A program made the position numbers and the translations under genes. Below are positions 1 through 64,000 of a stretch of DNA of 64,000 bases, one piece after another. The notes below the pieces were generated by a model. The model was given only the letters and a program-made list of their open reading frames with translations. It was not told the origin of the DNA and did not search any database. The stretch is from an uncultured Acidimicrobiales bacterium (lineage in GTDB: Bacteria; Actinomycetota; Acidimicrobiia; Acidimicrobiales; SHLQ01): contig CALLQB010000008.1 in NCBI GenBank assembly GCA_938015295.1, positions 62,001-126,000 of the forward strand. Direction: 5' to 3'. The number at the start of each line of letters is the position of its first letter. Position 1 is the stretch's first letter.

Positions 1-1
1 C

Positions 2-1432
2 CGCGTCGAGTGGACCGTTCCCGTCGCCGAGCCCCAGCTTTGGTGGCCTCACGCGCTCGGCGAACAGCCACTGCACGACGTAGAGGTAACGATTGTTCTG
101 GCCGACGGATCGTCGAGCGATAGCCGCAAGGTTCGCACAGGCCTTCGTTCGGTGTCGTTCGACAACTGGATCGCACGCGTCAACGGCGAGCGGCTATTTC
201 TCAAAGGCGCGAACATTGGTCCAACACGCGCCCTTCTCGCCGACGCGCCAACCGATGAAGTCGTCGGCGATCTCCGGGCAGCCCGCGAAGCTGGGCTCGA
301 CTTTCTCCGGGTGCACACCCATATCGCTCGACCAGAGCTGTACGAAGCGGCCGATGAGCTCGGCATCTTGTTGTGGCAGGACTTTCCAATGCACCAGGGG
401 TACGACCGCGGTGTTCGCGACCAGGCGGCTCGCCAGGCTCGCGAAATGGTCGACCTCCTCGGACATCACCCGTCGATCTTTACGTGGTGTGGCCACAACG
501 AACCCGACGGCCGCGACAACGACATGCCGTCGCCATCGTTGCTGAAGTCGAACCGGCCAGGCTGGAACCGAACCGTCCTCGATCGGACCATCAAACGAAC
601 GCTGACCAAGAACGACCCATCACGGCCGGTCGTCGCCCACTCCGGCGTGCCGCCGCACCTGCCCCTACTCGATGGCACCGATAGCCATCTGTGGTTCGGC
701 TGGCATGGACCGGGAAGAGCCAGCGATCTCGCCGAAACCGCCGCCAAGTTCCCGCGACTTGTGCGGTTCGTGTCGGAGTTCGGGGCGCAAGCAGTGCCGA
801 TCGATTCCTCATTCTGCGAACCCGAACGATGGCCAGCGCTTGATTGGCGCCGTCTTGCGACCGAGCACAACCTCGACAGCGAAGTGCTTCGCCGCCGCGT
901 GCCCCCTTCAATGTTCGAAACCTTCGAAGAATGGGCAGACGCCACCCGTCGATATCAGTCGTCGATCATCAAGGTACAGATCGAGACCCTGCGCCGCCTG
1001 AAGTACTCACCCACCGGAGGGTTCAGCGTGCACCACCTGGCCGACGGTCACCCGGCGATCACCACCTCGCTGCTCGGCCACGACCGCCGACCAAAGCCGG
1101 CTTACCAAACATTGGTCGATGCTTGCCGACCCGTCATCGTCACCGCCGACCCACTTCCGTTCGCTCCCGAACCCGGAACACTCGTCGCGCTCGACGTTCA
1201 TGTGGTCAGCGACCTGCGCCGCGATGCTGGTATCGCCGTCGTGCGAGCGACGCTCACCGATCCAACCGGCTCTGTCGAGTGGCGTTGGGAAGGCGACATC
1301 AAGGCCGACACCGTAACCCGGGTGGGCGAAGTTCTTTGGACCGTACCGCCTGGGCGGGGCGAGGTGACCCTCGACCTCGAGCTGACGAGTAGCGGCCTCA
1401 CCGCGACCAACCGGTATGCCGCCACTTTCTGA
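2..1432 (+). CDS. glycoside hydrolase family 2 protein, beta-mannosidase-like (5' end outside window)
   Basis: The reading frame is open from base 2, so the N-terminal part of the protein lies upstream of the window and only about 476 residues are visible. The first visible residues (WTVPVAEPQLWWPHALGEQP, then GLRSVSFDN) are typical of the beta-sandwich that precedes the barrel in GH2 enzymes. The TIM barrel follows (FLKGANIGP, FLRVHTHI, LLWQDFPMH). The probable acid/base Glu is in CGHNEPDG (codon 500-502) and the probable nucleophile in SEFGAQ (codon 776-778); both motifs resemble the beta-mannosidase branch. A further beta-sandwich forms the C-terminus. The family hydrolyses terminal beta-linked sugars; the exact sugar cannot be read from sequence. 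No signal peptide can be judged because the start is missing. Confidence 0.85.
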   Translation, partial: RVEWTVPVAEPQLWWPHALGEQPLHDVEVTIVLADGSSSDSRKVRTGLRSVSFDNWIARVNGERLFLKGANIGPTRALLADAPTDEVVGDLRAAREAGLDFLRVHTHIARPELYEAADELGILLWQDFPMHQGYDRGVRDQAARQAREMVDLLGHHPSIFTWCGHNEPDGRDNDMPSPSLLKSNRPGWNRTVLDRTIKRTLTKNDPSRPVVAHSGVPPHLPLLDGTDSHLWFGWHGPGRASDLAETAAKFPRLVRFVSEFGAQAVPIDSSFCEPERWPALDWRRLATEHNLDSEVLRRRVPPSMFETFEEWADATRRYQSSIIKVQIETLRRLKYSPTGGFSVHHLADGHPAITTSLLGHDRRPKPAYQTLVDACRPVIVTADPLPFAPEPGTLVALDVHVVSDLRRDAGIAVVRATLTDPTGSVEWRWEGDIKADTVTRVGEVLWTVPPGRGEVTLDLELTSSGLTATNRYAATF

Positions 1433-1619
1433 ACTACTACTGGCAGCACCGCGAACACTTGTTATGAACTTGTAATGTGCCGAGAACTAACGGGCGTCAC
1501 AGCCGTTTGGTTAGATTGAAGCAAATACCGCCGATACGGTGCGTAAAGCGGGCGTAAGTTCGCCTTTCTCCGATGGGCAATGCAACGAGTTCCCCTGAGC
1601 TACAAGAGGTCAAGATCAC

Positions 1620-2447
1620 ATGGCAAAGACGATGTCGAAGCCAGGCGGAAGCCGGCGGCCAGATCCGATTCGCAAGCCCGTCAAGGCCCTGCCGTTTCCT
1701 CTGAGTCTCGGACAAACCGCCGTGGGCAAGAAATGGCTGATGGCCCTGACCGGCGTTGGCTTGCTCGGCTTTGTTGTCGCCCACATGATCGGCAATCTCC
1801 ATGTGTATGAAGGACCGGCTCGACTAGCCGAATACGCCGAGACCTTGCGCACGCTTGGCGCTGGGCTCTTCCCTCGAGGCGTCATCCTCTGGATCATGCG
1901 CCTTGGCCTTATTGCCATGTTCGGCATTCACATCTGGGCGGCGGTAACGCTCAACCAGATGAACCTCAAAGCTTCTCCGGGTTCGTACCCCGGCGGCCGC
2001 GACTACATCGCCGCCAACTTCGCCAGCCGCACCATGCGCTGGACCGGACCAATCATCTTGCTCTACCTGCTCTTCCATCTCGCCGACCTCACGTGGGGTT
2101 GGTGGCTCGGCGACAAGTTCGTTCACGGCGACCCCTACCACAACCTCGATGCCTCGATGAACCGCATCCCGGTGCTGGCGATCTACATCGTCGCCAATAT
2201 TGCTCTGGCGATTCACATCTTCCATGGCGCGTGGAGCATGTTTCAAAGCCTTGGCATCAACAACCCCAAATACAACTCGCTGCGCCGTGGCATCGCCGTA
2301 AGCCTCGCCGGGTTGGTTTTGGTCGGCAACCTTTCTTTCCCCATCCTCAATGCAGCGGGCCTCACCGACGAAGACAACCGCAAGTGCGACCCATACGCCG
2401 AAAACGTTCTCGAATGCCTCGAAGAACAACTCGTCGAAGAGCACTAA
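1620..2447 (+). CDS. sdhC: succinate dehydrogenase cytochrome b subunit
   Basis: This 275-residue protein is the membrane anchor of succinate:quinone reductase (complex II). It has five hydrophobic segments with histidines suited to bind haem b (VVAHMIGNLHVYEG near residue 58, FGIHIWA near 103, LLFHLADL, AIHIFHGAW). A single long subunit of this kind matches the diheme b558-type cytochrome family of Gram-positive bacteria, and no separate sdhD gene follows. It is the first gene of sdhCAB, with 123 bp before sdhA. A TAGATT box at 1512-1517 is a possible -10, which would give a leader of roughly 95 nt. The start is the first ATG of the frame. Because succinate oxidation with menaquinone is uphill, the quinone used here is left open. 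Confidence 0.93.
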   Translation: MAKTMSKPGGSRRPDPIRKPVKALPFPLSLGQTAVGKKWLMALTGVGLLGFVVAHMIGNLHVYEGPARLAEYAETLRTLGAGLFPRGVILWIMRLGLIAMFGIHIWAAVTLNQMNLKASPGSYPGGRDYIAANFASRTMRWTGPIILLYLLFHLADLTWGWWLGDKFVHGDPYHNLDASMNRIPVLAIYIVANIALAIHIFHGAWSMFQSLGINNPKYNSLRRGIAVSLAGLVLVGNLSFPILNAAGLTDEDNRKCDPYAENVLECLEEQLVEEH

Positions 2448-2570
2448 CGATTTCTGCTTTTTCGGGCACCCTGTTGTAGGTACCCGCGCTACTACCAAAC
2501 GCCTTCCGGGGCTTTCCCAGTTGCCACTCTCGTCTCGGAACATCCCGAGAAAACCGAAAGACACATCGAC

Positions 2571-4502
2571 ATGACCGGTTACAGCGACGTCCTCGACAGC
2601 AAGGTCCCCGACGGCCCGATTGCCGACAAGTGGACCAACCACAAGTTCAACATGAAGCTGGTGAACCCCAGCAACAAACGCAAGTTTGAGGTCATCGTTG
2701 TTGGCACCGGCCTCGCTGGTGCCTCAGCGGCGGCGACGATGGGTGAACTCGGCTACAAGGTCAAGGCGTTCACGTTTCACGACTCTCCTCGGCGTGCGCA
2801 CAGCATTGCTGCCCAGGGCGGCATCAACGCGGCGAAGAACTACCAGAACGACGGCGACAGCGTGCACCGGTTGTTCTACGACACGGTGAAAGGCGGCGAC
2901 TACCGCTCGCGTGAGGCCAACGTCCACCGACTCGCCGAGGTATCGGTCAACATCATCGATCAGGCGGCAGCGCAGGGTGTGCCGTTCGCCCGCGAGTATG
3001 GCGGCCTGCTTGCCAACCGTTCCTTTGGTGGCGCACAGGTCAGTCGCACCTTCTATGCCCGTGGCCAAACTGGTCAGCAGCTTCTGCTAGGTGCCTACTC
3101 CGCGCTGATGCGTCAGGTCAACCTTGGCGGCGTCGACCTCTACAACCGTCAAGAGATGCTCGAACTCGTTGTGAAAGACGGCCAGGCATGCGGGATTGTT
3201 TGCCGCGACGTCATCACCGGAGAAATCTCGTCGCACTCCGCCCATGCGGTGGTGCTGGCGACCGGCGGTTACGGCAACGTCTACTACCTCTCGACCAACG
3301 CCATGATGTGCAACACCACCGCAACGTGGCGTGCACATCGCAAGGGGGCCATGTTCGCCAACCCTTGCTACACACAGATTCACCCAACCTGCATCCCATC
3401 GAGCGACCCGTTCCAGTCAAAGCTCACGCTGATGTCGGAGTCGCTTCGAAACGACGGACGTATCTGGGTGCCAGACAGCTTCGACGAATCGCGAGCAGCG
3501 AGCGACATCCCCGAGTCGGACCGCGACTACTACCTCGAGCGCAAGTACCCAGCCTTTGGCAACCTGGTGCCTCGCGACGTGGCCTCACGAAACGCCAAGA
3601 CAGTTGTTGATGCGGGCAAGGGCGTCGGCCCGCTCAAAAACGGTGTGTACCTCGACTTCGCCGAGGCCATCGCCCGAGATGGCGAAGATACCGTCCGCGC
3701 CAAATACGGCAACCTCTTCGACATGTACGAGCGCATCACCGGCGAGAACCCGTACAAACAACCAATGCGCATCTACCCGGCCACCCACTACACAATGGGC
3801 GGCCTCTGGGTCGATTACCACCTGATGACGACGGTGCCCGGCTGCTACGCCATTGGCGAAGCGAACTTCTCCGATCACGGCGCAAACCGACTCGGCGCTT
3901 CGGCCCTTATGCAAGGCCTCGCCGATGGCTACTTTGTTTTGCCGTACACAATCGGCGACTACCTCTCGACCAGCCTTGGCCACGACCCGGTCGGCAACGA
4001 CGACCCCGTGTTCAAAGACGCCATCGCCGATGTCACCGACCGCACGAACCGCTGGTTGTCGATCAACGGCACCAAGTCGGTCGACCACTACCACCGTGAA
4101 CTCGGCAAGCTGGTGTGGGACTACATCGGCATGGAACGCAACAAAAACGGTCTCGAGAAGGCCATTAGCGAGATCACCTCGCTCGAAGAAGAGTTCCACA
4201 AAAACGTGCGCGTTCTCGGCAGTGCCGACACCCTGAACCAGTCGCTCGAAAAGGCTGGCCGAGTGTCGGACTTCTTTGAACTCGCCAAACTGAAGGCTCG
4301 CGACGCTCTTGTCCGTGAGGAATCAGCCGGTGGCCACTTCCGCGAAGAACATCAGACCGAAGAGGGCGAAGCAAAACGAGACGACGAGAACTTTGCCCAT
4401 GTCACCGCGTGGGATTGGAACGACGAAGCCACGCCACAGACGGAACATCGCGAACAACTCACTTTCGAAAACGTCGCACTCACCCAGCGCAGCTACAAGT
4501 AG
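2571..4502 (+). CDS. sdhA: succinate dehydrogenase/fumarate reductase flavoprotein subunit
   Basis: This 643-residue flavoprotein carries the FAD and dicarboxylate site of complex II and oxidises succinate to fumarate at the inner face of the membrane. The dinucleotide-binding motif [12 protein letters not shown] lies near residue 43. The His for covalent FAD attachment is in [11 protein letters not shown] near residue 79, and the capping and active-site region is seen in [16 protein letters not shown] and [15 protein letters not shown]. Length and the [13 protein letters not shown] pattern match the SdhA form paired with a one-subunit cytochrome b. It sits between sdhC and sdhB in the same direction, and sdhB follows after 15 bp. 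Given the surrounding mdh, icd and sucCD genes, succinate oxidation in the TCA cycle is the likely role. Confidence 0.95.
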
Positions 4503-4517
4503 GGATATACCGACGAC

Positions 4518-5288
<771 letters not shown>

Positions 5289-5295
5289 CGCATAC

Positions 5296-5325
5296 CCGCG
5301 ACCGGCGCCCTCAGCAGGGTCGCGG
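5296..5325 (+). other. GC-rich inverted repeat just after sdhB
   Basis: An 8-bp perfect inverted repeat (CCGCGACC at 5296-5303, GGTCGCGG at 5318-5325) with a 14-nt loop begins 7 bp after the sdhB stop. It lacks a T-tract and may protect the 3' end of the sdh mRNA or pause transcription before the stronger hairpin at 5362. Confidence 0.4.
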
Positions 5326-5332
5326 CAAACAG

Positions 5333-5362
5333 CACGAACACACCGAACACGAACACACCGAA
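5333..5362. repeat. tandem 15-bp direct repeat, two perfect copies
   Basis: The unit CACGAACACACCGAA occurs at 5333-5347 and again at 5348-5362, immediately before the terminator hairpin. It lies in non-coding DNA between sdhB and the convergent hydrolase gene. Its role is unknown; it could be a slipped-strand duplication. Confidence 0.85.
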
Positions 5363-5388
5363 GAGGCCCGGCCATTGGCCGGGCCTCT
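5362..5388. terminator. transcription terminator hairpin between sdhB and the alpha/beta hydrolase
   Basis: AGAGGCCCGGCC (5362-5373) and GGCCGGGCCTCT (5377-5388) form a perfect 12-bp stem around an ATT loop. It sits between two convergent genes (sdhB on the plus strand, hydrolase on the minus strand), so it can end transcription from both sides. There is no long U-tract. Confidence 0.75.
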
Positions 5389-5567
5389 CTCGGAACGAGT
5401 CGCCTCTGCTGAACCTCAGATGCCCTCGTAAATTGTGCAAGATCGTGGCCGGTATGACCCCCATGACCCGATCTGTGACTTCAGTCACTTGCCGTGACTA
5501 CGGTCACTATAGGCAGACAGGGGGGCACCAGGTCAAGGGCCAATCATCACAACCTGTGCAAAGGTGA

Positions 5568-6395
5568 CTAGTGGCCGGCCAGAAACGAAACCCAGGTCGC
5601 TCCGTACTCGTCAACCAAACCCGATGGCATTTCGTGCCCTAGGCCCTCGACCACCACCAACTCAGATGCCCGAAGACCGGCATGCAAGGCCTCGCCGTGT
5701 CCCAGCGGGAACACCGGATCGCTATCGCCATGAACAACCATCACTGGCTGCGTGATGTCCCCCAGCCGGCCGCGGATCGACTCGGTTGCTACCACAGCCT
5801 CACCGTGGCCACTGCTCGGTCGCCAACAGGTATCGACCTCGTCGATTGCCAACGACATCTCCACAACATCATCGAACACATATCGGCTGCCAGCGAACAA
5901 CTCAGCACGCTCGACCAACCAGATGATGCGCTCGCTACGAGCCTCGGGAATCGGCGCCCAAGACCTTGCAACCATTGCGTCGACGAGCTCAGCAGCAGGG
6001 TCCGGAAGCGCCTCATCGGTCCGGCCAGGGCTCGCACCAACCAGAACCATGGCCGACACCACGCTCGGATACTCGAGGGCGACGTGCAGCGCAATAGTGC
6101 CCCCCATGCCGAACCCAAGCAGCGCCGCCTGTGTCAACCCGCACGACTGCATAACCTGCACGACATCGGCCGCCATGGCGCCCAAATCGTAACTTTGCGG
6201 CACCTCTGCGCTTAAACCGCAGTCGCGGTGGTCGAACGTGACCACCCGAAAACCTGCCGAAACGAATACCTCGATCAAGTTCTGGCTCCACCGGATCATG
6301 GGAGCATCCGCGTCGCCTATCAAAATAACGGCGTCGCCGCCGATGGGACCATAGGAAGCAACATGTAACTCGATACCGTCCCCCTGTATCCGCAT
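5568..6395 (-). CDS. alpha/beta-fold hydrolase
   Basis: This 275-residue enzyme has an alpha/beta-hydrolase fold. The oxyanion region is read in VILIGDADAP and FDHRDCGLSAEVP. The nucleophile elbow position reads LLGFGMGGTIA, that is G-F-G-M-G, so the usual Ser is replaced by Gly. The acid Asp is in VVHGDSDPVFP and the His in VEGLGHEMPSG. The GFGMGG elbow makes classical Ser-hydrolase activity doubtful; a non-hydrolytic or dehalogenase-like relative is possible. The start chosen is ATG at 6395, because a TACCGT -10 lies 6 nt upstream and a longer frame would run into the divergent DUF368 gene. No substrate can be assigned. Confidence 0.8.
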   Translation of the reverse strand: MRIQGDGIELHVASYGPIGGDAVILIGDADAPMIRWSQNLIEVFVSAGFRVVTFDHRDCGLSAEVPQSYDLGAMAADVVQVMQSCGLTQAALLGFGMGGTIALHVALEYPSVVSAMVLVGASPGRTDEALPDPAAELVDAMVARSWAPIPEARSERIIWLVERAELFAGSRYVFDDVVEMSLAIDEVDTCWRPSSGHGEAVVATESIRGRLGDITQPVMVVHGDSDPVFPLGHGEALHAGLRASELVVVEGLGHEMPSGLVDEYGATWVSFLAGH

Positions 6396-6401
6396 GAGTC
6401 G

Positions 6402-6407
6402 ACGGTA
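6402..6407 (-). promoter_or_regulatory. -10 box of leaderless alpha/beta hydrolase promoter
   Basis: Read on the minus strand this is TACCGT, ending 6 nt before the ATG at 6395. That is the spacing expected when transcription starts at the start codon. It overlaps the plus-strand box at 6406-6411. Confidence 0.6.
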
Positions 6408-6411
6408 GCCT
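6406..6411 (+). promoter_or_regulatory. -10 box for DUF368 transcript, overlapping the divergent -10
   Basis: TAGCCT on the plus strand shares bases 6406-6407 (TA) with the minus-strand TACCGT box. A GTG lies 7 nt downstream at 6419 and starts a short leaderless ORF that ends at the DUF368 start codon. Confidence 0.5.
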
Positions 6412-6418
6412 CCAGCAC

Positions 6419-6445
6419 GTGACGAACGGTTCTCCAACATCATGA
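6419..6445 (+). CDS. candidate leaderless upstream ORF (8 codons) coupled to the DUF368 gene
   Basis: A GTG at 6419, 7 nt after the TAGCCT box, opens an 8-codon frame (MTNGSPTS). Its TGA at 6443-6445 overlaps the DUF368 ATG at 6442-6444 as ATGA. The main gene has no visible Shine-Dalgarno sequence, so ribosomes finishing this frame could restart on the DUF368 ATG. Leaderless short ORFs are known in mycobacteria; the function here is inferred from spacing alone. Confidence 0.4.
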   Translation: MTNGSPTS

Positions 6446-7377
6446 TTCGCCAGCTCATCCCCCAATTCATTCGCGGGTTCGCCATGGGCGCAGCCGACAT
6501 CGTTCCCGGCGTCTCCGGTGGCACCGTTGCGTTGATCTTCGGTATCTACACCGAACTCCTCAGATCGGTAAAGAGCGGGGCACACGCGCTCGGCAGCCTA
6601 CTTAAGGGCGACCTCAACGGCTTCAAGGAACACTTCAGCGAGATCAACTGGCTGTTTCTCGTCCCGCTGGGCCTCGGCGTGCTCACCGCCCTCGCAGCCT
6701 TGTCCAGCCTCATCGAGGGAGCCCTCGCCGACTACCCCGAGGAGATGGCCGGCCTGTTCATGGGTCTTGTACTTGCCTCAATCGTCATCGCGTGGGGCCT
6801 GCTCAAAGCTCCCAACTCTCAACACATCGCTATCGTCGCAGTCGTCGGCGTCATCGTCTTTCTGCTCTTGGGCTTCCAGAACGGTCCGCTGTCGGAACCG
6901 AGCCTCCCCGTGTACTTCGGCGCTGGCGCGATTGCGATCTGCGCAATGATTCTTCCCGGTATTAGCGGGTCGTTTCTTTTGCTCATGATGGGAATGTACG
7001 CGGCAGTGCTCGGCGCAGCACATGATCGAGCAATCGTCGAGCTTGCCGTGTTTGCCGCAGGCGCTGCGGTTGGTCTCGGCCTGTTCTCCTCGTTCCTTCA
7101 TCGCATCCTCGATAAGCACCACGACCTTCTGATGGCCGTACTCGTCGGACTGATGGCTGGGTCTATGCGGGTCCTCTGGCCATGGCCAAATGGCGTCGGC
7201 ATCATTAGCGAGGAAGAAACCGAAGCCGTCAGTGGCACTGCACTCGATCTTCCAGCCGGCGATGAGTTTCTGATGCCGGTCGTGCTCGCCGTGCTGGCGT
7301 TCGTCTTCGTGGTCGTTGTGTCGAAACTTGGACCACAGACGGTCGAAGAAACCAAGCTCCCCGAGCACGCTGCATAA
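6442..7377 (+). CDS. DUF368 polyprenyl-phosphate transporter family membrane protein
   Basis: This 311-residue membrane protein has eight or more hydrophobic segments. It carries the two family signatures: MGAADIVPGVSGGTVALI near residue 15 and the related CAMILPGISGSFLLLMMG near residue 167, an internal duplication typical of DUF368. Members of this family have been linked to recycling of undecaprenyl phosphate across the cell membrane, which supplies the lipid carrier for cell-wall synthesis. It is transcribed away from the alpha/beta hydrolase and converges on the unknown gene at 7383 with only 5 bp between stops. Translation may be coupled to the 8-codon upstream ORF. Confidence is high for the family and moderate for the transport role. 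Confidence 0.88.
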   Translation: MIRQLIPQFIRGFAMGAADIVPGVSGGTVALIFGIYTELLRSVKSGAHALGSLLKGDLNGFKEHFSEINWLFLVPLGLGVLTALAALSSLIEGALADYPEEMAGLFMGLVLASIVIAWGLLKAPNSQHIAIVAVVGVIVFLLLGFQNGPLSEPSLPVYFGAGAIAICAMILPGISGSFLLLMMGMYAAVLGAAHDRAIVELAVFAAGAAVGLGLFSSFLHRILDKHHDLLMAVLVGLMAGSMRVLWPWPNGVGIISEEETEAVSGTALDLPAGDEFLMPVVLAVLAFVFVVVVSKLGPQTVEETKLPEHAA

Positions 7378-7382
7378 GGGCG

Positions 7383-8195
7383 TCAGCGAAGATCGAGCCA
7401 GCCGGTGCCGGTTCGCCCCTGAGCATCGATTCGGCACAACATCCGCCAACGCTGCGACGTTTGCCCGTCGACGCCGACCACTGGCACCGGTGCCACCGAC
7501 ATCACCACCACGTCGAATCGCTCCTCACCTGCGCTGAGCTGTAGGTGCTCGGCAGAAAGACGTTTCTCGAGCCCGCATGAGCGACCGACGAGTGGTTCAT
7601 CGTCATCCCACCAACCACTCAGCCACATGCCGCTTTCGAACCGGCGCTCGTCGGGTCCAGTCCATCGGCGTCTAGTCCCTCGGCCTTCGAAATCAAACTC
7701 TTCATGCCCAACAAGAATCTCGCCGTGGGCTGAGCAACCGAGCTCAAAGCCACCACCGGGCAGCGCCCACGCAGGGGTCCTCGTCTCCCATTCGAGATCA
7801 AAACCCAGCGGCGTGAGATCGCCCCGGAGCCCAGTGAAAACTTCGGCAGGATCATCAAGCCCTACCCCAAAGGCCTCGAGTCCAACGGTGAAATGCACCA
7901 GCGGCACTTGGGCGATCAAGTCGGTCCAGATGCCAGTCGAACGAACCTCAAGATTCGGCCACGCTGGCAGCGGCATCTCGTCATCAACCACAAGCACGAG
8001 CGGCCGGTCAGCACCGACCACCGAAGCCCAGAACCAGCCACGCCCGACAGCCGGGTACAGACCCATGACCACAAAGCCACCAAACGAACCGTCGGACGCG
8101 AAGTAATCGAGTTCGAAGACGTCGACCCACCCCCGCGGTGCGGTAACCGGCACCGCCTGTCGTCGATCGGAGGCTGCGGAAGGATCGAACGACAC
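7383..8195 (-). CDS. conserved-looking protein of unknown function, 270 aa
   Basis: I do not recognise this family. The 270-residue protein is rich in Trp, Gly and acidic residues (FVVMGLYPAVGRGWFWAS, SGMWLSGWWDDDEPLVG) and has no membrane segment or signal peptide, so it looks like a soluble beta-rich cytosolic protein. The start is GTG at 8195, because TATGCT lies 6 nt upstream on the minus strand. It is divergent from the SCP2-like gene with only 22 bp between the two start codons, and the -10 boxes of the two genes overlap. This suggests shared expression with the SCP2-like protein and, through it, with the Fpg gene. Confidence 0.75.
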   Translation of the reverse strand: MSFDPSAASDRRQAVPVTAPRGWVDVFELDYFASDGSFGGFVVMGLYPAVGRGWFWASVVGADRPLVLVVDDEMPLPAWPNLEVRSTGIWTDLIAQVPLVHFTVGLEAFGVGLDDPAEVFTGLRGDLTPLGFDLEWETRTPAWALPGGGFELGCSAHGEILVGHEEFDFEGRGTRRRWTGPDERRFESGMWLSGWWDDDEPLVGRSCGLEKRLSAEHLQLSAGEERFDVVVMSVAPVPVVGVDGQTSQRWRMLCRIDAQGRTGTGWLDLR

Positions 8196-8201
8196 CGATG
8201 C

Positions 8202-8211
8202 AGCATAAGCT
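8202..8211. promoter_or_regulatory. overlapping divergent -10 boxes of two leaderless genes
   Basis: The ten bases AGCATAAGCT hold TATGCT on the minus strand (8207-8202) and TAAGCT on the plus strand (8206-8211), sharing the TA at 8206-8207. Each box lies exactly 6 nt from a GTG start codon (8195 minus, 8218 plus). Confidence 0.6.
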
Positions 8212-8217
8212 GTGGTC

Positions 8218-8607
8218 GTGCGTTATCTCACCGACGAATGGCTCACCGCTGCTGCAACGGCCTACGAGGCTGCCGGATCGCCGCTGCCACGCGCCACCGA
8301 AATCGTGGTCCAACAGATCGTCACCGACACACCCGACGGCGAGGTCGCCTACACGATCGAACTATCAGGCCAATCGGTACGCCTCCACACCGGCAGGGTC
8401 GACAACCCCACCGTGAGCTTCACACAAAGTTGGCACACCGCCTGTGCCATCGCTCGAGGCGAACAGAGCGCCCAGGCAGCCTTTATGGACGGCTTGGTCA
8501 GAATCGGTGGAGCAACCCAAGTGTTAGTCGACAATCACGACCTTCTGGCCGACGTCGACGACCTGCTTGGCGAACTCCGCCAGGAAACGTCGTTCGAGGA
8601 CAGCTGA
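8218..8607 (+). CDS. SCP2 sterol-carrier-like domain protein
   Basis: This 129-residue protein resembles the small single-domain SCP2-like lipid-binding proteins of actinobacteria. The typical elements are a charged strand (VAYTIELSGQSVRLHTGRVDNPTVSFTQSW is this region, residues about 40-70), an ARGEQSAQAAFMDGLVRIGG stretch corresponding to the family's 'dG.l.i.Gd' end, and a short C-terminal helix. Such proteins bind lipids or acyl groups in the cytosol; the ligand here is unknown. GTG at 8218 is preferred over GTG at 8212 because only the former sits 6 nt after the TAAGCT box. The Fpg gene follows 3 bp after the stop, so the two are probably co-transcribed. Confidence 0.65.
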   Translation: MRYLTDEWLTAAATAYEAAGSPLPRATEIVVQQIVTDTPDGEVAYTIELSGQSVRLHTGRVDNPTVSFTQSWHTACAIARGEQSAQAAFMDGLVRIGGATQVLVDNHDLLADVDDLLGELRQETSFEDS

Positions 8608-8610
8608 GCA

Positions 8611-9447
8611 ATGCCAGAACTACCCGAGGTCAAAGCGCATGCCGAACGGCTCGCCGCAGGCTTCGGCGGACTGACACTTGCCAAATTTCGACCACTACAT
8701 TTCGCGGCGCTGAAGACCTTCGAGCCCGCCCCTGACGACGCAGTCGGCCAAAAGCTCACCGCGGTCACCACACGCGCAAAGCTGCTCATTCTTCACTTCG
8801 AGTCCACGGCCCACATCGTGCATCTCATGCAGGGAGGCCGGCTGAAACCCGACGAAAAACAGTCGGCCAAGGTTCGCAACGGTCTAGTGAGATGGGTATT
8901 CGACAATGGGCAGGCGCTGCTGCTCACCGAGGCGGGTAAGGACCGAAAGGCGGGAGTCTGGACAGTGAGTGGCGACCCTCTACTCGCAGAAAGGTTCGAG
9001 GGACTCGGCCCCGATGCCGATCAGGTGTCGATCGACGAGCTGACCAACCTCGTCGCAGCTGCTTCGATGCGCATTCATGGCTTTCTCCGGCAACAAACCC
9101 ACATCGCCGGGATCGGACGAAGACTGTCGAACGAAATTTGCCACCGCGCAAAGATTTCGCCATTCGCAAACGCATCAAAGCTCGACCGAGCCCAAGTCGT
9201 CGCTCTGCATGCGGCGATCAACGACGCTGTCGACGAGGGCCTGGCCTATGAACGAACTCGCGAAGACATGAGCTCGTCCAAAGACCGTCCGGGCAGCGTG
9301 CATCACCGGAAGGGCGACCCCTGCCCGGTGTGCGATGACGTGATCCGTGAGGTGTCGTACAACCGCTACGACGTTAACTACTGTGCTACCTGCCAAACCG
9401 GCGGGAAAGTGCTGGCCGACAACACCACCAGCAAGTTTCTCAAGTAG
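8611..9447 (+). CDS. DNA-formamidopyrimidine glycosylase / endonuclease VIII family protein
   Basis: This 278-residue base-excision-repair enzyme starts with MPELPEV, so the catalytic N-terminal Pro and the Glu next to it are present. The N-terminal beta-sandwich is followed by the helix-two-turn-helix region (FLRQQTHIAGIGRRLSNEI). A C-terminal zinc finger is seen as CPVCDDVIREVSY, then YCATCQTGGK, giving four Cys ligands. The family removes oxidised purines or pyrimidines from DNA and cuts the backbone. The sequence does not settle whether the enzyme is an Fpg (MutM) or a Nei-type glycosylase. It lies 3 bp behind the SCP2-like gene and converges on a secreted-protein gene 10 bp away. Confidence 0.9.
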   Translation: MPELPEVKAHAERLAAGFGGLTLAKFRPLHFAALKTFEPAPDDAVGQKLTAVTTRAKLLILHFESTAHIVHLMQGGRLKPDEKQSAKVRNGLVRWVFDNGQALLLTEAGKDRKAGVWTVSGDPLLAERFEGLGPDADQVSIDELTNLVAAASMRIHGFLRQQTHIAGIGRRLSNEICHRAKISPFANASKLDRAQVVALHAAINDAVDEGLAYERTREDMSSSKDRPGSVHHRKGDPCPVCDDVIREVSYNRYDVNYCATCQTGGKVLADNTTSKFLK

Positions 9448-9457
9448 ACCCCGAGGG

Positions 9458-9952
9458 CTACTCGGTTTCGGAGACCTCGTCGATGAGCGGATCAGCCGTG
9501 GCATCGGCAAGGGCGCAAAGTTCGACAAGACCAGCAAACTTGGCTTCAACGCGGGCCTGCTTTGCTTCGACCTTCGCTAGGCGACGAGCAATCTTGGCCT
9601 CAAAGCGTTCGAGCTTCTCCGGCTTTGCGGCAAACTTGGCCGAGAACTTCTCCATCTTTGCTTCTATGCGCAATGCCTTCATCTCAAGCTTCGACAACCG
9701 GGCATCGCGTCGTGATTCAAACCGGTCCAGTTTGGCGCACTTGCCCGGAGGTGCGACGGCTTCCTCGCCGTCGGTTTCGGGCTCGTCCTCCTCGACAACC
9801 TCCGGTTCGTCAACAACCTCCGGTTCGTCAACAACCTCGTCGCCGCCAACGATTTCATCAACCGACTCTGCGGTGGCGGTGCCGAAACCGCTGATCATCA
9901 TCAGACCAGCAAGTGCAATCAGCGTGGCGAGTTTTGTGAGGCTTTCTTTCAT
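9458..9952 (-). CDS. secreted acidic/helical protein of unknown function
   Basis: This 164-residue protein begins at ATG 9952 with a clear signal peptide (MKESLTKLATLIALAGLMMI, cleavage probably after TATAE). Next comes an acidic linker with a repeated DEPEVV unit, then about 75 residues of Ala/Lys/Glu/Arg-rich helix likely to form a coiled coil or helical hairpin. Two Cys residues (GKCAKLD and VELCALAD) bracket the helical part and could form a disulfide after export. The frame extends upstream of 9952 but that part has no coding look. It lies downstream of mdh on the same strand with a 198-bp gap. No family is recognised. Confidence 0.7.
   Translation of the reverse strand: MKESLTKLATLIALAGLMMISGFGTATAESVDEIVGGDEVVDEPEVVDEPEVVEEDEPETDGEEAVAPPGKCAKLDRFESRRDARLSKLEMKALRIEAKMEKFSAKFAAKPEKLERFEAKIARRLAKVEAKQARVEAKFAGLVELCALADATADPLIDEVSETE
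9797..9838. repeat. 18-bp in-frame tandem repeat inside the secreted-protein gene
   Basis: AACCTCCGGTTCGTCAAC occurs at 9797-9814 and 9815-9832, with a partial third copy. It encodes the repeated acidic linker of the secreted protein, so copy number could vary without a frameshift. Confidence 0.8.
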
Positions 9953-10150
9953 TCCGAGTCCCAAGTGTCTTTCGTGGTGTGGCAGTACATGGCGTATGTT
10001 CCACAGACCACTACGGCATAAACCCGAAAAACCTGAAGGATATTTTGGGCCCAATAGCCCACATCGACAGCCCAAAACGACGACATCCCGGACCGCTGAA
10101 CTGGTGCAACCAGCAAAGCAGCCCGGGAGTATGGCGAAGAGTGGCGTTGC

Positions 10151-11137
10151 CTAGATGAGTCCGAGGCCGCTGACGGTGTCGCGTTCTTCAGTCAGTTCGT
10201 CCCAGCTCGCCTGCATACGGCCCTGGCTGAATTCGTCAATCTCAAGGCCCTGCACAATGGAGAAGTTTCCGTCGGCGGTAGTGGTTGGGAAGGACGTGAC
10301 GATGCCGTCGGGCGCCCCGTAGGAACCATCGCTGAAGATCGACATCGATACCCAGTCGTTGTCGGGTGTACCGAGCACCCAATCGTGCATGTGATCGATA
10401 GCAGCGTTTGCGGCCGAAGCTGCCGACGACGCCCCACGGGCATCGATGATTGCTGCGCCACGTTTTGCCACGGTCGGGATGAAGTCGTTTTCGATCCATG
10501 CCTGGTCGTTGATCATGGCTGCAGCGTTCTGACCGTTGACTTCAGCGTGGAAAAGGTCGGGATACTGCGTCGACGAGTGGTTGCCCCAGATTGTCATCTT
10601 CGTGATGTCGTTGACCGTCGTGCCGGTCTTTGCGGCGAGTTGGCTCATCGCACGGTTGTGGTCAAGGCGGGTCATCGCCTGGATTTGGGTCGGATCAATA
10701 TCGGGGGCATTCGACAACGTGATGAGTGCGTTTGTGTTGGCCGGGTTACCAACGACCAGAACCTTGATGTCTTTGTTTGCCGCCGAGTTGATGGCCTTGC
10801 CTTGGGGCCCAAAGATGCCGCCGTTGGCCTCGAGGAGGTCAGCGCGCTCCATGCCTTGCTTGCGCGGCATGGCGCCGACAAGGAGTGCGTAGTCAGCATC
10901 GCCGAAAGCGACCTCGGCGTCATCGGTCTTCACCATGCCCGCGAGCAGCGGGAACGCACAATCGTCAAGTTCCATAGCGACACCCTCAAGCGCACCCAAC
11001 GCCGGGGTGATCTCGAGCATCTGAAGAATCACCGGCTGGTCGGGACCAAGAAGGTGACCACTAGCGATGCGAAACAGCAAGCTGTAGCCGATTTGTCCGG
11101 CGGCTCCGGTAATTGTGACGCGTGCAGGACTCTTCAT
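10151..11137 (-). CDS. mdh: malate dehydrogenase
   Basis: This 328-residue NAD-dependent enzyme interconverts malate and oxaloacetate in the TCA cycle. The nucleotide-binding motif [13 protein letters not shown] is near residue 9. The substrate Arg is in [11 protein letters not shown], the Asp/Arg pair in MTRLDHNRA and the catalytic His in [13 protein letters not shown]. Length and pattern match the cytosolic-type (group 2) bacterial malate dehydrogenases. The start is ATG 11137, with GGAG about 10 nt upstream on the minus strand (CGGAGATCAAATCCCC); an upstream ATG of the same frame lacks such a site. The gene stands alone, 129 bp downstream of the ABC exporter pair. Confidence 0.95.
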
Positions 11138-11266
11138 GGGGATTTGATCTCCGTAGGTAGTCGCCGAACGGGCCGGCGAAAGGGGCAACAGGTGGTTCGA
11201 TGTTCATAGCGAACGACTACGAACCGTTCTCAGGATACGGCGCTGGCAATCAAGTGAGCCAGTTCC

Positions 11267-13066
11267 TCACCCCAGAGATTCGCGGGTCGCGCCGATCCAT
11301 GATTGATGGAGACCGGCATAGACCCCACCGCGGGCCACTAGTTCGTCATGTGTGCCCTGCTCGACCAAATCGCCATCGTCAAACACCAGTACCAGATCGG
11401 CACGCTCGGCAGTCGAGAGGCGATGTGCAACACTCACGGTGGTGCGACCTTCGGCGAGACGTTCGAGGGCCACAGTAAGCGACTGTTCGATCTCGGCATC
11501 GACGGCGCTGGTTGCCTCGTCGAGGATAAGAAGCCCCGGGTCAGCAAGCTGCGCCCGGGCGAGGGCGACCAACTGTCGCTCGCCGACCGATAGAGACTCG
11601 CCACGCTCGCCGACATGGGTATCGAGTCCCTCGGGCAGCGACGCCAGCCAGCCATCAAGGCCAAGTCGGTCGAAGCTGCCAGCGATCTCGGCGTCGGTAG
11701 CTGCCGGTCGCCCGAACCGCACGTTGTCGCGGATGCTCGCAGCAAAGAGGAACCCATCTTGGGGCACCATACGGATGGCGCTGCGGCGACTCACACCATC
11801 GACCTCGGTGAGGTCGACGCCTGCAATCTTCACCGCTCCAGATGATGGATCGGCCAACCTCGAAAGCAGCTTGGCAAACGTCGTTTTTCCCGACCCGGTT
11901 TCGCCAACGACCGCGACGCTTGCACCCGCAGCCAACGAAACAGAAATGCCGTGCAGTACTTCATCGCCTGTGCGGTAGCTGAAGCGAACATCTTCGACGT
12001 CGACCGCAAGCGCTCCCTGCGGAAGCAACGTTCCATCATCAGGGTCGACGATGTCGATCGGCCGATCGAAGACCCCCAAGATCTTCCACCATCCAGCCAA
12101 GGCGGTTTGTGTCTGGTCAAGCGTCTCGCCGATCTCGGCAATCGGCGTGATAATCAAGCTGACGAGGAACATGAACGCCACGAGTTCGCCCGAACTCACG
12201 CCCCATCCCCCACCAAATTTCACACCCAACACCACGACCGAAGCCATCGCCACGATGCCGAACAGGTCGGTGATCGAGGTGATGAAGGCAAAGAACTTAT
12301 GCGCGGCGAGTTGATTTCGGTACTGCGACTGGACCGCGTCGTCGAGCTTCGAGCGCATCGCTGACCGGTAGCCGTAGGCCCGGATCAGTGCGGCACCCAT
12401 CACGGCCTCACCGGTCACGCCAAGCGTTTCACCAACCGCTGTACGAACCCGGTCATAGGCCACGAGCTGCCGGCGCTGAATCCAACGCATCACCGGAATC
12501 ACCGGGCCGTACACGACTACAACGACAAGCGTCAATGGCCACGAATACACGAGCATGACCCCAAGTGTTCCGACGATGAGTGCCGAGTTAATGACCCACG
12601 AGATCGCACCCCACGACGCGAAACGTGAAAGCGTTTCGACATCGCTGGTCACCCGGGCGGTAAGAATGCCGCGCTGGTTCTCCGAGTGCTCGGCAATACT
12701 CAGGCGCTGAATGTGATCGAAAGCGCGAACCCGCAGCGACATCAACATCGCCTCAGCCGTTTCGACAAGACGGATCGATGTGGCCCGACCGACGACAGCA
12801 ACTGCGAGGACGATGATCGCCGCTATCGCCGACGCTCCATAGACAAATCCAGGCCGGTAGCCCTGTTCGCCCAGAACGCCTCGGTCGAGGATCTGCTGAA
12901 TTAGTACAGGGATGATCAGACGCCCGATCGCGCCGACGAGCGCCATCGATGCCGTAACAACAAAACCCGTGCGAAGTTCGGGGCTGCGAGCCAAGCCCCG
13001 GCGCAACACCTCGACGGCACGAACGTCGGCGATTTCTTCTTCGAGCGTTTCGATAGGTGCAACCAT
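11267..13066 (-). CDS. ABC exporter half-transporter with canonical Walker B, atypical signature
   Basis: This 599-residue half-transporter has a six-helix membrane domain (residues about 35-330) followed by an ATPase domain. Walker A is VVGETGSGKTTFAK, Walker B LLILDEATSAVD with the catalytic Glu, and the switch His is in VAHRLS. The signature motif is LSVGERQ instead of LSGGQ. Its partner, encoded directly upstream, has the complementary defect, so the two should form a heterodimer with one working and one degenerate ATP site. The start codon overlaps the upstream stop by one base (TGATG), so translation is coupled. The exported compound (drug, lipid or peptide) cannot be told from sequence. 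Confidence 0.9.
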   Translation of the reverse strand: MVAPIETLEEEIADVRAVEVLRRGLARSPELRTGFVVTASMALVGAIGRLIIPVLIQQILDRGVLGEQGYRPGFVYGASAIAAIIVLAVAVVGRATSIRLVETAEAMLMSLRVRAFDHIQRLSIAEHSENQRGILTARVTSDVETLSRFASWGAISWVINSALIVGTLGVMLVYSWPLTLVVVVVYGPVIPVMRWIQRRQLVAYDRVRTAVGETLGVTGEAVMGAALIRAYGYRSAMRSKLDDAVQSQYRNQLAAHKFFAFITSITDLFGIVAMASVVVLGVKFGGGWGVSSGELVAFMFLVSLIITPIAEIGETLDQTQTALAGWWKILGVFDRPIDIVDPDDGTLLPQGALAVDVEDVRFSYRTGDEVLHGISVSLAAGASVAVVGETGSGKTTFAKLLSRLADPSSGAVKIAGVDLTEVDGVSRRSAIRMVPQDGFLFAASIRDNVRFGRPAATDAEIAGSFDRLGLDGWLASLPEGLDTHVGERGESLSVGERQLVALARAQLADPGLLILDEATSAVDAEIEQSLTVALERLAEGRTTVSVAHRLSTAERADLVLVFDDGDLVEQGTHDELVARGGVYAGLHQSWIGATRESLG

Positions 13067-14856
13067 CAGTCGGCCCCAAGTTCGTATGCGCGCGCCAAGG
13101 CTTCGTACTCGGGCACAGCAAGCAGCTCGTCATGTTTCCCAGACGCCAGGATCGCACCACCCGAGAGAAAGATCACTCGGTCGGCTAGGCGAATCGTGGA
13201 CAAGCGATGAGCGACTACCAGCAAGGTCAGATCGAGTTCGGCACGAAGATTGTCGAGGATCTGCTGCTCGACACTGGGGTCGATGGCCGATGTTGCGTCA
13301 TCGAGGAACAGCAGGCTTGGGCTGCGCACCAGCGCCCGGGCGAGCGCGACACGTTGACGTTGCCCACCCGACAGCGTCACGCCACGTTCGCCGACGACCG
13401 TGTCGTAACCCTGCGGCATTTCGAGGATGAATTGATGGGCGCGCACGAGCCGGGTGACACGCTCGAGGTCGGCGTCGGAAACGTCGGCACCCAGAGTGAT
13501 GTTCTCACGCACTGATGCGCCAAAGAGAAACGTTTCCTGAAAGACCAGGCCGACGTTATTGGTCACTTCATCGGGGTGCAGATCGGCCAGCGGGATCCCG
13601 CCGATCTTGACGGTGCCCGAATCAGGCTCGGTCAACCCAACGATCAGATCGGCGATCGTGCTCTTGCCCGACCCGGTTGCGCCAACAAGCGCCACCACTT
13701 CGCCGGCGCCAATCACAAAGCCGAGTCGGTCAAGCACTACTTGATCTGCATGGGAAAAAACGACGCTGTCGAACTCGACCGCACCCGGTGTGTCGTTGGG
13801 CGCAAAGGTTCGACTACCCGCTGTATCAGCAGGTTTTTCAAGATGGAGGACATCCTCGATTCGTTCGAAGGCAACCACCGAGCGGGGCATTTCTTCGAGG
13901 AAGAACCCGACAATTCGTATGGGCAGCGCGAGCATCGTGAACAGCGAAATCGCAGTAACGATGTCGCCGACCGTGATCGAGTCGGTCGAAAGAAGTCGCG
14001 CACCGAGCACCAGTAACACGATGACGCCAAGGTTCGGTAGCGCGTCGATGGTTGGCTCGAACACTGCCCGCAATCGCCCGACGACGATGCGTTGCTTGCG
14101 CAGGCGATCGGACGCCTCGCTGAACCGTTCGACCTCAGCCTCTTCGCGGCCGAGCGTCTTGACCACCATCACGCCATCGAAGCTCTCAAACGCGACGTTG
14201 CTGACCTCGCCGATTTCGGCTTGGACCCGAGCCGACGGCTCGACCACTCGGGCGGTGTAGATCCGGTTGAGCAACCCAAGCGTCGGAAACAAGATCATCG
14301 CAGTAAAGAAGAAAAAGGGGTGAAGCGCCAGAAGACTCACAAGCGCAGCGATCACGAGCACCGCAACGCTGGCGACAAAAGCTAGAGGCTTGAGAACCGA
14401 GGTGGCCGCAGTGATGTCGGCGTCGGCATGAGCGAGCAGCTCACCGGTTGGCCTCCCGCGATGAAAACTCAGCGGTTGATCGAGATATTGACCCAGGATG
14501 TCGAGCCGCCACGACCGTTGCACTCGGTGTTCTGCCATCGCCATGAAGTATCGCCGCACCGTCACCGATGCTCCTCGGAGTAGGCCGATCGCGAGCAGCA
14601 CCAACGCGACCTCAACCAAATCGCCGTTGGAGACGCCGTCGCCGTCGAGGCCGGGCACGATCACGTCGTCGGTGAGCTGACCGAGGAACACCGTGAGCCC
14701 GACGGTCAGCAGTGACCACATCGACGCACCAAGAATCGAGACAATATTCGGCACCGGGTGCATACGAATCGTGCGCCAGATCAGCCCCAGGCCGCGAGCG
14801 AGAACCCGGTGCGAATGGGCGGTTGCATCAACCCCGGAGTCGGCTACAGCGGTCAC
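13066..14856 (-). CDS. ABC exporter half-transporter with degenerate Walker B
   Basis: This 596-residue half-transporter has a membrane domain (residues about 30-330) and an ATPase domain with Walker A LVGATGSGKSTIAD, a canonical signature LSGGQRQRVALAR and switch His in VAHRLS. Walker B reads LLFLDDATSAID, so the catalytic Glu is replaced by Asp, a known mark of the degenerate site in heterodimeric exporters. It is the first gene of a two-gene operon. The start is GTG 14856, placed by a TAGGTT -10 lying 6 nt upstream on the minus strand. It is divergent from icd. Confidence 0.9.
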   Translation of the reverse strand: MTAVADSGVDATAHSHRVLARGLGLIWRTIRMHPVPNIVSILGASMWSLLTVGLTVFLGQLTDDVIVPGLDGDGVSNGDLVEVALVLLAIGLLRGASVTVRRYFMAMAEHRVQRSWRLDILGQYLDQPLSFHRGRPTGELLAHADADITAATSVLKPLAFVASVAVLVIAALVSLLALHPFFFFTAMILFPTLGLLNRIYTARVVEPSARVQAEIGEVSNVAFESFDGVMVVKTLGREEAEVERFSEASDRLRKQRIVVGRLRAVFEPTIDALPNLGVIVLLVLGARLLSTDSITVGDIVTAISLFTMLALPIRIVGFFLEEMPRSVVAFERIEDVLHLEKPADTAGSRTFAPNDTPGAVEFDSVVFSHADQVVLDRLGFVIGAGEVVALVGATGSGKSTIADLIVGLTEPDSGTVKIGGIPLADLHPDEVTNNVGLVFQETFLFGASVRENITLGADVSDADLERVTRLVRAHQFILEMPQGYDTVVGERGVTLSGGQRQRVALARALVRSPSLLFLDDATSAIDPSVEQQILDNLRAELDLTLLVVAHRLSTIRLADRVIFLSGGAILASGKHDELLAVPEYEALARAYELGAD

Positions 14857-14862
14857 CGAGAC

Positions 14863-14868
14863 AACCTA
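14863..14868 (-). promoter_or_regulatory. -10 box of leaderless ABC exporter operon
   Basis: TAGGTT on the minus strand ends 6 nt before the GTG start at 14856, the spacing of a leaderless transcript. Confidence 0.55.
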
Positions 14869-14921
14869 GAACAAGCGCCGCGTAACCAAAGAAGCGTTTT
14901 CGGGTGACTTGTGGCGTTATT

Positions 14922-14971
14922 GTCGCTGATGGGGCGTATTTCTCGCCACCCACAACGTCTCTGATGGGGCG
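14922..14971. repeat. direct repeat upstream of icd, possible operator
   Basis: GTCGCTGATGGGGCG (14922-14936) and GTCTCTGATGGGGCG (14957-14971) match at 14 of 15 bases and are 35 bp apart. The second copy ends 6 bp before TAACAT (14978-14983), a possible -10 for icd, so the copies would lie over and upstream of the -35 region. A regulator binding both copies is plausible but unproven. Confidence 0.45.
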
Positions 14972-15055
14972 ATCTCGTAACATTGGTACCGAACCCGCGG
15001 AACCTGCTCCCGAGTGGCTGTTCCGCACGACATGAACAAGATGAATGAGACGGCA

Positions 15056-17281
15056 ATGGCAACGGAATCGACGATCATTTACACACTCACCGATGAGGCC
15101 CCAGCTCTGGCCACTCGGTCGCTTCTCCCGATTGTGCAGGCGTTCGCAGGCGCCTGCGGGGTTCATGTTGAAACGCGTGACATCTCGCTCGCGGCCCGGG
15201 TGCTCGCCCTCTTTAGCGACCACCTCACCGCCGACCAGGCCGTTTCGGATGATCTCGCCGAGTTGGGTGCGCTGACCCAGCACCCTGGTGCAAACATCAT
15301 CAAGCTCCCCAACATCAGCGCTTCGGTTCCACAGCTAAAGGCCACCATCGATGAGCTGCAGGCGAAGGGGTACGACCTTCCCGATTACCCCGACGATCCG
15401 CAAACTCCCGAGCAAATCGAAGCACGGCTTCGTTACGACAAGGTCAAAGGCAGTGCAGTGAACCCGGTGCTGCGTGAGGGCAACTCCGATCGACGAGCCC
15501 CGGTCGCGGTGAAGAACTATGCCAAGAAGAATCCCCACTCGATGGGCGATTGGTCGAGCGACTCAAAAACCCACGTCTCCACGATGGGAGCGGGCGACTT
15601 CCAGGCAAACGAAAAGTCGCTGACCATTCAGGCCGACGACACGTTGCGCATTCAGCACACCGCATCTGATGGCACGGTTACGGTCCTTCGCAACGAAGTT
15701 CCGGTCTTGGCTGGCGAGGTTGTCGACAGCACCTTCATGAGCAAAAAGGCGCTGGTTGCGTTCCTCACCGAACAGGTCGCCGACGCGAAGGAGCAGGGCG
15801 TACTCTTCTCGCTCCACATGAAGGCAACGATGATGAAGGTGTCTGACCCCATCATCTTTGGCCACGGCGTCCGGGCCTACTTCCCGAACGTGTTCGCAAA
15901 ACACGAAGAAGCCCTCGCCGCCGCTGGCGTCGATGTGAACAACGGCTTCGGTAACCTCCTCGAAATTCTTGCCGGCATGCCCGATGAGCAACGTTCCGAG
16001 ATCGAAGCCGACATCACCGAGGCCTACGAGAATGGCCCCGATCTTGCGATGGTCAACTCCGACAAGGGCATCACCAACCTTCACGTGCCCAGCGACGTCA
16101 TCATCGATGCGTCGATGCCCGCCATGATTCGCACGTCAGGTCAGATGTGGAACATCGCTGGCGAGCAGCAAGACACCAAGGCCACGATTCCTGACAGCAG
16201 TTACGCCGACCTCTACAGCGCCACGATTGCGTTCTGCAAAGAGCACGGGGCGTTCGATCCCACCACGATGGGCACCGTGCCCAACGTTGGCCTGATGGCC
16301 CAAAAGGCCGAAGAATACGGCTCACACGACAAGACCTTCGAAATCGCCGCCGACGGCAAGGTCGAGGTCATCAACGATGCCGGCACCACCATTCTCGAAC
16401 ACGACGTCGAAACCGGCGATATCTGGCGCATGTGTCAGGTCAAGGATCTCCCGGTCCAGGACTGGGTGAAGCTCGCAGTTCGTCGGGCCCGCGCCACCAG
16501 TGTTCCGGCAGTGTTCTGGCTCGACGCCAACCGGGCACACGATGCTGAGCTCATCGTCAAAGTCAACGCCTACCTCGCAGACCTCGACACTGACGGTCTC
16601 GACATTCGCATCATGTCAGTCGCCGAAGCCACAGCGTTCACCCTCGAGCGGGCGCACAACGGCGAAGACACCATCTCGGTCACCGGCAACGTGTTGCGCG
16701 ACTATCTGACCGACTTGTTCCCGATTCTTGAGCTGGGCACAAGCGCAAAGATGCTTTCGATTGTGCCGCTTATGAAGGGCGGCGGCCTGTTTGAAACCGG
16801 CGCCGGCGGATCTGCGCCGAAGCACGTTCAGCAATTTGAGTCCGAGAACCACCTTCGCTGGGACAGCTTGGGCGAGTTCCTTGCACTTGCTGAGTCGCTC
16901 GAACACTACGCCGAGGTCACCGATAACGCCTCGGCAAAGATCCTTGGCGCAGCGCTAAGCGACGCGACCGAAGCCGTGCTTGAGAACCGCAAGTCCCCGT
17001 CTCGCAAGGTCAACGAACTCGACAACCGCGGGAGCCACTTCTACCTGGCCATGTATTGGGCGCAGGCGCTGGCCACCCAAACTGCCGATCCGGCGATGGC
17101 CGAACGGTTCGCTGCCCTGGCGGCCACCCTCGTCGAAAGCGAGGATGCAGTGGTGCAAGAGCTCACCGACGTGCAGGGACAACCCATGGATGTCGGCGGC
17201 TACTACTACCCAAGCGCCGACCTCGCCGATCTGGCAATGCGCCCAAGCGCCACGCTGAACGCAGCACTCGAAACGCTGTAA
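15056..17281 (+). CDS. icd: isocitrate dehydrogenase (NADP+), monomeric type
   Basis: This 741-residue enzyme decarboxylates isocitrate to 2-oxoglutarate with NADP+. The opening [20 protein letters not shown], the substrate region NGDSRR-like [20 protein letters not shown], and [19 protein letters not shown] are hallmarks of the monomeric IDH family, which is unrelated in length to the dimeric enzyme. The ATG at 15056 gives a length fitting the family (about 740); the frame is open to an ATG at 15014 and also has ATGs at 15032 and 15041. It is a single gene with its own upstream repeat and ends in a bidirectional terminator. Confidence 0.95.
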
Positions 17282-17291
17282 CCCAAAACCC

Positions 17292-17326
17292 AAAGGGGTC
17301 AGGCACTTTAGGTGCCTGACCCCTTT
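17292..17326. terminator. bidirectional terminator between icd and folD (GGGGTCAGGCAC family)
   Basis: AAAGGGGTCAGGCAC (17292-17306) pairs perfectly over 15 bp with GTGCCTGACCCCTTT (17312-17326) around TTTAG. The stem is followed by T-rich DNA (17326-17342) on the plus strand. It separates convergent icd and folD. Nearly the same hairpin occurs at 20621. Confidence 0.85.
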
Positions 17327-17338
17327 GTTGTTTTGTTG

Positions 17339-18199
17339 TTAGTTTGCGGCGTGAGCTTCGGCCGCAGCGACGGTGTTTTGCAAAAGGAGTGCCACCGTGG
17401 TGGGTCCTACGCCGCCGAGGCGTGGCGTAATCCAGCCAGCGACCTCTTCGACTGACTCGTCTACGTCGGGGAGCAGGCGACGGCCTTCCCAGCTGATGCC
17501 TCCGCTGACAACTACCGCGCCGGGCTTGATCATGTCGGCGGTGACGCAGCTGGGGCTACCAACTGCAGCGACGACGATGTCGGCTTGGCGGGTGTAGGAC
17601 GCGATGTCGCCCACACCGGTGTGCACCGTGGTGACCGCGGCGTTCGCGCCGGGCTGCTTCGTGGTGAGCAGTAGCGAAAGCGGGCGGCCAAGGGTGGGGC
17701 CACGTCCGAGGATGACAACGCTCTTGCCGGCGACCTCGATGCCGTAATGCACCAACATGGCCTGGATGCCAGCTGGGGTGCACGGCACCGGGCCTCGCTC
17801 TTGGAGAACGAGCTTGCCCAGGTTGGTGGGATGCAGTCCGTCGGCGTCTTTGGCGGCGTCCATCGCGTTGAGCGCAGCGTTGAAATCGAAATTGTCGGGA
17901 ACGGGATGCTGAATGATGAACGCATCGACCGCAGGGTTGTTGTTGAACCCTTCGACTGCCGCCATGAGCGCGGACTGGCCGCCACTCTGGGGGATTTCGA
18001 CGTTGATCGAATCGATACCGACCTCGGCGCAGGTCTCGTGCTTCTTCCGCACGTAGCCTGCGCTTGCCTCGTCGTCGCCGACGAGGATGGTACCAAGACC
18101 TGGGGTTATGCCCCGGTCGACCAGCGCTTCGACACGCCGTTTAACATCGTTGAGAATTGCTTCTGCCACCGGACCACCGGCGAGTAACTGTGCTGCCAT
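17339..18199 (-). CDS. folD: bifunctional methylenetetrahydrofolate dehydrogenase / methenyltetrahydrofolate cyclohydrolase
   Basis: This 286-residue enzyme interconverts 5,10-methylene- and 10-formyl-tetrahydrofolate using NADP+, feeding one-carbon units to PurN and PurH. The catalytic Lys region is YVRKKHETCAEVGI (residue about 50), followed by DGLHPTNLGKL, PCTPAGIQAM and the nucleotide-binding GRGPTLGRPLSLLL (the family's GRSxxVGxP). The C-terminal loop PRLGGVGPTTVALLL is also conserved. ATG 18199 is chosen over an upstream GTG at 18208, because TAGTGT lies 7 nt before the ATG and the GTG would be inside that promoter element. Confidence 0.94.
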   Translation of the reverse strand: MAAQLLAGGPVAEAILNDVKRRVEALVDRGITPGLGTILVGDDEASAGYVRKKHETCAEVGIDSINVEIPQSGGQSALMAAVEGFNNNPAVDAFIIQHPVPDNFDFNAALNAMDAAKDADGLHPTNLGKLVLQERGPVPCTPAGIQAMLVHYGIEVAGKSVVILGRGPTLGRPLSLLLTTKQPGANAAVTTVHTGVGDIASYTRQADIVVAAVGSPSCVTADMIKPGAVVVSGGISWEGRRLLPDVDESVEEVAGWITPRLGGVGPTTVALLLQNTVAAAEAHAAN

Positions 18200-18206
18200 T
18201 TCGGGC

Positions 18207-18212
18207 ACACTA
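18207..18212 (-). promoter_or_regulatory. -10 box of leaderless folD
   Basis: TAGTGT on the minus strand ends 7 nt before the ATG at 18199. It overlaps the alternative GTG start at 18208, which argues against that start. Confidence 0.55.
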
Positions 18213-18281
18213 CCGGCCTTTTCGCAGCTTTGTTGCCCTCGGCCCTCGGCAACTTTGCCGGTGACGAGCGAAGTCGAGCAC

Positions 18282-18287
18282 TAAGGT
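18282..18287 (+). promoter_or_regulatory. -10 box of leaderless rhomboid gene
   Basis: TAAGGT ends 7 nt before the GTG start at 18295; no Shine-Dalgarno sequence is visible. Confidence 0.55.
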
Positions 18288-18294
18288 CGCAGGC

Positions 18295-19110
18295 GTGTTT
18301 CCACTTTGGGACGAGAACCCGACCAAACGACCCGCCATCGTCACGATTGCACTCATCGTGATTTGCACCGCCGTGTTCTTCTTGGTGCAGCCACAAAACA
18401 ACGTGCAGGAAGACATCGACTTCAGTTACGAGTTCGCAGCGGTTCCGTGCGAAGTCGTGAAAGGACGCCCACTCACCGTCGCCGAAACCGACGCCGCTGT
18501 TTCAGGAGTCGATCAGACGGGTTGTGACGACGACGTCGTCGACGCCGACCCCGAGTACTTTCCCAGCAAGAACGTGTTTCTCGCTCTGGTCACCTCGATG
18601 TTCCTCCACGGCAGCATCATGCATCTTGGCGGCAACATGTTGTTCTTGTGGGTGTTCGGCAACAATGTCGAGGATCACCTGGGCAAGGTGAAGTATCTGC
18701 TGTTTTATCTCGTGGCAGGAGTCGTCGCGACGATCGCCCACATCGGCGCGCAGATCGATTCGACCGTGCCGGTAATAGGCGCGTCGGGTGCGATCGCTGG
18801 GGTAATGGGCGCGTACGCGGTGTGGTTCCCTACCGCGAAGGTACGAACGGTAGTGGTGATCATGCTCGTGCGCCTGCCGGCCATCGTGCCGTTGGTATTT
18901 TGGCTCGGATCTCAGTTCTTCATCGGCCCCGACGCAGGTGTTGCCTGGATGGCCCACGTGGGCGGCTTCGTATTCGGCGCGTTTGTCGGCCTGATCGTCA
19001 GGGGCGCCAAGGGTGTACGAGACAGGGTGTGGGACGACAAATACAATGTTCCGGAAACCCCCGGGGGTTGGGACAACCGGTTCGGCGGAGTCGGCGAACG
19101 GCCCTGGTAA
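18295..19110 (+). CDS. rhomboid-family intramembrane serine protease
   Basis: This 271-residue membrane protein has six or more hydrophobic segments. The catalytic Ser is in GASGAIAGVMGAY (residue about 164) and the His in MAHVGGFVFGAFVG. The conserved second-helix motif reads HLGGNMLFLWVFGNNVEDHLG. Rhomboids cut transmembrane proteins within the membrane; substrates are unknown here. A roughly 60-residue loop between the first two segments carries two Cys (VPCEVVK, QTGCDDD) that could form an exported disulfide. The sugar dehydrogenase follows after 21 bp on the same strand. Confidence 0.9.
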   Translation: MFPLWDENPTKRPAIVTIALIVICTAVFFLVQPQNNVQEDIDFSYEFAAVPCEVVKGRPLTVAETDAAVSGVDQTGCDDDVVDADPEYFPSKNVFLALVTSMFLHGSIMHLGGNMLFLWVFGNNVEDHLGKVKYLLFYLVAGVVATIAHIGAQIDSTVPVIGASGAIAGVMGAYAVWFPTAKVRTVVVIMLVRLPAIVPLVFWLGSQFFIGPDAGVAWMAHVGGFVFGAFVGLIVRGAKGVRDRVWDDKYNVPETPGGWDNRFGGVGERPW

Positions 19111-19131
19111 CAACCAAACGAGGCGGAAGCC

Positions 19132-20616
19132 ATGTCCAGAAGCAAACGGTGCACGACTATCGCAGCGGTTTTGGCGCTGTTGCTGGGATCGTTGCTTGCT
19201 GACCTTGGCGTCCAACAACCGGCCGGGGCGCAACCACAACCGGCACTGGTTCCCGAACTCACCATCGAGGTGCTGGTGGAGGGACTGAGCATCCCGTGGG
19301 ACGTTGCCATGGCGGCCGACGGCACCCTGATTTTCACCGAGCGCGGCGGCAAACTTTCCGTACGTCTTCCGAGTGGCCAACAAGAGCAAGTCGATGCAGA
19401 CCTCGGCGATCTGTTTGTCGCCGGCGAGTCCGGCCTGCTCGGCCTAGCACTGGCCCCCGATTTCGCCTCGTCGCGCCGGTTCTACACCTGTCAGGCCACA
19501 CAAGGGCCATCGATACAGGTCATTGGTTGGACCATGGCCGACGATTTCCGCGTAGCCACACGGTTCGCCGATCCGCTCGTCAGTAACATCCCTCTCGTCT
19601 CGGGGCGTCACGGCGGCTGCCGACTCCGCTTCGGCCCTGCCGGGCAGCTCTGGATCGCCACCGGCGACGCCGCACTGTCTTCTGCGCCACAGGATCTAAC
19701 ATCGCTCGGCGGCAAGGTGCTCCGCGTCGATCCGCTAACTGGCGACGGCTCGGCCGACAACCCGTTCGCCTCGTCGACAAACGCCAACACTCGACGCGTC
19801 TACACCTATGGTCATCGCAACGTGCAAGGCCTCGACCTTCGGCCGGGAAGCACACAGATGTGGACCGTCGAACACGGACCAAACGTCGATGACGAGATCA
19901 ACCGGCTGCAGGCAGGTGGCAACTACGGCTGGGATCCGGGACCCGGCTACAACGAGCAAGTCCCGATGACCGATACGACCAAATTCCCCGACGCCATCGA
20001 CGCCAGATGGTCGACGGGATCGTCGACACTTGCCTTGTCCGGTGGGGTTTTCATACAGGGCCGTGAGTGGGGTGTGCTCAACGGTTCTTTCGCCGTCGCC
20101 GCGTTGAAAGCACAGAGCCTGCGCTTCTTCACCTTCGATAGCGAGGGAACCGTCACCGGACTCACCGTGTCGGCCGAATTGAACAGCAGCTACGGCCGGC
20201 TCCGTACCCCGATGCTGGCGCCCGACGGCTCGCTGCTTCTCACCACGGCCAACGGCTCGAACGACCGCATCTTGCGCATCACCCCTGGTGGAGCACCAGT
20301 GGGGTCGGTCGACCGGTTTACCAAACGTGATGGAAAGGTCCGCGTGCGCGGGTGGGCCATCGATCCAAACCGAACCAGGACGCCGGTACGTATCCGTGTA
20401 ACTGTCGATGGCCAAGCGGTGCGCACGCGTAAGGCCGCCAAGATTCGCGACGATGTAGCGGCAGAATTCGCCGGCTTTAGCCGCCGGCACGGTTTCTCGA
20501 TCAGGGTTGCGGTGCCTCCCGGCCGGCACGACGTTTGTGCCGAAGCCATCAACCTCGGCCCCGATCAGCGACCCCCAACGTCGCTCGGCTGCAAGAACAT
20601 TCTGATCCGCAAGTAA
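19132..20616 (+). CDS. secreted PQQ-type sugar dehydrogenase (glucose/sorbosone dehydrogenase family)
   Basis: This 494-residue exported protein has a signal peptide (MSRSKRCTTIAAVLALLLGS, cleavage near PAGAQ). A six-bladed beta-propeller of the glucose/sorbosone dehydrogenase family follows: SIPWDVAMAADGTLIFTERG, GESGLLGLALAPDF, TYGHRNVQGLDLRPG and VEHGPNVDDEINRLQAGGNY, which hold the usual PQQ- and Ca-binding positions. The last 100 residues form an extra beta-sandwich (VRGWAIDPNRTR ... HGFSIRV ... GRHDVCAEAINLG) that often recurs in secreted actinobacterial proteins. The enzyme probably oxidises sugars outside the membrane; no PQQ-synthesis genes are in the window. GAGGCGGAAG precedes the ATG. 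Confidence 0.88.
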   Translation: MSRSKRCTTIAAVLALLLGSLLADLGVQQPAGAQPQPALVPELTIEVLVEGLSIPWDVAMAADGTLIFTERGGKLSVRLPSGQQEQVDADLGDLFVAGESGLLGLALAPDFASSRRFYTCQATQGPSIQVIGWTMADDFRVATRFADPLVSNIPLVSGRHGGCRLRFGPAGQLWIATGDAALSSAPQDLTSLGGKVLRVDPLTGDGSADNPFASSTNANTRRVYTYGHRNVQGLDLRPGSTQMWTVEHGPNVDDEINRLQAGGNYGWDPGPGYNEQVPMTDTTKFPDAIDARWSTGSSTLALSGGVFIQGREWGVLNGSFAVAALKAQSLRFFTFDSEGTVTGLTVSAELNSSYGRLRTPMLAPDGSLLLTTANGSNDRILRITPGGAPVGSVDRFTKRDGKVRVRGWAIDPNRTRTPVRIRVTVDGQAVRTRKAAKIRDDVAAEFAGFSRRHGFSIRVAVPPGRHDVCAEAINLGPDQRPPTSLGCKNILIRK

Positions 20617-20620
20617 CGAC

Positions 20621-20655
20621 AGAGGGGTCAGGCACTTATGGTGCCTGACCCCTTT
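20621..20655. terminator. bidirectional terminator between sugar dehydrogenase and purH (GGGGTCAGGCAC family)
   Basis: AGGGGTCAGGCAC (20623-20635) pairs with GTGCCTGACCCCT (20641-20653) around TTATG, with a T-tract after it on the plus strand. It separates convergent genes and is nearly identical to the hairpin at 17292. Confidence 0.85.
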
Positions 20656-20662
20656 TTCTTTC

Positions 20663-22192
20663 TTAGTGTTTGAAGTGGCGTTGGCCGGTGAAGACCATGG
20701 CAAGGTTGGCAGCGTTGGCGGCTTCGATGACTTCTTCGTCGCGAATCGAACCGCCGGGTTGAATGACTGCGCTGGCCCCGGCCTCGATCGCTGCTTCAAG
20801 GCCGTCTTTGAACGGGAAGAACGCGTCGCTTGCGCAGGCGCCACCGACCGCTCGCCCATCGGCCTTCTCGGCGGCAATCCGCCCGGCGTCTCGCCGGTTT
20901 TGTTGCCCTGCGCCGATGCCAACTGCCTGTCGATCCTTCACCAACACAATGGTGTTGGAACTGACCTTGGCCGCCACACGCCAGGCAAACTCCAGATCGA
21001 GCCACTCGGCGTTGGTTGGCGACCGATCGGTAGCAACCGTCCAGGTGTCGCGGTCGATCGTCACTCGGTCGGCGGTCTGCACGAGTAGTCCGCCGTCAAC
21101 GGTGCGCATATCGAGCAGTTGGGCGCTCGGAGCCGAGGCTTCGAGCACCCGGAGGTTCTTCTTTTCAAGCAGTTTCGCCAACGCGGCGGGTTCGTAACTC
21201 GGAGCCACGACTACTTCGGTGAATACTTCGGCCAGGGCCTCCGCCAGCGCTAACGGCACTGTTCGGTTGACGGCAACGATGCCACCGAACGCCGACACCG
21301 GATCGCCTTCGTGTGCCAATCGGTACGCGGTTGCAATATCGCTGTGGCTTGCCAAGCCGCAAGGGTTGGCATGTTTGATGACTGCGACCGTTGGATCAGC
21401 AAAGTCGAAGGCAAGCCGATGTGCTGCCTCAGTATCGAAGACGTTCAGATACGACATTTCTTTACCACCGTGTTGGGTTGCCGAATCCCACCACCCGGCA
21501 CCGTTGGTGTACCGGTAGCGAGCGCCCACCTGATGCGGGTTCTCGCCGTACCGCAACACGTTGACCCGATCGAGCGAAAGGTGGATCGAGTCGGGAAGTT
21601 CAACGGTGGCGTCCTCGACAGAACTCTCGCCCGCTGTCTCGTCGAACCACGTGACGATCGACGCGTCGTATGCCGCGGTATGCGCAAACGCTGCTCGGGC
21701 AAGCCGCCGACGCGTCGCCGCTGGGATCTCGCCATGTTCTGCGAGCTCGACCAGCAACGGCTGGTAATCGTTGGGGTCAACGAGTACACCCACGTGGGCG
21801 TGGTTTTTCGCAGCGGCACGAACCATCGTTGGACCACCAATGTCGATGTTCTCGATGCCCGGCTCCGCAGTGAACGGATAGAGGTTGCCCACGACCAGAT
21901 CGATGGTGTCGATGTTGTTCGCTACCAGATCAGCCTGGTGTTCAGGGTCGTCACGGTCGGCAAGAATGCCGCCATGGATACGCGGGTGCAGTGTCACGAC
22001 CCGATGTCCGAGCATGATTGGCGAACCGGTGTGATCGGCAACGTCGGTGACCGGAATGCCCGCCGCGGCAATCTTTCCTGCCGTTCCGCCGCTCGAAATG
22101 AGTTCCCACCCAAGATCGTGAAGGCCTTGTGCGAGCTCGACGATTCCGGTCTTGTCGTACACCGACAGAAGGGCACGCTTTGTGCTGGTCAT
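20663..22192 (-). CDS. purH: bifunctional AICAR transformylase / IMP cyclohydrolase
   Basis: This 509-residue enzyme performs the last two steps of IMP synthesis. The N-terminal IMP cyclohydrolase domain (residues 1-195) begins with [20 protein letters not shown] and includes [21 protein letters not shown] and [21 protein letters not shown]. The C-terminal transformylase domain contains [25 protein letters not shown], a [20 protein letters not shown] stretch and the end [34 protein letters not shown]. It uses 10-formyl-tetrahydrofolate, which FolD nearby can supply. It follows purN on the minus strand (66-bp gap) and has AGGAG upstream of its ATG. Confidence 0.96.
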
Positions 22193-22258
22193 GATGTGTT
22201 TCCCTGTCTCCTGGATCGCTGTTTCTCGATCCCTATTTCTGGACTGCTGCTTTGCGAA

Positions 22259-22822
22259 CTACTGCACCGCTCCGCGGGCCACGATGCCCTGAAGAGTTTC
22301 GATATACAGCTCGCGTTCGACGATCTTGATGCGCTCGTGCAGCGATTCTTCGGTGTCGTCGGGTTCGACCGCTACTGCACGTTGCGCCAGGATCGGGCCG
22401 TCGTCAACTTCAAGCGTCGCAACATGCACGGTGCAGCCAGTCACCTTCACCCCGAAGGCCAAAGCGTCTCGAACCGCATGCCACCCTTTGAATGACGGCA
22501 ACAGGGCCGGATGTGTGTTGATAACCCATCCAGCGAACTCGTCATAGATGGGTTGGGCCAGAATCGTGCCGTAACCGGCCATGACGACGAGTTTGATGTT
22601 TGCCTCCCGAAGCGCTGCGGTGACTTCGGCTGTGAAAGCTGACCGGTCGAAGTCGTCGCCAAAACTCGTGCGTTCGATCGAGAGCGCGGTGATGCCTTCC
22701 GCGGCGGCGACGTCGAGGGCACGACACTGACGATCGGCAATCACCAACTCGACCGGCAGGCCGGCCGCAATGATTGCCTCGAGGATGGTGCCGCTTCCTG
22801 AAGCGAGGACTGCAATGCGCAC
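22259..22822 (-). CDS. purN: phosphoribosylglycinamide formyltransferase
   Basis: This 187-residue enzyme transfers the formyl group of 10-formyl-tetrahydrofolate to GAR, step 3 of purine synthesis. The N-terminus RIAVLASGSGTILEAI binds the phosphoribosyl group. The catalytic Asn-His-Asp set is seen in GWVINTHPALLPSFKG (Asn and His), with the folate-site motif GCTVHVATLEVDDGPIL (Asp). The start is GTG 22822: TACGTT lies 6 nt upstream, the length fits the family, and upstream extension lacks coding character. The sequence GGAGG touches the GTG directly and is too close to act as a ribosome site. purH follows on the same strand. Confidence 0.94.
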   Translation of the reverse strand: MRIAVLASGSGTILEAIIAAGLPVELVIADRQCRALDVAAAEGITALSIERTSFGDDFDRSAFTAEVTAALREANIKLVVMAGYGTILAQPIYDEFAGWVINTHPALLPSFKGWHAVRDALAFGVKVTGCTVHVATLEVDDGPILAQRAVAVEPDDTEESLHERIKIVERELYIETLQGIVARGAVQ

Positions 22823-22828
22823 CCTCCA

Positions 22829-22834
22829 AACGTA
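22829..22834 (-). promoter_or_regulatory. -10 box of leaderless purN
   Basis: TACGTT on the minus strand ends 6 nt before the GTG at 22822, suggesting a purN-purH promoter separate from the upstream amidase gene. Confidence 0.55.
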
Positions 22835-22869
22835 GTTGGCCCTGGCACCAAGGCCCGCGCTCGGCTGCG

Positions 22870-24009
22870 CTATTCGAACGCCGGGTCTTCGCAGTTTCCG
22901 GTTCCACCCCCGCCGCCGGCTGGGGCAGAGCGAGGGTAAGCCTCGACGAAACCCGACCCAGGATCCTCGGTGGTGAGGAACCGGACGACAGCCCGACCGA
23001 TGGCTTCGGCCTCTACCTGTTGGAAAGCAGGCGTTACCAACAGCGCTTCTTCGGGCGGATTGGTCAGGTACAGAAGCTCGGTAAGTGTTGCTGGGACTCC
23101 GGCGGAACGACGCAGAATGCCGTAGTAGTCGGCGCCGCTTTCGCCCTTGCGGTACTTCACTCCTGCATCGGTATCGCCGGCCCATTCGATGTCGATCTCT
23201 TCGAAGCTCGCGAGCGCCTCTTCGAAGATCAGCCCTGCCAAACGCTTCGATTCTGGGTCCTCAGCCTGGTAGTAGGTCTCGGCGCCGGGCCGACCACTCG
23301 GACCATCGGGGGCAGCGTTGTGATGAATCGAGATAAAGGCCTGCGGCGCAAGCGAGGTTGCGATAGCGGTGCGAGAGAGAATAGAGATGCGGTAGTCGTC
23401 GGTGCGCGTCTGCACAACGGTGATACCGGCGGCTTCCAGCAGCGACTCGAGTCGTTGGGCTATGGCCAGGTTGACGTGTGATTCCTGCACACCTTGCGGG
23501 CCGACAGCGCCGGGTTCGGTGCCACCGTGACCCGCATCGATCACGACGTGCGCTCCGCTGAGCACCTGACCCGAGGAAACCACCGCTTCGCGGCCGCACG
23601 GTGTGAGGATCAGGAATCCGCCGTCGACGGTGCTGATCACATCAGCGACAACGCCGGTTGGGGTGATCAGTGCCCGAGCTACACCATCACTGGGAAGTTG
23701 CGGCAACTGATCGCTAATATCAGGAAACAACGACGGGACGATGGTTGACTGCACTGGCCGGCCAGCAAGCGTGGTGGGCGTCGGCAAACTACTTGGCGTT
23801 GCGGGAACGGTGGTGGCGGTCTCACCAGAACGTTCGCCACTAGTGGCTACTTGTTCGGCATCGACTTCGGCGGCAGTTTCGGCGACGACTGGTTCGGCTA
23901 CCGAAAACGACGGGCGGTCGCCAGCGCATGCAGAAACGACGAGTACCAGCGCGACAAGCACAGCAAGGGCGGTGGCCGGGGGGCGGATCACCCGGCTCAA
24001 TGTACTCAC
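22870..24009 (-). CDS. lipoprotein N-acetylmuramoyl-L-alanine amidase (Amidase_3)
   Basis: This 379-residue protein starts with a lipoprotein signal (LVALVLVVSACAG, lipid Cys near residue 28) and a long Ser/Thr/Ala/Val-rich linker. The Amidase_3 domain begins near residue 155: VVIDAGHGGTEPGAVG (zinc His), QESHVNLAIAQ (zinc Glu), FISIHHNA (zinc His) and PATLTELLYLTNPPEE (catalytic Glu). Such enzymes cut the bond between muramic acid and the peptide stem of peptidoglycan, in growth or cell separation. A Gly-rich tail with NCEDPAFE ends it. The start is GTG 24009, with a near-consensus -10 (TAGTCG) 6 nt upstream. It lies between sucD and purN on the minus strand. Confidence 0.9.
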   Translation of the reverse strand: MSTLSRVIRPPATALAVLVALVLVVSACAGDRPSFSVAEPVVAETAAEVDAEQVATSGERSGETATTVPATPSSLPTPTTLAGRPVQSTIVPSLFPDISDQLPQLPSDGVARALITPTGVVADVISTVDGGFLILTPCGREAVVSSGQVLSGAHVVIDAGHGGTEPGAVGPQGVQESHVNLAIAQRLESLLEAAGITVVQTRTDDYRISILSRTAIATSLAPQAFISIHHNAAPDGPSGRPGAETYYQAEDPESKRLAGLIFEEALASFEEIDIEWAGDTDAGVKYRKGESGADYYGILRRSAGVPATLTELLYLTNPPEEALLVTPAFQQVEAEAIGRAVVRFLTTEDPGSGFVEAYPRSAPAGGGGGTGNCEDPAFE

Positions 24010-24095
24010 CCAAAACGACTACCGTGCGCCACCCCGGAAGGGATGACGCACGGGTCAAAAAGGTCCGAAAATTGGGGTGTTACACAGGCGAGAGA

Positions 24096-24980
24096 TTACA
24101 GCCCAGCGACGATTTCGGCCATCAGTTCGCCAGCTTCGGTTGGGTTGAGGCCAACCTTGACGCCTGCGTCACGAAGGGCTTCCATCTTCGCATCGGCGGT
24201 TCCTTTGCCGCCCGAGACAATGGCGCCAGCGTGGCCCATCTTCTTTCCCGGAGGCGCCGTCACACCAGCTACATAACTCGAAACCGGCTTCGTGACATGA
24301 TCTTTGATGAACGCTGCGGCTTCTTCTTCGGCTGACCCGCCGATTTCGCCGATCATCATGATCGCCTTGGTGTCGGGGTCGGCCTCAAAGGCCGCAAGGC
24401 AGTCGATGAAACTCGTGCCGGGGACGGGGTCGCCACCGATTCCGACACATGTCGTCACACCGATGTCTTTTTGCTGCAGTTCGTACAGCGCTTGGTAGGT
24501 GAGGGTTCCCGAGCGGCTGACGATGCCCACTGGTCCGCCCGCCTTGGCGATGTGTCCAGCGGTGATACCGACGTTTGCTTTCCCGGGACTGATGAGTCCG
24601 GGGCAGTTGGGACCAAGGAGTCGCACGTTGGGGTAGTCGCGTTGCAGTTTGTTGAAGAACCACGCCTCGTCGTGAGCGGGTACGCCTTCGGTGATCGCGA
24701 CGATAAGTTCGACGCCACCTTCGGCTGCTTCCATCACTGCACTCTTCACACCGGCGGCGGGGATGAAGATGCAGCTGACGTTTGCGCCAGTCGCCTCAAC
24801 CGCATCGCCGACCGTTGCATAGACGGGAATACCTTCGACGTCGGTTCCGGCCTTCTTTGGGTTGGTTCCCGCAACGACATTGGTGCCGTATTCGCGGTTC
24901 AGGAGCCCGTAGTAGCGGCCTTGCGAGCCGGTAAGTCCCTGGTACACAACTTTGCTGTTCTCGTCGAGAAAAATCGACAT
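24096..24980 (-). CDS. sucD: succinyl-CoA synthetase alpha subunit
   Basis: This 294-residue subunit carries the phospho-histidine of succinyl-CoA synthetase, which makes succinate and a nucleoside triphosphate from succinyl-CoA. The CoA-binding N-terminus reads [16 protein letters not shown] near residue 11. The active-site region includes [26 protein letters not shown] and [16 protein letters not shown]; the phospho-His is in the segment [21 protein letters not shown]. It lies 36 bp after sucC on the same strand. Confidence 0.96.
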
Positions 24981-25016
24981 GTTCTGTTCTCGTTTCTTTC
25001 GATCTGTTCGGGACGA

Positions 25017-26153
25017 CTACTTGGCCAAGTCCGACGCAACACGTGCGGCGTCGAGCATGGTGGTTTCCATACGGAGCATGTCGTTGAGTTCGGGGGCGAG
25101 AATTGCCCGGCCTTCTTCGGCGTTGGTGCCATCGAGCCGAATCACAATTGGCGAGTCGATAGTGACGCGCTTCATCGCTTCGAGAATGCCGTTGGCGACC
25201 TCTTCGCCTCGGGTGATACCACCGAAGATGTTGATGAAGATCGACTTGACGTTTGGGTCGTCGTTGATGACCTCGAGCGCTCCCGACATCACGTCGGCAT
25301 TCGCGCCGCCACCGATATCGAGGAAGTTGGCTGGCGAGCCACCTACCTGGTTAATGACATCGAGCGTGCTCATTGCCAAACCAGCGCCGTTGGCGATAAC
25401 GCCGACGGTGCCGTCGAGGCCCACATACTGGAGACCTTTGGCATGGGCGGCCGCTTCGCGCTCGTCGCGCTTTTGTGTGGCGTCGTACTCGTCGAGGTCG
25501 TGACGGAAGTCGGCGTTGCCGTCGAGGGTGACCTTGGCGTCGAGCACGTGCACCTTGCCCTCGGGAGTGAGAATCAGGGGGTTGATCTCACACAGGTCGG
25601 CGTCGCCGTCGGAGTAGGCGGTGTAGAGCTTCATCAAAATGTCGACGGTGCCCTCGACCGCATCGGGATTGAGGTTGGCGCCTGCCACCCACTCGCGGCA
25701 CACCTCTTCGGTCAGACCATCGACGGGGTCGACCCAGATCTTCGAGATCAGGTCGGGGGTTTCGGCCGCGACGGTTTCGATTTCGACGCCACCTTCGGCG
25801 CTGAGCATGCCGAGGTGTTTCTTCGCGGCGCGGTCGAGGGTGAAGCTGGCGTAGTACTCCTCGGCAATATCGCTGGCCACCTCGATCCAGAGGTTCTCAA
25901 CGATGTGTCCGTTGATGTCGAGCCCCAAAATGTTGGTGGCGTGTTCGCGCACGTCATCGATCGATGCAGCGAACTTGACGCCGCCGGCCTTGCCACGTCC
26001 ACCGGTGTGCACCTGTGCCTTCACCATGACTGGCGTGCCAAGACGTTCAGCAGCAGCGACCGCATCGTCGACCGTCTGCACCGCCTCTCCTGGCGAAACC
26101 GGCATTCCGTACTGGGCAAAGAATTGTTTGCCCTGATATTCGAACAGATCCAC
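25017..26153 (-). CDS. sucC: succinyl-CoA synthetase beta subunit
   Basis: This 378-residue subunit has an ATP-grasp domain (VMVKAQVHTGGRGKAGGVKF) and a C-terminal ligase domain (FLDIGGGANADVMSGALEVI, FINIFGGITRGEEVANGI). It binds the nucleotide and, with SucD, completes the TCA-cycle step before sdhCAB. The start is GTG 26153 (VDLFEYQGKQFF), with GAGGAG 8 nt upstream on the minus strand; the longer frame to 26249 lacks family similarity. TAGTAT at 26264-26269 is a likely -10, giving a leader of about 100 nt. Confidence 0.95.
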   Translation of the reverse strand: MDLFEYQGKQFFAQYGMPVSPGEAVQTVDDAVAAAERLGTPVMVKAQVHTGGRGKAGGVKFAASIDDVREHATNILGLDINGHIVENLWIEVASDIAEEYYASFTLDRAAKKHLGMLSAEGGVEIETVAAETPDLISKIWVDPVDGLTEEVCREWVAGANLNPDAVEGTVDILMKLYTAYSDGDADLCEINPLILTPEGKVHVLDAKVTLDGNADFRHDLDEYDATQKRDEREAAAHAKGLQYVGLDGTVGVIANGAGLAMSTLDVINQVGGSPANFLDIGGGANADVMSGALEVINDDPNVKSIFINIFGGITRGEEVANGILEAMKRVTIDSPIVIRLDGTNAEEGRAILAPELNDMLRMETTMLDAARVASDLAK

Positions 26154-26263
26154 GTCTCTCTCCTCGGGCGCCTGACAGGAGTTGTAGCGCCCATACCTTG
26201 GTTGTTGTTTTCGTCGGCACGATCTCGGACCGACCGACTGCACCCGCAAGGGTTACGTCGGCG

Positions 26264-26269
26264 ATACTA
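26264..26269 (-). promoter_or_regulatory. -10 box of the sucCD promoter
   Basis: TAGTAT on the minus strand lies 111 nt before the sucC GTG and would give a leader of roughly 100 nt with a clear ribosome site. Confidence 0.4.
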
Positions 26270-26319
26270 GGCAGCCAGAGGCAAAAGCGTTTACATCTAC
26301 GCCAACTTCTCTTCTCGGC

Positions 26320-26865
26320 GTGCTGGTGTACCTGCTGCTTGCCGCTCCGCTACTGCTCATCGGAACACATTCGAACTCTGCCATGCCTGTTGCCCAAGGA
26401 CCCTCTGTTCGCTCTCGCGGCGCACTGCTCGCCGGACTCGCTGCGATCGTCGTCGCCGCGATCATTATTGGTGCCGTATTGCTGGCGTCTAACGGTGGAA
26501 GCAACGTCGAACTCAAGATTGGCGACAGCGACTTCCGCAACATCGATGCCTCACGGCTCGCTACCGAGATCAACGACAACGGGCCTGTGCCCTTTTCGGA
26601 TCTCGTGGGGAGTAATCGCGCTGTTTGGGTCAACCACCTCGGTGGGACCTCCGAGGACGGGTGGATCTCGTTCTTTGCACGCGTGCCTGAAAAACCCGAC
26701 TGCCTTGTCGAGTGGAATCGCGACGACCGGGTGTTCTTCGACGTGTGTGACCCAACAACTACCTACCCGCCGACAGGTGAGGGGCTCGAACTCATCCCGA
26801 CGCGGGTCGAGGACGGCAACCTCATTATCGACATCAACCGGCTCGGCGAAGAACCAGAGGGCTAA
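26320..26865 (+). CDS. membrane-anchored protein with degenerate Rieske-like domain
   Basis: This 181-residue protein (160 residues if it starts at ATG 26383) has a hydrophobic anchor (LLAGLAAIVVAAIIIGAVLL, residues about 36-56) and then an exported domain of about 120 residues. The domain follows the outline of a Rieske fold (PEKPDCLVEWNRDDRVFFDV, then CDPTTTYPPTGEG, a late EDGNLIIDIN), but each expected C-x-H pair has lost its His, so no [2Fe-2S] cluster is expected. The two Cys may instead form the disulfide seen in many Rieske proteins. It is divergent from sucC and its stop overlaps that of plsC (CTAA). The Rieske link is inference. Confidence 0.6.
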   Translation: MLVYLLLAAPLLLIGTHSNSAMPVAQGPSVRSRGALLAGLAAIVVAAIIIGAVLLASNGGSNVELKIGDSDFRNIDASRLATEINDNGPVPFSDLVGSNRAVWVNHLGGTSEDGWISFFARVPEKPDCLVEWNRDDRVFFDVCDPTTTYPPTGEGLELIPTRVEDGNLIIDINRLGEEPEG

Positions 26866-27602
26866 CCGACGTCGGCAAGGCTTGGGGTGTGGGCGTACTC
26901 GTCTACGTACTCCTGGCCAGACAGTGCACCAATCTCGCGCATGACGAGGTCGGCGATTTCACGTTTGACGCTGCTGGTTGGCCGGCGCCCCGCCCAGCGG
27001 CCACGATCGATCGGTGAACCGAAGCGAAGCGTGACTTTTGCTCCACGGCTTGGCATTCGATCGCCCGGTGCTTGGGCGGCGTCGGTACCGATGATGCCCA
27101 CCGGCACAATCGGCGCTCCGGTCTTGAGTGCAAGGTGAGCAACGCCGGCATGACCGCGGTGCAACAGGCCGTCGCGAGAGCGGGTGCCTTCGGGAAAGAT
27201 GCCGACGATTTCGCCTGCATCAAGTTTGCAAGCGGCCTGTCCGAGGCTCCGGCCAACGCCTCGGCCCGTGCGGTCGACGGGGATCATACCGGCGGCCGGA
27301 AAGAGCATTCGCGTCACTCGGTCGTCGAGGTATTCGGCTTTGCCAAGAAAGCTCGCCTGGCGCGGGACGCTGTGCATGAGGAGGAGCGAGTCGAGGAACG
27401 ACAGATGATTTGCCGCCAGGATGACGCCTCCTTCGGAAGGGACGTTCTCGATGTTTTCGATGTTCGTGTCGAGCCACAGGCGACGCAATGGCCAGGCAGC
27501 GCGCCGCGCCGCCCAGTAGTGACGACCGACGGCGTCGCCGGAGGGAAACTCTTGCCAGGTTTTCGGGGAGGTTTTCTGGGAAGGATGGGAAGGAGGGGTC
27601 AT
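26862..27602 (-). CDS. 1-acyl-sn-glycerol-3-phosphate acyltransferase-like (PlsC family)
   Basis: This 246-residue enzyme has the acyltransferase motifs in order: the catalytic ANHLSFLDSLLL (HX4D), the glycerol-phosphate-binding GIFPEGTRSRDG and a later PIVPVGIIGTD. The family adds an acyl chain to lysophosphatidate or related acceptors at the inner membrane face, so it contributes to phospholipid synthesis. ATG 27602 is preferred to the upstream TTG or GTG codons in the same frame. It converges with the Rieske-like gene, sharing a 4-bp stop overlap, and lies divergent from the ROK kinase. Confidence 0.88.
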   Translation of the reverse strand: MTPPSHPSQKTSPKTWQEFPSGDAVGRHYWAARRAAWPLRRLWLDTNIENIENVPSEGGVILAANHLSFLDSLLLMHSVPRQASFLGKAEYLDDRVTRMLFPAAGMIPVDRTGRGVGRSLGQAACKLDAGEIVGIFPEGTRSRDGLLHRGHAGVAHLALKTGAPIVPVGIIGTDAAQAPGDRMPSRGAKVTLRFGSPIDRGRWAGRRPTSSVKREIADLVMREIGALSGQEYVDEYAHTPSLADVG

Positions 27603-27855
27603 AGCTAGCACCAAGGGGAGTGTGGGGGTTTGGGAGGCAACGTGACTGGCTGTCTGATGGTCACAGTAGGGAGGTCAGGTAACGCACTGATGAGTAGAAC
27701 ATGAACGCCGTATTTCCCCACCGCGCGAGCGCGTGAACTTCGTCTCATACCGGTAGACATCGGCAAGTGGCGCCTCGCAACGGTGGTGACATCCATCACG
27801 CTTTGGTGCCGAGGCCATTTCAAGCCCACGTCGGCGGTGACCCGGTGGGGAACGC

Positions 27856-27861
27856 TACTCT
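27856..27861 (+). promoter_or_regulatory. -10 box of leaderless ROK kinase gene
   Basis: TACTCT ends 7 nt before the GTG at 27869; there is no ribosome site. Confidence 0.55.
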
Positions 27862-27868
27862 CGGGGCC

Positions 27869-28831
27869 GTGAGCGAACAGGTCGCCGGGTTCGATATCGG
27901 CGGAACAAAAACACTGGCTCTTGTCGTCAGTGGCAAAGAGGTCGTAGCGCGCCGCAAAGTGCCGCGCCCCCACGGTGGCGAAGAAACCGTGAGTCAGCTG
28001 CACGACCTGGTCGAACAACTCGAAATCGACACTGGCGCATCGATCGATGCTGTCGGTGTTGGCATCGCTGGCGCAATCGGCGACGGCTGGGTGAAGTACT
28101 CACCCAACATTCCTGAGATCGTCGACTTTCCGCTGCAAGACAAGCTCGCGGCGAACCTCGATCGCCCGGTTGTGGTCGACAACGATGCGACCACCGCTAC
28201 GTGGGCCGAACTACATATGGGTGCCGGTCGAGACGTTGCCGACATGGCCTACGTCGCGTTGGGCACCGGCATCGGTACAGGCTTTGTGCTCAACGGCCAG
28301 CTGCTTCGGGGCGCAAACGGATTCGCTGGCGAGTCTGGGCATATGGTGGTCAACAGCGACGGCGAAAAGCACATCACCAACGTGCGGGGCCCCTGGGAAA
28401 TGCGCGCGTCGGGGTCAGGACTAGGCGCACTAGCCCGCGAATTCGCCTCCCGCGGTGAGGCCTCAACGATCGTCGGCCTCGCCGGATCTATTGCGGCGAT
28501 CCGGGGCGAACATGTGAGTCAGGCTCTGACGGCAGGGACCGAGCCGGGCACCGCTGAGGCGCTCGCCATCCTCGACGATTTTGCCGTCGACGTAGCCGTC
28601 GGCATGGTCAACCTCGTCTACATCCTCGACCCCGAACGCATCGTGCTCGGCGGCGGGCTCGTCAACCTCGGCGAGCCGCTGCGTCAACGGGTCGACGCGC
28701 AGGTTAACCGAACCATCATCGGCGGCGAATTTCGCCCGCAGGTTCCGGTCGTGCTTGCCGAACTAGGCAGCGACGCTGGCGCACTAGGTGCCGCACTTCT
28801 CGCGGCTGACGCCCTTTCGGCACTGCGGTAG
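27869..28831 (+). CDS. ROK-family sugar kinase, probably glucokinase
   Basis: This 320-residue kinase has the ATP phosphate loop AGFDIGGTKTLALVV at its N-terminus, the sugar-binding DNDATTATWAE, the catalytic Asp within the same VVDNDA strand, and the GTGIGTGFVLNGQLLRGANG adenosine/sugar segment. GFAGESGHMVV holds the conserved Glu and His of the sugar site, but the usual ROK zinc cluster CxCGxxGC is absent: the position reads NVRGPWEMRASG. Actinobacterial glucokinases of the ROK type are the best match; other hexoses are possible. The start GTG 27869 follows a TACTCT box. The last four codons are duplicated just after the stop. Confidence 0.85.
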   Translation: MSEQVAGFDIGGTKTLALVVSGKEVVARRKVPRPHGGEETVSQLHDLVEQLEIDTGASIDAVGVGIAGAIGDGWVKYSPNIPEIVDFPLQDKLAANLDRPVVVDNDATTATWAELHMGAGRDVADMAYVALGTGIGTGFVLNGQLLRGANGFAGESGHMVVNSDGEKHITNVRGPWEMRASGSGLGALAREFASRGEASTIVGLAGSIAAIRGEHVSQALTAGTEPGTAEALAILDDFAVDVAVGMVNLVYILDPERIVLGGGLVNLGEPLRQRVDAQVNRTIIGGEFRPQVPVVLAELGSDAGALGAALLAADALSALR

Positions 28832-28848
28832 CTTGCACTGCGGTAGCT
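28820..28848. repeat. 14-bp direct repeat across the ROK kinase stop codon
   Basis: GCACTGCGGTAGCT occurs at 28820-28833 and 28835-28848. The first copy contains the gene's stop (28829-28831) and the second, 15 bp on, places another in-frame TAG five codons downstream. Confidence 0.85.
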
Positions 28849-28874
28849 GGCAGAGCTGCGTTCCAGAGAACGAA

Positions 28875-29768
28875 CTACAGATTTGCCCCCTCGGCGGTGG
28901 TCATCGGGCTGCGAGGATCTTGCGGCATTGCGTCCCACGAATCGCGAACCCAATGATGTGCCGGATCGTCGCAAAACGCCATGCTGCGCTCTTCGCCCGG
29001 ACCGGCCAACACGTTGAGGTAGTACATCGAATACCCGGGAGCTGCCACGCACGGCCCGTGGTAGCCGCGGGGCACCAAAAAGACGTCGCCGTCGGCAACG
29101 GTGACGTTGGCGTCGATCTCGCCGTCGCCGGTATAGGTGCGGTGAAGCCCAAAGCCGTCGTCCGCGTACTCGGTCGTTCCCGCCTTCCCGATGCGGAAGT
29201 AGTAGATCTCTTCATTGTTGGCTTCGCACTCGGGCGAGTCATCGTGTTTGTGCGGCGGGTACGACGACCAGTTTCCGTCGGGGGTCAACACTTCGCAACA
29301 GATCAACCGGTCGGCGCCCGTTTGGGTGTCGGGGGTGAAGAAGCTGGTGATCTGGCGGGTTGCTGGTCCTGCTCCTCGGGTGTCGACGACGACGTCTTCT
29401 GCGGGCCCATAGAACGGTTCGAGCTTTTTTTCGGCCTTCGCCATGCACAGCGCGACCTCAACGTGTGCGCCGCTAGCGATGCGAATCTCAGAACGACAGG
29501 GTGCGTACGCAAAGTCGGTCACGCGGCTAAATACCGATTCGCGACCATGTAGTGAGAAGATCTCGCCTTCGCACTCGACGGTGAGGCCTCCCCCACTGAG
29601 CGGAAGGATGACCATCTCGTACGCGCTGGTCGGGATAGTGCGTGACTCCCCGGGTGCAAGCTTTAGGACTCGCAGGCCGCTGTATGTCCACCCGGCGCGC
29701 TCGGCGGTGAGGTGCAACGGGTCATCGCCGTCGGCCAGGGATTCGTTTGGGTGGTGAAGTTTGCTCAT
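28875..29768 (-). CDS. iolB: 5-deoxy-glucuronate isomerase
   Basis: This 297-residue bicupin enzyme converts 5-deoxy-glucuronate to 5-dehydro-2-deoxygluconate in myo-inositol breakdown. Family motifs visible are GRESVFSRVTDFAYAP, the metal-binding SSYPPHKHDD near residue 167, EEIYYFRI with the metal Glu, and DVFLVPRGYHGPCVAAPGY with the third His. It lies 2 bp after the GNAT gene on the minus strand, so the two are co-transcribed. No other inositol gene is in the window, so the pathway genes must be elsewhere or the enzyme has another use. Confidence 0.92.
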   Translation of the reverse strand: MSKLHHPNESLADGDDPLHLTAERAGWTYSGLRVLKLAPGESRTIPTSAYEMVILPLSGGGLTVECEGEIFSLHGRESVFSRVTDFAYAPCRSEIRIASGAHVEVALCMAKAEKKLEPFYGPAEDVVVDTRGAGPATRQITSFFTPDTQTGADRLICCEVLTPDGNWSSYPPHKHDDSPECEANNEEIYYFRIGKAGTTEYADDGFGLHRTYTGDGEIDANVTVADGDVFLVPRGYHGPCVAAPGYSMYYLNVLAGPGEERSMAFCDDPAHHWVRDSWDAMPQDPRSPMTTAEGANL

Positions 29769-29770
29769 CG

Positions 29771-30199
29771 TTACAGTTCGTATCGGTACACGTTGGTGTC
29801 GCGTTGAACAAAACCGATGCGTTGATACAGCCGGTTGGCAGCTTCACGCGATGGCCGCGACGTGAGATCGACTGTTTTGGCGCCAGCTTCTCGGGCCCGT
29901 TCGAGGGCCGCATCGTTCAGCGCCTGACCAACGCCTTTTCCTCGAGCAGATTCATCCACCACGACATCTTCGATCCACGCCCGCATCGCGGTGGGAATCC
30001 GGAAGAGCGCGAGCGTGAGACTGCCGACGATCTTGTCGCCATCGCGGGCGATGAGCAGCACCGACGAACGACTGCTAGCCATCGAACGCAACTGGTCGGC
30101 TGACGGCGGCGGGTTTGACTTCGAAAGCTGCGGAATAAGCCGCGCAAACGCGTCGACGATGTCGTCGTCAACTTCGGTCACTTCAGAAATCGAAATCAT
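29771..30199 (-). CDS. GNAT-family N-acetyltransferase
   Basis: This 142-residue protein has the GNAT core: a strand SVLLIARDGDKIVGSLTLAL, IEDVVVDESARGKGVGQALN with the acetyl-CoA-binding RGKGVG loop, and the C-terminal ANRLYQRIGFVQRDTNVYRY typical of small acetyltransferases. The substrate is not predictable. It is the first gene of a two-gene unit with iolB. A TACACT box at 30242-30247 on the minus strand is a possible -10 with a leader of about 35 nt. Confidence 0.85.
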   Translation of the reverse strand: MISISEVTEVDDDIVDAFARLIPQLSKSNPPPSADQLRSMASSRSSVLLIARDGDKIVGSLTLALFRIPTAMRAWIEDVVVDESARGKGVGQALNDAALERAREAGAKTVDLTSRPSREAANRLYQRIGFVQRDTNVYRYEL

Positions 30200-30334
30200 G
30201 GTTGTGGTCGTTCCTCAGGAGTATTCACGGCAACGATGCGAAGTGTAGCCACCGGAGACGGACAATGAATTTTGCCGTTGCCGCGAAAATGAATACCGAT
30301 CACACACGCGGTGGGTATACGTGTGATACGCCGA

Positions 30335-30340
30335 TACCCT
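30335..30340 (+). promoter_or_regulatory. -10 box of leaderless PAC2 gene
   Basis: TACCCT ends 8 nt before GTG 30349. This favours the GTG over several upstream in-frame ATGs at 30202-30291. Confidence 0.5.
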
Positions 30341-30348
30341 CAGCCTCC

Positions 30349-31221
30349 GTGTCTTTCAAACCCGCCGAGTTCATCGAACTGACATCCGAGTTGCCGACGA
30401 AAGCAACCGTGCTTGTTGCGGCCTTCGAGGGCTGGAACGACGCCGGAGATTCTGCTTCTTTGGCCGCTAGTTTCCTGAAGGACCAGTGGAAGGGTGCCGA
30501 ACTCGGCCACATCGAGCCCGAAGAGTTCTACGATTTCACCACCACGCGACCACAGGTTGAGCTCAGCGAGAATCGCCGACGCCGAATCCGTTGGCCGGAG
30601 ATCACCTTCTGGACCGGCCCCATCGATGATGAACGCGATGCGATCATCGTTGTCGGATCAGAACCGCAGCTGCGCTGGCGTACCTTCAGCAACCAGATCA
30701 TCGATATCGCGAAACGGTGCGATGTCGAACGGGTTGTCACCCTGGGAGCGCTACTAGCCGAAGTTCCCCACACCCGCCCCTCGCCAATCTTTGGCTCTAG
30801 CGACAACCCCGAGGTAGCCGAAAGGTTCAACCTCAAAGCTTCGACCTATGAGGGACCCACCGGAATTGTCGGGGTCCTCAACACCGAGTGTGCGTTGCAA
30901 GGTCTCGAGGTACTCAGTCTCTGGGCTGCCGTTCCGTCGTATCTGCCAGGCGCATCGTCACCCAAAGCCGCTCGGGCGTTGGTTACCCGGCTTACGGAAA
31001 TTCTCGACACTGAGGTCAGCACGACCGATCTCGATCTTGCAACGGTCACCTACGAGCGACAGGTCGGCGAGATGGTTGCCGAGGACGCCGACACGGCCAA
31101 ATACGTGCAACAGCTCGAAGAGGACCACGACGATGACGGCGCAGAGACCGCTGATCTCTCGGCGGCCGATCCTGCGGCGATGGTTGCTGACCTCGAACAG
31201 TTCCTCCGCAATCAGCAGTAG
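30349..31221 (+). CDS. PAC2-family protein
   Basis: This 290-residue protein belongs to the PAC2 (proteasome assembly chaperone 2-like) family, widespread in actinobacteria. Typical segments are TVLVAAFEGWNDAGDSASLA near residue 18, ITFWTGPIDDERDAIIVVGSEPQLRWR, VVTLGALLAEVPHTRPSPIF and GIVGVLNTECALQGL. Its bacterial role is not established; a link to proteasome assembly is by homology only. The last 60 residues are acidic and probably helical. It converges on the RTX gene across a terminator hairpin. Confidence 0.85.
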   Translation: MSFKPAEFIELTSELPTKATVLVAAFEGWNDAGDSASLAASFLKDQWKGAELGHIEPEEFYDFTTTRPQVELSENRRRRIRWPEITFWTGPIDDERDAIIVVGSEPQLRWRTFSNQIIDIAKRCDVERVVTLGALLAEVPHTRPSPIFGSSDNPEVAERFNLKASTYEGPTGIVGVLNTECALQGLEVLSLWAAVPSYLPGASSPKAARALVTRLTEILDTEVSTTDLDLATVTYERQVGEMVAEDADTAKYVQQLEEDHDDDGAETADLSAADPAAMVADLEQFLRNQQ

Positions 31222-31243
31222 CACTCCTCCCGAAAACGGAAAG

Positions 31244-31272
31244 CGGCCGCACCGGATACACCGATGCGGCCG
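31244..31272. terminator. bidirectional terminator between PAC2 and RTX genes
   Basis: CGGCCGCA (31244-31251) pairs with TGCGGCCG (31265-31272), extended by CGG/CCG after one mismatch, around an ATACA loop. It lies in the 86-bp gap between convergent genes. Confidence 0.7.
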
Positions 31273-31307
31273 ACTGACCTAGGGGAACAGCTAAGTGAAG
31301 TTGTTCG

Positions 31308-33221
31308 CTACGGGATGGTTACCGTCAAGACGTCGCCGGTACCCGGATCGGTCACCCGAACAACGTCGCCGCTAGCAAGCGCCGTCGTGATTGTTGCCGA
31401 CCAGTTGCCGTTGGTGCCGTTGGTGGTTGGCATCAGCGTCTCAGCTGCAGGGGTCGCTCCGCCCACAAGAACCTCGACGGTGAGGGTCTCGCCGGGAGCC
31501 CAGTCGAAGCGATCGACCGGCGCAACTGCGCCAGTGCCTGCGTCGACGGTGAATCCCTCGTGGGTGATAACAAACGCAGCCGCTTCGATGTCGGACTCAA
31601 GGTCAACAACCGTCGCTTTGGCTGCAACCTGGCCGTTGAGAGCGCTGATGTTGTAAGGAAGCGTGCTGAAGTCGGCACTCCAGATTCCCATACCGTCAGC
31701 TTCGACGGTGATCGGTGAGCTGTCACCGCTCGCTGGGCTGGTCGCAATAACTTCGACCGATGCACCTGGTGTAGCGGTGCCGAAGACGATTTCGCTCCAG
31801 CGCTCGACCTTGGTGATGGTGAGACCAATCGTGACCGTCTTCACGGCACCGTCGCCATCGTCGGTCACGGTGACCACGTCGCCGACCTCAAGAGGAACTG
31901 GTGAGAGTTCGCAAGCCGTGATGAAGACGTTGCCCGAATCGTCGAGCATGCCCAAATCGCCGTTGGCGTTGGTGTTACAGGTAACGGTCTGAGCTGCGCT
32001 GCCGGTTACAACAACCGAGATGGTCGAGTTTGGTGTCCAGCCACCGATGGAAGTGACGTCGGCCCAGCGGTTGACCTCGAAGTACGTACCAGGGTTGTTG
32101 TCGGAACCATCGGGCACGCCGTCGTTGTCAGCATCGTTGGTGACGGTGTCGCAGGCGTCGCCGATCATGTCGCCATCGGCGTCAGCCTGGTTGGTGTTGG
32201 GGTCGACGGGGCAGTTGTCGGTGGCGTCGGGGATCGTGTCGCCGTCGTCATCGAGGTCGCACGCATCGCCTTCGGCGTCGCCGTCGAGGTTGTTCTGGTT
32301 TGCGTTCGAGGTGTTCGGACAGTTGTCGGTGCTGTCGTCCACACCATCGCCGTCAGCATCGTTGGCTGGCAGTTCGCAGTTGGTGCGGGTTTCAGCAATA
32401 CAGGTGTCGGTCGCTGCGCCACCGTCTGCGGTGTCGGTTCCGCCTTGTCCGTCAAGGTTGTCTGCGCCGCCGTCGCCGCCCATGGTGTCGTTGCCTGCGC
32501 CACCGACGATTTTGTCGTTTTCGGAGCCGCCGAACAGTTGGTCGTCGCCGTCGTTACCTTTGAGGATGTCGGCGCCGGCTGCGCCGTCGATGAGGTCGTT
32601 GCCTTTGCCACCAACGAGGACGTCGTCGCCAGCACCGCCGTTGACGGTGTCGTTGCCGCCGCCGGCCTGGATGTTGTCGTTGCCGTCTTCACCGTTGATG
32701 ATGTCGGCGCCCGGCTTGCCCTTCAGGATGTCGTCGCCAGGTCCACCGTTGATAACGTCGGCACCGCCGCCGCCTTGAATACGGTCGATACCGTTGCCGC
32801 CGCTCAGGACGTCGTTGCCACCGAGACCACGAATGCTGTCGTTGCCGTCGCCACCATCGATGGTGTCGGCGCCAGTCTTGTTGCCGCCACGAATGAGGTC
32901 GTCGCCGGCCCCACCCTTGAGATCATCGTCGCCGAGGCCACCGTCGATGACGTCGTCGCCGCCGCGGCCAAACACGATGTCGTCGCCAGCTTTGGCGTTG
33001 ATTTCGTTCGCACCGTTTCCGGCGCAGATGTAGTCATTTCCGGACGTGCCGTTGATGACTGCATCGTTGGACACAATAACGTTGTAACCCGCTGGCGCAG
33101 TGCCACAGTTGGTTCCCTGGGCAGAAACGGGCGATGCAATGCCTACAAGACCAGTCGTGGCCAGTGCGGTAGCTGCTGCCGTCGCCGTAAAACGCCGCCG
33201 AAGCGTGGACAGTGACTTCAT
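31308..33221 (-). CDS. secreted RTX calcium-binding repeat protein with thrombospondin-3 repeats and Ig-like C-terminus
   Basis: This 637-residue protein has a signal peptide (residues 1-36, ending SPVSAQG). Residues about 57-275 contain some 20 glycine/aspartate nonapeptides of the RTX type ([33 protein letters not shown]), which fold into a calcium-filled beta-roll. A Cys-bearing spacer follows ([12 protein letters not shown]), then three thrombospondin type-3-like Ca repeats ([16 protein letters not shown] and similar, residues about 288-385). The last 250 residues form beta-sandwich domains. No catalytic module and no type I secretion signal are obvious, and the signal peptide suggests Sec export. 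It is probably an extracellular adhesion or surface protein. Confidence 0.85.
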
Positions 33222-33372
33222 TGAATAACCTCAAGTAGGTAGGTAATAGGGGAAGATCGTGGAACGAGGACACGTCCCACTAAACACCATAATGCCACCT
33301 AGAGTGATAATCCATACAAAAAATCTCACGTTGAATTAACACGCAGATGACCTAGCAACAAAGTCTGCCCGT

Positions 33373-33378
33373 TAGGAT
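33373..33378 (+). promoter_or_regulatory. -10 box of leaderless glnD
   Basis: TAGGAT ends 7 nt before the GTG at 33386; no ribosome site is present. Confidence 0.55.
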
Positions 33379-33385
33379 CGCCCAA

Positions 33386-35704
33386 GTGGATGATGCTCAG
33401 GCAATCGATCGAAGTTCGGCAGCACAAGACCGCACCCTCGGAGGCCTCGACTACAGCCATCGGCTTTCGGCGGCCACCGACACGTGGCTGGCCCATCTAT
33501 TCGACACAGCGGTAGCCGACTTCCCGGATGCCTCGGGCAAACTCGCTCTCGTGGCACTCGGCGGTTACGGCCGCGGCGAACTCGCTCCTGGCAGCGACAT
33601 CGATGTTCTGCTTCTCCATCACAAAAAGCTCGACAGCTCGGTCGTCGCCGAGCTTGCACAACGGATCTGGTATCCACTTTGGGATGCTGGTCTCAAACTC
33701 GGCCACAGCGCACGAACGATCGACGAGACCGTTGCACTTGCTAGTGACGACCTCTTCACGGCGACCGCGATTTTGAACCTGCGCCGCCTAGCCGGCAGCG
33801 CACAAATGGTCGATGACCTCGAGGCTGCAGGACTCGCACAGTGGATGAAAGGACACAAGCGGTACCTCACCGATCTGTACGAACAGGTCCGTCAACGCGA
33901 TCAGGACCACGGCGAACTCGCCTTCCTTCTCGAACCCGACATCAAAGACTCGCGTGGCGGACTCCGCGACGTGCACGCAATGGCGTGGGCCGAGACCACC
34001 GAGCCCTGGATTCCCGAGATCGATCGACTGCCACTCACCGACGCCTACCAAACGCTCACCGACGTTCGTGTTGCTCTCCATCAGGTCACGGGCCGCCCAT
34101 CGAACAAGCTGCTCCTAGAACTGCAGGATGAGGTAGCCGAACGCCTCGGGTTTTCTGATGCCGACGCGCTGATGGCCGAGGTCGCCTCAGCCGGCCGCTC
34201 TGTTCTTTGGACCAGCAACGGCGTTTGGAACCGAGTCCACGGCTCATTGCGAAGCCGCCGCCTCCGCAGCGCAAAAGCTCGCGAGGTTGCGCCAGGAGTC
34301 ATTCTCGAAGACCGGCGCGTTCGACTCGACCGGCGCACCGACGTCAGCAAAGAGCCGCTCTTGGCCCTTCGTGTCGCCACGCAAGCTGCGTTACATCAGG
34401 CGTTCATCGAACGCGATACCCTCACGTCGCTTGCAGAGGACGCACCGCCACTTCCCGAACCTTGGCCCGACGAAGCTCGCGGGCTCCTGTCCGACCTCCT
34501 TCTCACCGGTCGGGCAGCTATTCCGGTCTGGGAAGCCCTCGATCAGGTCGGCCTCATCGTGCAACTCATTCCCGAGTGGGAGCCTTGCCGCAGCCGACCG
34601 CAACGAAACGCCTACCACCGATTTACCGTCGACCGGCACCTCATCGAGGCGGCAGCCGAAGCCGCTGCGCTCGCCGATCAGGTCGACCGGCCCGATCTAC
34701 TCGTCCTCGGGGCGCTTCTCCACGACATCGGTAAGGGGTATCCAGGCGACCACACCGAGGTCGGAATCGACCTCGTCAACGTGATGGCGCCTCGGATGGG
34801 CTTCGACGCCGACGAAACCGCCGCACTGGTCGATATGGTTCGCCACCACCTTCTCCTACCCGACGTTGCGACAAGACGCGACCTCGACGACAACGGCACG
34901 CTCACCTTTGTCGCCGGTGAGGTTGGTTCGGTCGAACTTCTCGAGCTGCTGGGTGCACTCACCGAAGCCGACTCGATCGCTACCGGCCCTGCAGCGTGGG
35001 GCACGTGGAAAGCCGAACTCGTCAATACTCTTGTCGACCGAACTACCCACCTACTCCTCGGCGGCGACGTCGAAGAAGTCGTCGACAACGAGTTCCCCAC
35101 CGACGCGCAGCGCGCTCTGATGGCGAGCCGACAGCTTCACATCGAGGCCAGCGAAAACACCCTCACCGTCATTGCGCCCGACCGACCAGGCATGTTTGCC
35201 AGAGTTGCCGGAGCGCTGGCGCTCAACGGCGTCGACATTCTTGAGGCAAACGTTCACTCCGAAAACGGCATGGGCATCGAGTACTTCCGCGTCGCTTACG
35301 CGTACGAAGGCGCACCGCCCTGGGACCGGCTCATCGGCGACCTTGAGAAGGCGTTGCGCGGCGGCCTAGCCATCGAGGCCCGGCTGGCCGAGCGAGCCGA
35401 GACCTATCGCCAACCGCGTGCAAAGGCCGCCCGACCCACGGTGCCGTCGGTGGTGTTCGACAACACCACCTCCGACATCGCCACAATCATCGAGGTCAGC
35501 TGCCCCGACGGCATCGGTGTGCTCTACAAGATCGTGCGGTCCTTCCACGAGTTCGATCTCGACGTTGTGGGAGCAAAGGTGCAAACCCTCATGCACGATG
35601 TGGTGGACAACTTCTATGTACTCACCGCCGACGGGGCGAAACTCGACGATGCCGAAGTCCTCGCCGATGTCGAACGCGCGGTCCTGTTCTCGCTCATGAG
35701 ATAG
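33386..35704 (+). CDS. glnD: PII protein uridylyltransferase/uridylyl-removing enzyme
   Basis: This 772-residue sensor adds or removes UMP (or AMP in some actinobacteria) on the PII protein in answer to glutamine. The nucleotidyltransferase motif GRGELAPGSDIDVLLLH is near residue 65. The linker helices (LVRQRDQDHGELAFLLEPDIK-like region, GGLRDVHAMAWA) follow, then the HD domain with LLHDIGKGYPGDHTEVGI near residue 450. Two ACT domains close the protein (TVIAPDRPGMFARVAGALAL and VSCPDGIGVLYKIVRSFHEF). The GTG start sits 7 nt after a TAGGAT box. No glnK/glnB is next to it here. A Nudix gene follows after about 30 bp. Confidence 0.93.
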   Translation: MDDAQAIDRSSAAQDRTLGGLDYSHRLSAATDTWLAHLFDTAVADFPDASGKLALVALGGYGRGELAPGSDIDVLLLHHKKLDSSVVAELAQRIWYPLWDAGLKLGHSARTIDETVALASDDLFTATAILNLRRLAGSAQMVDDLEAAGLAQWMKGHKRYLTDLYEQVRQRDQDHGELAFLLEPDIKDSRGGLRDVHAMAWAETTEPWIPEIDRLPLTDAYQTLTDVRVALHQVTGRPSNKLLLELQDEVAERLGFSDADALMAEVASAGRSVLWTSNGVWNRVHGSLRSRRLRSAKAREVAPGVILEDRRVRLDRRTDVSKEPLLALRVATQAALHQAFIERDTLTSLAEDAPPLPEPWPDEARGLLSDLLLTGRAAIPVWEALDQVGLIVQLIPEWEPCRSRPQRNAYHRFTVDRHLIEAAAEAAALADQVDRPDLLVLGALLHDIGKGYPGDHTEVGIDLVNVMAPRMGFDADETAALVDMVRHHLLLPDVATRRDLDDNGTLTFVAGEVGSVELLELLGALTEADSIATGPAAWGTWKAELVNTLVDRTTHLLLGGDVEEVVDNEFPTDAQRALMASRQLHIEASENTLTVIAPDRPGMFARVAGALALNGVDILEANVHSENGMGIEYFRVAYAYEGAPPWDRLIGDLEKALRGGLAIEARLAERAETYRQPRAKAARPTVPSVVFDNTTSDIATIIEVSCPDGIGVLYKIVRSFHEFDLDVVGAKVQTLMHDVVDNFYVLTADGAKLDDAEVLADVERAVLFSLMR

Positions 35705-35723
35705 CGCCCGAAGCCGAAACCAC

Positions 35724-35729
35724 TAGGCT
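35724..35729 (+). promoter_or_regulatory. -10 box before the Nudix gene
   Basis: TAGGCT is 3 nt from ATG 35733 but 6 nt from GTG 35736. The usual spacing in this window favours the GTG as the leaderless start. Confidence 0.45.
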
Positions 35730-35735
35730 CAGATG

Positions 35736-36422
35736 GTGACCGATTCAGTGCCGATTACCGAGGCCGACCTCATCCGCTGGAGCGAAACGCTTTCGGCAAC
35801 CGCCCGCACCGGGCTCGGGTTCACCGAGAACCTGTACGAACGAGAGCGCTTCGAGGAGATCCTTGAAATCGCTGGCGAGATTCGAGCTCGGGCTCAATCG
35901 CCATTTTCAGCCGAAACGCTCGTCGATGAGTGGATGAAACTCGTGGGCGACGGCGTCGCCGGCTACGTCACCCCCAAGTCGACTGTTGGGGCGATTGTCG
36001 GCAACGACAACGGCGAAATATTGCTCATCCAGCGGGCAGATTCAGGGGTGTGGCTCTACCCAACGGGCTGGGCCGACGTTGGTTACTCACCGTCGGAGAT
36101 CGCCGTAAAGGAATGCAAAGAGGAAACAGGCATCGACGTCGAAGTTACCGGCGTGCTCGCAATCCTTGACGGACTCCGTCTTGGCTTCACCCGCATTCCC
36201 CTCTACTCGATCGTCTTTTTGTGCCGCGCCGTTGGCGGCACACTCAAAGGTCACCCTCTCGAAACCACCGATGTCGGCTGGTTCAGCGAAGACGCATTGC
36301 CCGAACCCCTGGCTGGTCTCGACAACTGGGTGAAGCCTGCGTTCAAGGCAATCCGCGGCGAACCATTCGACATACTCTTTGATGCCCCTCGTATCCCACC
36401 ATGGGAAGGCTCCGACACATGA
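35736..36422 (+). CDS. Nudix hydrolase with N-terminal helical domain
   Basis: This 228-residue protein has an N-terminal helical region (residues about 1-70, LSATARTGLGFTENLYERER) of the kind found in Nudix hydrolases acting on nucleoside-diphosphate-linked compounds. The Nudix domain follows: the box reads GWADVGYSPSEIAVKECKEE then TGI, with the usual G and the REUxEE-like KECKEE, but Tyr at the first Glu position, as in this subfamily. Metal-dependent hydrolysis of an NDP-sugar or similar is expected. ATG 35733 is an alternative start. The gene overlaps the next one by 4 bp (ATGA), showing coupling. Confidence 0.85.
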   Translation: MTDSVPITEADLIRWSETLSATARTGLGFTENLYERERFEEILEIAGEIRARAQSPFSAETLVDEWMKLVGDGVAGYVTPKSTVGAIVGNDNGEILLIQRADSGVWLYPTGWADVGYSPSEIAVKECKEETGIDVEVTGVLAILDGLRLGFTRIPLYSIVFLCRAVGGTLKGHPLETTDVGWFSEDALPEPLAGLDNWVKPAFKAIRGEPFDILFDAPRIPPWEGSDT

Positions 36423-37258
36423 CCTCATCATTTCCTTCTGTCACCCGTACCAGCACCGAAGAGTCGGGCACCACCGCCGACGGGCTACCCCACTACCGCA
36501 GACGGTGGGCTGCAAAGTCGCCGTGGTGCGCGGCCCTACTCGTCCATGGCATCGGCGAACACAGCGGCCGCTACGAACACGTTGGCCGGTTCCTCGCCGA
36601 CGCCGGTATCGATGTCCTTGCAGCCGACAACCGCGGGTTTGGCTTGTCAGGGGGCCCACGTGGCCACGTCGAATCGTTTAGCAACTTTGTCGATGACTTA
36701 GTCGAGCCGCTACGCCTGCGGCGAGACCTGAACGTTCCGGTGGCACTGATCGGACACTCGTTGGGTGGCCTCATGTCGACGAGGTATCTGCAAAGTTCGC
36801 ACCCCCAGCCTGATGTGGCAGCGTTGAGCGGCCCTGCGCTCGGCGCCGAAGTTCCTACTTGGCAGCGAAAAGGTGCGCCTATCTTGTCGAAGATACTCCC
36901 CCGCCTTCGGGTGCCCGGCGAAGTCGATGGAGCGATCCTTTCGAACAATCCTGAGGTTGGTCGCGTCTTTACCGACGACCCGCTACGTGTGGGTGCTTCC
37001 ACGACCAAACTTGGCAATGAAATTTTCAAAGCAATGGCCGCGGCAAACGCCGACATTGGGAAGATTCAGCTGCCGCTTCGCATCATGCATGGCGCCGAAG
37101 ACCGACTGGTGCCGGCGACCTTCAGCGAGCCTTTGGCACAAGTCCCCGGAGCCGTGCGGATCACCTACCCGGGCCTGCAACATGAAATCTTCAACGAGGA
37201 GCCGCATCTTGAGATACTGGCCGACCTTGTCGAATGGCTTCGTGAAACCACCGCATAG
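36419..37258 (+). CDS. alpha/beta hydrolase, monoacylglycerol-lipase-like
   Basis: This 279-residue enzyme belongs to the serine aminopeptidase S33/monoglyceride lipase group. It has the oxyanion motif LLVHGIGEHSGRYEHVGRFL near residue 42, a DNRGFGLSGGPRGH loop, nucleophile Ser in IGHSLGGLMS near residue 117, the acid Asp in HGAEDRLVP and the His in GLQHEIFNE. Such enzymes release fatty acids from monoglycerides or related esters. Translation is coupled to the Nudix gene by an ATGA overlap, which fixes the start at 36419 rather than 36401. Confidence 0.87.
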   Translation: MTSSFPSVTRTSTEESGTTADGLPHYRRRWAAKSPWCAALLVHGIGEHSGRYEHVGRFLADAGIDVLAADNRGFGLSGGPRGHVESFSNFVDDLVEPLRLRRDLNVPVALIGHSLGGLMSTRYLQSSHPQPDVAALSGPALGAEVPTWQRKGAPILSKILPRLRVPGEVDGAILSNNPEVGRVFTDDPLRVGASTTKLGNEIFKAMAAANADIGKIQLPLRIMHGAEDRLVPATFSEPLAQVPGAVRITYPGLQHEIFNEEPHLEILADLVEWLRETTA

Positions 37259-37572
37259 CGGACCGCTTAGGCCGGTAAACGGGCGGAAAATTCTGGCTCT
37301 AAAAACCAGATTAGCGGGCCTCCTCCCCCCAGAGAAGACCCGCCAAATCATTGCTGGTTCCCGCTCGATGGCGATCCAGATAAATCAGACCATACCGCAG
37401 ATCTGAGTGGTGGTTCTGTTCAAATGGTTGAAATCCATTGAACGTCGTGCAAACATTCGTTATCTTTCACCTAACTGAATGCCATGTCGAGCATCGAGCC
37501 TCGTCATCGTTACTGTGAGCGGCTTGTTGGCGTTCTCCAAGCGCCGATCAGGCGTTCGCAGCGGGGCGCCCG
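37259..37572. other. 314-bp intergenic stretch between convergent hydrolase and amtB genes
   Basis: No gene-like frame is seen. The stretch holds a minus-strand hairpin at 37314-37343 and a small CTGG/CCAG hairpin at 37293-37308. Otherwise I see nothing I can name; it is less GC-rich than its surroundings. Confidence 0.5.
37314..37343 (-). terminator. possible terminator hairpin for amtB
   Basis: On the minus strand GCGGGTCTTCT pairs with AGGAGGCCCGC over 11 bp (two G-U pairs) around CTGGGGGG. It lies 230 nt after the amtB stop and is followed by T-rich DNA (CTGGTTTTT). Confidence 0.45.
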
Positions 37573-38802
37573 TTAGGCGTTGCTATACGCTCTTTCAGCG
37601 TGTTGCGTGAGGTCGAGTCCTTCGTGTTCGTCCTCTTCATCAGCCCGAAGACCCATGGTTAGGTCCAATACTTTCGCCAGCGCAAGCGTCACAAAGAACG
37701 AATAGATGATGACGGTAAGCATGGCCACGATTTGGGTGAGAAAGAACTTTCCTTCGCCGTACAACAGGCCGTCTGTGCCGCCCACATCAGCGCTGGCGAA
37801 TAGTCCGAGCAGGAGGCCGCCAAGGATGCCGCCCACGCCATGCACGCCAACCACATCGAGGCTGTCGTCATAACCAAACTTGCCCTTCAACTGAATAGCG
37901 AAGTAGCAGCCAACACCAGCGACGAGCCCGAACACAATCGACGAGAGCGTGCTGACATAGCCGGCAGCGGGTGTGATGGCGACCAATCCGGCAACAACGC
38001 CCGATGCTGCACCAAGCGTGGTCGCGTGGCCGTCACGGAGCTTCTCGACAAGCAGCCAAGAGAGCATGCCTGCCGCAGGCGCAACAAAGGTATTCATCAG
38101 CGCCTGCGCCGCCTGCCCGTTCGCTGCTCCCGCAGAGCCAGCGTTGAAGCCAAACCACCCGAACCAGAGAATACCGGTGCCAAGCAACACCATGGTCAAG
38201 TTGTGCGGGGCCATAGGTTCTGAAGGCCATCCCTTCCGCTTCCCGAGCACGAGCACCAGTGCCAAGGCGGCCACACCAGCGTTGATGTGAATTGCCGTAC
38301 CGCCGGCAAAGTCGAGCGCCGGGAGGTCGGCGGAGATGCCGAACCCTCCCGTGTGGTGGAACCCGGTGTATACCCAATACGTCACCGGCGTGTAGACGAT
38401 GATCGACCAGATCGCAGCAAAGACGACCCACGCCGAGAATTTCATGCGATCGGCCACTGCGCCCGAGATGAGTGCCGGAGTGATCGAGGCGAAGGTCATG
38501 AAGAATGCGACGCCAATCAGGTCTTCGCCCGCAATGCCATCGAGACCCGCAACGTCAAAGTTGCCGATCAGTTTGCCGCCGAACTCAAACCAGCCCTGGT
38601 CCTCGTTGCCGTTGTTTCCCAATGAATAGGTGAACAGCACCCACAACAGTGGAACCAAGCCGATGCACACCATGTTCATCATCAACATGTTGAGCACGTT
38701 CTTCGAGCGCGTCATCCCACCGTAGAAAAGCGCTAGCCCCGGCACCATAAACACGACAAGCGCCGTGGATATGAGCATCCATGCCATATCTCCACTGTCC
38801 AT
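37573..38802 (-). CDS. amtB: ammonium transporter
   Basis: This 409-residue membrane protein has 11 predicted segments and conducts ammonium/ammonia across the cell membrane. Family landmarks are the N-terminal ALFYGGMTRSKNVLNMLM, the twin-His pore residues in AIHINAGVAALAL and VVGVHGVGGILGGLLLG, and FIVLWFGWFGFNAGSA-like GILWFGWFGFNAGSAG. The C-terminal tail is acidic (ADEEDEHEGLDLTQHAE) and could meet a PII protein, but no PII gene is adjacent. AAGGAA lies 8 nt before the ATG. A GlnR-like operator is 145-182 bp upstream. Confidence 0.95.
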   Translation of the reverse strand: MDSGDMAWMLISTALVVFMVPGLALFYGGMTRSKNVLNMLMMNMVCIGLVPLLWVLFTYSLGNNGNEDQGWFEFGGKLIGNFDVAGLDGIAGEDLIGVAFFMTFASITPALISGAVADRMKFSAWVVFAAIWSIIVYTPVTYWVYTGFHHTGGFGISADLPALDFAGGTAIHINAGVAALALVLVLGKRKGWPSEPMAPHNLTMVLLGTGILWFGWFGFNAGSAGAANGQAAQALMNTFVAPAAGMLSWLLVEKLRDGHATTLGAASGVVAGLVAITPAAGYVSTLSSIVFGLVAGVGCYFAIQLKGKFGYDDSLDVVGVHGVGGILGGLLLGLFASADVGGTDGLLYGEGKFFLTQIVAMLTVIIYSFFVTLALAKVLDLTMGLRADEEDEHEGLDLTQHAERAYSNA

Positions 38803-38946
38803 TTGTTATTCCTTCCCTCTCTGCCGAAGCAGAACACGAGATGCACCGGTCCCCATCGACGCAGTCACCTCTTCAAACCCCGAAAGGGGCGGCGGTCGTC
38901 TGTCGACAGACCGCATTCCAAGACAGGTACATAGTTGGCCAACCGG

Positions 38947-38984
38947 ATCACGGTGGTGTCACAGAACTGTTTCCAGTTTGTTAA
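38947..38984 (-). promoter_or_regulatory. GlnR-like nitrogen-control box upstream of amtB
   Basis: Read on the minus strand the segment is TTAAC-N6-GAAAC-N6-GTGAC-N6-GTGAT. The actinobacterial GlnR consensus is GTnAC-N6-GAAAC-N6-GTnAC-N6-GAAAC. Two pentamers match fully, the first has one mismatch and the last is poor, but the 11-bp period is exact over four units. A weak -10 (TATGTA, 38928-38933) lies downstream, so the box would be centred near -45. Confidence 0.5.
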
Positions 38985-39030
38985 CTGAACCTGCGAGGCA
39001 CGCAGAAGGCGCCGCCTCCGAGCAGGGAGG

Positions 39031-39351
39031 TCAGCCCAGAAAGGCTTCGACGCCCTCGCTTAGTCGCCGGAAGAACACCGATCGAACGAGCACAACGTCG
39101 GCCCCGGCTGCCCACGCGAGCGCGATCACCTCATCGTCAACGTGGGATGCGAAACCCACGACGCGACCGGCAATGTCGGGCAATACCTCAAGGACACCAG
39201 GGCGCCCAAGATCGACCAGCACCAGATCGGCAGTGCAAGATCCCAACGCGGCCGCCGACCGAATCTTCTCGGCGGCGGGAAACGCAGACCGCACTTTCGA
39301 TTGGTCCATGAGATCGGGCACGTAGGTCGCAATCGTCGGCTGATCAGACAC
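39031..39351 (-). CDS. small receiver-like protein, orphan
   Basis: This 106-residue protein looks like a response-regulator receiver without an output domain. It has a strand with a candidate acceptor Asp (ADLVLVDLGRPG), a strand ending in Ser-His at the switch Thr/Ser position (VVGFASHVDD) and AAGADVVLVRSVFF, where the expected Lys is Arg or absent. The first acidic pair of receivers is not seen, so phosphorylation is uncertain. GTG 39351 overlaps the upstream stop by 8 bp (GTGTCTGA). It is the third gene of a larE operon. Confidence 0.6.
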   Translation of the reverse strand: MSDQPTIATYVPDLMDQSKVRSAFPAAEKIRSAAALGSCTADLVLVDLGRPGVLEVLPDIAGRVVGFASHVDDEVIALAWAAGADVVLVRSVFFRRLSEGVEAFLG

Positions 39352-39844
39352 GACCTTCTGCCTCTCGGCGGCGAAGATGCACAAATGCCTTGGCCGCTCC
39401 CCATTCAAGCCCTGGAGCATGCAGATCCGGGTGGATATCGGCGAAGTTGGCCGGAGTGAGACCAAAGACGTCCTCCGGGAAGGCATCGGCTTCGAAGGCA
39501 GGTCGATCGGGGGCCGGCACTTCGTGCTCTAGTAACACTGCGGTTGGGAAGCCAATCGCCGCTCGCAGCACCGACAGCGGCGTCGATCGTTGCTCGTCGA
39601 TGTCGGTTGCGAGCAAATCGCGAATGGTCGCACCAACCTCCATCGATGCCTGTGCAGATGCGCGCTGCGCAGCAGCCCGCAATTCGTCGGTGACCGCATG
39701 GGATTGCTCTGCGCGAGCAAGAACCGAACGTTCCACCCATGGTCCGATGTGTTGCTGCAACAGCAAGGACAATCGTTGAGAGATGTCAACAAGGCGGGCT
39801 TCGTCGGCTTCGTCAGCACGGGCCGGCTCTGCGGAGTCAGTCAA
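39344..39844 (-). CDS. unknown protein in larE operon, 166 aa
   Basis: I do not recognise this protein. The first 100 residues are predicted to be helical (ISQRLSLLLQQHIGPWVERS, TDELRAAAQRASAQASMEVG) and resemble a dimerising helical bundle. The last 50 are Pro/Asp/Phe-rich (FEADAFPEDVFGLTPANFAD). There is no signal peptide or membrane segment. It overlaps larE by 8 bp (ATGACTGA) and the receiver-like gene by 8 bp, so the three are translated as a unit. Confidence 0.65.
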   Translation of the reverse strand: MTDSAEPARADEADEARLVDISQRLSLLLQQHIGPWVERSVLARAEQSHAVTDELRAAAQRASAQASMEVGATIRDLLATDIDEQRSTPLSVLRAAIGFPTAVLLEHEVPAPDRPAFEADAFPEDVFGLTPANFADIHPDLHAPGLEWGAAKAFVHLRRREAEGRV

Positions 39845-40679
39845 CCTGCAACGCCTGATTGAGATTGCCGGAACGAAGGCCTTCGAGGTCGAGGGTCACG
39901 TACCTGTAGCCGGCCGCCTTCACCGCTTCGACGACCGTCTCGTGTTGCGCAACCACATCGGCGAGCCGATCGGTCGGCACCTCGATGCGAGCGATGTCGT
40001 CATAGTGACGTACTCGCAAAGCATCGAAGCCGAGGGCGACAAGATTCGCCTCGGCACGATCGACCGAACGCAGCACGCCTAACGAAACCGGCGTTCCATA
40101 CGGCAGTCGCGAGGCAAGACAGGCTGCAGCAGGTTTGTCGGCGGTGCGCAGGCCAAGGGTGCGCGACACTTCGCGAATGAGCGCCTTGTCGAAACCCGCA
40201 TCGACAAGGGGAAACCTCGCACCGCGCTGGGCCGCGGCGAGCTGACCCGGCCGGTGGTCGCCGAGATCATCAAGATTGACGCCGAGCACGGCTACCGCGT
40301 TGCGCTCGTCAGCTACCGGACCGATCTGGTCCATCAGAGCATCCTTACAATGAAAGCAGCGGTTAGCGTCGTTGACCCGGTACGCGGCGTTCAGCATTTC
40401 ATCGGTCTCGACTTCCCCCCACTGCATCCCCCACTCGGCCGCGAGCTCCCGGCAATCGTGTTGTTCGCGTTCGGCAAGCGACGGAGAAACTGCGGTCAAA
40501 GCGAGCGCACCATCGCCCAATGTGTCGGCGGCGACCCACGCAAGAAGGCTTGAGTCAACGCCCCCACTAAAGGCAACGACGACTCGATCGAGATCAAGCA
40601 GCTCTTTGCGGAGTGCGGCTAACGCCGACTCGGGACTCGCAGCTGGAGCTGGCGCCAGGGGCAGGTCAAGAGAGGTCAT
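39837..40679 (-). CDS. larE: ATP-dependent sulfur transferase LarE-like
   Basis: This 280-residue PP-loop protein has the ATP pyrophosphatase motif VVVAFSGGVDSSLLAW near residue 33. A CxxC pair lies in DANRCFHCKDAL, and a further Cys in KPAAACLASRLPYGT, the region that carries the sulfur-donating Cys in characterised LarE. LarE adenylates a carboxylate of a nicotinate-derived compound and transfers sulfur to it while building the nickel-pincer cofactor of lactate racemase. larB, larC and larA are not in the window. Sacrificial-Cys or Fe-S-cluster chemistry cannot be decided from sequence. It is the first of three overlapping genes. Confidence 0.8.
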   Translation of the reverse strand: MTSLDLPLAPAPAASPESALAALRKELLDLDRVVVAFSGGVDSSLLAWVAADTLGDGALALTAVSPSLAEREQHDCRELAAEWGMQWGEVETDEMLNAAYRVNDANRCFHCKDALMDQIGPVADERNAVAVLGVNLDDLGDHRPGQLAAAQRGARFPLVDAGFDKALIREVSRTLGLRTADKPAAACLASRLPYGTPVSLGVLRSVDRAEANLVALGFDALRVRHYDDIARIEVPTDRLADVVAQHETVVEAVKAAGYRYVTLDLEGLRSGNLNQALQVD

Positions 40680-40721
40680 GAGGGCTGCTGCAGAAACCGG
40701 TTGGGTTTGATCTTCACAGCC

Positions 40722-41522
40722 CTAGTCCACCATTCGCTGATGGTTGGACCTGAACTGGGCCGGTGTTTCGTTGGTCAACCTTGCGAATCGCTTTGTGAAG
40801 TCGGACTGGTCATAGAAGCCACAGGCGCCAGCGATATCAGCCAGCGAATCTTTGGTTTCAACGAGCATTCGGGCTGCAGATTCCACCCGCACTCGCAGCA
40901 CATACTGCTGGGCGCTCTGCCCGAAAACCTTTCGCATCCGACGTTCAAGCTGACCTTCAGAACACGCCGCCACTTCCGCAAGATCGGCGACTCGAATTGG
41001 CTGCGCCAACCGTTCGCGAACATGACGAACAACGCTCTGCAGGCTCTCGAGCGCAATGTTTTCCTCGCTCGGTGTCTGTAGATCGCGGCTGACACTCACC
41101 AAGCCGATCAGCGTCGCCGGATCGCCCTCGCCCGATACGGGAATCTTTGTTGTGAGGTACCAGCCCAGAGCCCCGTCGGGTCGGCGGATCAGTTCCAGTT
41201 GGTCGCGCAACGGCTTTCCCGACGCAAAAACTTCGCGGTCCTGTTCGTCGTAGCGCTCGGCCAACTCCGCGATAAAGAGATCGGCAGCAAAGCGGCCGAT
41301 GACCTCTCGCTTCGAAGCGTTTCCGGTTCGGCGGACAAAAGCCGAATTCACCTCGATATACCGCCCGTGTACATCCTTGACGCAGAACATCACGTTGATC
41401 AGCGTTTCGAACAAGGCGAGGAGTTCGTCTTGGCAAGCAAAGACCTGCTGCGCCATCCCAGGCGGCGCATCGGCCGAGGCAGACCGCGACGGTTTTGCTG
41501 AATTGGATGAATCGCTCGTCAT
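40722..41522 (-). CDS. PAS-domain AraC-family transcription regulator
   Basis: This 266-residue protein has an N-terminal PAS sensor domain (LFETLINVMFCVKDVHGRYI, residues about 30-140) and a C-terminal AraC DNA-binding domain with two helix-turn-helix units (RVADLAEVAACSEGQLERRM and DIAGACGFYDQSDFTKRFAR). ATG 41522 is the likely start; TACGAT lies 10 nt upstream. It is divergent from putA with 52 bp between start codons, so it probably controls putA and may sense proline or a cellular redox state. larE follows 42 bp downstream on the same strand. Confidence 0.85.
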   Translation of the reverse strand: MTSDSSNSAKPSRSASADAPPGMAQQVFACQDELLALFETLINVMFCVKDVHGRYIEVNSAFVRRTGNASKREVIGRFAADLFIAELAERYDEQDREVFASGKPLRDQLELIRRPDGALGWYLTTKIPVSGEGDPATLIGLVSVSRDLQTPSEENIALESLQSVVRHVRERLAQPIRVADLAEVAACSEGQLERRMRKVFGQSAQQYVLRVRVESAARMLVETKDSLADIAGACGFYDQSDFTKRFARLTNETPAQFRSNHQRMVD

Positions 41523-41574
41523 TGCCGGTCGGATCGTACAAGACATCGCGCCCTGGAGTGAGGAAAATGTGGTT

Positions 41575-44500
41575 ATGGCTCCCCTCGCGCAGATGACACC
41601 CCCCGACTCGCTCGTCGATCCTGCGATCGACCTCGTAGCTGATTGGCTTACTCGGGCGACCCAACTTTCCGACGCGAACGACCAGAAAAACATGGACCAA
41701 CTTCGCGACGTGATCACCGATGACGACGGCGTTGCTTTCGTCATGCGATTTGTCGATCGCGTCGCCCGCCCAGACAGCAACCGAGCCGCAGCGACCCAAC
41801 TGGTATCGCTTATCGACCATCAGACGCTTCCCGATTTCCTCTCACGGTTCGACAAGATTCTGTTACACGCGGGAAAACGCGTGGCGCCGGTTGTGCCAAA
41901 CGTGGTGATGCCACTCGCTCGCAAACGTATGCGCGCGATTGTTGGGCACCTTGTGGCTCCGGCCGAGCCGAACAAACTGGCAACACACCTGCAGCGCCAG
42001 CAGGCGCACGGCTATGCCCTCAACGTCAACTTGCTTGGTGAAGCCGTACTCGGCGAACGCGAGGCCCAGGCCCGACTCGACAGGCTGCTCGCACTTCTCG
42101 AACAACCAGATGTCGACTATGTGTCGGTGAAGATCTCGGCGATTGCGTCACAGCTCAACCACTGGGACTTCGACGAAAGTCTGCGTCGGGTAAAAGAACG
42201 ATCGGCACTGCTACTCGACCGCTCGGCCGCAGTGAGTCCGCCGACCTTCGTCAACTTTGATATGGAGGAGTATCACGATCTTGAGCTAACGCTTCGGGCG
42301 TTCATGGATGTCCTGAGCGAACCCGCCCGTGTGCACCTTGATGCCGGAATCGTGCTGCAGACATACCTGCCCGACTCGTTTGGCGCGCTGCAGAAGGTCG
42401 TTGCTTGGGCCAACGAACGCCACACAAGTGGCGGCGGCAGCATCAAGATTCGATTGGTGAAGGGGGCGAACCTGGCGATGGAACGGGTTGACGCAGCAAT
42501 CCACGGGTGGGAGCAGGCGCCTTACCGCACCAAGGAAGAGACCGACGCCAACTACAAAAGGTGTATTGAGTGGGCGTTGACCACCGACCGCCTCGTCGGG
42601 ACGCGTATCGGAATCGCTAGCCACAATCTCTTCGACGTCGCGTGGGCGAAGCTTCTCGCCGATGATCGCGGCGTCGCCGGTCGCGTGCAGTTCGAGATGC
42701 TGCAGGGCATGGCTCCATCACAGGCTTCGGCGGTGAACGAAGCAACAACGTCGGAGATGCTGCTGTATACGCCCGCGGTCGCCGCATCCGATTTCGATGT
42801 CGCGATCAGCTATCTGTTTCGACGACTTGAAGAAAACGCCGCCGACGACAACTTCATGCGGTCGCTGTTTGAGCTAGAGCCCGGTTCGCGCGTGTTCGAC
42901 CAACAGGCAGCCCGTTTCAAACAGGCCGTCGCCGATCGTCACACCGTGGGTTCGGCGCCGCAGCGGACCCAAGACCGCACCGCAGTGCCTCGCCGGCCGA
43001 CACCCGCTGAACTAGATGCCGGATTTCTCAACGATCCAGAAACCGACCCCACGCTGCCCGTCAATCATCGATGGATCGCCGACGTCATGGCAGCGGGTCC
43101 CTCGCCGTGCTCAACACCGGTCACCACAAACATCGACGAGGTCGATGCACACATCGCAGCGACACGCCGAGGTGGCGAGGCATGGTCTCGTACGTCGACA
43201 GTCGAGCGCCAAGCGGTGCTTCGCGAAGCCGCACATCAACTCGACCTCCGCCGTGGCGAACTCATCAAAACGATGATTCACGAGGGCAACAAGACCTTCG
43301 CAGAAGCCGACGGTGAGGTGTGTGAAGCCATCGACTTTGCCCGCTGGTATGCGAACTCGGCAGCCGAACTGGGAGTGCTGGTTGACACATCGCAAACGGC
43401 CTTTCGGCCGCTCGGTCTCCTTGGTGTCATCCCGCCTTGGAACTTTCCGGTGGCCATCCCGGCCGGCGGGGTGCTCGCGTCACTCGCCGCAGGAAACACG
43501 GTGATCTTCAAGCCTGCTCCGGAAACACCTCGGTGCGCGGAGCTTGTGGCCGAAGCGCTTTGGGCCGCTGGAGTGCCGCGAGACGCTCTCGCCTTTGTAC
43601 GAACACCCGATGACGAGACCGGCCGGCATCTCGTCGAATCGTTGGATGCCGTCGTTCTCACTGGAGCTTCAACCACGGCCGAAATGTTTCACTCCTGGAA
43701 ACCCGACCTCCGACTGTTTGCCGAAACCTCAGGAAAGAACGCCCTGATCATCACGCCCCATGCCGACCTGGATCTCGCGGCACAAGATCTGGTGAAGTCG
43801 GCGTTCGGCCATGCCGGCCAAAAATGTTCGGCCGCCAGCATTGGCATCCTGGTGGGCGAAGTAGCCAGCTCCGAGCGCTTCAGGCGACAACTTGTCGATG
43901 CTGTCGAAAGCCTGACCGTCGGACCATCGACCTCTCTTGGTACCGACATTGCCCCGTTGGTTGGTGGCATCAACGACCGTCTGCAGCGAGCGGTTGACAC
44001 ACTCGAACCACACGAGTCGTGGATTGTGCGGCCGACGATCGATGGCGATATCTGCACGCCGGGCATTCGCAGCGGTGTTGCGGTCGACTCGTGGTTTCAC
44101 CAGACCGAATGTTTTGGGCCGGTCCTTGGCCTTATCGCAGCAAACGACCTCGATGAGGCAATCGCTATCGCCAATTCGAGTCCGTTCGGCCTCACCGGAG
44201 GCATCCACTCACTCGACACCGACGAAGTAGCTCAGTGGCAACAGCGCATCGAGGTTGGCAACGGTTACGTCAACCGGCCGATCACCGGCGCCATCGTGCA
44301 ACGCCAACCCTTTGGCGGTTGGAAACGCAGTGCTGTAGGTCCGGGCGCGAAAGCTGGCGGCCCGAACTATGTCATGGCTCTTGGGACATGGGTACCCAAA
44401 GACAACGACCTAGCGACTGACGACTTCGCTGCATCATGGGATCACCACTTCGGCATCGAACACGATCCGACCGGACTCTTTTGCGAAGCCAACATCTTTC

Positions 44501-44910
44501 GCTACCGGCCGCTCGAGCGGATCATCGTCAGGGCGCAAGCCGACGCCGACCCAGGCGCGATCGCGCTGGTCGAGAAGGCGGCCCGCACCTGCGGCGTCGA
44601 GGTCCATCGTTCCGACGTTGCGGACGAGAGCGACGCCCACTTCGCCGACCGGCTCGGCGACCTTGCCAGCGCCGGATACCAACGGGTGCGAATCATCGGC
44701 ACCACACCACCGGAAGCCAGACTTCAACTAACCAAAGCAGCCACCGCTGCCGGGATTCACCTCGCCGACCAGCCGGTTTCAATCGTCGGGCGCATCGAAT
44801 TGCAACATTACGTGCGAGAGCAGGCCATCAGCGTCACACTTCACCGGTTCGGCAACCTGGTAAACAGCGATCAATCCGCCGATCAGTCGACGACTTCGGT
44901 AGCTGGGTGA
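41575..44910 (+). CDS. putA: bifunctional proline dehydrogenase / L-glutamate gamma-semialdehyde dehydrogenase
   Basis: This 1111-residue enzyme oxidises proline to glutamate in two steps. The FAD proline dehydrogenase domain (residues about 75-460) shows VSVKISAIASQLNHWDF, IRLVKGANLAMERVDAAIHG and GIASHNLFDVAWA. The aldehyde dehydrogenase domain (residues about 500-960) has LGVIPPWNFPVAIPAGG, the general-base Glu in FAETSGKNALII and the catalytic Cys in FGHAGQKCSAAS. A C-terminal segment of about 150 residues follows. There is no N-terminal DNA-binding domain of the E. coli type, consistent with the separate divergent regulator. ATG 41575 has GAGG upstream. The 3' end overlaps the DUF3179 gene by 28 bp on the opposite strand. 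Confidence 0.94.
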   Translation: MAPLAQMTPPDSLVDPAIDLVADWLTRATQLSDANDQKNMDQLRDVITDDDGVAFVMRFVDRVARPDSNRAAATQLVSLIDHQTLPDFLSRFDKILLHAGKRVAPVVPNVVMPLARKRMRAIVGHLVAPAEPNKLATHLQRQQAHGYALNVNLLGEAVLGEREAQARLDRLLALLEQPDVDYVSVKISAIASQLNHWDFDESLRRVKERSALLLDRSAAVSPPTFVNFDMEEYHDLELTLRAFMDVLSEPARVHLDAGIVLQTYLPDSFGALQKVVAWANERHTSGGGSIKIRLVKGANLAMERVDAAIHGWEQAPYRTKEETDANYKRCIEWALTTDRLVGTRIGIASHNLFDVAWAKLLADDRGVAGRVQFEMLQGMAPSQASAVNEATTSEMLLYTPAVAASDFDVAISYLFRRLEENAADDNFMRSLFELEPGSRVFDQQAARFKQAVADRHTVGSAPQRTQDRTAVPRRPTPAELDAGFLNDPETDPTLPVNHRWIADVMAAGPSPCSTPVTTNIDEVDAHIAATRRGGEAWSRTSTVERQAVLREAAHQLDLRRGELIKTMIHEGNKTFAEADGEVCEAIDFARWYANSAAELGVLVDTSQTAFRPLGLLGVIPPWNFPVAIPAGGVLASLAAGNTVIFKPAPETPRCAELVAEALWAAGVPRDALAFVRTPDDETGRHLVESLDAVVLTGASTTAEMFHSWKPDLRLFAETSGKNALIITPHADLDLAAQDLVKSAFGHAGQKCSAASIGILVGEVASSERFRRQLVDAVESLTVGPSTSLGTDIAPLVGGINDRLQRAVDTLEPHESWIVRPTIDGDICTPGIRSGVAVDSWFHQTECFGPVLGLIAANDLDEAIAIANSSPFGLTGGIHSLDTDEVAQWQQRIEVGNGYVNRPITGAIVQRQPFGGWKRSAVGPGAKAGGPNYVMALGTWVPKDNDLATDDFAASWDHHFGIEHDPTGLFCEANIFRYRPLERIIVRAQADADPGAIALVEKAARTCGVEVHRSDVADESDAHFADRLGDLASAGYQRVRIIGTTPPEARLQLTKAATAAGIHLADQPVSIVGRIELQHYVREQAISVTLHRFGNLVNSDQSADQSTTSVAG

Positions 44911-46208
44911 TAGGCCGACCAGGCAAACCAGAAGGTATCGAGGTGGACCACCGGTTCGAGCTCTCTTCCGACCAAAGGTCCACCGGTAGCGCGGCCACTG
45001 AGCGACCACACCGACTCGGTCAGGGTATCGACGAAGTTTTCACCACGCAGCTCGAAGTCGAGTTGCTGGCCGTCGATCAACGGAACGAACGCTGCGGTGG
45101 AACCCACATCGCGGCCGTCGGCGACGCGTTCTCCATCGAGCGCCGAGGATTGTCCTGCCCGCCAAAACAGCACAACCTCGGCACCGCCGACCCGGGCGGC
45201 CAGCACGCCAGCGTCAGAAAGACCGGTCAGCGACACGGCAAGGGCGTCTTGACCGGAACCAATCCCCACCACACGACTCTTGGGCGGCAACCGGGGGTCA
45301 ACGACGCCCGTAATGAATCCGGCGGGAGCTCGCTCGATGCTTTCGTAGTTGGCGTACGGCGACTCGCCGTAGGGGGCGTTCACGCCGGTGTCGCGGGTCA
45401 ACACCAGCGCCCCCGGATACGCGGCCTTGGCGTCAGCCCACGACATCGTCGCCGCCGGCAACACCGTCAGTTCGGCGCCGGTCAGGGTGCCCACGACGGC
45501 TCGGCCGTCGAAGTGCGTCCACAGCGACTCGGTCTGGCGGTCGTACATTACGAGGGCAGATTTATACAGCGCTCCCGATGTGCCGAAATCAAGAGTCCGG
45601 CCGTCGACAACGCGCTCGACAGCCACCACCGAATTACACAACGGGCAATAGGTGAGTGCCACTGGTCGGCCATCGATCTCGTCGTTGACAATCTCGTGCC
45701 AGATCAGAATCTGCAGAGGGTAGATGTGCGTTTCGGCACCGAGAGAAAGCACCGCGACTGGTTCGTTGTCTTCCAGCCAGTCGTGAGGGTCGTCGGTGCC
45801 TTCAGGGCTGTCGGTGCTGTCGGTGCTGTCGGTGCTGACAGGTTCGAACGACGGCCCGTCGATACTCGGGATGCCATCGAGTCCGGGCCCTCCCGACACA
45901 ATCATGTTGGGGTCGACCAACGCGTCGGGAAACCGTTCGCGATCGAGATGACGCGGCGGCACAGCGGAATTTTCGACCGGGCGCGGCGCACGGGCCATCA
46001 CGTCGAGGGCTCGACGTTGCGCATCGGGGTACTCGGCTTCGATCGAGCTTTCGTCCGCAACAGCAACCTCGCTCGCGACAAGCTCAGCCCCCTGCTCCGA
46101 CGACGCAGAACATCCTTGGGTGCCCGCGAGCAACATCGCGGCGCCAACAAGTATCCCAACACGCACAACTTTTCCAGAACGCACGGGTGAGAAACGGCCA
46201 GCAGTCAT
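44883..46208 (-). CDS. DUF3179 lipoprotein
   Basis: This 441-residue protein has a lipoprotein signal (VGILVGAAMLLAGTQGC, lipid Cys near residue 33). After an acidic linker with a short Asp-Ser-Thr repeat, the DUF3179 domain follows: VAVLSLGAETHIYPLQILIW, HEIVNDEIDGRPVALTYCPL, CNSVVAVERVVDG and TLDFGTSGALYKSALVMYDR, ESLWTHFDGRAVVG. The CPLC pair is conserved in this family, whose role is unknown; thiol or metal binding outside the membrane is a guess. Start ATG 46208 fits the signal peptide; the longer frame reads through a 12-bp repeat. Confidence 0.85.
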   Translation of the reverse strand: MTAGRFSPVRSGKVVRVGILVGAAMLLAGTQGCSASSEQGAELVASEVAVADESSIEAEYPDAQRRALDVMARAPRPVENSAVPPRHLDRERFPDALVDPNMIVSGGPGLDGIPSIDGPSFEPVSTDSTDSTDSPEGTDDPHDWLEDNEPVAVLSLGAETHIYPLQILIWHEIVNDEIDGRPVALTYCPLCNSVVAVERVVDGRTLDFGTSGALYKSALVMYDRQTESLWTHFDGRAVVGTLTGAELTVLPAATMSWADAKAAYPGALVLTRDTGVNAPYGESPYANYESIERAPAGFITGVVDPRLPPKSRVVGIGSGQDALAVSLTGLSDAGVLAARVGGAEVVLFWRAGQSSALDGERVADGRDVGSTAAFVPLIDGQQLDFELRGENFVDTLTESVWSLSGRATGGPLVGRELEPVVHLDTFWFAWSAYHPATEVVD

Positions 46209-46213
46209 GCAAT

Positions 46214-46258
46214 ATTCCCAACGACATTCCCAACGACATTCCCAACGAGATTCCCAAG
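46214..46258. repeat. 12-bp tandem repeat between DUF3179 and livH
   Basis: ATTCCCAACGAC is repeated at 46214-46225, 46226-46237 and 46238-46249 (last base G), followed by a partial fourth copy. It starts 6 bp before the DUF3179 ATG and so forms its leader; copy changes could alter expression. Confidence 0.85.
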
Positions 46259-46338
46259 GGTCCCCCGCTTCTCGTCGACGAGCAGCAAGAAGTACGGTGA
46301 ACGAGTCCGATCCCCAACGATGCGGCGGAGACAACAAG

Positions 46339-47679
46339 TTGAACCGTTTAACAAAACTCATCGCTGCGCTGGCGATTCTTGGGTTCGCCATTCTTGGGTT
46401 AGCGCCACAGTCGCTCGCCCAAGACGACGGCCAGTCGATGTTCGGCACGCTCACATATGAGAACGAAGAGGGCGAAAAAGTTCCCGCCGAAGGCGTGCGG
46501 ATCTTCTCGGAAGGTATCGGCGAAGCAGTATCTGATGCCGATGGCGCATGGTCGATTCCGGTACCTGGCGCAGGATCATTTCCTCTCGAAATCGACACCT
46601 CAACGCTGCCCGATGGCGTCAACCTCAAAAACGCCGACCGCGCGGTTCTCGATGTGCTCGTAGAAGCGGGCCAAGAAAAGCGAGCGCTCTTTGGCCTGTT
46701 GTTCGGCGAAGCTGGCTCTACCGCCGAACTCACACAAGGCGAGGGCGTTTCCGGACGCCGGATCGCACAGCTTTCTGTCGAAGGCCTCAAGCAAGGCCTC
46801 TATCTGGCAATGGCAGCCATTGGCCTCTCGCTCATCTTCGGTACCACCGGGCTGGTCAACTTCGCCCACGCCGAACTGGTCACGTGGGGAATGCTTTCAA
46901 CCTTCCTCTTCAATGCCTACGGTTTCGCCGGATTCATCGGGTTCCTGGCGCCGTTGCCGCCGCCGTTTGGCGGGGGTGTCAACCTCATATTCGCTGCCAT
47001 TTTCGGCATGATCTGCGGTGGCCTAATGGGATATCTTCTCGACCGCACGATCTTCCGTAACCTGCGTCGTAGTGGCACCAGCCTCATCGCGCAGATGGTC
47101 ATCACCATCGGCATGTCGATCCTGATGCGCTACGTGTTTGTCTACAACTTTGGTGGCTCACCTCGGTCGTTTAAAGACTTCTCCGCTCAAACCGCATGGT
47201 CAATCGGGCCGGTCGACATCACCCCGAAAGACTTCACGGCAATGGCGCTGTCTATCGTGATTTTGATCATGGTTGGCCTCCTGTTGCAGCTCACCCGAAT
47301 GGGCAAAGCAATGCGGGCGGTTGCCGACAACCGAGACCTTGCAGAGTCTTCTGGCATCGACGTACAAAAAGTCATCAGTGTTGTTTGGATTGCCGGCGGT
47401 TCGCTGGCTGCGCTCGGCGGCGTCTTCTTCGGACTCGATCAGATCAAGTGGGATTTCGGTTTCCGAATCCTGCTGTTGATCTTTGCTGCGGTAACGCTCG
47501 GTGGTCTCGGCACTGCCTACGGCGCTCTGGTCGGCGCTCTTATCGTTGGACTCGTCATCAACCTGTCGACCATCTGGATCGACGTGGAACTCAAAAACAT
47601 GATTGCCCTGCTGGTAATGGTTCTGATCTTGATGTTCCGACCGCAAGGCATTCTTGGACGAGCAGAGAGGATTGGCTGA
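46339..47679 (+). CDS. livH: branched-chain amino acid ABC transporter permease LivH with exported N-terminal beta-sandwich domain
   Basis: This 446-residue protein begins, if TTG 46339 is the start, with a signal-like segment (LNRLTKLIAALAILGFAILG, ending SLAQ). About 75 residues of carboxypeptidase-regulatory-like beta-sandwich follow (SMFGTLTYENEEGEKVPAEG, then DADGAWSIPVPGAGSF). After a linker, the LivH permease starts near residue 150 (GLYLAMAAIGLSLIFGTTGL, VNFAHAELVTWGML) with the EAA-like GKAMRAVADNRDLAESSGID. Ordinary LivH lacks the first 150 residues. GGAG sits 8 nt before the TTG; GTG 46297 is an alternative start. It is the first gene of livHMGF. Confidence 0.85.
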   Translation: MNRLTKLIAALAILGFAILGLAPQSLAQDDGQSMFGTLTYENEEGEKVPAEGVRIFSEGIGEAVSDADGAWSIPVPGAGSFPLEIDTSTLPDGVNLKNADRAVLDVLVEAGQEKRALFGLLFGEAGSTAELTQGEGVSGRRIAQLSVEGLKQGLYLAMAAIGLSLIFGTTGLVNFAHAELVTWGMLSTFLFNAYGFAGFIGFLAPLPPPFGGGVNLIFAAIFGMICGGLMGYLLDRTIFRNLRRSGTSLIAQMVITIGMSILMRYVFVYNFGGSPRSFKDFSAQTAWSIGPVDITPKDFTAMALSIVILIMVGLLLQLTRMGKAMRAVADNRDLAESSGIDVQKVISVVWIAGGSLAALGGVFFGLDQIKWDFGFRILLLIFAAVTLGGLGTAYGALVGALIVGLVINLSTIWIDVELKNMIALLVMVLILMFRPQGILGRAERIG

Positions 47680-47680
47680 C

Positions 47681-48694
47681 ATGGACTGGGGTCAGATTCT
47701 CACACAGATCTTCTCGCAAGGCTTTGGCACACAGGCGGTCGTCTTCGCCTTGGCTGGCATTGGTCTGAACATTCATTTTGGCTACACCGGTCTGCTGAAC
47801 TTTGGCCAGGTTGGTTTCATGGCAGCTGGCGCATACGGCGTTGGTATGGCCGTGTTCTGGCTCGAGTGGAACTTCTGGTTCGGCATCTTGTTGGGCATTG
47901 CTTACTGCCTTGGTTTGGCACTTCTTCTCGGCGTACCAACCCTGCGACTACGGGCCGATTATCTCGGTATCACCACTATCGCCGCGTCAGAGGCCATCCG
48001 CCTTTTCGTTCGCTGGCGCGGCAACCGTGAGCGCACCGGCGCATCGGAGGGCATCAACGACTTTGCCGATCCCTTCTACGCCAACAACATCTTCACCAGG
48101 CCAGGTTCGCAGTCCTACAAGTTCCTGTTCTTTGAATACCGGGCCGATGACCTTTGGGTCATGCTGATCGGCTGGACTGTCGTGGCCTTGTGTGTGCTTG
48201 TGACCTGGCAACTGATGCGCAGCCCTTGGGGTCGTGTACTCAAAGCCATCCGCGAAGACGAAGATGCAGTGCGGGCTCTCGGCAAGAACGCCTTGAGCTA
48301 CAAGCTGCAGGCCCTAGCCCTAGGTGGTGTCATCGGCGGTCTTGGCGGCATGTTGCAGGTCATCGATAAGCAGTCAGTGCAGCCCGATACGTTCAACCCG
48401 GTCATCACCTTCATGATCTGGACCGTCATCATCGTTGGCGGCGTCGGGCGCGTATGGTCGCCGGTTATCGGCGCCATCATTTTCTGGGCGCTCATCAGCG
48501 GTTTGGAAGTGTTCTTACGAGAGCTGCTGCAGACTGGCGCGGGCGACGAGTTCGAGCAATTCCTCAACCTCAACGTTTCCAACGTCAGTCAGGTGAAGTT
48601 CATGGCATTTGGTCTTGGACTGATGCTGCTAATGCGTTTCAGACCTCAGGGAATCTTTGGCTCACGAGAGGAAATGGCACTCGATGACCGGTAA
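47681..48694 (+). CDS. livM: branched-chain amino acid ABC transporter permease LivM
   Basis: This 337-residue membrane permease forms the translocation path with LivH. Family segments include FALAGIGLNIHFGYTGLLNF, LGVPTLRLRADYLGITTIAA and SPWGRVLKAIREDEDAVRAL, the loop that meets the ATPase. The ATG at 47681 follows the livH stop by 1 bp and has AGAGAGG upstream. Its 3' end overlaps livG by 11 bp. Confidence 0.93.
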   Translation: MDWGQILTQIFSQGFGTQAVVFALAGIGLNIHFGYTGLLNFGQVGFMAAGAYGVGMAVFWLEWNFWFGILLGIAYCLGLALLLGVPTLRLRADYLGITTIAASEAIRLFVRWRGNRERTGASEGINDFADPFYANNIFTRPGSQSYKFLFFEYRADDLWVMLIGWTVVALCVLVTWQLMRSPWGRVLKAIREDEDAVRALGKNALSYKLQALALGGVIGGLGGMLQVIDKQSVQPDTFNPVITFMIWTVIIVGGVGRVWSPVIGAIIFWALISGLEVFLRELLQTGAGDEFEQFLNLNVSNVSQVKFMAFGLGLMLLMRFRPQGIFGSREEMALDDR

Positions 48695-49640
48695 CGAGCC
48701 AACCAACGAGATCGTTCTCGGCGTAACCGCCGGTGGCGGAGGTGCCGCAGGCGCCGAGATGGAACACGACAATCCCGTAGCGGGGCTCTTCGACGACATC
48801 GAGGGCACCCCCGGTGTCGCCAAACCCGATCCAATCCTCGTAGCAAAAGGGGTACGCCGGTCATTCGGCGGCCTTGTCGCTGTCGATGTTGACTATCTCG
48901 AAGTCCAGCGCGGGGCAATCACTGCGCTTATTGGCCCGAACGGTGCCGGCAAGACGACGTTCTTCAACCTGCTGACCGGTTTCGACAAAGCCGACACGGG
49001 CCATGTCGAACTCAACGGCGATTCCATCGACGGTGTCGCGAGCTACAAGCTCGCCTCGCGTGGCATGGTCCGCACGTTCCAGCTCACCAAGGCTCTTTCA
49101 AAGTTGAGTGTTCTTGAGAACATGAAACTCGGCGCCAAGGATCAGGGCGGCGAGAGCATGGCCAAGGCGCTCATCACCCCGCTGTGGCGCCGCCGCGAAA
49201 ACGAAGTCGAAGAACAGGCTCGTGGCTTGCTCGATCGCTTTAACCTCACCCACATGTCCGACGAATTCGCCGGAACGCTCTCCGGCGGACAACGAAAGCT
49301 CGTCGAAATGGCTCGAGCTCTAATGACCGATCCCGAGCTGGTGATGCTCGACGAACCAATGGCCGGCGTGAACCCCGCCCTGACGCAGTCACTGCTAGGG
49401 CACGTGAAACAGCTTCGTGCCGAGAAGCGCACGGTGATCTTTGTCGAACACGACATGGACGTTGTGCGTGACATCAGCGACTGGGTTGTCGTTATGGCCG
49501 AAGGTCGCATCATCGCCGAAGGAACTCCCGAGTCCATTGGCAAAAACCAGGCGGTAGTCGATGCGTACCTCGGTTCAAGCCACGACAGCGCACTCGACTT
49601 CAGCGACGACGACACCCCAAGCGAGGCAAGCGATGCGTGA
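48684..49640 (+). CDS. livG: branched-chain amino acid ABC transporter ATPase LivG with N-terminal extension
   Basis: This 318-residue ATPase has Walker A LIGPNGAGKTTFFNLLTGF, signature LSGGQRKLVEMARAL, Walker B LVMLDEPMAGVNP and switch His in VEHDMDVV. The first 50 residues are an extra Gly/Ala/Asp-rich extension not found in typical LivG. The start is ATG 48684 within the livM end. It overlaps livF by 8 bp (ATGCGTGA), so translation of all four permease/ATPase genes is coupled. Confidence 0.92.
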   Translation: MTGNEPTNEIVLGVTAGGGGAAGAEMEHDNPVAGLFDDIEGTPGVAKPDPILVAKGVRRSFGGLVAVDVDYLEVQRGAITALIGPNGAGKTTFFNLLTGFDKADTGHVELNGDSIDGVASYKLASRGMVRTFQLTKALSKLSVLENMKLGAKDQGGESMAKALITPLWRRRENEVEEQARGLLDRFNLTHMSDEFAGTLSGGQRKLVEMARALMTDPELVMLDEPMAGVNPALTQSLLGHVKQLRAEKRTVIFVEHDMDVVRDISDWVVVMAEGRIIAEGTPESIGKNQAVVDAYLGSSHDSALDFSDDDTPSEASDA

Positions 49641-50364
49641 TGACCTTCTGATCCATGTCGACAACGTGACCGCCGGGTACATCCCGGGCGTCGACATTCT
49701 CAACAGTTGCTCCCTTGAGCTCGCCGATGGCGAACTGGTTGGCATTATCGGCCCGAACGGCGCCGGAAAGTCGACGCTGCTAAAGGCCCTGTTTGGCCTC
49801 ATCAACATCCGCATCGGCACCGTGAGTTACCGGGGCGAAGACATCACGGGCATGACGGCTCACGAACTGGTGTCACGTGGCATTGGCTACGTGCCGCAAA
49901 ACAACAACGTCTTTCCGTCGCTCACCATTGGTGAGAACCTCGAGATGGGCGTGTTTCTCAAGCCGAAAACGTACAAAGACCGCCTTGAGTTCGTCACCGA
50001 CATGTTCCCCCGTCTCGGCGAACGGATTGGCCAACGGGCTGGCTCGTTGTCGGGTGGCGAGCGCCAGATGTTGGCGATGGGTCGTGCGCTGATGATGGAC
50101 CCTGGTGTGCTGCTGCTAGACGAGCCCTCAGCAGGTCTGTCGCCAATGCTGCAGGATCAGGTGTTCGTCAACACCAAAAAAATCAACAGCTCAGGTGTCG
50201 CTGTGGTGATGGTCGAGCAGAACGCTTCGCGCTGTCTGCAGATCTGCGATCGCGGGTACGTTCTCGATCAGGGCACCAACGCGTACACCGACACGGGTCG
50301 CAATTTGCTGACCGATCCGAAGGTCATCGAGCTCTACCTCGGCACGCTGACCCAGGCGCATTAG
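49633..50364 (+). CDS. livF: branched-chain amino acid ABC transporter ATPase LivF
   Basis: This 243-residue ATPase has Walker A IIGPNGAGKSTLLKALFG, the LivF-type GIGYVPQNNNVFPSLTIGEN, signature LSGGERQMLAMGRALMMDPG and Walker B LLLDEPSAGLSP. With LivG it powers uptake through LivHM. The start ATG 49633 overlaps the livG end. Its stop is 1 bp from that of the convergent DeoR gene, so no room exists for a separate terminator. Confidence 0.94.
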   Translation: MRDDLLIHVDNVTAGYIPGVDILNSCSLELADGELVGIIGPNGAGKSTLLKALFGLINIRIGTVSYRGEDITGMTAHELVSRGIGYVPQNNNVFPSLTIGENLEMGVFLKPKTYKDRLEFVTDMFPRLGERIGQRAGSLSGGERQMLAMGRALMMDPGVLLLDEPSAGLSPMLQDQVFVNTKKINSSGVAVVMVEQNASRCLQICDRGYVLDQGTNAYTDTGRNLLTDPKVIELYLGTLTQAH

Positions 50365-50365
50365 T

Positions 50366-51082
50366 TCACCCTGGTTTTCCGGGTTCGACGATCAACGTAT
50401 CGATCTCGTCAGCCGCACAGATGACAAAGGGCGCTGCAGTGCCAACCTTTTCGCGGTTAACCGGCACGATTGTTTCGCCGGCCGCCGCCATCAGTGCTCG
50501 TTTGGTGGCGACCTCAGCGTGTGAGTTTGTCGAAGCGCCATGCGTGGTGTCGAACCCGCACACGCCCACAACCGCGAGATCGAGTCGGTAGTTGCGCCAC
50601 GCGTCGACCGTGTCGGGACCGACCGTGGCCATCCAGTTGAGGTCGACCACGCCGCCCAGGAGAACCACGTCGGCGTGGGTATGTCCTGCCAGAGCTACGG
50701 CGGCAGCTGGGCTATTCGTAACGATGGTGACAGCCAATGTTTGGGGGATTGTTGCGGCCACAGCCACACAGGTCGACCCGGCGTCGAGGCCGATGACCTG
50801 ACCAGCGCGGAAACGGTCAACAATCATCGCGGCGAGTCGAGCGGCCCCGTCATCTTGGGTGCTTCGGCCAAGGAACGAGTTGGGAAGGCGCGAGAGGCGG
50901 ACGGCCCCGCCGTGCACTCGCCGTAGGAGACCACGGTCGTGCAACGTTCGCAAGTCCCGACGCACCGAGTCGACCGAGACGTCGAGTGCAGCAGCTGCGT
51001 CGTTCGTGAGCACTTTGCCCGAAGCTGCCAGCTGATCGAGGATCCAACCGTGCCGTTCATCGACGAGATCTTGCGCTGACAT
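50366..51082 (-). CDS. DeoR-family transcription regulator
   Basis: This 238-residue regulator has the N-terminal DeoR helix-turn-helix (RHGWILDQLAASGKVLTNDA, VSVDSVRRDLRTLHDRGLLR, VHGGAV) and a C-terminal sugar-phosphate-sensing domain (IGLDAGSTCVAVAATIPQ, TNSPAAAVAL, DVVLLGGVVDLN, AVVGVCGFD). Such proteins usually repress sugar or nucleoside genes until a phosphorylated sugar binds. The ATG sits 6 nt after TATCGT, so the mRNA is probably leaderless. It is divergent from a Nudix hydrolase, a likely target. Confidence 0.9.
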   Translation of the reverse strand: MSAQDLVDERHGWILDQLAASGKVLTNDAAAALDVSVDSVRRDLRTLHDRGLLRRVHGGAVRLSRLPNSFLGRSTQDDGAARLAAMIVDRFRAGQVIGLDAGSTCVAVAATIPQTLAVTIVTNSPAAAVALAGHTHADVVLLGGVVDLNWMATVGPDTVDAWRNYRLDLAVVGVCGFDTTHGASTNSHAEVATKRALMAAAGETIVPVNREKVGTAAPFVICAADEIDTLIVEPGKPG

Positions 51083-51088
51083 TGCTGC

Positions 51089-51094
51089 ACGATA
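51089..51094 (-). promoter_or_regulatory. -10 box of leaderless deoR-type regulator
   Basis: TATCGT on the minus strand ends 6 nt before the ATG at 51082. Confidence 0.55.
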
Positions 51095-51117
51095 CTACAC
51101 GACCCTGCATGTTGGTG

Positions 51118-51131
51118 GTGCAAACGTGCAC
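51118..51131. promoter_or_regulatory. inverted repeat between DeoR and Nudix genes, candidate operator
   Basis: GTGCA-AACG-TGCAC is a perfect 5+5 inverted repeat. It lies at the -35 position of the Nudix promoter (-10 at 51141), where a bound repressor would block transcription. Confidence 0.4.
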
Positions 51132-51140
51132 CGAGTGGCT

Positions 51141-51146
51141 TACCGT
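51141..51146 (+). promoter_or_regulatory. -10 box of leaderless Nudix gene
   Basis: TACCGT ends 6 nt before the ATG at 51153. GGAGGA lies directly against the ATG, too close to be a normal ribosome site. Confidence 0.5.
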
Positions 51147-51152
51147 GGAGGA

Positions 51153-51764
51153 ATGACCGACAGCTATCCCTCGACCAATCCCCGCGTTCGCATCTCGGCA
51201 CTCGAGGTGCTTTCCGACAACTGGTACACCCTGCGAAAGGTCACCTTCGAGTATCTCGGCCGCGACAACCGTTGGACCACACAAGAACGCGAGGCCTACG
51301 ACCGAGGAAACGGCGCCACCGTGCTTCTTATCGACTGGCAGCGCCGCACAGTGCTCCTTACACGCCAGTTTCGGGCTCCGGCGTATCTCAACGGCCACGA
51401 CGACGGCATGCTCTTGGAGGCGCCAGCAGGGCTTCTCGATCTCGACGACGCAGAGACCGCCATCCGTCGCGAAGCCGAAGAAGAAACCGGCTGTCGGATC
51501 GACACGATCACCCAAATCTTCGACCTGTACATGAGCCCTGGCTCGGTAACCGAGAGGGTGGTGTTCTTCGTCGCCGAATATTCACCCCAGCATCGTGTCG
51601 ATGAGGGTGGCGGACTTACGGGCGAGGGTGAAGATATCGAAGTCGTCGAACTCGATCTTGACCAGGCTTTTGCCCAAGTTGCGAGTGGCGAGATCAACGA
51701 CGGCAAAACGGTACTGCTCTTGCAGTGGGCGCAGCTGCACGGCCCCGCTGCGTTCGCAATCTGA
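51153..51764 (+). CDS. Nudix hydrolase, ADP-ribose/GDP-mannose pyrophosphatase-like
   Basis: This 203-residue protein has the ADP-sugar pyrophosphatase layout: VLSDNWYTLRKVTFEYL at the N-terminus, NGATVLLIDWQRRTVLLTRQ, FRAPAYLNG, and a Nudix box PAGLLDLDDAETAIRREAEE followed by ETGCRI. The later SPGSVTERVVFFVAEY holds a conserved Glu of the group. Hydrolysis of a nucleoside-diphosphate sugar is expected. It is divergent from the DeoR regulator, which often senses phosphosugars, so regulation by it is plausible. Confidence 0.88.
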   Translation: MTDSYPSTNPRVRISALEVLSDNWYTLRKVTFEYLGRDNRWTTQEREAYDRGNGATVLLIDWQRRTVLLTRQFRAPAYLNGHDDGMLLEAPAGLLDLDDAETAIRREAEEETGCRIDTITQIFDLYMSPGSVTERVVFFVAEYSPQHRVDEGGGLTGEGEDIEVVELDLDQAFAQVASGEINDGKTVLLLQWAQLHGPAAFAI

Positions 51765-51770
51765 AAACGA

Positions 51771-51806
51771 CGAAAGGGGCCTGACCCGCAGGCCAGACCC
51801 CTTCGT
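51771..51806. terminator. imperfect terminator hairpin between Nudix gene and livK
   Basis: GGCCTG (51778-51783) pairs with CAGGCC (51789-51794) around ACCCG, and flanking AAGG/CCTT bases extend the stem with mismatches. The segment resembles the GGGGTCAGGCAC hairpins at 17292 and 20621. It lies between convergent genes. Confidence 0.5.
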
Positions 51807-51856
51807 TAACACGTTCTGCTCACACCACTAGGGCATGAGCCGATCCACAAGTGGGA

Positions 51857-53278
51857 TCAGGAAGCAAAGACGTAACGTGCCTGATCGGCATCTGCGCCGT
51901 CTGCGCCGTAGGTGTCAATGCGGAAGCTTGCTGCTGCAGGCTCACCGGCTTCGACGAACTCGTACGGTCCGCCAAGACCGTCGTAGTCAATGTCTTCGCC
52001 AGCGTCGACGAGTGCGATGCACTCAGCGAAGGTGGTGCACTTGGTGCCGCCACCAGTGACGCCGTTGATCTCAGCTGCCACGTCTACACCGTTGTCCGAG
52101 CCAGCAACTGCTGCTGCGAGGGCAACAATGACGACTGAGTCGTAGGTCTCTGCACCGTAGGCGGTTTCTTCTGGTCCGCCCATTGCCTCTTCGAGACGAG
52201 CGATGAAGTCAGAGATGGTGCCAAGGTCAACCGACGGTGTGGTCTGAGCAAAGCCTTCGAGGATCGAAGGATCATCGAGCTCACCGTTGATTCCAGCGTT
52301 ACCATCGACGCCCCAAACGTTTACGTCGCTCAGTGGGCCAATACCACGCTCATGCATCGTGGTGATGATGTTCGCGGACTCAGCGAAACCAATGACAACG
52401 ATTGCGTCGCTGCCGGCTTCGACGAGCTGGTCTACCTCAGCATCGAAGCTTTCGATGTCGACGGCGTACGGGATGAAGGCGTTGACGGTTCCGCCGGAGC
52501 CTTCAAAGTTGTCCTTCAACGCATCGGCGAGGCCCTGTCCGTATGATTCCTGACGGAACAGGATCGATACCGACTCGTTGCCCTGGTCGAGGATTTCGTT
52601 CGCAAGAACGCGACCCTGGAGAAGGTCTGACGGGGCGGTACGGAAGTACAGGCCATTGTCGTTGTAGGTGGTGAAGTCAGGCGAGGTGTTCGCTGGCGAG
52701 AACTGGATTACGCCAGCGCCAGTGATCTTGTCGATGACAGTCTTTGATACAGCTGAAGAAGCCGCGCCCATGATTGCGTCAGCGTTGAGGCTGAGAAGAC
52801 GGTCGACCTCTGAGTTTGCGGTGTCAGTGGTGGTGTCGCCAGAGTCGCCCTGTTCAAGGACGACGTCTGCGCCGAGGACGCCGCCAGCAGCGTTGATGTC
52901 CTGGACTGCGAGCTCTGCACCCCAAACCTCGGCTGGGCCGAGGAATGCAAGGTCACCGGTGACCGGAAGGATGGTTCCAATGGTGAGGACGCCGTCGCCG
53001 CCACCTTCTTCCATTGCTTCTTCTTCCATGGCTTCTTCTTCCATGGCTTCATCTTCGTCATCGCCGGTGACTGCCTCTTCAACTGACTCAGCGGCATCGC
53101 CGGCAGCATCGGTGGCATCTTCAACGACGTCGCCAGCAGCGTCAGCGGCATCGCCAGCTGCGTCGCCAGCAGCATCAGCGGCGTCGCCGACAGCGTCGGT
53201 CACATCGCTTCCGCAGGCACTTGCTACAAGAGCAAAGGTAAAGACAATGGCGAGCAATCGCCAGAACTTGGTTGTCAT
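51857..53278 (-). CDS. livK: branched-chain amino acid ABC transporter substrate-binding lipoprotein
   Basis: This 473-residue protein has a lipoprotein signal (LLAIVFTFALVASACGS, lipid Cys near 18). A 75-residue low-complexity linker of Asp/Ala/Gly units and then Glu/Met/Ala units follows (DAAGDAAGDAADAAGDVVED, MEEEAMEEEAMEEGGG). From residue about 95 the periplasmic-binding-protein fold of the LivJ/LivK type starts (GVLTIGTILPVTGDLAFLGP, ELAVQDINAAGGVLGADV, ADAIMGAASSAVSKTVIDKI). It delivers an amino acid or amide to LivHMGF, whose genes lie 1.5 kb away on the other strand. AAGGAGG is 10 nt before ATG 53278, a strong ribosome site. Confidence 0.93.
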   Translation of the reverse strand: MTTKFWRLLAIVFTFALVASACGSDVTDAVGDAADAAGDAAGDAADAAGDVVEDATDAAGDAAESVEEAVTGDDEDEAMEEEAMEEEAMEEGGGDGVLTIGTILPVTGDLAFLGPAEVWGAELAVQDINAAGGVLGADVVLEQGDSGDTTTDTANSEVDRLLSLNADAIMGAASSAVSKTVIDKITGAGVIQFSPANTSPDFTTYNDNGLYFRTAPSDLLQGRVLANEILDQGNESVSILFRQESYGQGLADALKDNFEGSGGTVNAFIPYAVDIESFDAEVDQLVEAGSDAIVVIGFAESANIITTMHERGIGPLSDVNVWGVDGNAGINGELDDPSILEGFAQTTPSVDLGTISDFIARLEEAMGGPEETAYGAETYDSVVIVALAAAVAGSDNGVDVAAEINGVTGGGTKCTTFAECIALVDAGEDIDYDGLGGPYEFVEAGEPAAASFRIDTYGADGADADQARYVFAS

Positions 53279-53365
53279 TATTGGTTTCCCTCCTTGGAAA
53301 TCAAAGCCCTGGTGGGGCCAGCTAGAAATGTTACTCACCTCACACAGCGATCCGCAGTCGCGCTA

Positions 53366-53415
53366 AGCAAAATTGCTGACGTTGGTGGCTGACTTCGTTG
53401 CAAATTCGCCAATTT
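53366..53415. promoter_or_regulatory. two short inverted repeats upstream of livK
   Basis: AGCAA-AA-TTGCT (53366-53377) and AAATT-CGCC-AATTT (53402-53415) lie 88-137 bp before the livK start, with centres 37 bp apart. Both are AT-rich in a GC-rich region and could be operator or promoter DNA; no known regulator can be named. Confidence 0.35.
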
Positions 53416-53448
53416 CGGAAGAAAAATCCCCGTGCGTTTTCTGTCCGT

Positions 53449-54513
53449 CTATGCAGGATTTACCAAACGAGTGCCTTCGATGGAGCAAACATCGGGCACC
53501 ACCACTTCAAGCACTTCGCAACCTCTAGTCCCAGCGGTCGCGGCTTCGACCTCGCGGTGAGCGCTACTCATCGCGTCGCCGGCTCGCAGCTCGTCGGTAG
53601 CTGCGGCTTCGCGCGGCGTCAGGTTGAGTTCGCCTTCCAACACAAACCGAAAGGAGAAGTCCGGGCGACCGAGCGATGGCAACTCAGCCCCTGGCGCTAA
53701 CCGGGCAACCGATGCCTCAACAAGACCGCCGGTGCCAGCGAAGATGCCGAGATCGCGACGAGAAGATGTAGGGGCTTCGCTAACCGGGGCTTCGGTCGCG
53801 ACATGACGGACAAACGTCTGACCGTTGAAGGTCCGGGTGACGTCAATATTTTGCGTCGGCAACGCAAGATCGTGATCGAAGAAGGTGTCGTGCACGGCCG
53901 GACAACCAAGCTCAATAATCTCGAAAGCATCGCTGCTCTCAAGCACCCGGTGCCGAATCTCCGGCGGCTGAAGCACCGCATCGCCAGCGTGCATGACGAA
54001 CGGTTCGCCCTGATCTTGGTAGACAACACGCACCCAGCCCCGGTAGCAGTACAGGAGCTGAAACGCGACCTGGTGATAGTGCACCGAGTCGGGTACCGGG
54101 CCACCGAGAGGAATCTTGATGTGCGACGCGATAAACGCGCCTCCAAACCGACCAGGGATCAGGTCGCGATACAACATCGCCGCGCGTCCTTCGGCCCAGG
54201 AGTCGTCGGACTCGAGGCGCGATACAACCCTGCCGGGCACCGTCTCGGGCAAGATGAGTGGCCGGCCGTCAGCGACGTAGCGCACCTCGACGCCGTTTGG
54301 GGCAACCACCGACGGCCCCTCACCCACTAGGTCGAGCCGGCCTTTCTTTTCCGCTACGTTGCGGTCGAGCCGCATCTGCAGACCATGGCCTGAAAGCAGC
54401 ATCGACGCCGGATCGTCGGCAGGCGCGATCTGGTCGACGCGAAAGCCAAGGCCAACAAAGAATGCCGATGTCGACGACAGGTCCTCGCAACCAAAAACGA
54501 CAGTGCCAGTCAC
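53449..54513 (-). CDS. VOC (glyoxalase-like) plus cupin fusion protein
   Basis: This 354-residue protein joins two folds. Residues 1-110 look like a VOC/glyoxalase half (TGTVVFGCEDLSSTSAFFVG, LGFRVDQIAPADDPASMLLS, NGVEVRYVADGRPL). Residues about 125-215 are a cupin with HYHQVAFQLLYCYRGWVRVV, GEPFVMHAGDAVLQPPEIRH, which contains His ligands for a metal. A second cupin-like half ends the protein (GLVEASVARLAPGAELPSL, DFSFRFVLEGELNLTPREA). The substrate is unknown. It lies 5 bp after hemQ on the minus strand and so belongs to the fdhD-hemQ operon. Confidence 0.65.
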   Translation of the reverse strand: MTGTVVFGCEDLSSTSAFFVGLGFRVDQIAPADDPASMLLSGHGLQMRLDRNVAEKKGRLDLVGEGPSVVAPNGVEVRYVADGRPLILPETVPGRVVSRLESDDSWAEGRAAMLYRDLIPGRFGGAFIASHIKIPLGGPVPDSVHYHQVAFQLLYCYRGWVRVVYQDQGEPFVMHAGDAVLQPPEIRHRVLESSDAFEIIELGCPAVHDTFFDHDLALPTQNIDVTRTFNGQTFVRHVATEAPVSEAPTSSRRDLGIFAGTGGLVEASVARLAPGAELPSLGRPDFSFRFVLEGELNLTPREAAATDELRAGDAMSSAHREVEAATAGTRGCEVLEVVVPDVCSIEGTRLVNPA

Positions 54514-54518
54514 CGTGG

Positions 54519-55196
54519 TCAGCCGAGGCGAGAAGCCAGCTCGCCCACCGGACTCACGATGCCAGCATAAAAAGGACCGAACTCGGCATACTCGGCCGAA
54601 GCCTCATCGAAACGCATCGTGTAGACAACCTCTTTGAGATCGTCGGGGAACTGCCCAAACAGCGTCACGCCCCACTCATAGTCGTCGATACCGGTCGAAC
54701 CAGTGATGACCTGCAGGATACGACCCTTAAACTCGCGACCCGATTTCCCGTGGCCATACATCAGCTCTTTGCGGTCATCGAACGGCATCGTGAACCAGTT
54801 CTGGCCTGGGTTGCGACGTTTCGACATCGGGTAGAAACACCAGGCTGGCTTATCGTCGGGCGGCAGTTCCGGGTAGAGCCGCATGTTGCGCATCTCTTCG
54901 GGAACGCCCGCCGCGTACTCGCTGATTTCGGTCAACGAAACATACGAATCGACGATGTCGAGACGCGCAGCGGTAACCGCCGCCTGGAACTCGCGGAGCT
55001 TCCACCAGTCGGGCCCAAGGATCATGAACCCAACCTCGGCTTTATGGCCGAGCATCGCAACTGCGATCACCTGCAGGTCAGCCGCCTCGGCTGCGGCCAC
55101 GGCCGATTCGATTGCTTTCCAGTCGGCGCCGTTTGCGCCCTTACAGAACAGGTGGAGGACGCCCCAACCCTCCGATGGTTGTACAGGTTCAGTCAT
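54519..55196 (-). CDS. hemQ: coproheme decarboxylase (HemQ/ChdC, chlorite-dismutase family)
   Basis: This 225-residue enzyme performs the last step of the coproporphyrin-dependent haem pathway of Gram-positive bacteria, turning coproheme III into haem b. Conserved segments are CFYPMSKRRNPGQNWFTMPF, RKELMYGHGKSGREFKGRIL, QVITGSTGIDDYEWGVTLFG and EVVYTMRFDEASAEYAEFGP. The catalytic Tyr of this clade lies in the WCFYPMSK region. The start overlaps the fdhD end by 8 bp. Haem made here would serve sdhC and respiratory cytochromes. Confidence 0.92.
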   Translation of the reverse strand: MTEPVQPSEGWGVLHLFCKGANGADWKAIESAVAAAEAADLQVIAVAMLGHKAEVGFMILGPDWWKLREFQAAVTAARLDIVDSYVSLTEISEYAAGVPEEMRNMRLYPELPPDDKPAWCFYPMSKRRNPGQNWFTMPFDDRKELMYGHGKSGREFKGRILQVITGSTGIDDYEWGVTLFGQFPDDLKEVVYTMRFDEASAEYAEFGPFYAGIVSPVGELASRLG

Positions 55197-55992
55197 AGGG
55201 CAACTCTACCGGGCTGTAGATGTTCATCTTCTGGTCGCGTGCGAAGCCAGCCAGCAGGAGATTTGCGGCGCGGGCGGTGTCGACAGCCAAAGCCGACGGG
55301 GCGCTCACCGCGACTACTGCGGAAAAACCTCCAGCCCAGGCCTTCTGCACCATCTCGAAACTTGCCCTGCCGCTGACGTAGAGGGCTCGGTCGGTCGCCG
55401 GCAGCCGGCCGTCGAGCAACAAGCGGCCGAGTACCTTGTCGACCGCATTGTGCCGACCGATGTCCTCTCGGACAACACCAATACTGCCGTCGGGCAGAAT
55501 CTCGGCGGCGGCGTGTACCGACCCGGTAGCGGAGAAGAGTTCCTGTTGCTCGCGCACCTTGTCGGACGCTGCGAGAAGGTGTTCGAAAGGAAATAGGTCG
55601 ACATCTAGTCGTTCGAGACGGCTCGTCAGCTCTTCGAGTGTCTGGGATCCGCAGAGGCCACATGAGGAGTTCGTGACCTGGAGCCTCGGGGTCGGCACCG
55701 GCGCCTCACCACCTGTGTCGACGCTGACAACGTTGTACTCGGTACTCACCGCCGAGCCCGTAGCGCAGTAGCGGACCGTCTGTACCTTTGCATCGCCGAG
55801 AAGACCCTCGGCGTACAAAAAGCCGGCAGCCAGTTCGAAATCGTGGCCCGGGGTGCGCATGGTGGTCGACACCTCGAGTCCATCGAGCTGGATCGACATG
55901 GGTTCTTCAACGATCAGGTCGTCGGGGGCGCGGCTACGACCTGACTCGTCGATGCGATAGGTGAGAAATTGCGCAGAACGTCCTTGACGCAT
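55189..55992 (-). CDS. fdhD: formate dehydrogenase accessory sulfurtransferase FdhD
   Basis: This 267-residue protein transfers sulfur to the molybdenum or tungsten bis-guanine-dinucleotide cofactor of formate dehydrogenases. The sulfur-carrying motif is NSSCGLCGSQTLEEL near residue 118. VEEPMSIQLDGLEVSTTMRT, PGHDFELAAGFLYAEGLL and VREDIGRHNAVDKVLGRLL are family landmarks. No formate dehydrogenase gene is in the window. It is the first gene of fdhD-hemQ-(VOC+cupin). Confidence 0.93.
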   Translation of the reverse strand: MRQGRSAQFLTYRIDESGRSRAPDDLIVEEPMSIQLDGLEVSTTMRTPGHDFELAAGFLYAEGLLGDAKVQTVRYCATGSAVSTEYNVVSVDTGGEAPVPTPRLQVTNSSCGLCGSQTLEELTSRLERLDVDLFPFEHLLAASDKVREQQELFSATGSVHAAAEILPDGSIGVVREDIGRHNAVDKVLGRLLLDGRLPATDRALYVSGRASFEMVQKAWAGGFSAVVAVSAPSALAVDTARAANLLLAGFARDQKMNIYSPVELPYD

Positions 55993-56020
55993 GGTGCCTT
56001 CAGTCTCGCAGAAAACGGCA

Positions 56021-56048
56021 GAACCCCAGAGCCGAAGCTCTGGGGTTC
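56021..56048 (-). terminator. groEL terminator hairpin
   Basis: GAACCCCAGAGC (56021-56032) pairs perfectly with GCTCTGGGGTTC (56037-56048) around a CGAA loop. It lies between the groEL stop and the fdhD start on the same strand. Confidence 0.8.
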
Positions 56049-56080
56049 CGTCGAGTGGAAAGAGGTGTCAGTCCGAAACG

Positions 56081-57727
<1,647 letters not shown>

Positions 57728-57754
57728 TTAGCACTCACGTATGGCGACTGCTAA
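57728..57754 (-). promoter_or_regulatory. CIRCE element (HrcA operator) upstream of groEL
   Basis: TTAGCACTC (57728-57736), nine bases, then GACTGCTAA (57746-57754). The classical CIRCE is TTAGCACTC-N9-GAGTGCTAA; only one base of 18 differs. It implies heat-shock control by HrcA, whose gene is not in the window. Confidence 0.9.
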
Positions 57755-57821
57755 TCCAACCAGCTGAGGGTGCGATGTCGCAACCCCAGCGAGCAACTTC
57801 TCAGGAACGTTGTCGAGACGC

Positions 57822-58211
57822 TTACTGGAGCGTCGATGTCGTCGAAGCTGACATCGTGGCTGCAGCGATCAACGCTTCAGGGGCGCAGGGCTTCTGGAGC
57901 ACCTGAGCAATCGGTAGCGACCGCATTTCTGCTTCAGCCGAAGCGAGCAGGTCGTGACTGCAGACCACCAAACGAAGATCATCAGCCCAGCCGCATTTCT
58001 GCGCTTCCTCAAAGGCGTCAAAGGCGCTACCGACACGTAGTCGATCATCGGTGATCAGGCAGTCGACCGGGCCGCCACGCACCCCGGCTAGCAACTCGCG
58101 CACCTCGCTTGCTGTAGCGGCAACACTCACGCGGAATCCGGCATCAGCGAGCACGACACGCATATAGGTCCGCACCGCATCATCAGCATCGGCGATTGCA
58201 ATATGAAGCAT
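57822..58211 (-). CDS. single-domain response-regulator receiver protein
   Basis: This 129-residue protein is a receiver domain with no output domain. It has the acidic pair IADADDAVRTYMRVVL, the acceptor Asp within DCLITDDRLRVG, a Ser at the switch site (LVVCSHDLL) and the conserved Lys in VLQKPCAPE. It can therefore be phosphorylated by a histidine kinase encoded elsewhere. It sits between groEL and the glycerate kinase gene, and no kinase is near. Confidence 0.8.
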   Translation of the reverse strand: MLHIAIADADDAVRTYMRVVLADAGFRVSVAATASEVRELLAGVRGGPVDCLITDDRLRVGSAFDAFEEAQKCGWADDLRLVVCSHDLLASAEAEMRSLPIAQVLQKPCAPEALIAAATMSASTTSTLQ

Positions 58212-58317
58212 GGCCTAACATTCGACGAACCTGCGGCAGGCCTTGACGCAAACGGGTCATTGGTACCGTTCTCGCGAGCACAGCTAATTTGCGAACTTTT
58301 CTGCCGATTCTGTCGGT

Positions 58318-59313
58318 TCAGCGCTGTCGCTTCGACAGAATCTGATGGGCGATCTCGGTGATGCATGCGGTCGTTTCGGTCAACGCCCGTTCTTCGCCGA
58401 AGTTCTCAACCAACGAGTGCGCTTCGATGCGGTCGCCAACGCCATCAAAAACTCGACCAGCGATCGCAACAACCGGAACCTTCGTTTCTGCCGCCAGCGA
58501 AGCAACACCGCCGACTACTTTGCCCACGAAGGACTGCTCGTCGAGAAAGCCTTCACCGGTAATGACCAGGTCGGCATCTTCGAGAGCGCCGAGAAGATCG
58601 ACGGTCTCGGCGACGTACTCGAATCCGTCGACCAGCCGAGCACCGACCGCCGCAAGCCCGCCTGCGAGACCGCCTGCAGCACCTGAACGCGGCAGCGACA
58701 CGACATCGATCCCGTAGTCGTCGAGGTACACCTGACCAAGTCGCTGAAGACGGCGTTCGAGGAGCTCGATCTGGACTGCGCTTGCACCCTTCTGCGGACC
58801 AAATATCGCCGCACATTCGACAAAGGTCGTCCGCACATCGCACGCGACGATGAGGTCGACGCCGCGTAGCCGCTGCACGGGGTACATCGCTTGCAGTGCT
58901 CCGAGGCCTCCGTCGGTGGTGGCCGAACCCCCCACGCCGACAACGATTCGTTTGGCGCCCAGTTCGACCGCGGCGCTGAGTAGTTCGCCGGTGCCAGCCG
59001 TAGTTGCCGCGACCGGATCGTTGTTTTCTGCGCCCACCAAGGCGAGGCCCGACGCGGCAGCCATCTCGATCGTCGCAGTTTTTTCGCGCCGGTCGTATCG
59101 CCACGGTGCATTTACCGGGTCACCGTTGGGTCCCGTGACCAGCAGCGAGCGGTTGGCTCCACCGAGAACATCGAGGAGTCCTTCACCGCCATCAGCAAGC
59201 GGAACGGCCTGCACCGACCATCCAAGAGGTCCGGCAGCAACTTCGACAGCGTTGGCTACCTCGGTCGCCGACGCGGTACCTCGAAATTTGTCGGACGCAA
59301 CTACAACCTTCAT
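58318..59313 (-). CDS. glycerate kinase (GlxK/GarK family)
   Basis: This 331-residue enzyme phosphorylates D-glycerate, here probably to 2-phosphoglycerate. The N-terminus MKVVVASDKFRGTASATEVA and PLADGGEGLLDVLGG are the family's opening. AASGLALVGAENNDPVAATT, GVGGSATTDGGLGALQAMYP, LPRSGAAGGLAGGLAAVGAR and ITGEGFLDEQSFVGKVVGG follow. It links glycerate from photorespiration-like or serine/glycolate pathways to central metabolism. GGAAAGGGTGG precedes the ATG. Confidence 0.93.
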   Translation of the reverse strand: MKVVVASDKFRGTASATEVANAVEVAAGPLGWSVQAVPLADGGEGLLDVLGGANRSLLVTGPNGDPVNAPWRYDRREKTATIEMAAASGLALVGAENNDPVAATTAGTGELLSAAVELGAKRIVVGVGGSATTDGGLGALQAMYPVQRLRGVDLIVACDVRTTFVECAAIFGPQKGASAVQIELLERRLQRLGQVYLDDYGIDVVSLPRSGAAGGLAGGLAAVGARLVDGFEYVAETVDLLGALEDADLVITGEGFLDEQSFVGKVVGGVASLAAETKVPVVAIAGRVFDGVGDRIEAHSLVENFGEERALTETTACITEIAHQILSKRQR

Positions 59314-59363
59314 CGACGTTCCACCCTTTCCAGCGATGTGCGGGTTTCGCGGCGGAAGTCTCG

Positions 59364-60023
59364 CTAGAAGAGGTCGTCGGCGCCGATGATGATCACAATA
59401 TGAGCGGCTGCCACACGCCCGCCGTCGTCGTCGTTCTTGATAGTGACCGAGCCGTCGTCGGGCAGACGCTCGAGCACGCCCGGTGGAACGCCGAGGTTGT
59501 CGACGATCTCACGCGCGTTCTGGCGGTAACCCTGCCTGAAGTACACCTTGGACACCGCCGAGTTTGGCGCGTTGGCTGGGTCGACCTTGTAGTTCATCGT
59601 GACGAGATCGTCTTTGAGAGCTCCTGCGAGTCCTGGGGTACCGACCCCGTTTGCTGCGATAACCAAGACCTCAGACGGGTTCTTGCCTCCGCCATCTTCT
59701 TCGTCGGGCTCGTCGGGAACCGAAGCAGTTGTGGTCGGCGTCTCGTCCTCGCCAGGTACTGGCACCGTGTCGTCAGTGCTCTCGCCGCCAACCGCACCTT
59801 CTTCGCCAGGAGTCTCACCGTCGACTCCCGCGTCGACAACCTCACCGGTGTCAGCGGGAGTTCCTACATCGAGAGCACCGTCGGCGTCGTCGAGGCTCCA
59901 GTACATGATGATGAGACCGAGCAGAACAGCAAGGCCTACCAGGCCAGCTCCGCGGAAAAGCGCCGAACCGGCCGATTTTCCGAATGAACCATCAGGGGCA
60001 GCGTGGCGGCCGGGGGAAGTCAT
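59364..60023 (-). CDS. membrane-anchored LytR_C-domain protein
   Basis: This 219-residue protein has one membrane segment (LFRGAGLVGLAVLLGLIIMY, residues about 22-42), a long acidic Glu/Asp/Pro/Thr linker outside the cell and a C-terminal LytR_C domain (EVLVIAANGVGTPGLAGALK, YRQNAREIVDNLGVP, AAHIVIIIGAD). The domain is often attached to LytR-CpsA-Psr wall-polymer ligases or occurs alone as here. Its start overlaps the DUF3263 stop by 4 bp, a pairing well known in actinobacteria. Confidence 0.87.
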   Translation of the reverse strand: MTSPGRHAAPDGSFGKSAGSALFRGAGLVGLAVLLGLIIMYWSLDDADGALDVGTPADTGEVVDAGVDGETPGEEGAVGGESTDDTVPVPGEDETPTTTASVPDEPDEEDGGGKNPSEVLVIAANGVGTPGLAGALKDDLVTMNYKVDPANAPNSAVSKVYFRQGYRQNAREIVDNLGVPPGVLERLPDDGSVTIKNDDDGGRVAAAHIVIIIGADDLF

Positions 60024-60280
60024 TGGGCTGGTGGCTCCTGTACGAGTGGGCTTTCAAAACGTGCCCTGCGCCGACGATCGCGAAGTCGGCGCAGGCGGCG
60101 GACGACTAACGGATCAAAGTCGACGGCCTCTTCATTGTCGAGAAGTTCATTGAGCAGTTGGTAGTACCGGGTAGTCGAGAGTTCAAAACGCTCAAGAATT
60201 GCGGTCTCTTTGGGTCCGGGCTCGGTCCACCATGTGCGCTCGAAATCGAGGATTGCTCGCTCTCGGTCTGTGAGGGGCAT
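60020..60280 (-). CDS. DUF3263 protein, small DNA-binding-like
   Basis: This 86-residue protein matches DUF3263 (MPLTDRERAILDFERTWWTE, GPKETAILERFELSTTRYYQ, LLNELLDNEEAVDFDPLVVR), with a helix-turn-helix-like middle and a basic C-terminus (RRLRRLRDRRRRARF). The family is restricted to actinobacteria and its role is not known. The start ATG 60280 is preferred over 60307, since the MPLTDRERAILDFE opening is the family's usual N-terminus. Confidence 0.88.
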   Translation of the reverse strand: MPLTDRERAILDFERTWWTEPGPKETAILERFELSTTRYYQLLNELLDNEEAVDFDPLVVRRLRRLRDRRRRARFESPLVQEPPAQ

Positions 60281-60434
60281 CTTTGTGCGGGCCTTTCGCC
60301 TGTTCAACTGCCATTGCTACGTGGCAGCGAATTTACCCCAACTTGGACCACAAACTGTGGCACTGGGTCAGGGATCAAACTTGCAACGCCACGCTCTTCG
60401 AGCGGTGATCTGCTCTTTCTGGACTTTCAGTGCG

Positions 60435-60507
60435 AGCCCGAGAGGAGAATTGAACTCCTGACCTGCTGTTTACAAGACAGCTGCTCTGCCAACTGAGCTA
60501 CTCGGGC
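60435..60507 (-). tRNA. tRNA-Thr(UGU)
   Basis: The minus strand folds into a full cloverleaf. The 7-bp acceptor stem is GCCCGAG (60507-60501) with CTCGGGC (60442-60436), and U is the discriminator at 60435. The D arm is GAGCTCAGTTGGCAGAGC-like, the anticodon arm GCTGT-CTTGTAA-ACAGC gives anticodon TGT (threonine, codon ACA), and the T arm has GTTCAAT. CCA is not encoded. TAGAAT at 60518-60523, 10 nt upstream, is a likely -10. Confidence 0.97.
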
Positions 60508-60540
60508 GTGGCGGTGAATTCTACCGTGGCTGAACCGTCT

Positions 60541-61284
60541 TTACAGCAGTCCCCTGCTTCGAGCCGTCCAGATGAATGCTTGGAGGGCCGAGCCGGTTTG
60601 TGCCATCGATGCTGTAGCAACCTGCGCCGCCTCATCAGAGATCGCCTTGCCGCCGCTATACGCCTTCACGTTTGCCTCTGACGCCCGCTCGGCGAGGATG
60701 AACCAGCCAACCGCTTCGTCGACCGAAGCGCCGACGGTGAGGTTGCCGTGATTGCGCAGTACCGCCAGCCTGTTTTCGCCCAGAGTTGCCGCGAGATCTT
60801 TGCCGCTCTCCATGTCGAGCACGTCGACCATCTCGTTGTCCCAGACGACCTGCGCGCCAAAGAACGAGGTCGACTCCTGGCTCACCATTCGCAGCGGCTC
60901 GACAAAGGCGCTCCACGGTGTCCCGTACGGCGTATGCGTATGCACCGCAGAGACGATGTCGGGTCGAGCGGCAAGAATTGGGCTGTGAATGAAGTACGCC
61001 GCCGCGTTGATGTTGACGTTGGTGTCTTCTGCTGGCTTGCCGTTGGGACCCACGAGCACCATGTCGTCAGCGGTTGCTTGGCTGAACGGCACGTCGTAAC
61101 GCAGCAACCAAAAGTGGTCGAGGCGCTCGGGGTCGCGCGCAGTGATATGTCCATCGCCAAGCTCTCCCCAACGGCTGGCCGCAAACACGCGGTAACCAAG
61201 AGCGCACCGCTCTCGACGCCATTGCCGTAGATCGTCGACAGACAAGCCATCAGGCTCGCTCACGTAGTTGCCGTAGGTTCCCAT
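60541..61284 (-). CDS. class II aldolase/adducin family protein
   Basis: This 247-residue protein has the class II aldolase fold with a metal site. Zinc His residues are read in SAVHTHTPYGTPWSAF and LAVLRNHGNLTVG, and a Gly-His-rich loop HITARDPERLDHFWLLRY near the N-terminus fits the phosphate-binding region. Relatives include L-fuculose- and L-ribulose-phosphate enzymes and proteins of unknown substrate. ATG 61284 is 6 nt after TATCGT. It is transcribed alone after rlmB. Confidence 0.85.
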   Translation of the reverse strand: MGTYGNYVSEPDGLSVDDLRQWRRERCALGYRVFAASRWGELGDGHITARDPERLDHFWLLRYDVPFSQATADDMVLVGPNGKPAEDTNVNINAAAYFIHSPILAARPDIVSAVHTHTPYGTPWSAFVEPLRMVSQESTSFFGAQVVWDNEMVDVLDMESGKDLAATLGENRLAVLRNHGNLTVGASVDEAVGWFILAERASEANVKAYSGGKAISDEAAQVATASMAQTGSALQAFIWTARSRGLL

Positions 61285-61290
61285 GGGCAA

Positions 61291-61296
61291 ACGATA
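61291..61296 (-). promoter_or_regulatory. -10 box of leaderless aldolase gene
   Basis: TATCGT on the minus strand ends 6 nt before ATG 61284 and is 12 nt before the alternative start at 61290 would allow. Confidence 0.55.
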
Positions 61297-61317
61297 CCTG
61301 CCCCGGCTTGTCAGCCT

Positions 61318-62235
61318 CTACCGAGTTCGGTGGCGGCTGACTTCGTACATCGCCACCGCTCCGGCTGCGCCGACATTGAGCGAGCCCAGCACTCCGTGAA
61401 GCGGAAGCGCAGCGACCACGTCGACTCTCTCGCTCACGAGTCGCGAGAGTCCTTTGCCTTCGGCACCAAGGACAAGACAGATCGGCTCGCCGGCAAGTTT
61501 CAGGTCGAATAGGTTCTGGTCGGCGGCGCCATCGAGACCCACTGTCCAGATGCCCGCACCTTTGATCTGGCCGATGGCTGTGGGAAGGCCCCCAACCACC
61601 GACATCTTGAGATGTTCGATCGCGCCTTGAGCATTTTTGGTCACCGTCGGGGTGATATGCGCGGCGCGATGTTTGGGAAACAGCACGCCGGTGACGCCCG
61701 CGCATTCAGCGGTGCGCAGAATTGCGCCGACGTTTCCTGGGTCGGTTACACCGTCAAGCGCGAGCAAGAAGGGCACACCACCATCGGGGGGCGAGAGAAG
61801 GTCATCCAACGAAACGTCGGGGATCGGCGCAGCATTGGCGATGACACCCTGCGAGCTTTCGGTTCGAGCGATGCTGTCGAACTTGCTGCGACCAATCTCG
61901 CGTACCGGGGTCCGCGTCTCATCTGCAAGGCCGAGGATGTCATGCAGAATCGGGGCTTCGTCCATGCCCGCTGACATGAGGACCTCTCGCACCGGGCGGG
62001 TGCCAGCAAGGAGAAGTTCGCGCACGGCATGTCGACCTTCAACGTGATCGCCGCCGAGCCCTTTGCGGCCACCTCCGCGAGGCTGCGCTGCGCCTTGACG
62101 TGCGTCAGATCGTTGAGGGGTTGCACCACGTTCACGGTTGCGGCCAGATGGCGGCTTGCTGCCCTTTGATGGCCCGCGTCCCTGCCTGCTTCGATTTGAT
62201 CCACCCTGCTTGGGGCGTCGACCACTCATGTTCAC
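61318..62235 (-). CDS. rlmB: 23S rRNA 2'-O-methyltransferase RlmB/TrmH family (SpoU)
   Basis: This 305-residue SPOUT-fold enzyme methylates the 2'-hydroxyl of a guanosine in rRNA (or tRNA). A basic, Gly/Arg/Ser-rich N-terminal tail (about 60 residues) precedes the substrate-binding domain VEGRHAVRELLLAGTRPVRE. The SpoU domain has LALDGVTDPGNVGAILRTAE (motif 1), LVLGAEGKGLSRLV (motif 2) and LPLHGVLGSLNVGAAGAVAM (motif 3). ATG 62229 is an alternative start two codons in. It follows ispF on the minus strand. Confidence 0.92.
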   Translation of the reverse strand: MNMSGRRPKQGGSNRSRQGRGPSKGSKPPSGRNRERGATPQRSDARQGAAQPRGGGRKGLGGDHVEGRHAVRELLLAGTRPVREVLMSAGMDEAPILHDILGLADETRTPVREIGRSKFDSIARTESSQGVIANAAPIPDVSLDDLLSPPDGGVPFLLALDGVTDPGNVGAILRTAECAGVTGVLFPKHRAAHITPTVTKNAQGAIEHLKMSVVGGLPTAIGQIKGAGIWTVGLDGAADQNLFDLKLAGEPICLVLGAEGKGLSRLVSERVDVVAALPLHGVLGSLNVGAAGAVAMYEVSRHRTR

Positions 62236-62317
62236 TCGCTCGCACTCACGGCCGCTGAGGCCTTCGAAACTTCTGGGTATTGCACTCGTTGCACTGCACT
62301 AGTTCTCGTCGCAGCGC

Positions 62318-62821
62318 CTACACCGACGACTCGAGGAGAGCCACGGCCCAGCAGGCGATGCCTTCGGAACGACCTAGCGAACCGAGCCCTTCAGCTCTTT
62401 TTCCCTTAATCGTCACCGGCGCGCCGACAACGTCGGTAAGACGACGTTGCATTGCTTCGCGCTGCGGCGCCAACTTCGGGGCCTCGAGCACGACGGAGCA
62501 ATCAACATTCATTGCGCGCCAGCCGGCCGCTGCGATATCGGCCATCGCTGCGCGGAGGAGTTCGATGCTGTCGGCGCCAGCGAAGTTCGGGTCGGTGTCG
62601 GGGAAGTGGCTACCAATGTCGCCAAGACCTGCTGCGCCGAGCAACGCATCGGTGACCGCATGGGCGATCACATCAGCATCACTATGCCCGTGTAGTGCTC
62701 GCTCGCCTTCGAAATGCACCCCGCCTAGCATCAGCTTTCGATCGGGGTCGTCGCTAAAGGGATGAATATCGAAGCCCTGTCCGACGCGGATTTGTGTGCG
62801 GGCGGCTGTTGGTTCGGGCAT
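62318..62821 (-). CDS. ispF: 2-C-methyl-D-erythritol 2,4-cyclodiphosphate synthase
   Basis: This 167-residue enzyme forms the cyclodiphosphate intermediate of the non-mevalonate isoprenoid pathway. RVGQGFDIHPF (zinc Asp and His), HGHSDADVIAHAVTDALLGA (third zinc His), GDIGSHFPDTDPNFAGADS and EGLGSLGRSEGIACWAVALL are all conserved. It begins 4 bp after ispD on the same strand, forming the common ispDF pair. Confidence 0.96.
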   Translation of the reverse strand: MPEPTAARTQIRVGQGFDIHPFSDDPDRKLMLGGVHFEGERALHGHSDADVIAHAVTDALLGAAGLGDIGSHFPDTDPNFAGADSIELLRAAMADIAAAGWRAMNVDCSVVLEAPKLAPQREAMQRRLTDVVGAPVTIKGKRAEGLGSLGRSEGIACWAVALLESSV

Positions 62822-62825
62822 GGAC

Positions 62826-63470
62826 TCAGTCTCTCAAGCTTTCGGCCGCCAACGCATGCGCTAGTGCAAGATCTTCAGGGTTGGTGATTTTCAGGTTCGA
62901 GTTTTCGCCGTCGACCAGCACCACGACCCCGCCAGCCTCTTCCACCAATCCGGCGTCGTCGGTGGCTTCTCCTTCGCCGGCATGCGCATTTCGCAGAGCC
63001 CTTGCCTCGAACGCCTGTGGTGTCTGCACTGCCACCAGGCTCGATCTGTCGACCACTCCCCCGCCAACACGACGGATCGTGTCGGTGACGGGCACTGCCG
63101 GAACCGCGGCGTCGGCGCCAGCGCGCACCGCAACGATCACGCGCTTGAACAGCTCGGCGCTGGCTAGAGGGCGAGCTCCGTCGTGTACCAGAATGACGTT
63201 TGCGTCCGACGGCACGTGGTTAAGGCCGTTACGCACCGAGTCAGAACGGGTCGTTCCGCCGGCAACAACCGTGGCTTCCGGCGATGACTCGAGTGGAGAT
63301 AGAGCTTCGACCTCGCCAGCGGCAACCACAACAACGACACCCGTCGACGCAGCCGATGCGGCGTGTACCGACCAATCGAGTACACGCTTGCCGCGCAAAT
63401 CAGCGAGGTGTTTCGGTCCACCAAATCGGGTTCCCGACCCCGCAGCTACCACGATGGTCCAGATACTCAC
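62826..63470 (-). CDS. ispD: 2-C-methyl-D-erythritol 4-phosphate cytidylyltransferase
   Basis: This 214-residue enzyme transfers CMP to methylerythritol phosphate. The nucleotide-binding motif TIVVAAGSGTRFGGPKHLAD is at the N-terminus (GPKH replaces the usual PKQ), with ILVHDGARPLASAELFKRVI and VQTPQAFEARALR further on. GTG 63470 gives the usual family length with GGGA 8 nt upstream; the frame is open to ATG 63527, which would add 19 residues of unusual composition. It opens the ispD-ispF-rlmB run and is divergent from the Crp/Fnr regulator. Confidence 0.93.
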   Translation of the reverse strand: MSIWTIVVAAGSGTRFGGPKHLADLRGKRVLDWSVHAASAASTGVVVVVAAGEVEALSPLESSPEATVVAGGTTRSDSVRNGLNHVPSDANVILVHDGARPLASAELFKRVIVAVRAGADAAVPAVPVTDTIRRVGGGVVDRSSLVAVQTPQAFEARALRNAHAGEGEATDDAGLVEEAGGVVVLVDGENSNLKITNPEDLALAHALAAESLRD

Positions 63471-63575
63471 CGCGTCATTCCCGAAGTGCTCTTGTCGTCC
63501 GTGCACATTTTCTTGCAAGCCTTTCATTGCCCAAGAGCGCGGCTGTTACACATGTCACCTAGCATGAAGGTTGCC

Positions 63576-64000
63576 ATGGTTGATACAGCACTGCTTTCCG
63601 AGACCTCTCTATTTGCCAATCTTGATGAAGAGCTTCTCGCTCCCATCATCGCAGCAGCGACCGACCGTTCGCTGCGTCGCGGCGACGTGATCTTCGAGGA
63701 GAACGACGAACCCGACGCGCTCTACGTCATGACCGATGGCCGGGTAGCTATCGCCAACCGGTCGATCGATGGACGCGAGTCGGTTGTCGCACTCATGGAG
63801 CAAGGCGACCTTTTCGGCGAGATGGGGCTCTTCGACGGCATCGGTCGATCAGCTGAAGCACGAGCCCTTGAGCGGTCGAACATCATCGCGATTCCGTATG
63901 AGCCTGTTCGGGCGCTGTATGAGGAAAACCCCACGCTGCTGTGGCGAGTTGTTTCAATGCTCGCTGGCAGGCTCCGCAATATGGACGAAGCGCTTGCCGA
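63576..64000 (+). CDS. Crp/Fnr-family regulator with cyclic-nucleotide-binding domain (3' end outside window)
   Basis: The frame runs off the window end; about 141 residues are visible. They form a cNMP-binding beta-roll: LFANLDEELLAPIIAAATDR, SLRRGDVIFEENDEPDALYV, MTDGRVAIANRSIDGRESVV, and the phosphate-binding cassette GEMGLFDGIGRSAEARALE. A C-helix region (ALYEENPTLLWRVVSMLAGR) follows; the DNA-binding part would lie beyond the window. ATG 63576 is preferred (GAAGG 5 nt upstream, TAGCAT 10 nt upstream); ATG 63564 in the same frame is possible. Confidence 0.85.
   Translation, partial: MVDTALLSETSLFANLDEELLAPIIAAATDRSLRRGDVIFEENDEPDALYVMTDGRVAIANRSIDGRESVVALMEQGDLFGEMGLFDGIGRSAEARALERSNIIAIPYEPVRALYEENPTLLWRVVSMLAGRLRNMDEALA

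Follow-up and report, generated by a model that had tools for sequence, protein, structure and literature searches.

A 22-bp intergenic region of an uncultured Acidimicrobiales bacterium is a probable bidirectional promoter for two putatively leaderless genes

Introduction

In prokaryotic bidirectional promoters, two symmetric -10 elements, one on each strand, overlap (Warman et al. 2021, cited in PMC10268837; PMC12825309). Their divergent start sites are 7-25 bp apart. In E. coli, the common distances between the two transcription starts are 10, 18 and 23 bp, the 18-bp form being the most frequent (PMC12825309). The two directions of the promoters tested in that organism did not compete at basal activity, and competition appeared when one direction was strongly activated (PMC12825309). 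Leaderless genes have been studied separately. Those of actinobacteria carry a TANNNT motif about 12 bp upstream of an ATG or GTG start (PMC3160421, PMC3898074). The divergent prpD/Rv1129c pair of Mycobacterium tuberculosis is leaderless on both sides according to the mapped starts at 1254510 and 1254630 (PMC3898074).

Here, we describe a 22-bp region which joins these two subjects, bidirectional promoters and leaderless mRNAs. It resembles the known bidirectional promoters by its overlapping symmetric -10 elements and by a start distance of 23 bp, predicted here from the spacing of the boxes, and differs from them in that neither transcript is expected to have a leader, so that the promoter would fill the whole intergenic space. 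With the actinobacterial leaderless genes (PMC3160421, PMC3898074) it shares the motif, the spacing and the ATG/GTG start, but here two such promoters appear fused on one TA. The prpD/Rv1129c pair is likewise divergent and double-leaderless (mapped there, predicted here); its starts, however, are 120 bp apart and thus belong to two separate promoters. Bidirectional promoters and leaderless genes are each known, whereas no report of leaderless genes on a shared bidirectional promoter was found in the largely open-access literature searched.

Results

The window is a 64-kb (64,000-nucleotide) stretch of DNA from a genome of 5.0 Mb in 140 contigs; among named genomes, its closest relatives are metagenome-assembled Acidimicrobiales. 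The features of the locus, with G002 and G003 denoting two congeneric genomes, are as follows.

7383..8195, minus strand: DUF7065+DUF7064 protein with an AttH/CrtC-like fold, from profile matches of its homologues and a structure model
8195, minus strand: predicted transcription start, first base of the GTG, from the box spacing
8196..8217: entire 22-bp control region between the two genes, of equal length in G002 and G003
8200..8212: invariant 13-bp block GCAGCATAAGCTG, identical in three species
8202..8207, minus strand: TATGCT, the -10 box of the DUF7065/DUF7064 gene, ending 6 nt ahead of GTG 8195 and kept in G002 and G003
8206..8207: shared TA step, -12T/-11A in either orientation, with a putative role in strand opening
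8206..8211, plus strand: TAAGCT, the -10 box of the SCP2-like gene, ending 6 nt ahead of GTG 8218 and kept in G002 and G003
8218, plus strand: predicted transcription start, first base of the GTG, from the box spacing, at a distance of 23 bp from the minus start
8218..8607, plus strand: SCP2-like lipid-carrier domain protein (Pfam PF02036, E 1.7e-4, above the curated cut-off), with relatives in the order
8611..9447, plus strand: Fpg/Nei-like DNA glycosylase, a probable operon partner of the SCP2-like gene, the gene order being kept in relatives

Direct reading of the sequence places exactly 22 bp (CGATGCAGCATAAGCTGTGGTC) between the GTG at 8195 on the minus strand (CAC at 8193-8195) and the GTG at 8218-8220 on the plus strand. 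The 10-bp element AGCATAAGCT at 8202-8211 contains TAAGCT on the plus strand (8206-8211) and TATGCT on the minus strand (8207-8202); the two boxes have the TA at 8206-8207 in common and each ends 6 nt before its GTG. A first-pass annotation had described this gap, the boxes, the shared TA and the 6-nt spacings, and its geometry is exact. The overlap of -10 elements on opposite strands, typical of bidirectional promoters, is kept in G002 and G003. Leaderless genes typically have a TANNNT whose last base lies 6-7 nt ahead of the start codon; here the distance is 6 nt for both genes. As A and T each make up about 20% of the bases, the chance cost of the four fixed letters (A, T, A and T at set places) is about 0.0016 per given pair. 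Neither direction yielded a -35 element, and a sigma-70 promoter scan requiring both hexamers found no promoter; mycobacterial promoters likewise have no conserved -35 element (PMC3898074).

The plus-strand open reading frame has a second in-frame GTG at 8212, absent from the first-pass annotation. It was rejected as the start in favor of GTG 8218, because G002 and G003 have no start codon at the position of 8212 and keep the GTG at that of 8218.

The spacing between box and start was analyzed for 696 called genes in 840 kb of sampled stretches from this genome. TANNNT ended 6 nt before the start codon in 51 cases. Distances of 7 and 8 nt accounted for 41 and 15 cases, respectively, and the background was 2.7 per position. 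The commonest promoter-to-start spacing is thus 6-7 nt, and predicted leaderless promoters are a main mode in this genome. The window itself holds 17 genes with a leaderless box and three divergent pairs that have such a box on both sides, the gaps being 22, 95 and 70 bp. The two other pairs, 18199 (minus)/18295 (plus) and 51082 (minus)/51153 (plus), have separate boxes, with 95 and 70 bp between the starts.

Conservation was followed in a congeneric set of four genomes: G000 (the window genome), G001, G002 and G003. The unit CAC-N6-AGCATAAGCT-N6-GTG is retained in two of the three congeners, G002 and G003, where the 22 bp read CGAGGCAGCATAAGCTGGCTGG and TCGGGCAGCATAAGCTGAACCT, respectively. 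The pattern CAYN6AGCATAAGCTN6RTG has a single match in each of G000, G002 and G003 and none elsewhere in the four genomes. In the alignment of the three sequences, 13 adjacent columns (8200-8212) are invariant, extending one or two bases past the hexamers, while none of the nine others is. The probability of such a run is about 1.3e-8, taking as a baseline the fourfold sites of three neighboring genes, at which the window is 35-48% identical to G002 and G003 and 25% of the sites are invariant in the triple. By contrast, 71 bp separate the two starts in G001, where the two genes are preceded by separate TACACT boxes, at 6 nt from the ATG of the minus gene and at 7 nt from the GTG. The adjacent pair was found in 14 further relatives, and the boxes are separate wherever both were found (gaps of 36-91 bp). 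At this gene pair, the form with a shared TA has been seen in just three species. The shared unit may be the original state of the genus, later split in G001, or may have been compacted on the branch leading to the other three; the node that places G001 in the genus tree has supports of 52 and 0.43.

An alignment with related genomes had been proposed as a check, and loss of one box beside an intact pair as the result that would speak against the arrangement. Both boxes are in place in G002 and G003 and G001 has one per gene, so that neither gene lacks a box in any congener. This comparative evidence supports the earlier prediction that both genes are leaderless and that their boxes overlap on a shared TA.

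The same data bear on the reading in which only the SCP2-Fpg direction has a real promoter, the minus match being incidental to the symmetry of the -10 motif and the minus gene being expressed from elsewhere. Such motifs are partly symmetric by nature, and published bidirectional promoters often yield a non-coding RNA on one side (PMC10268837). However, the minus box, its 6-nt spacing and its GTG are kept in G002 and G003 despite a changed spacer, and the minus gene of G001 has a TACACT of its own exactly 6 nt before its ATG. Because of this conservation and the one box per gene in G001, we consider a promoter for one direction unlikely.

Slightly less probable still is that the near-palindrome CAGCATAAGCTG is the operator of a regulator, and that the conservation reflects protein binding instead of two -10 boxes. 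Ten of its 12 bases are symmetric, and the invariance does run past the hexamers. Yet the boxes stand at leaderless spacing on both sides and neither neighboring gene encodes a regulator. Furthermore, CAGCWTAWGCTG occurs once each in G000, G002 and G003, only at this site, and is absent from G001, G006 and G008. Since no further copy of the palindrome was found elsewhere in the first three genomes, the operator of a regulon is improbable; a regulator with this single target is possible.

The mirror layout recurs elsewhere. In 198 genomes of the order, the pattern CAYN6ANNNTANNNTN6RTG (6/6) gave 467 sites versus 268 for the reversed pattern. The off-phase 5/7 control, with the box shifted by one base, gave 201 and 178 sites in its two orientations (mean 189.5), a 2.5-fold excess of the 6/6 form. 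The 7/7 version, expected because 7 nt is the other common box-to-start spacing, gave 360 sites in the same genomes. Of 43 sampled 6/6 sites, 22 had open reading frames of at least 80 codons on both sides, as did 4 of the 29 off-phase ones (Fisher p 0.001). With an excess of about 1.4 mirror sites in each genome, the class is a rare one. In 109 genomes of Actinomycetota from outside the order, 218 sites were counted versus 145 for the reversed pattern. A chance arrangement devoid of function can be set aside in practice: TANNNT is loose and mirror sites do arise by chance, about half of the sampled matches having no long open reading frames on both sides, but this unit is conserved in two further species (p about 1.3e-8) and both flanking frames are conserved genes.

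Several of the mirror sites clearly lie between genuine gene pairs, among them SDR/aldo-keto reductase (G002 and G003) and HIT/CDP-alcohol phosphatidyltransferase. The site of the former pair is, besides the one at 8196-8217, a second mirror promoter kept in two congeners; it has a CAGACTAAGTTC core and lies between the short-chain dehydrogenase and aldo-keto reductase genes (L066, 1209-1236; L068, 1501-1528). Other look-alike boxes (ATCGTAGGCT in L063 and L127; a box in L065 similar to that of L066/L068) were rejected as orthologous sites because their translations show different gene pairs, leaving only L066/L068 as orthologous. Separately, the off-phase 5/7 sites are rarer than their own reversed control (201/178 versus 349/326 in the 198 genomes), which suggests avoidance or a composition effect. 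The double-leaderless 18-bp class (gap of 17 bp) was not enriched in 98 genomes, its forward counts being equal to or below the reversed control; this differs from E. coli, where the 18-bp form is the commonest. A histogram of the distances separating called divergent genes had no maximum at 22, which reflects the noise of the simple start caller and the rarity of such pairs; pairing that takes the boxes into account is needed in place of the plain histogram.

About 2.3 Mb of sampled DNA contained 64 double-leaderless divergent pairs, the smallest gap being 22 bp. Four pairs have gaps of 22-24 bp and all four share the TA, while none falls at 0-21 or 25-30 bp. For these reasons 22 bp looks like a practical floor for the double-leaderless gap, in agreement with the earlier proposal that the region is close to the smallest possible, and it suggests how small the control region of two genes can become in these bacteria.

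Discussion

Taken together, the 22 bp are probably a single bidirectional promoter of the sigma-70 type, leaderless on both sides and belonging to the 23-bp class, since the predicted starts at 8195 and 8218 lie 23 bp apart. RNA polymerase would bind it in either orientation. The TA at 8206-8207 would supply -12T and -11A for both, and -7T would be T8211 for the plus direction and the complement of A8202 for the minus direction. Transcription would start 7 nt downstream of each box, at the G of each GTG, and because both predicted mRNAs are leaderless, a Shine-Dalgarno site would be dispensable. As the TA would serve as -12T/-11A in both orientations, we infer that strand opening begins at the same base pairs whichever way the polymerase is bound. 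Two polymerases would be unable to occupy the promoter simultaneously. These separate roles of the key bases lead to direction-specific predictions for single changes, so that both the choice of orientation and the competition could be tested with one 22-bp cassette.

The first-pass annotation had further deduced that expression of the two genes would be exclusive or tightly balanced. Such a necessity is not supported: basal firing of the promoters tested in E. coli is too low for competition, which arises only when one direction is activated (PMC12825309). Exclusive or balanced expression is a possibility and not a consequence of the layout. More likely than a strict switch is a compact means of co-expressing, at a modest level, two proteins that may both be lipid-related. 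More tentatively, and with somewhat less than even confidence, Actinomycetota may possess a distinct, selected class of 22-24 bp promoters in which one TA sets two transcription starts that coincide with the start codons of both genes. Promoter, transcription starts and translation starts would then be an indivisible unit, and competition for it would couple the genes.

The divergent pair with the Fpg gene downstream is present in many relatives across the order. DUF7065 is matched by 31 of 34 homologues of the minus-strand protein and DUF7064 by 29 of 34, while the sole match of the window copy (7383-8195) is DUF7064, below the cut-off. Its predicted structure is confident (pLDDT 95), and the fold neighbors of the model are AttH (2ich, Z 21) and a 25-phosphosteroid lyase (Z 20), at about 14% identity; the modeled fold is AttH/CrtC-like. 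This likeness, beside a sterol-carrier-like gene, points to a possible steroid or lipid role for the pair. One of the divergent proteins has an SCP2 domain and the fold of the other has a steroid lyase among its nearest solved relatives; speculatively, both may handle lipids, and co-expression from one promoter would suit such a pair. Finally, the best NCBIfam score of the Fpg/Nei-like glycosylase (8611-9447) is 103 bits versus the 212 needed, and as it falls far under every curated cut-off, this protein may represent a separate subfamily.
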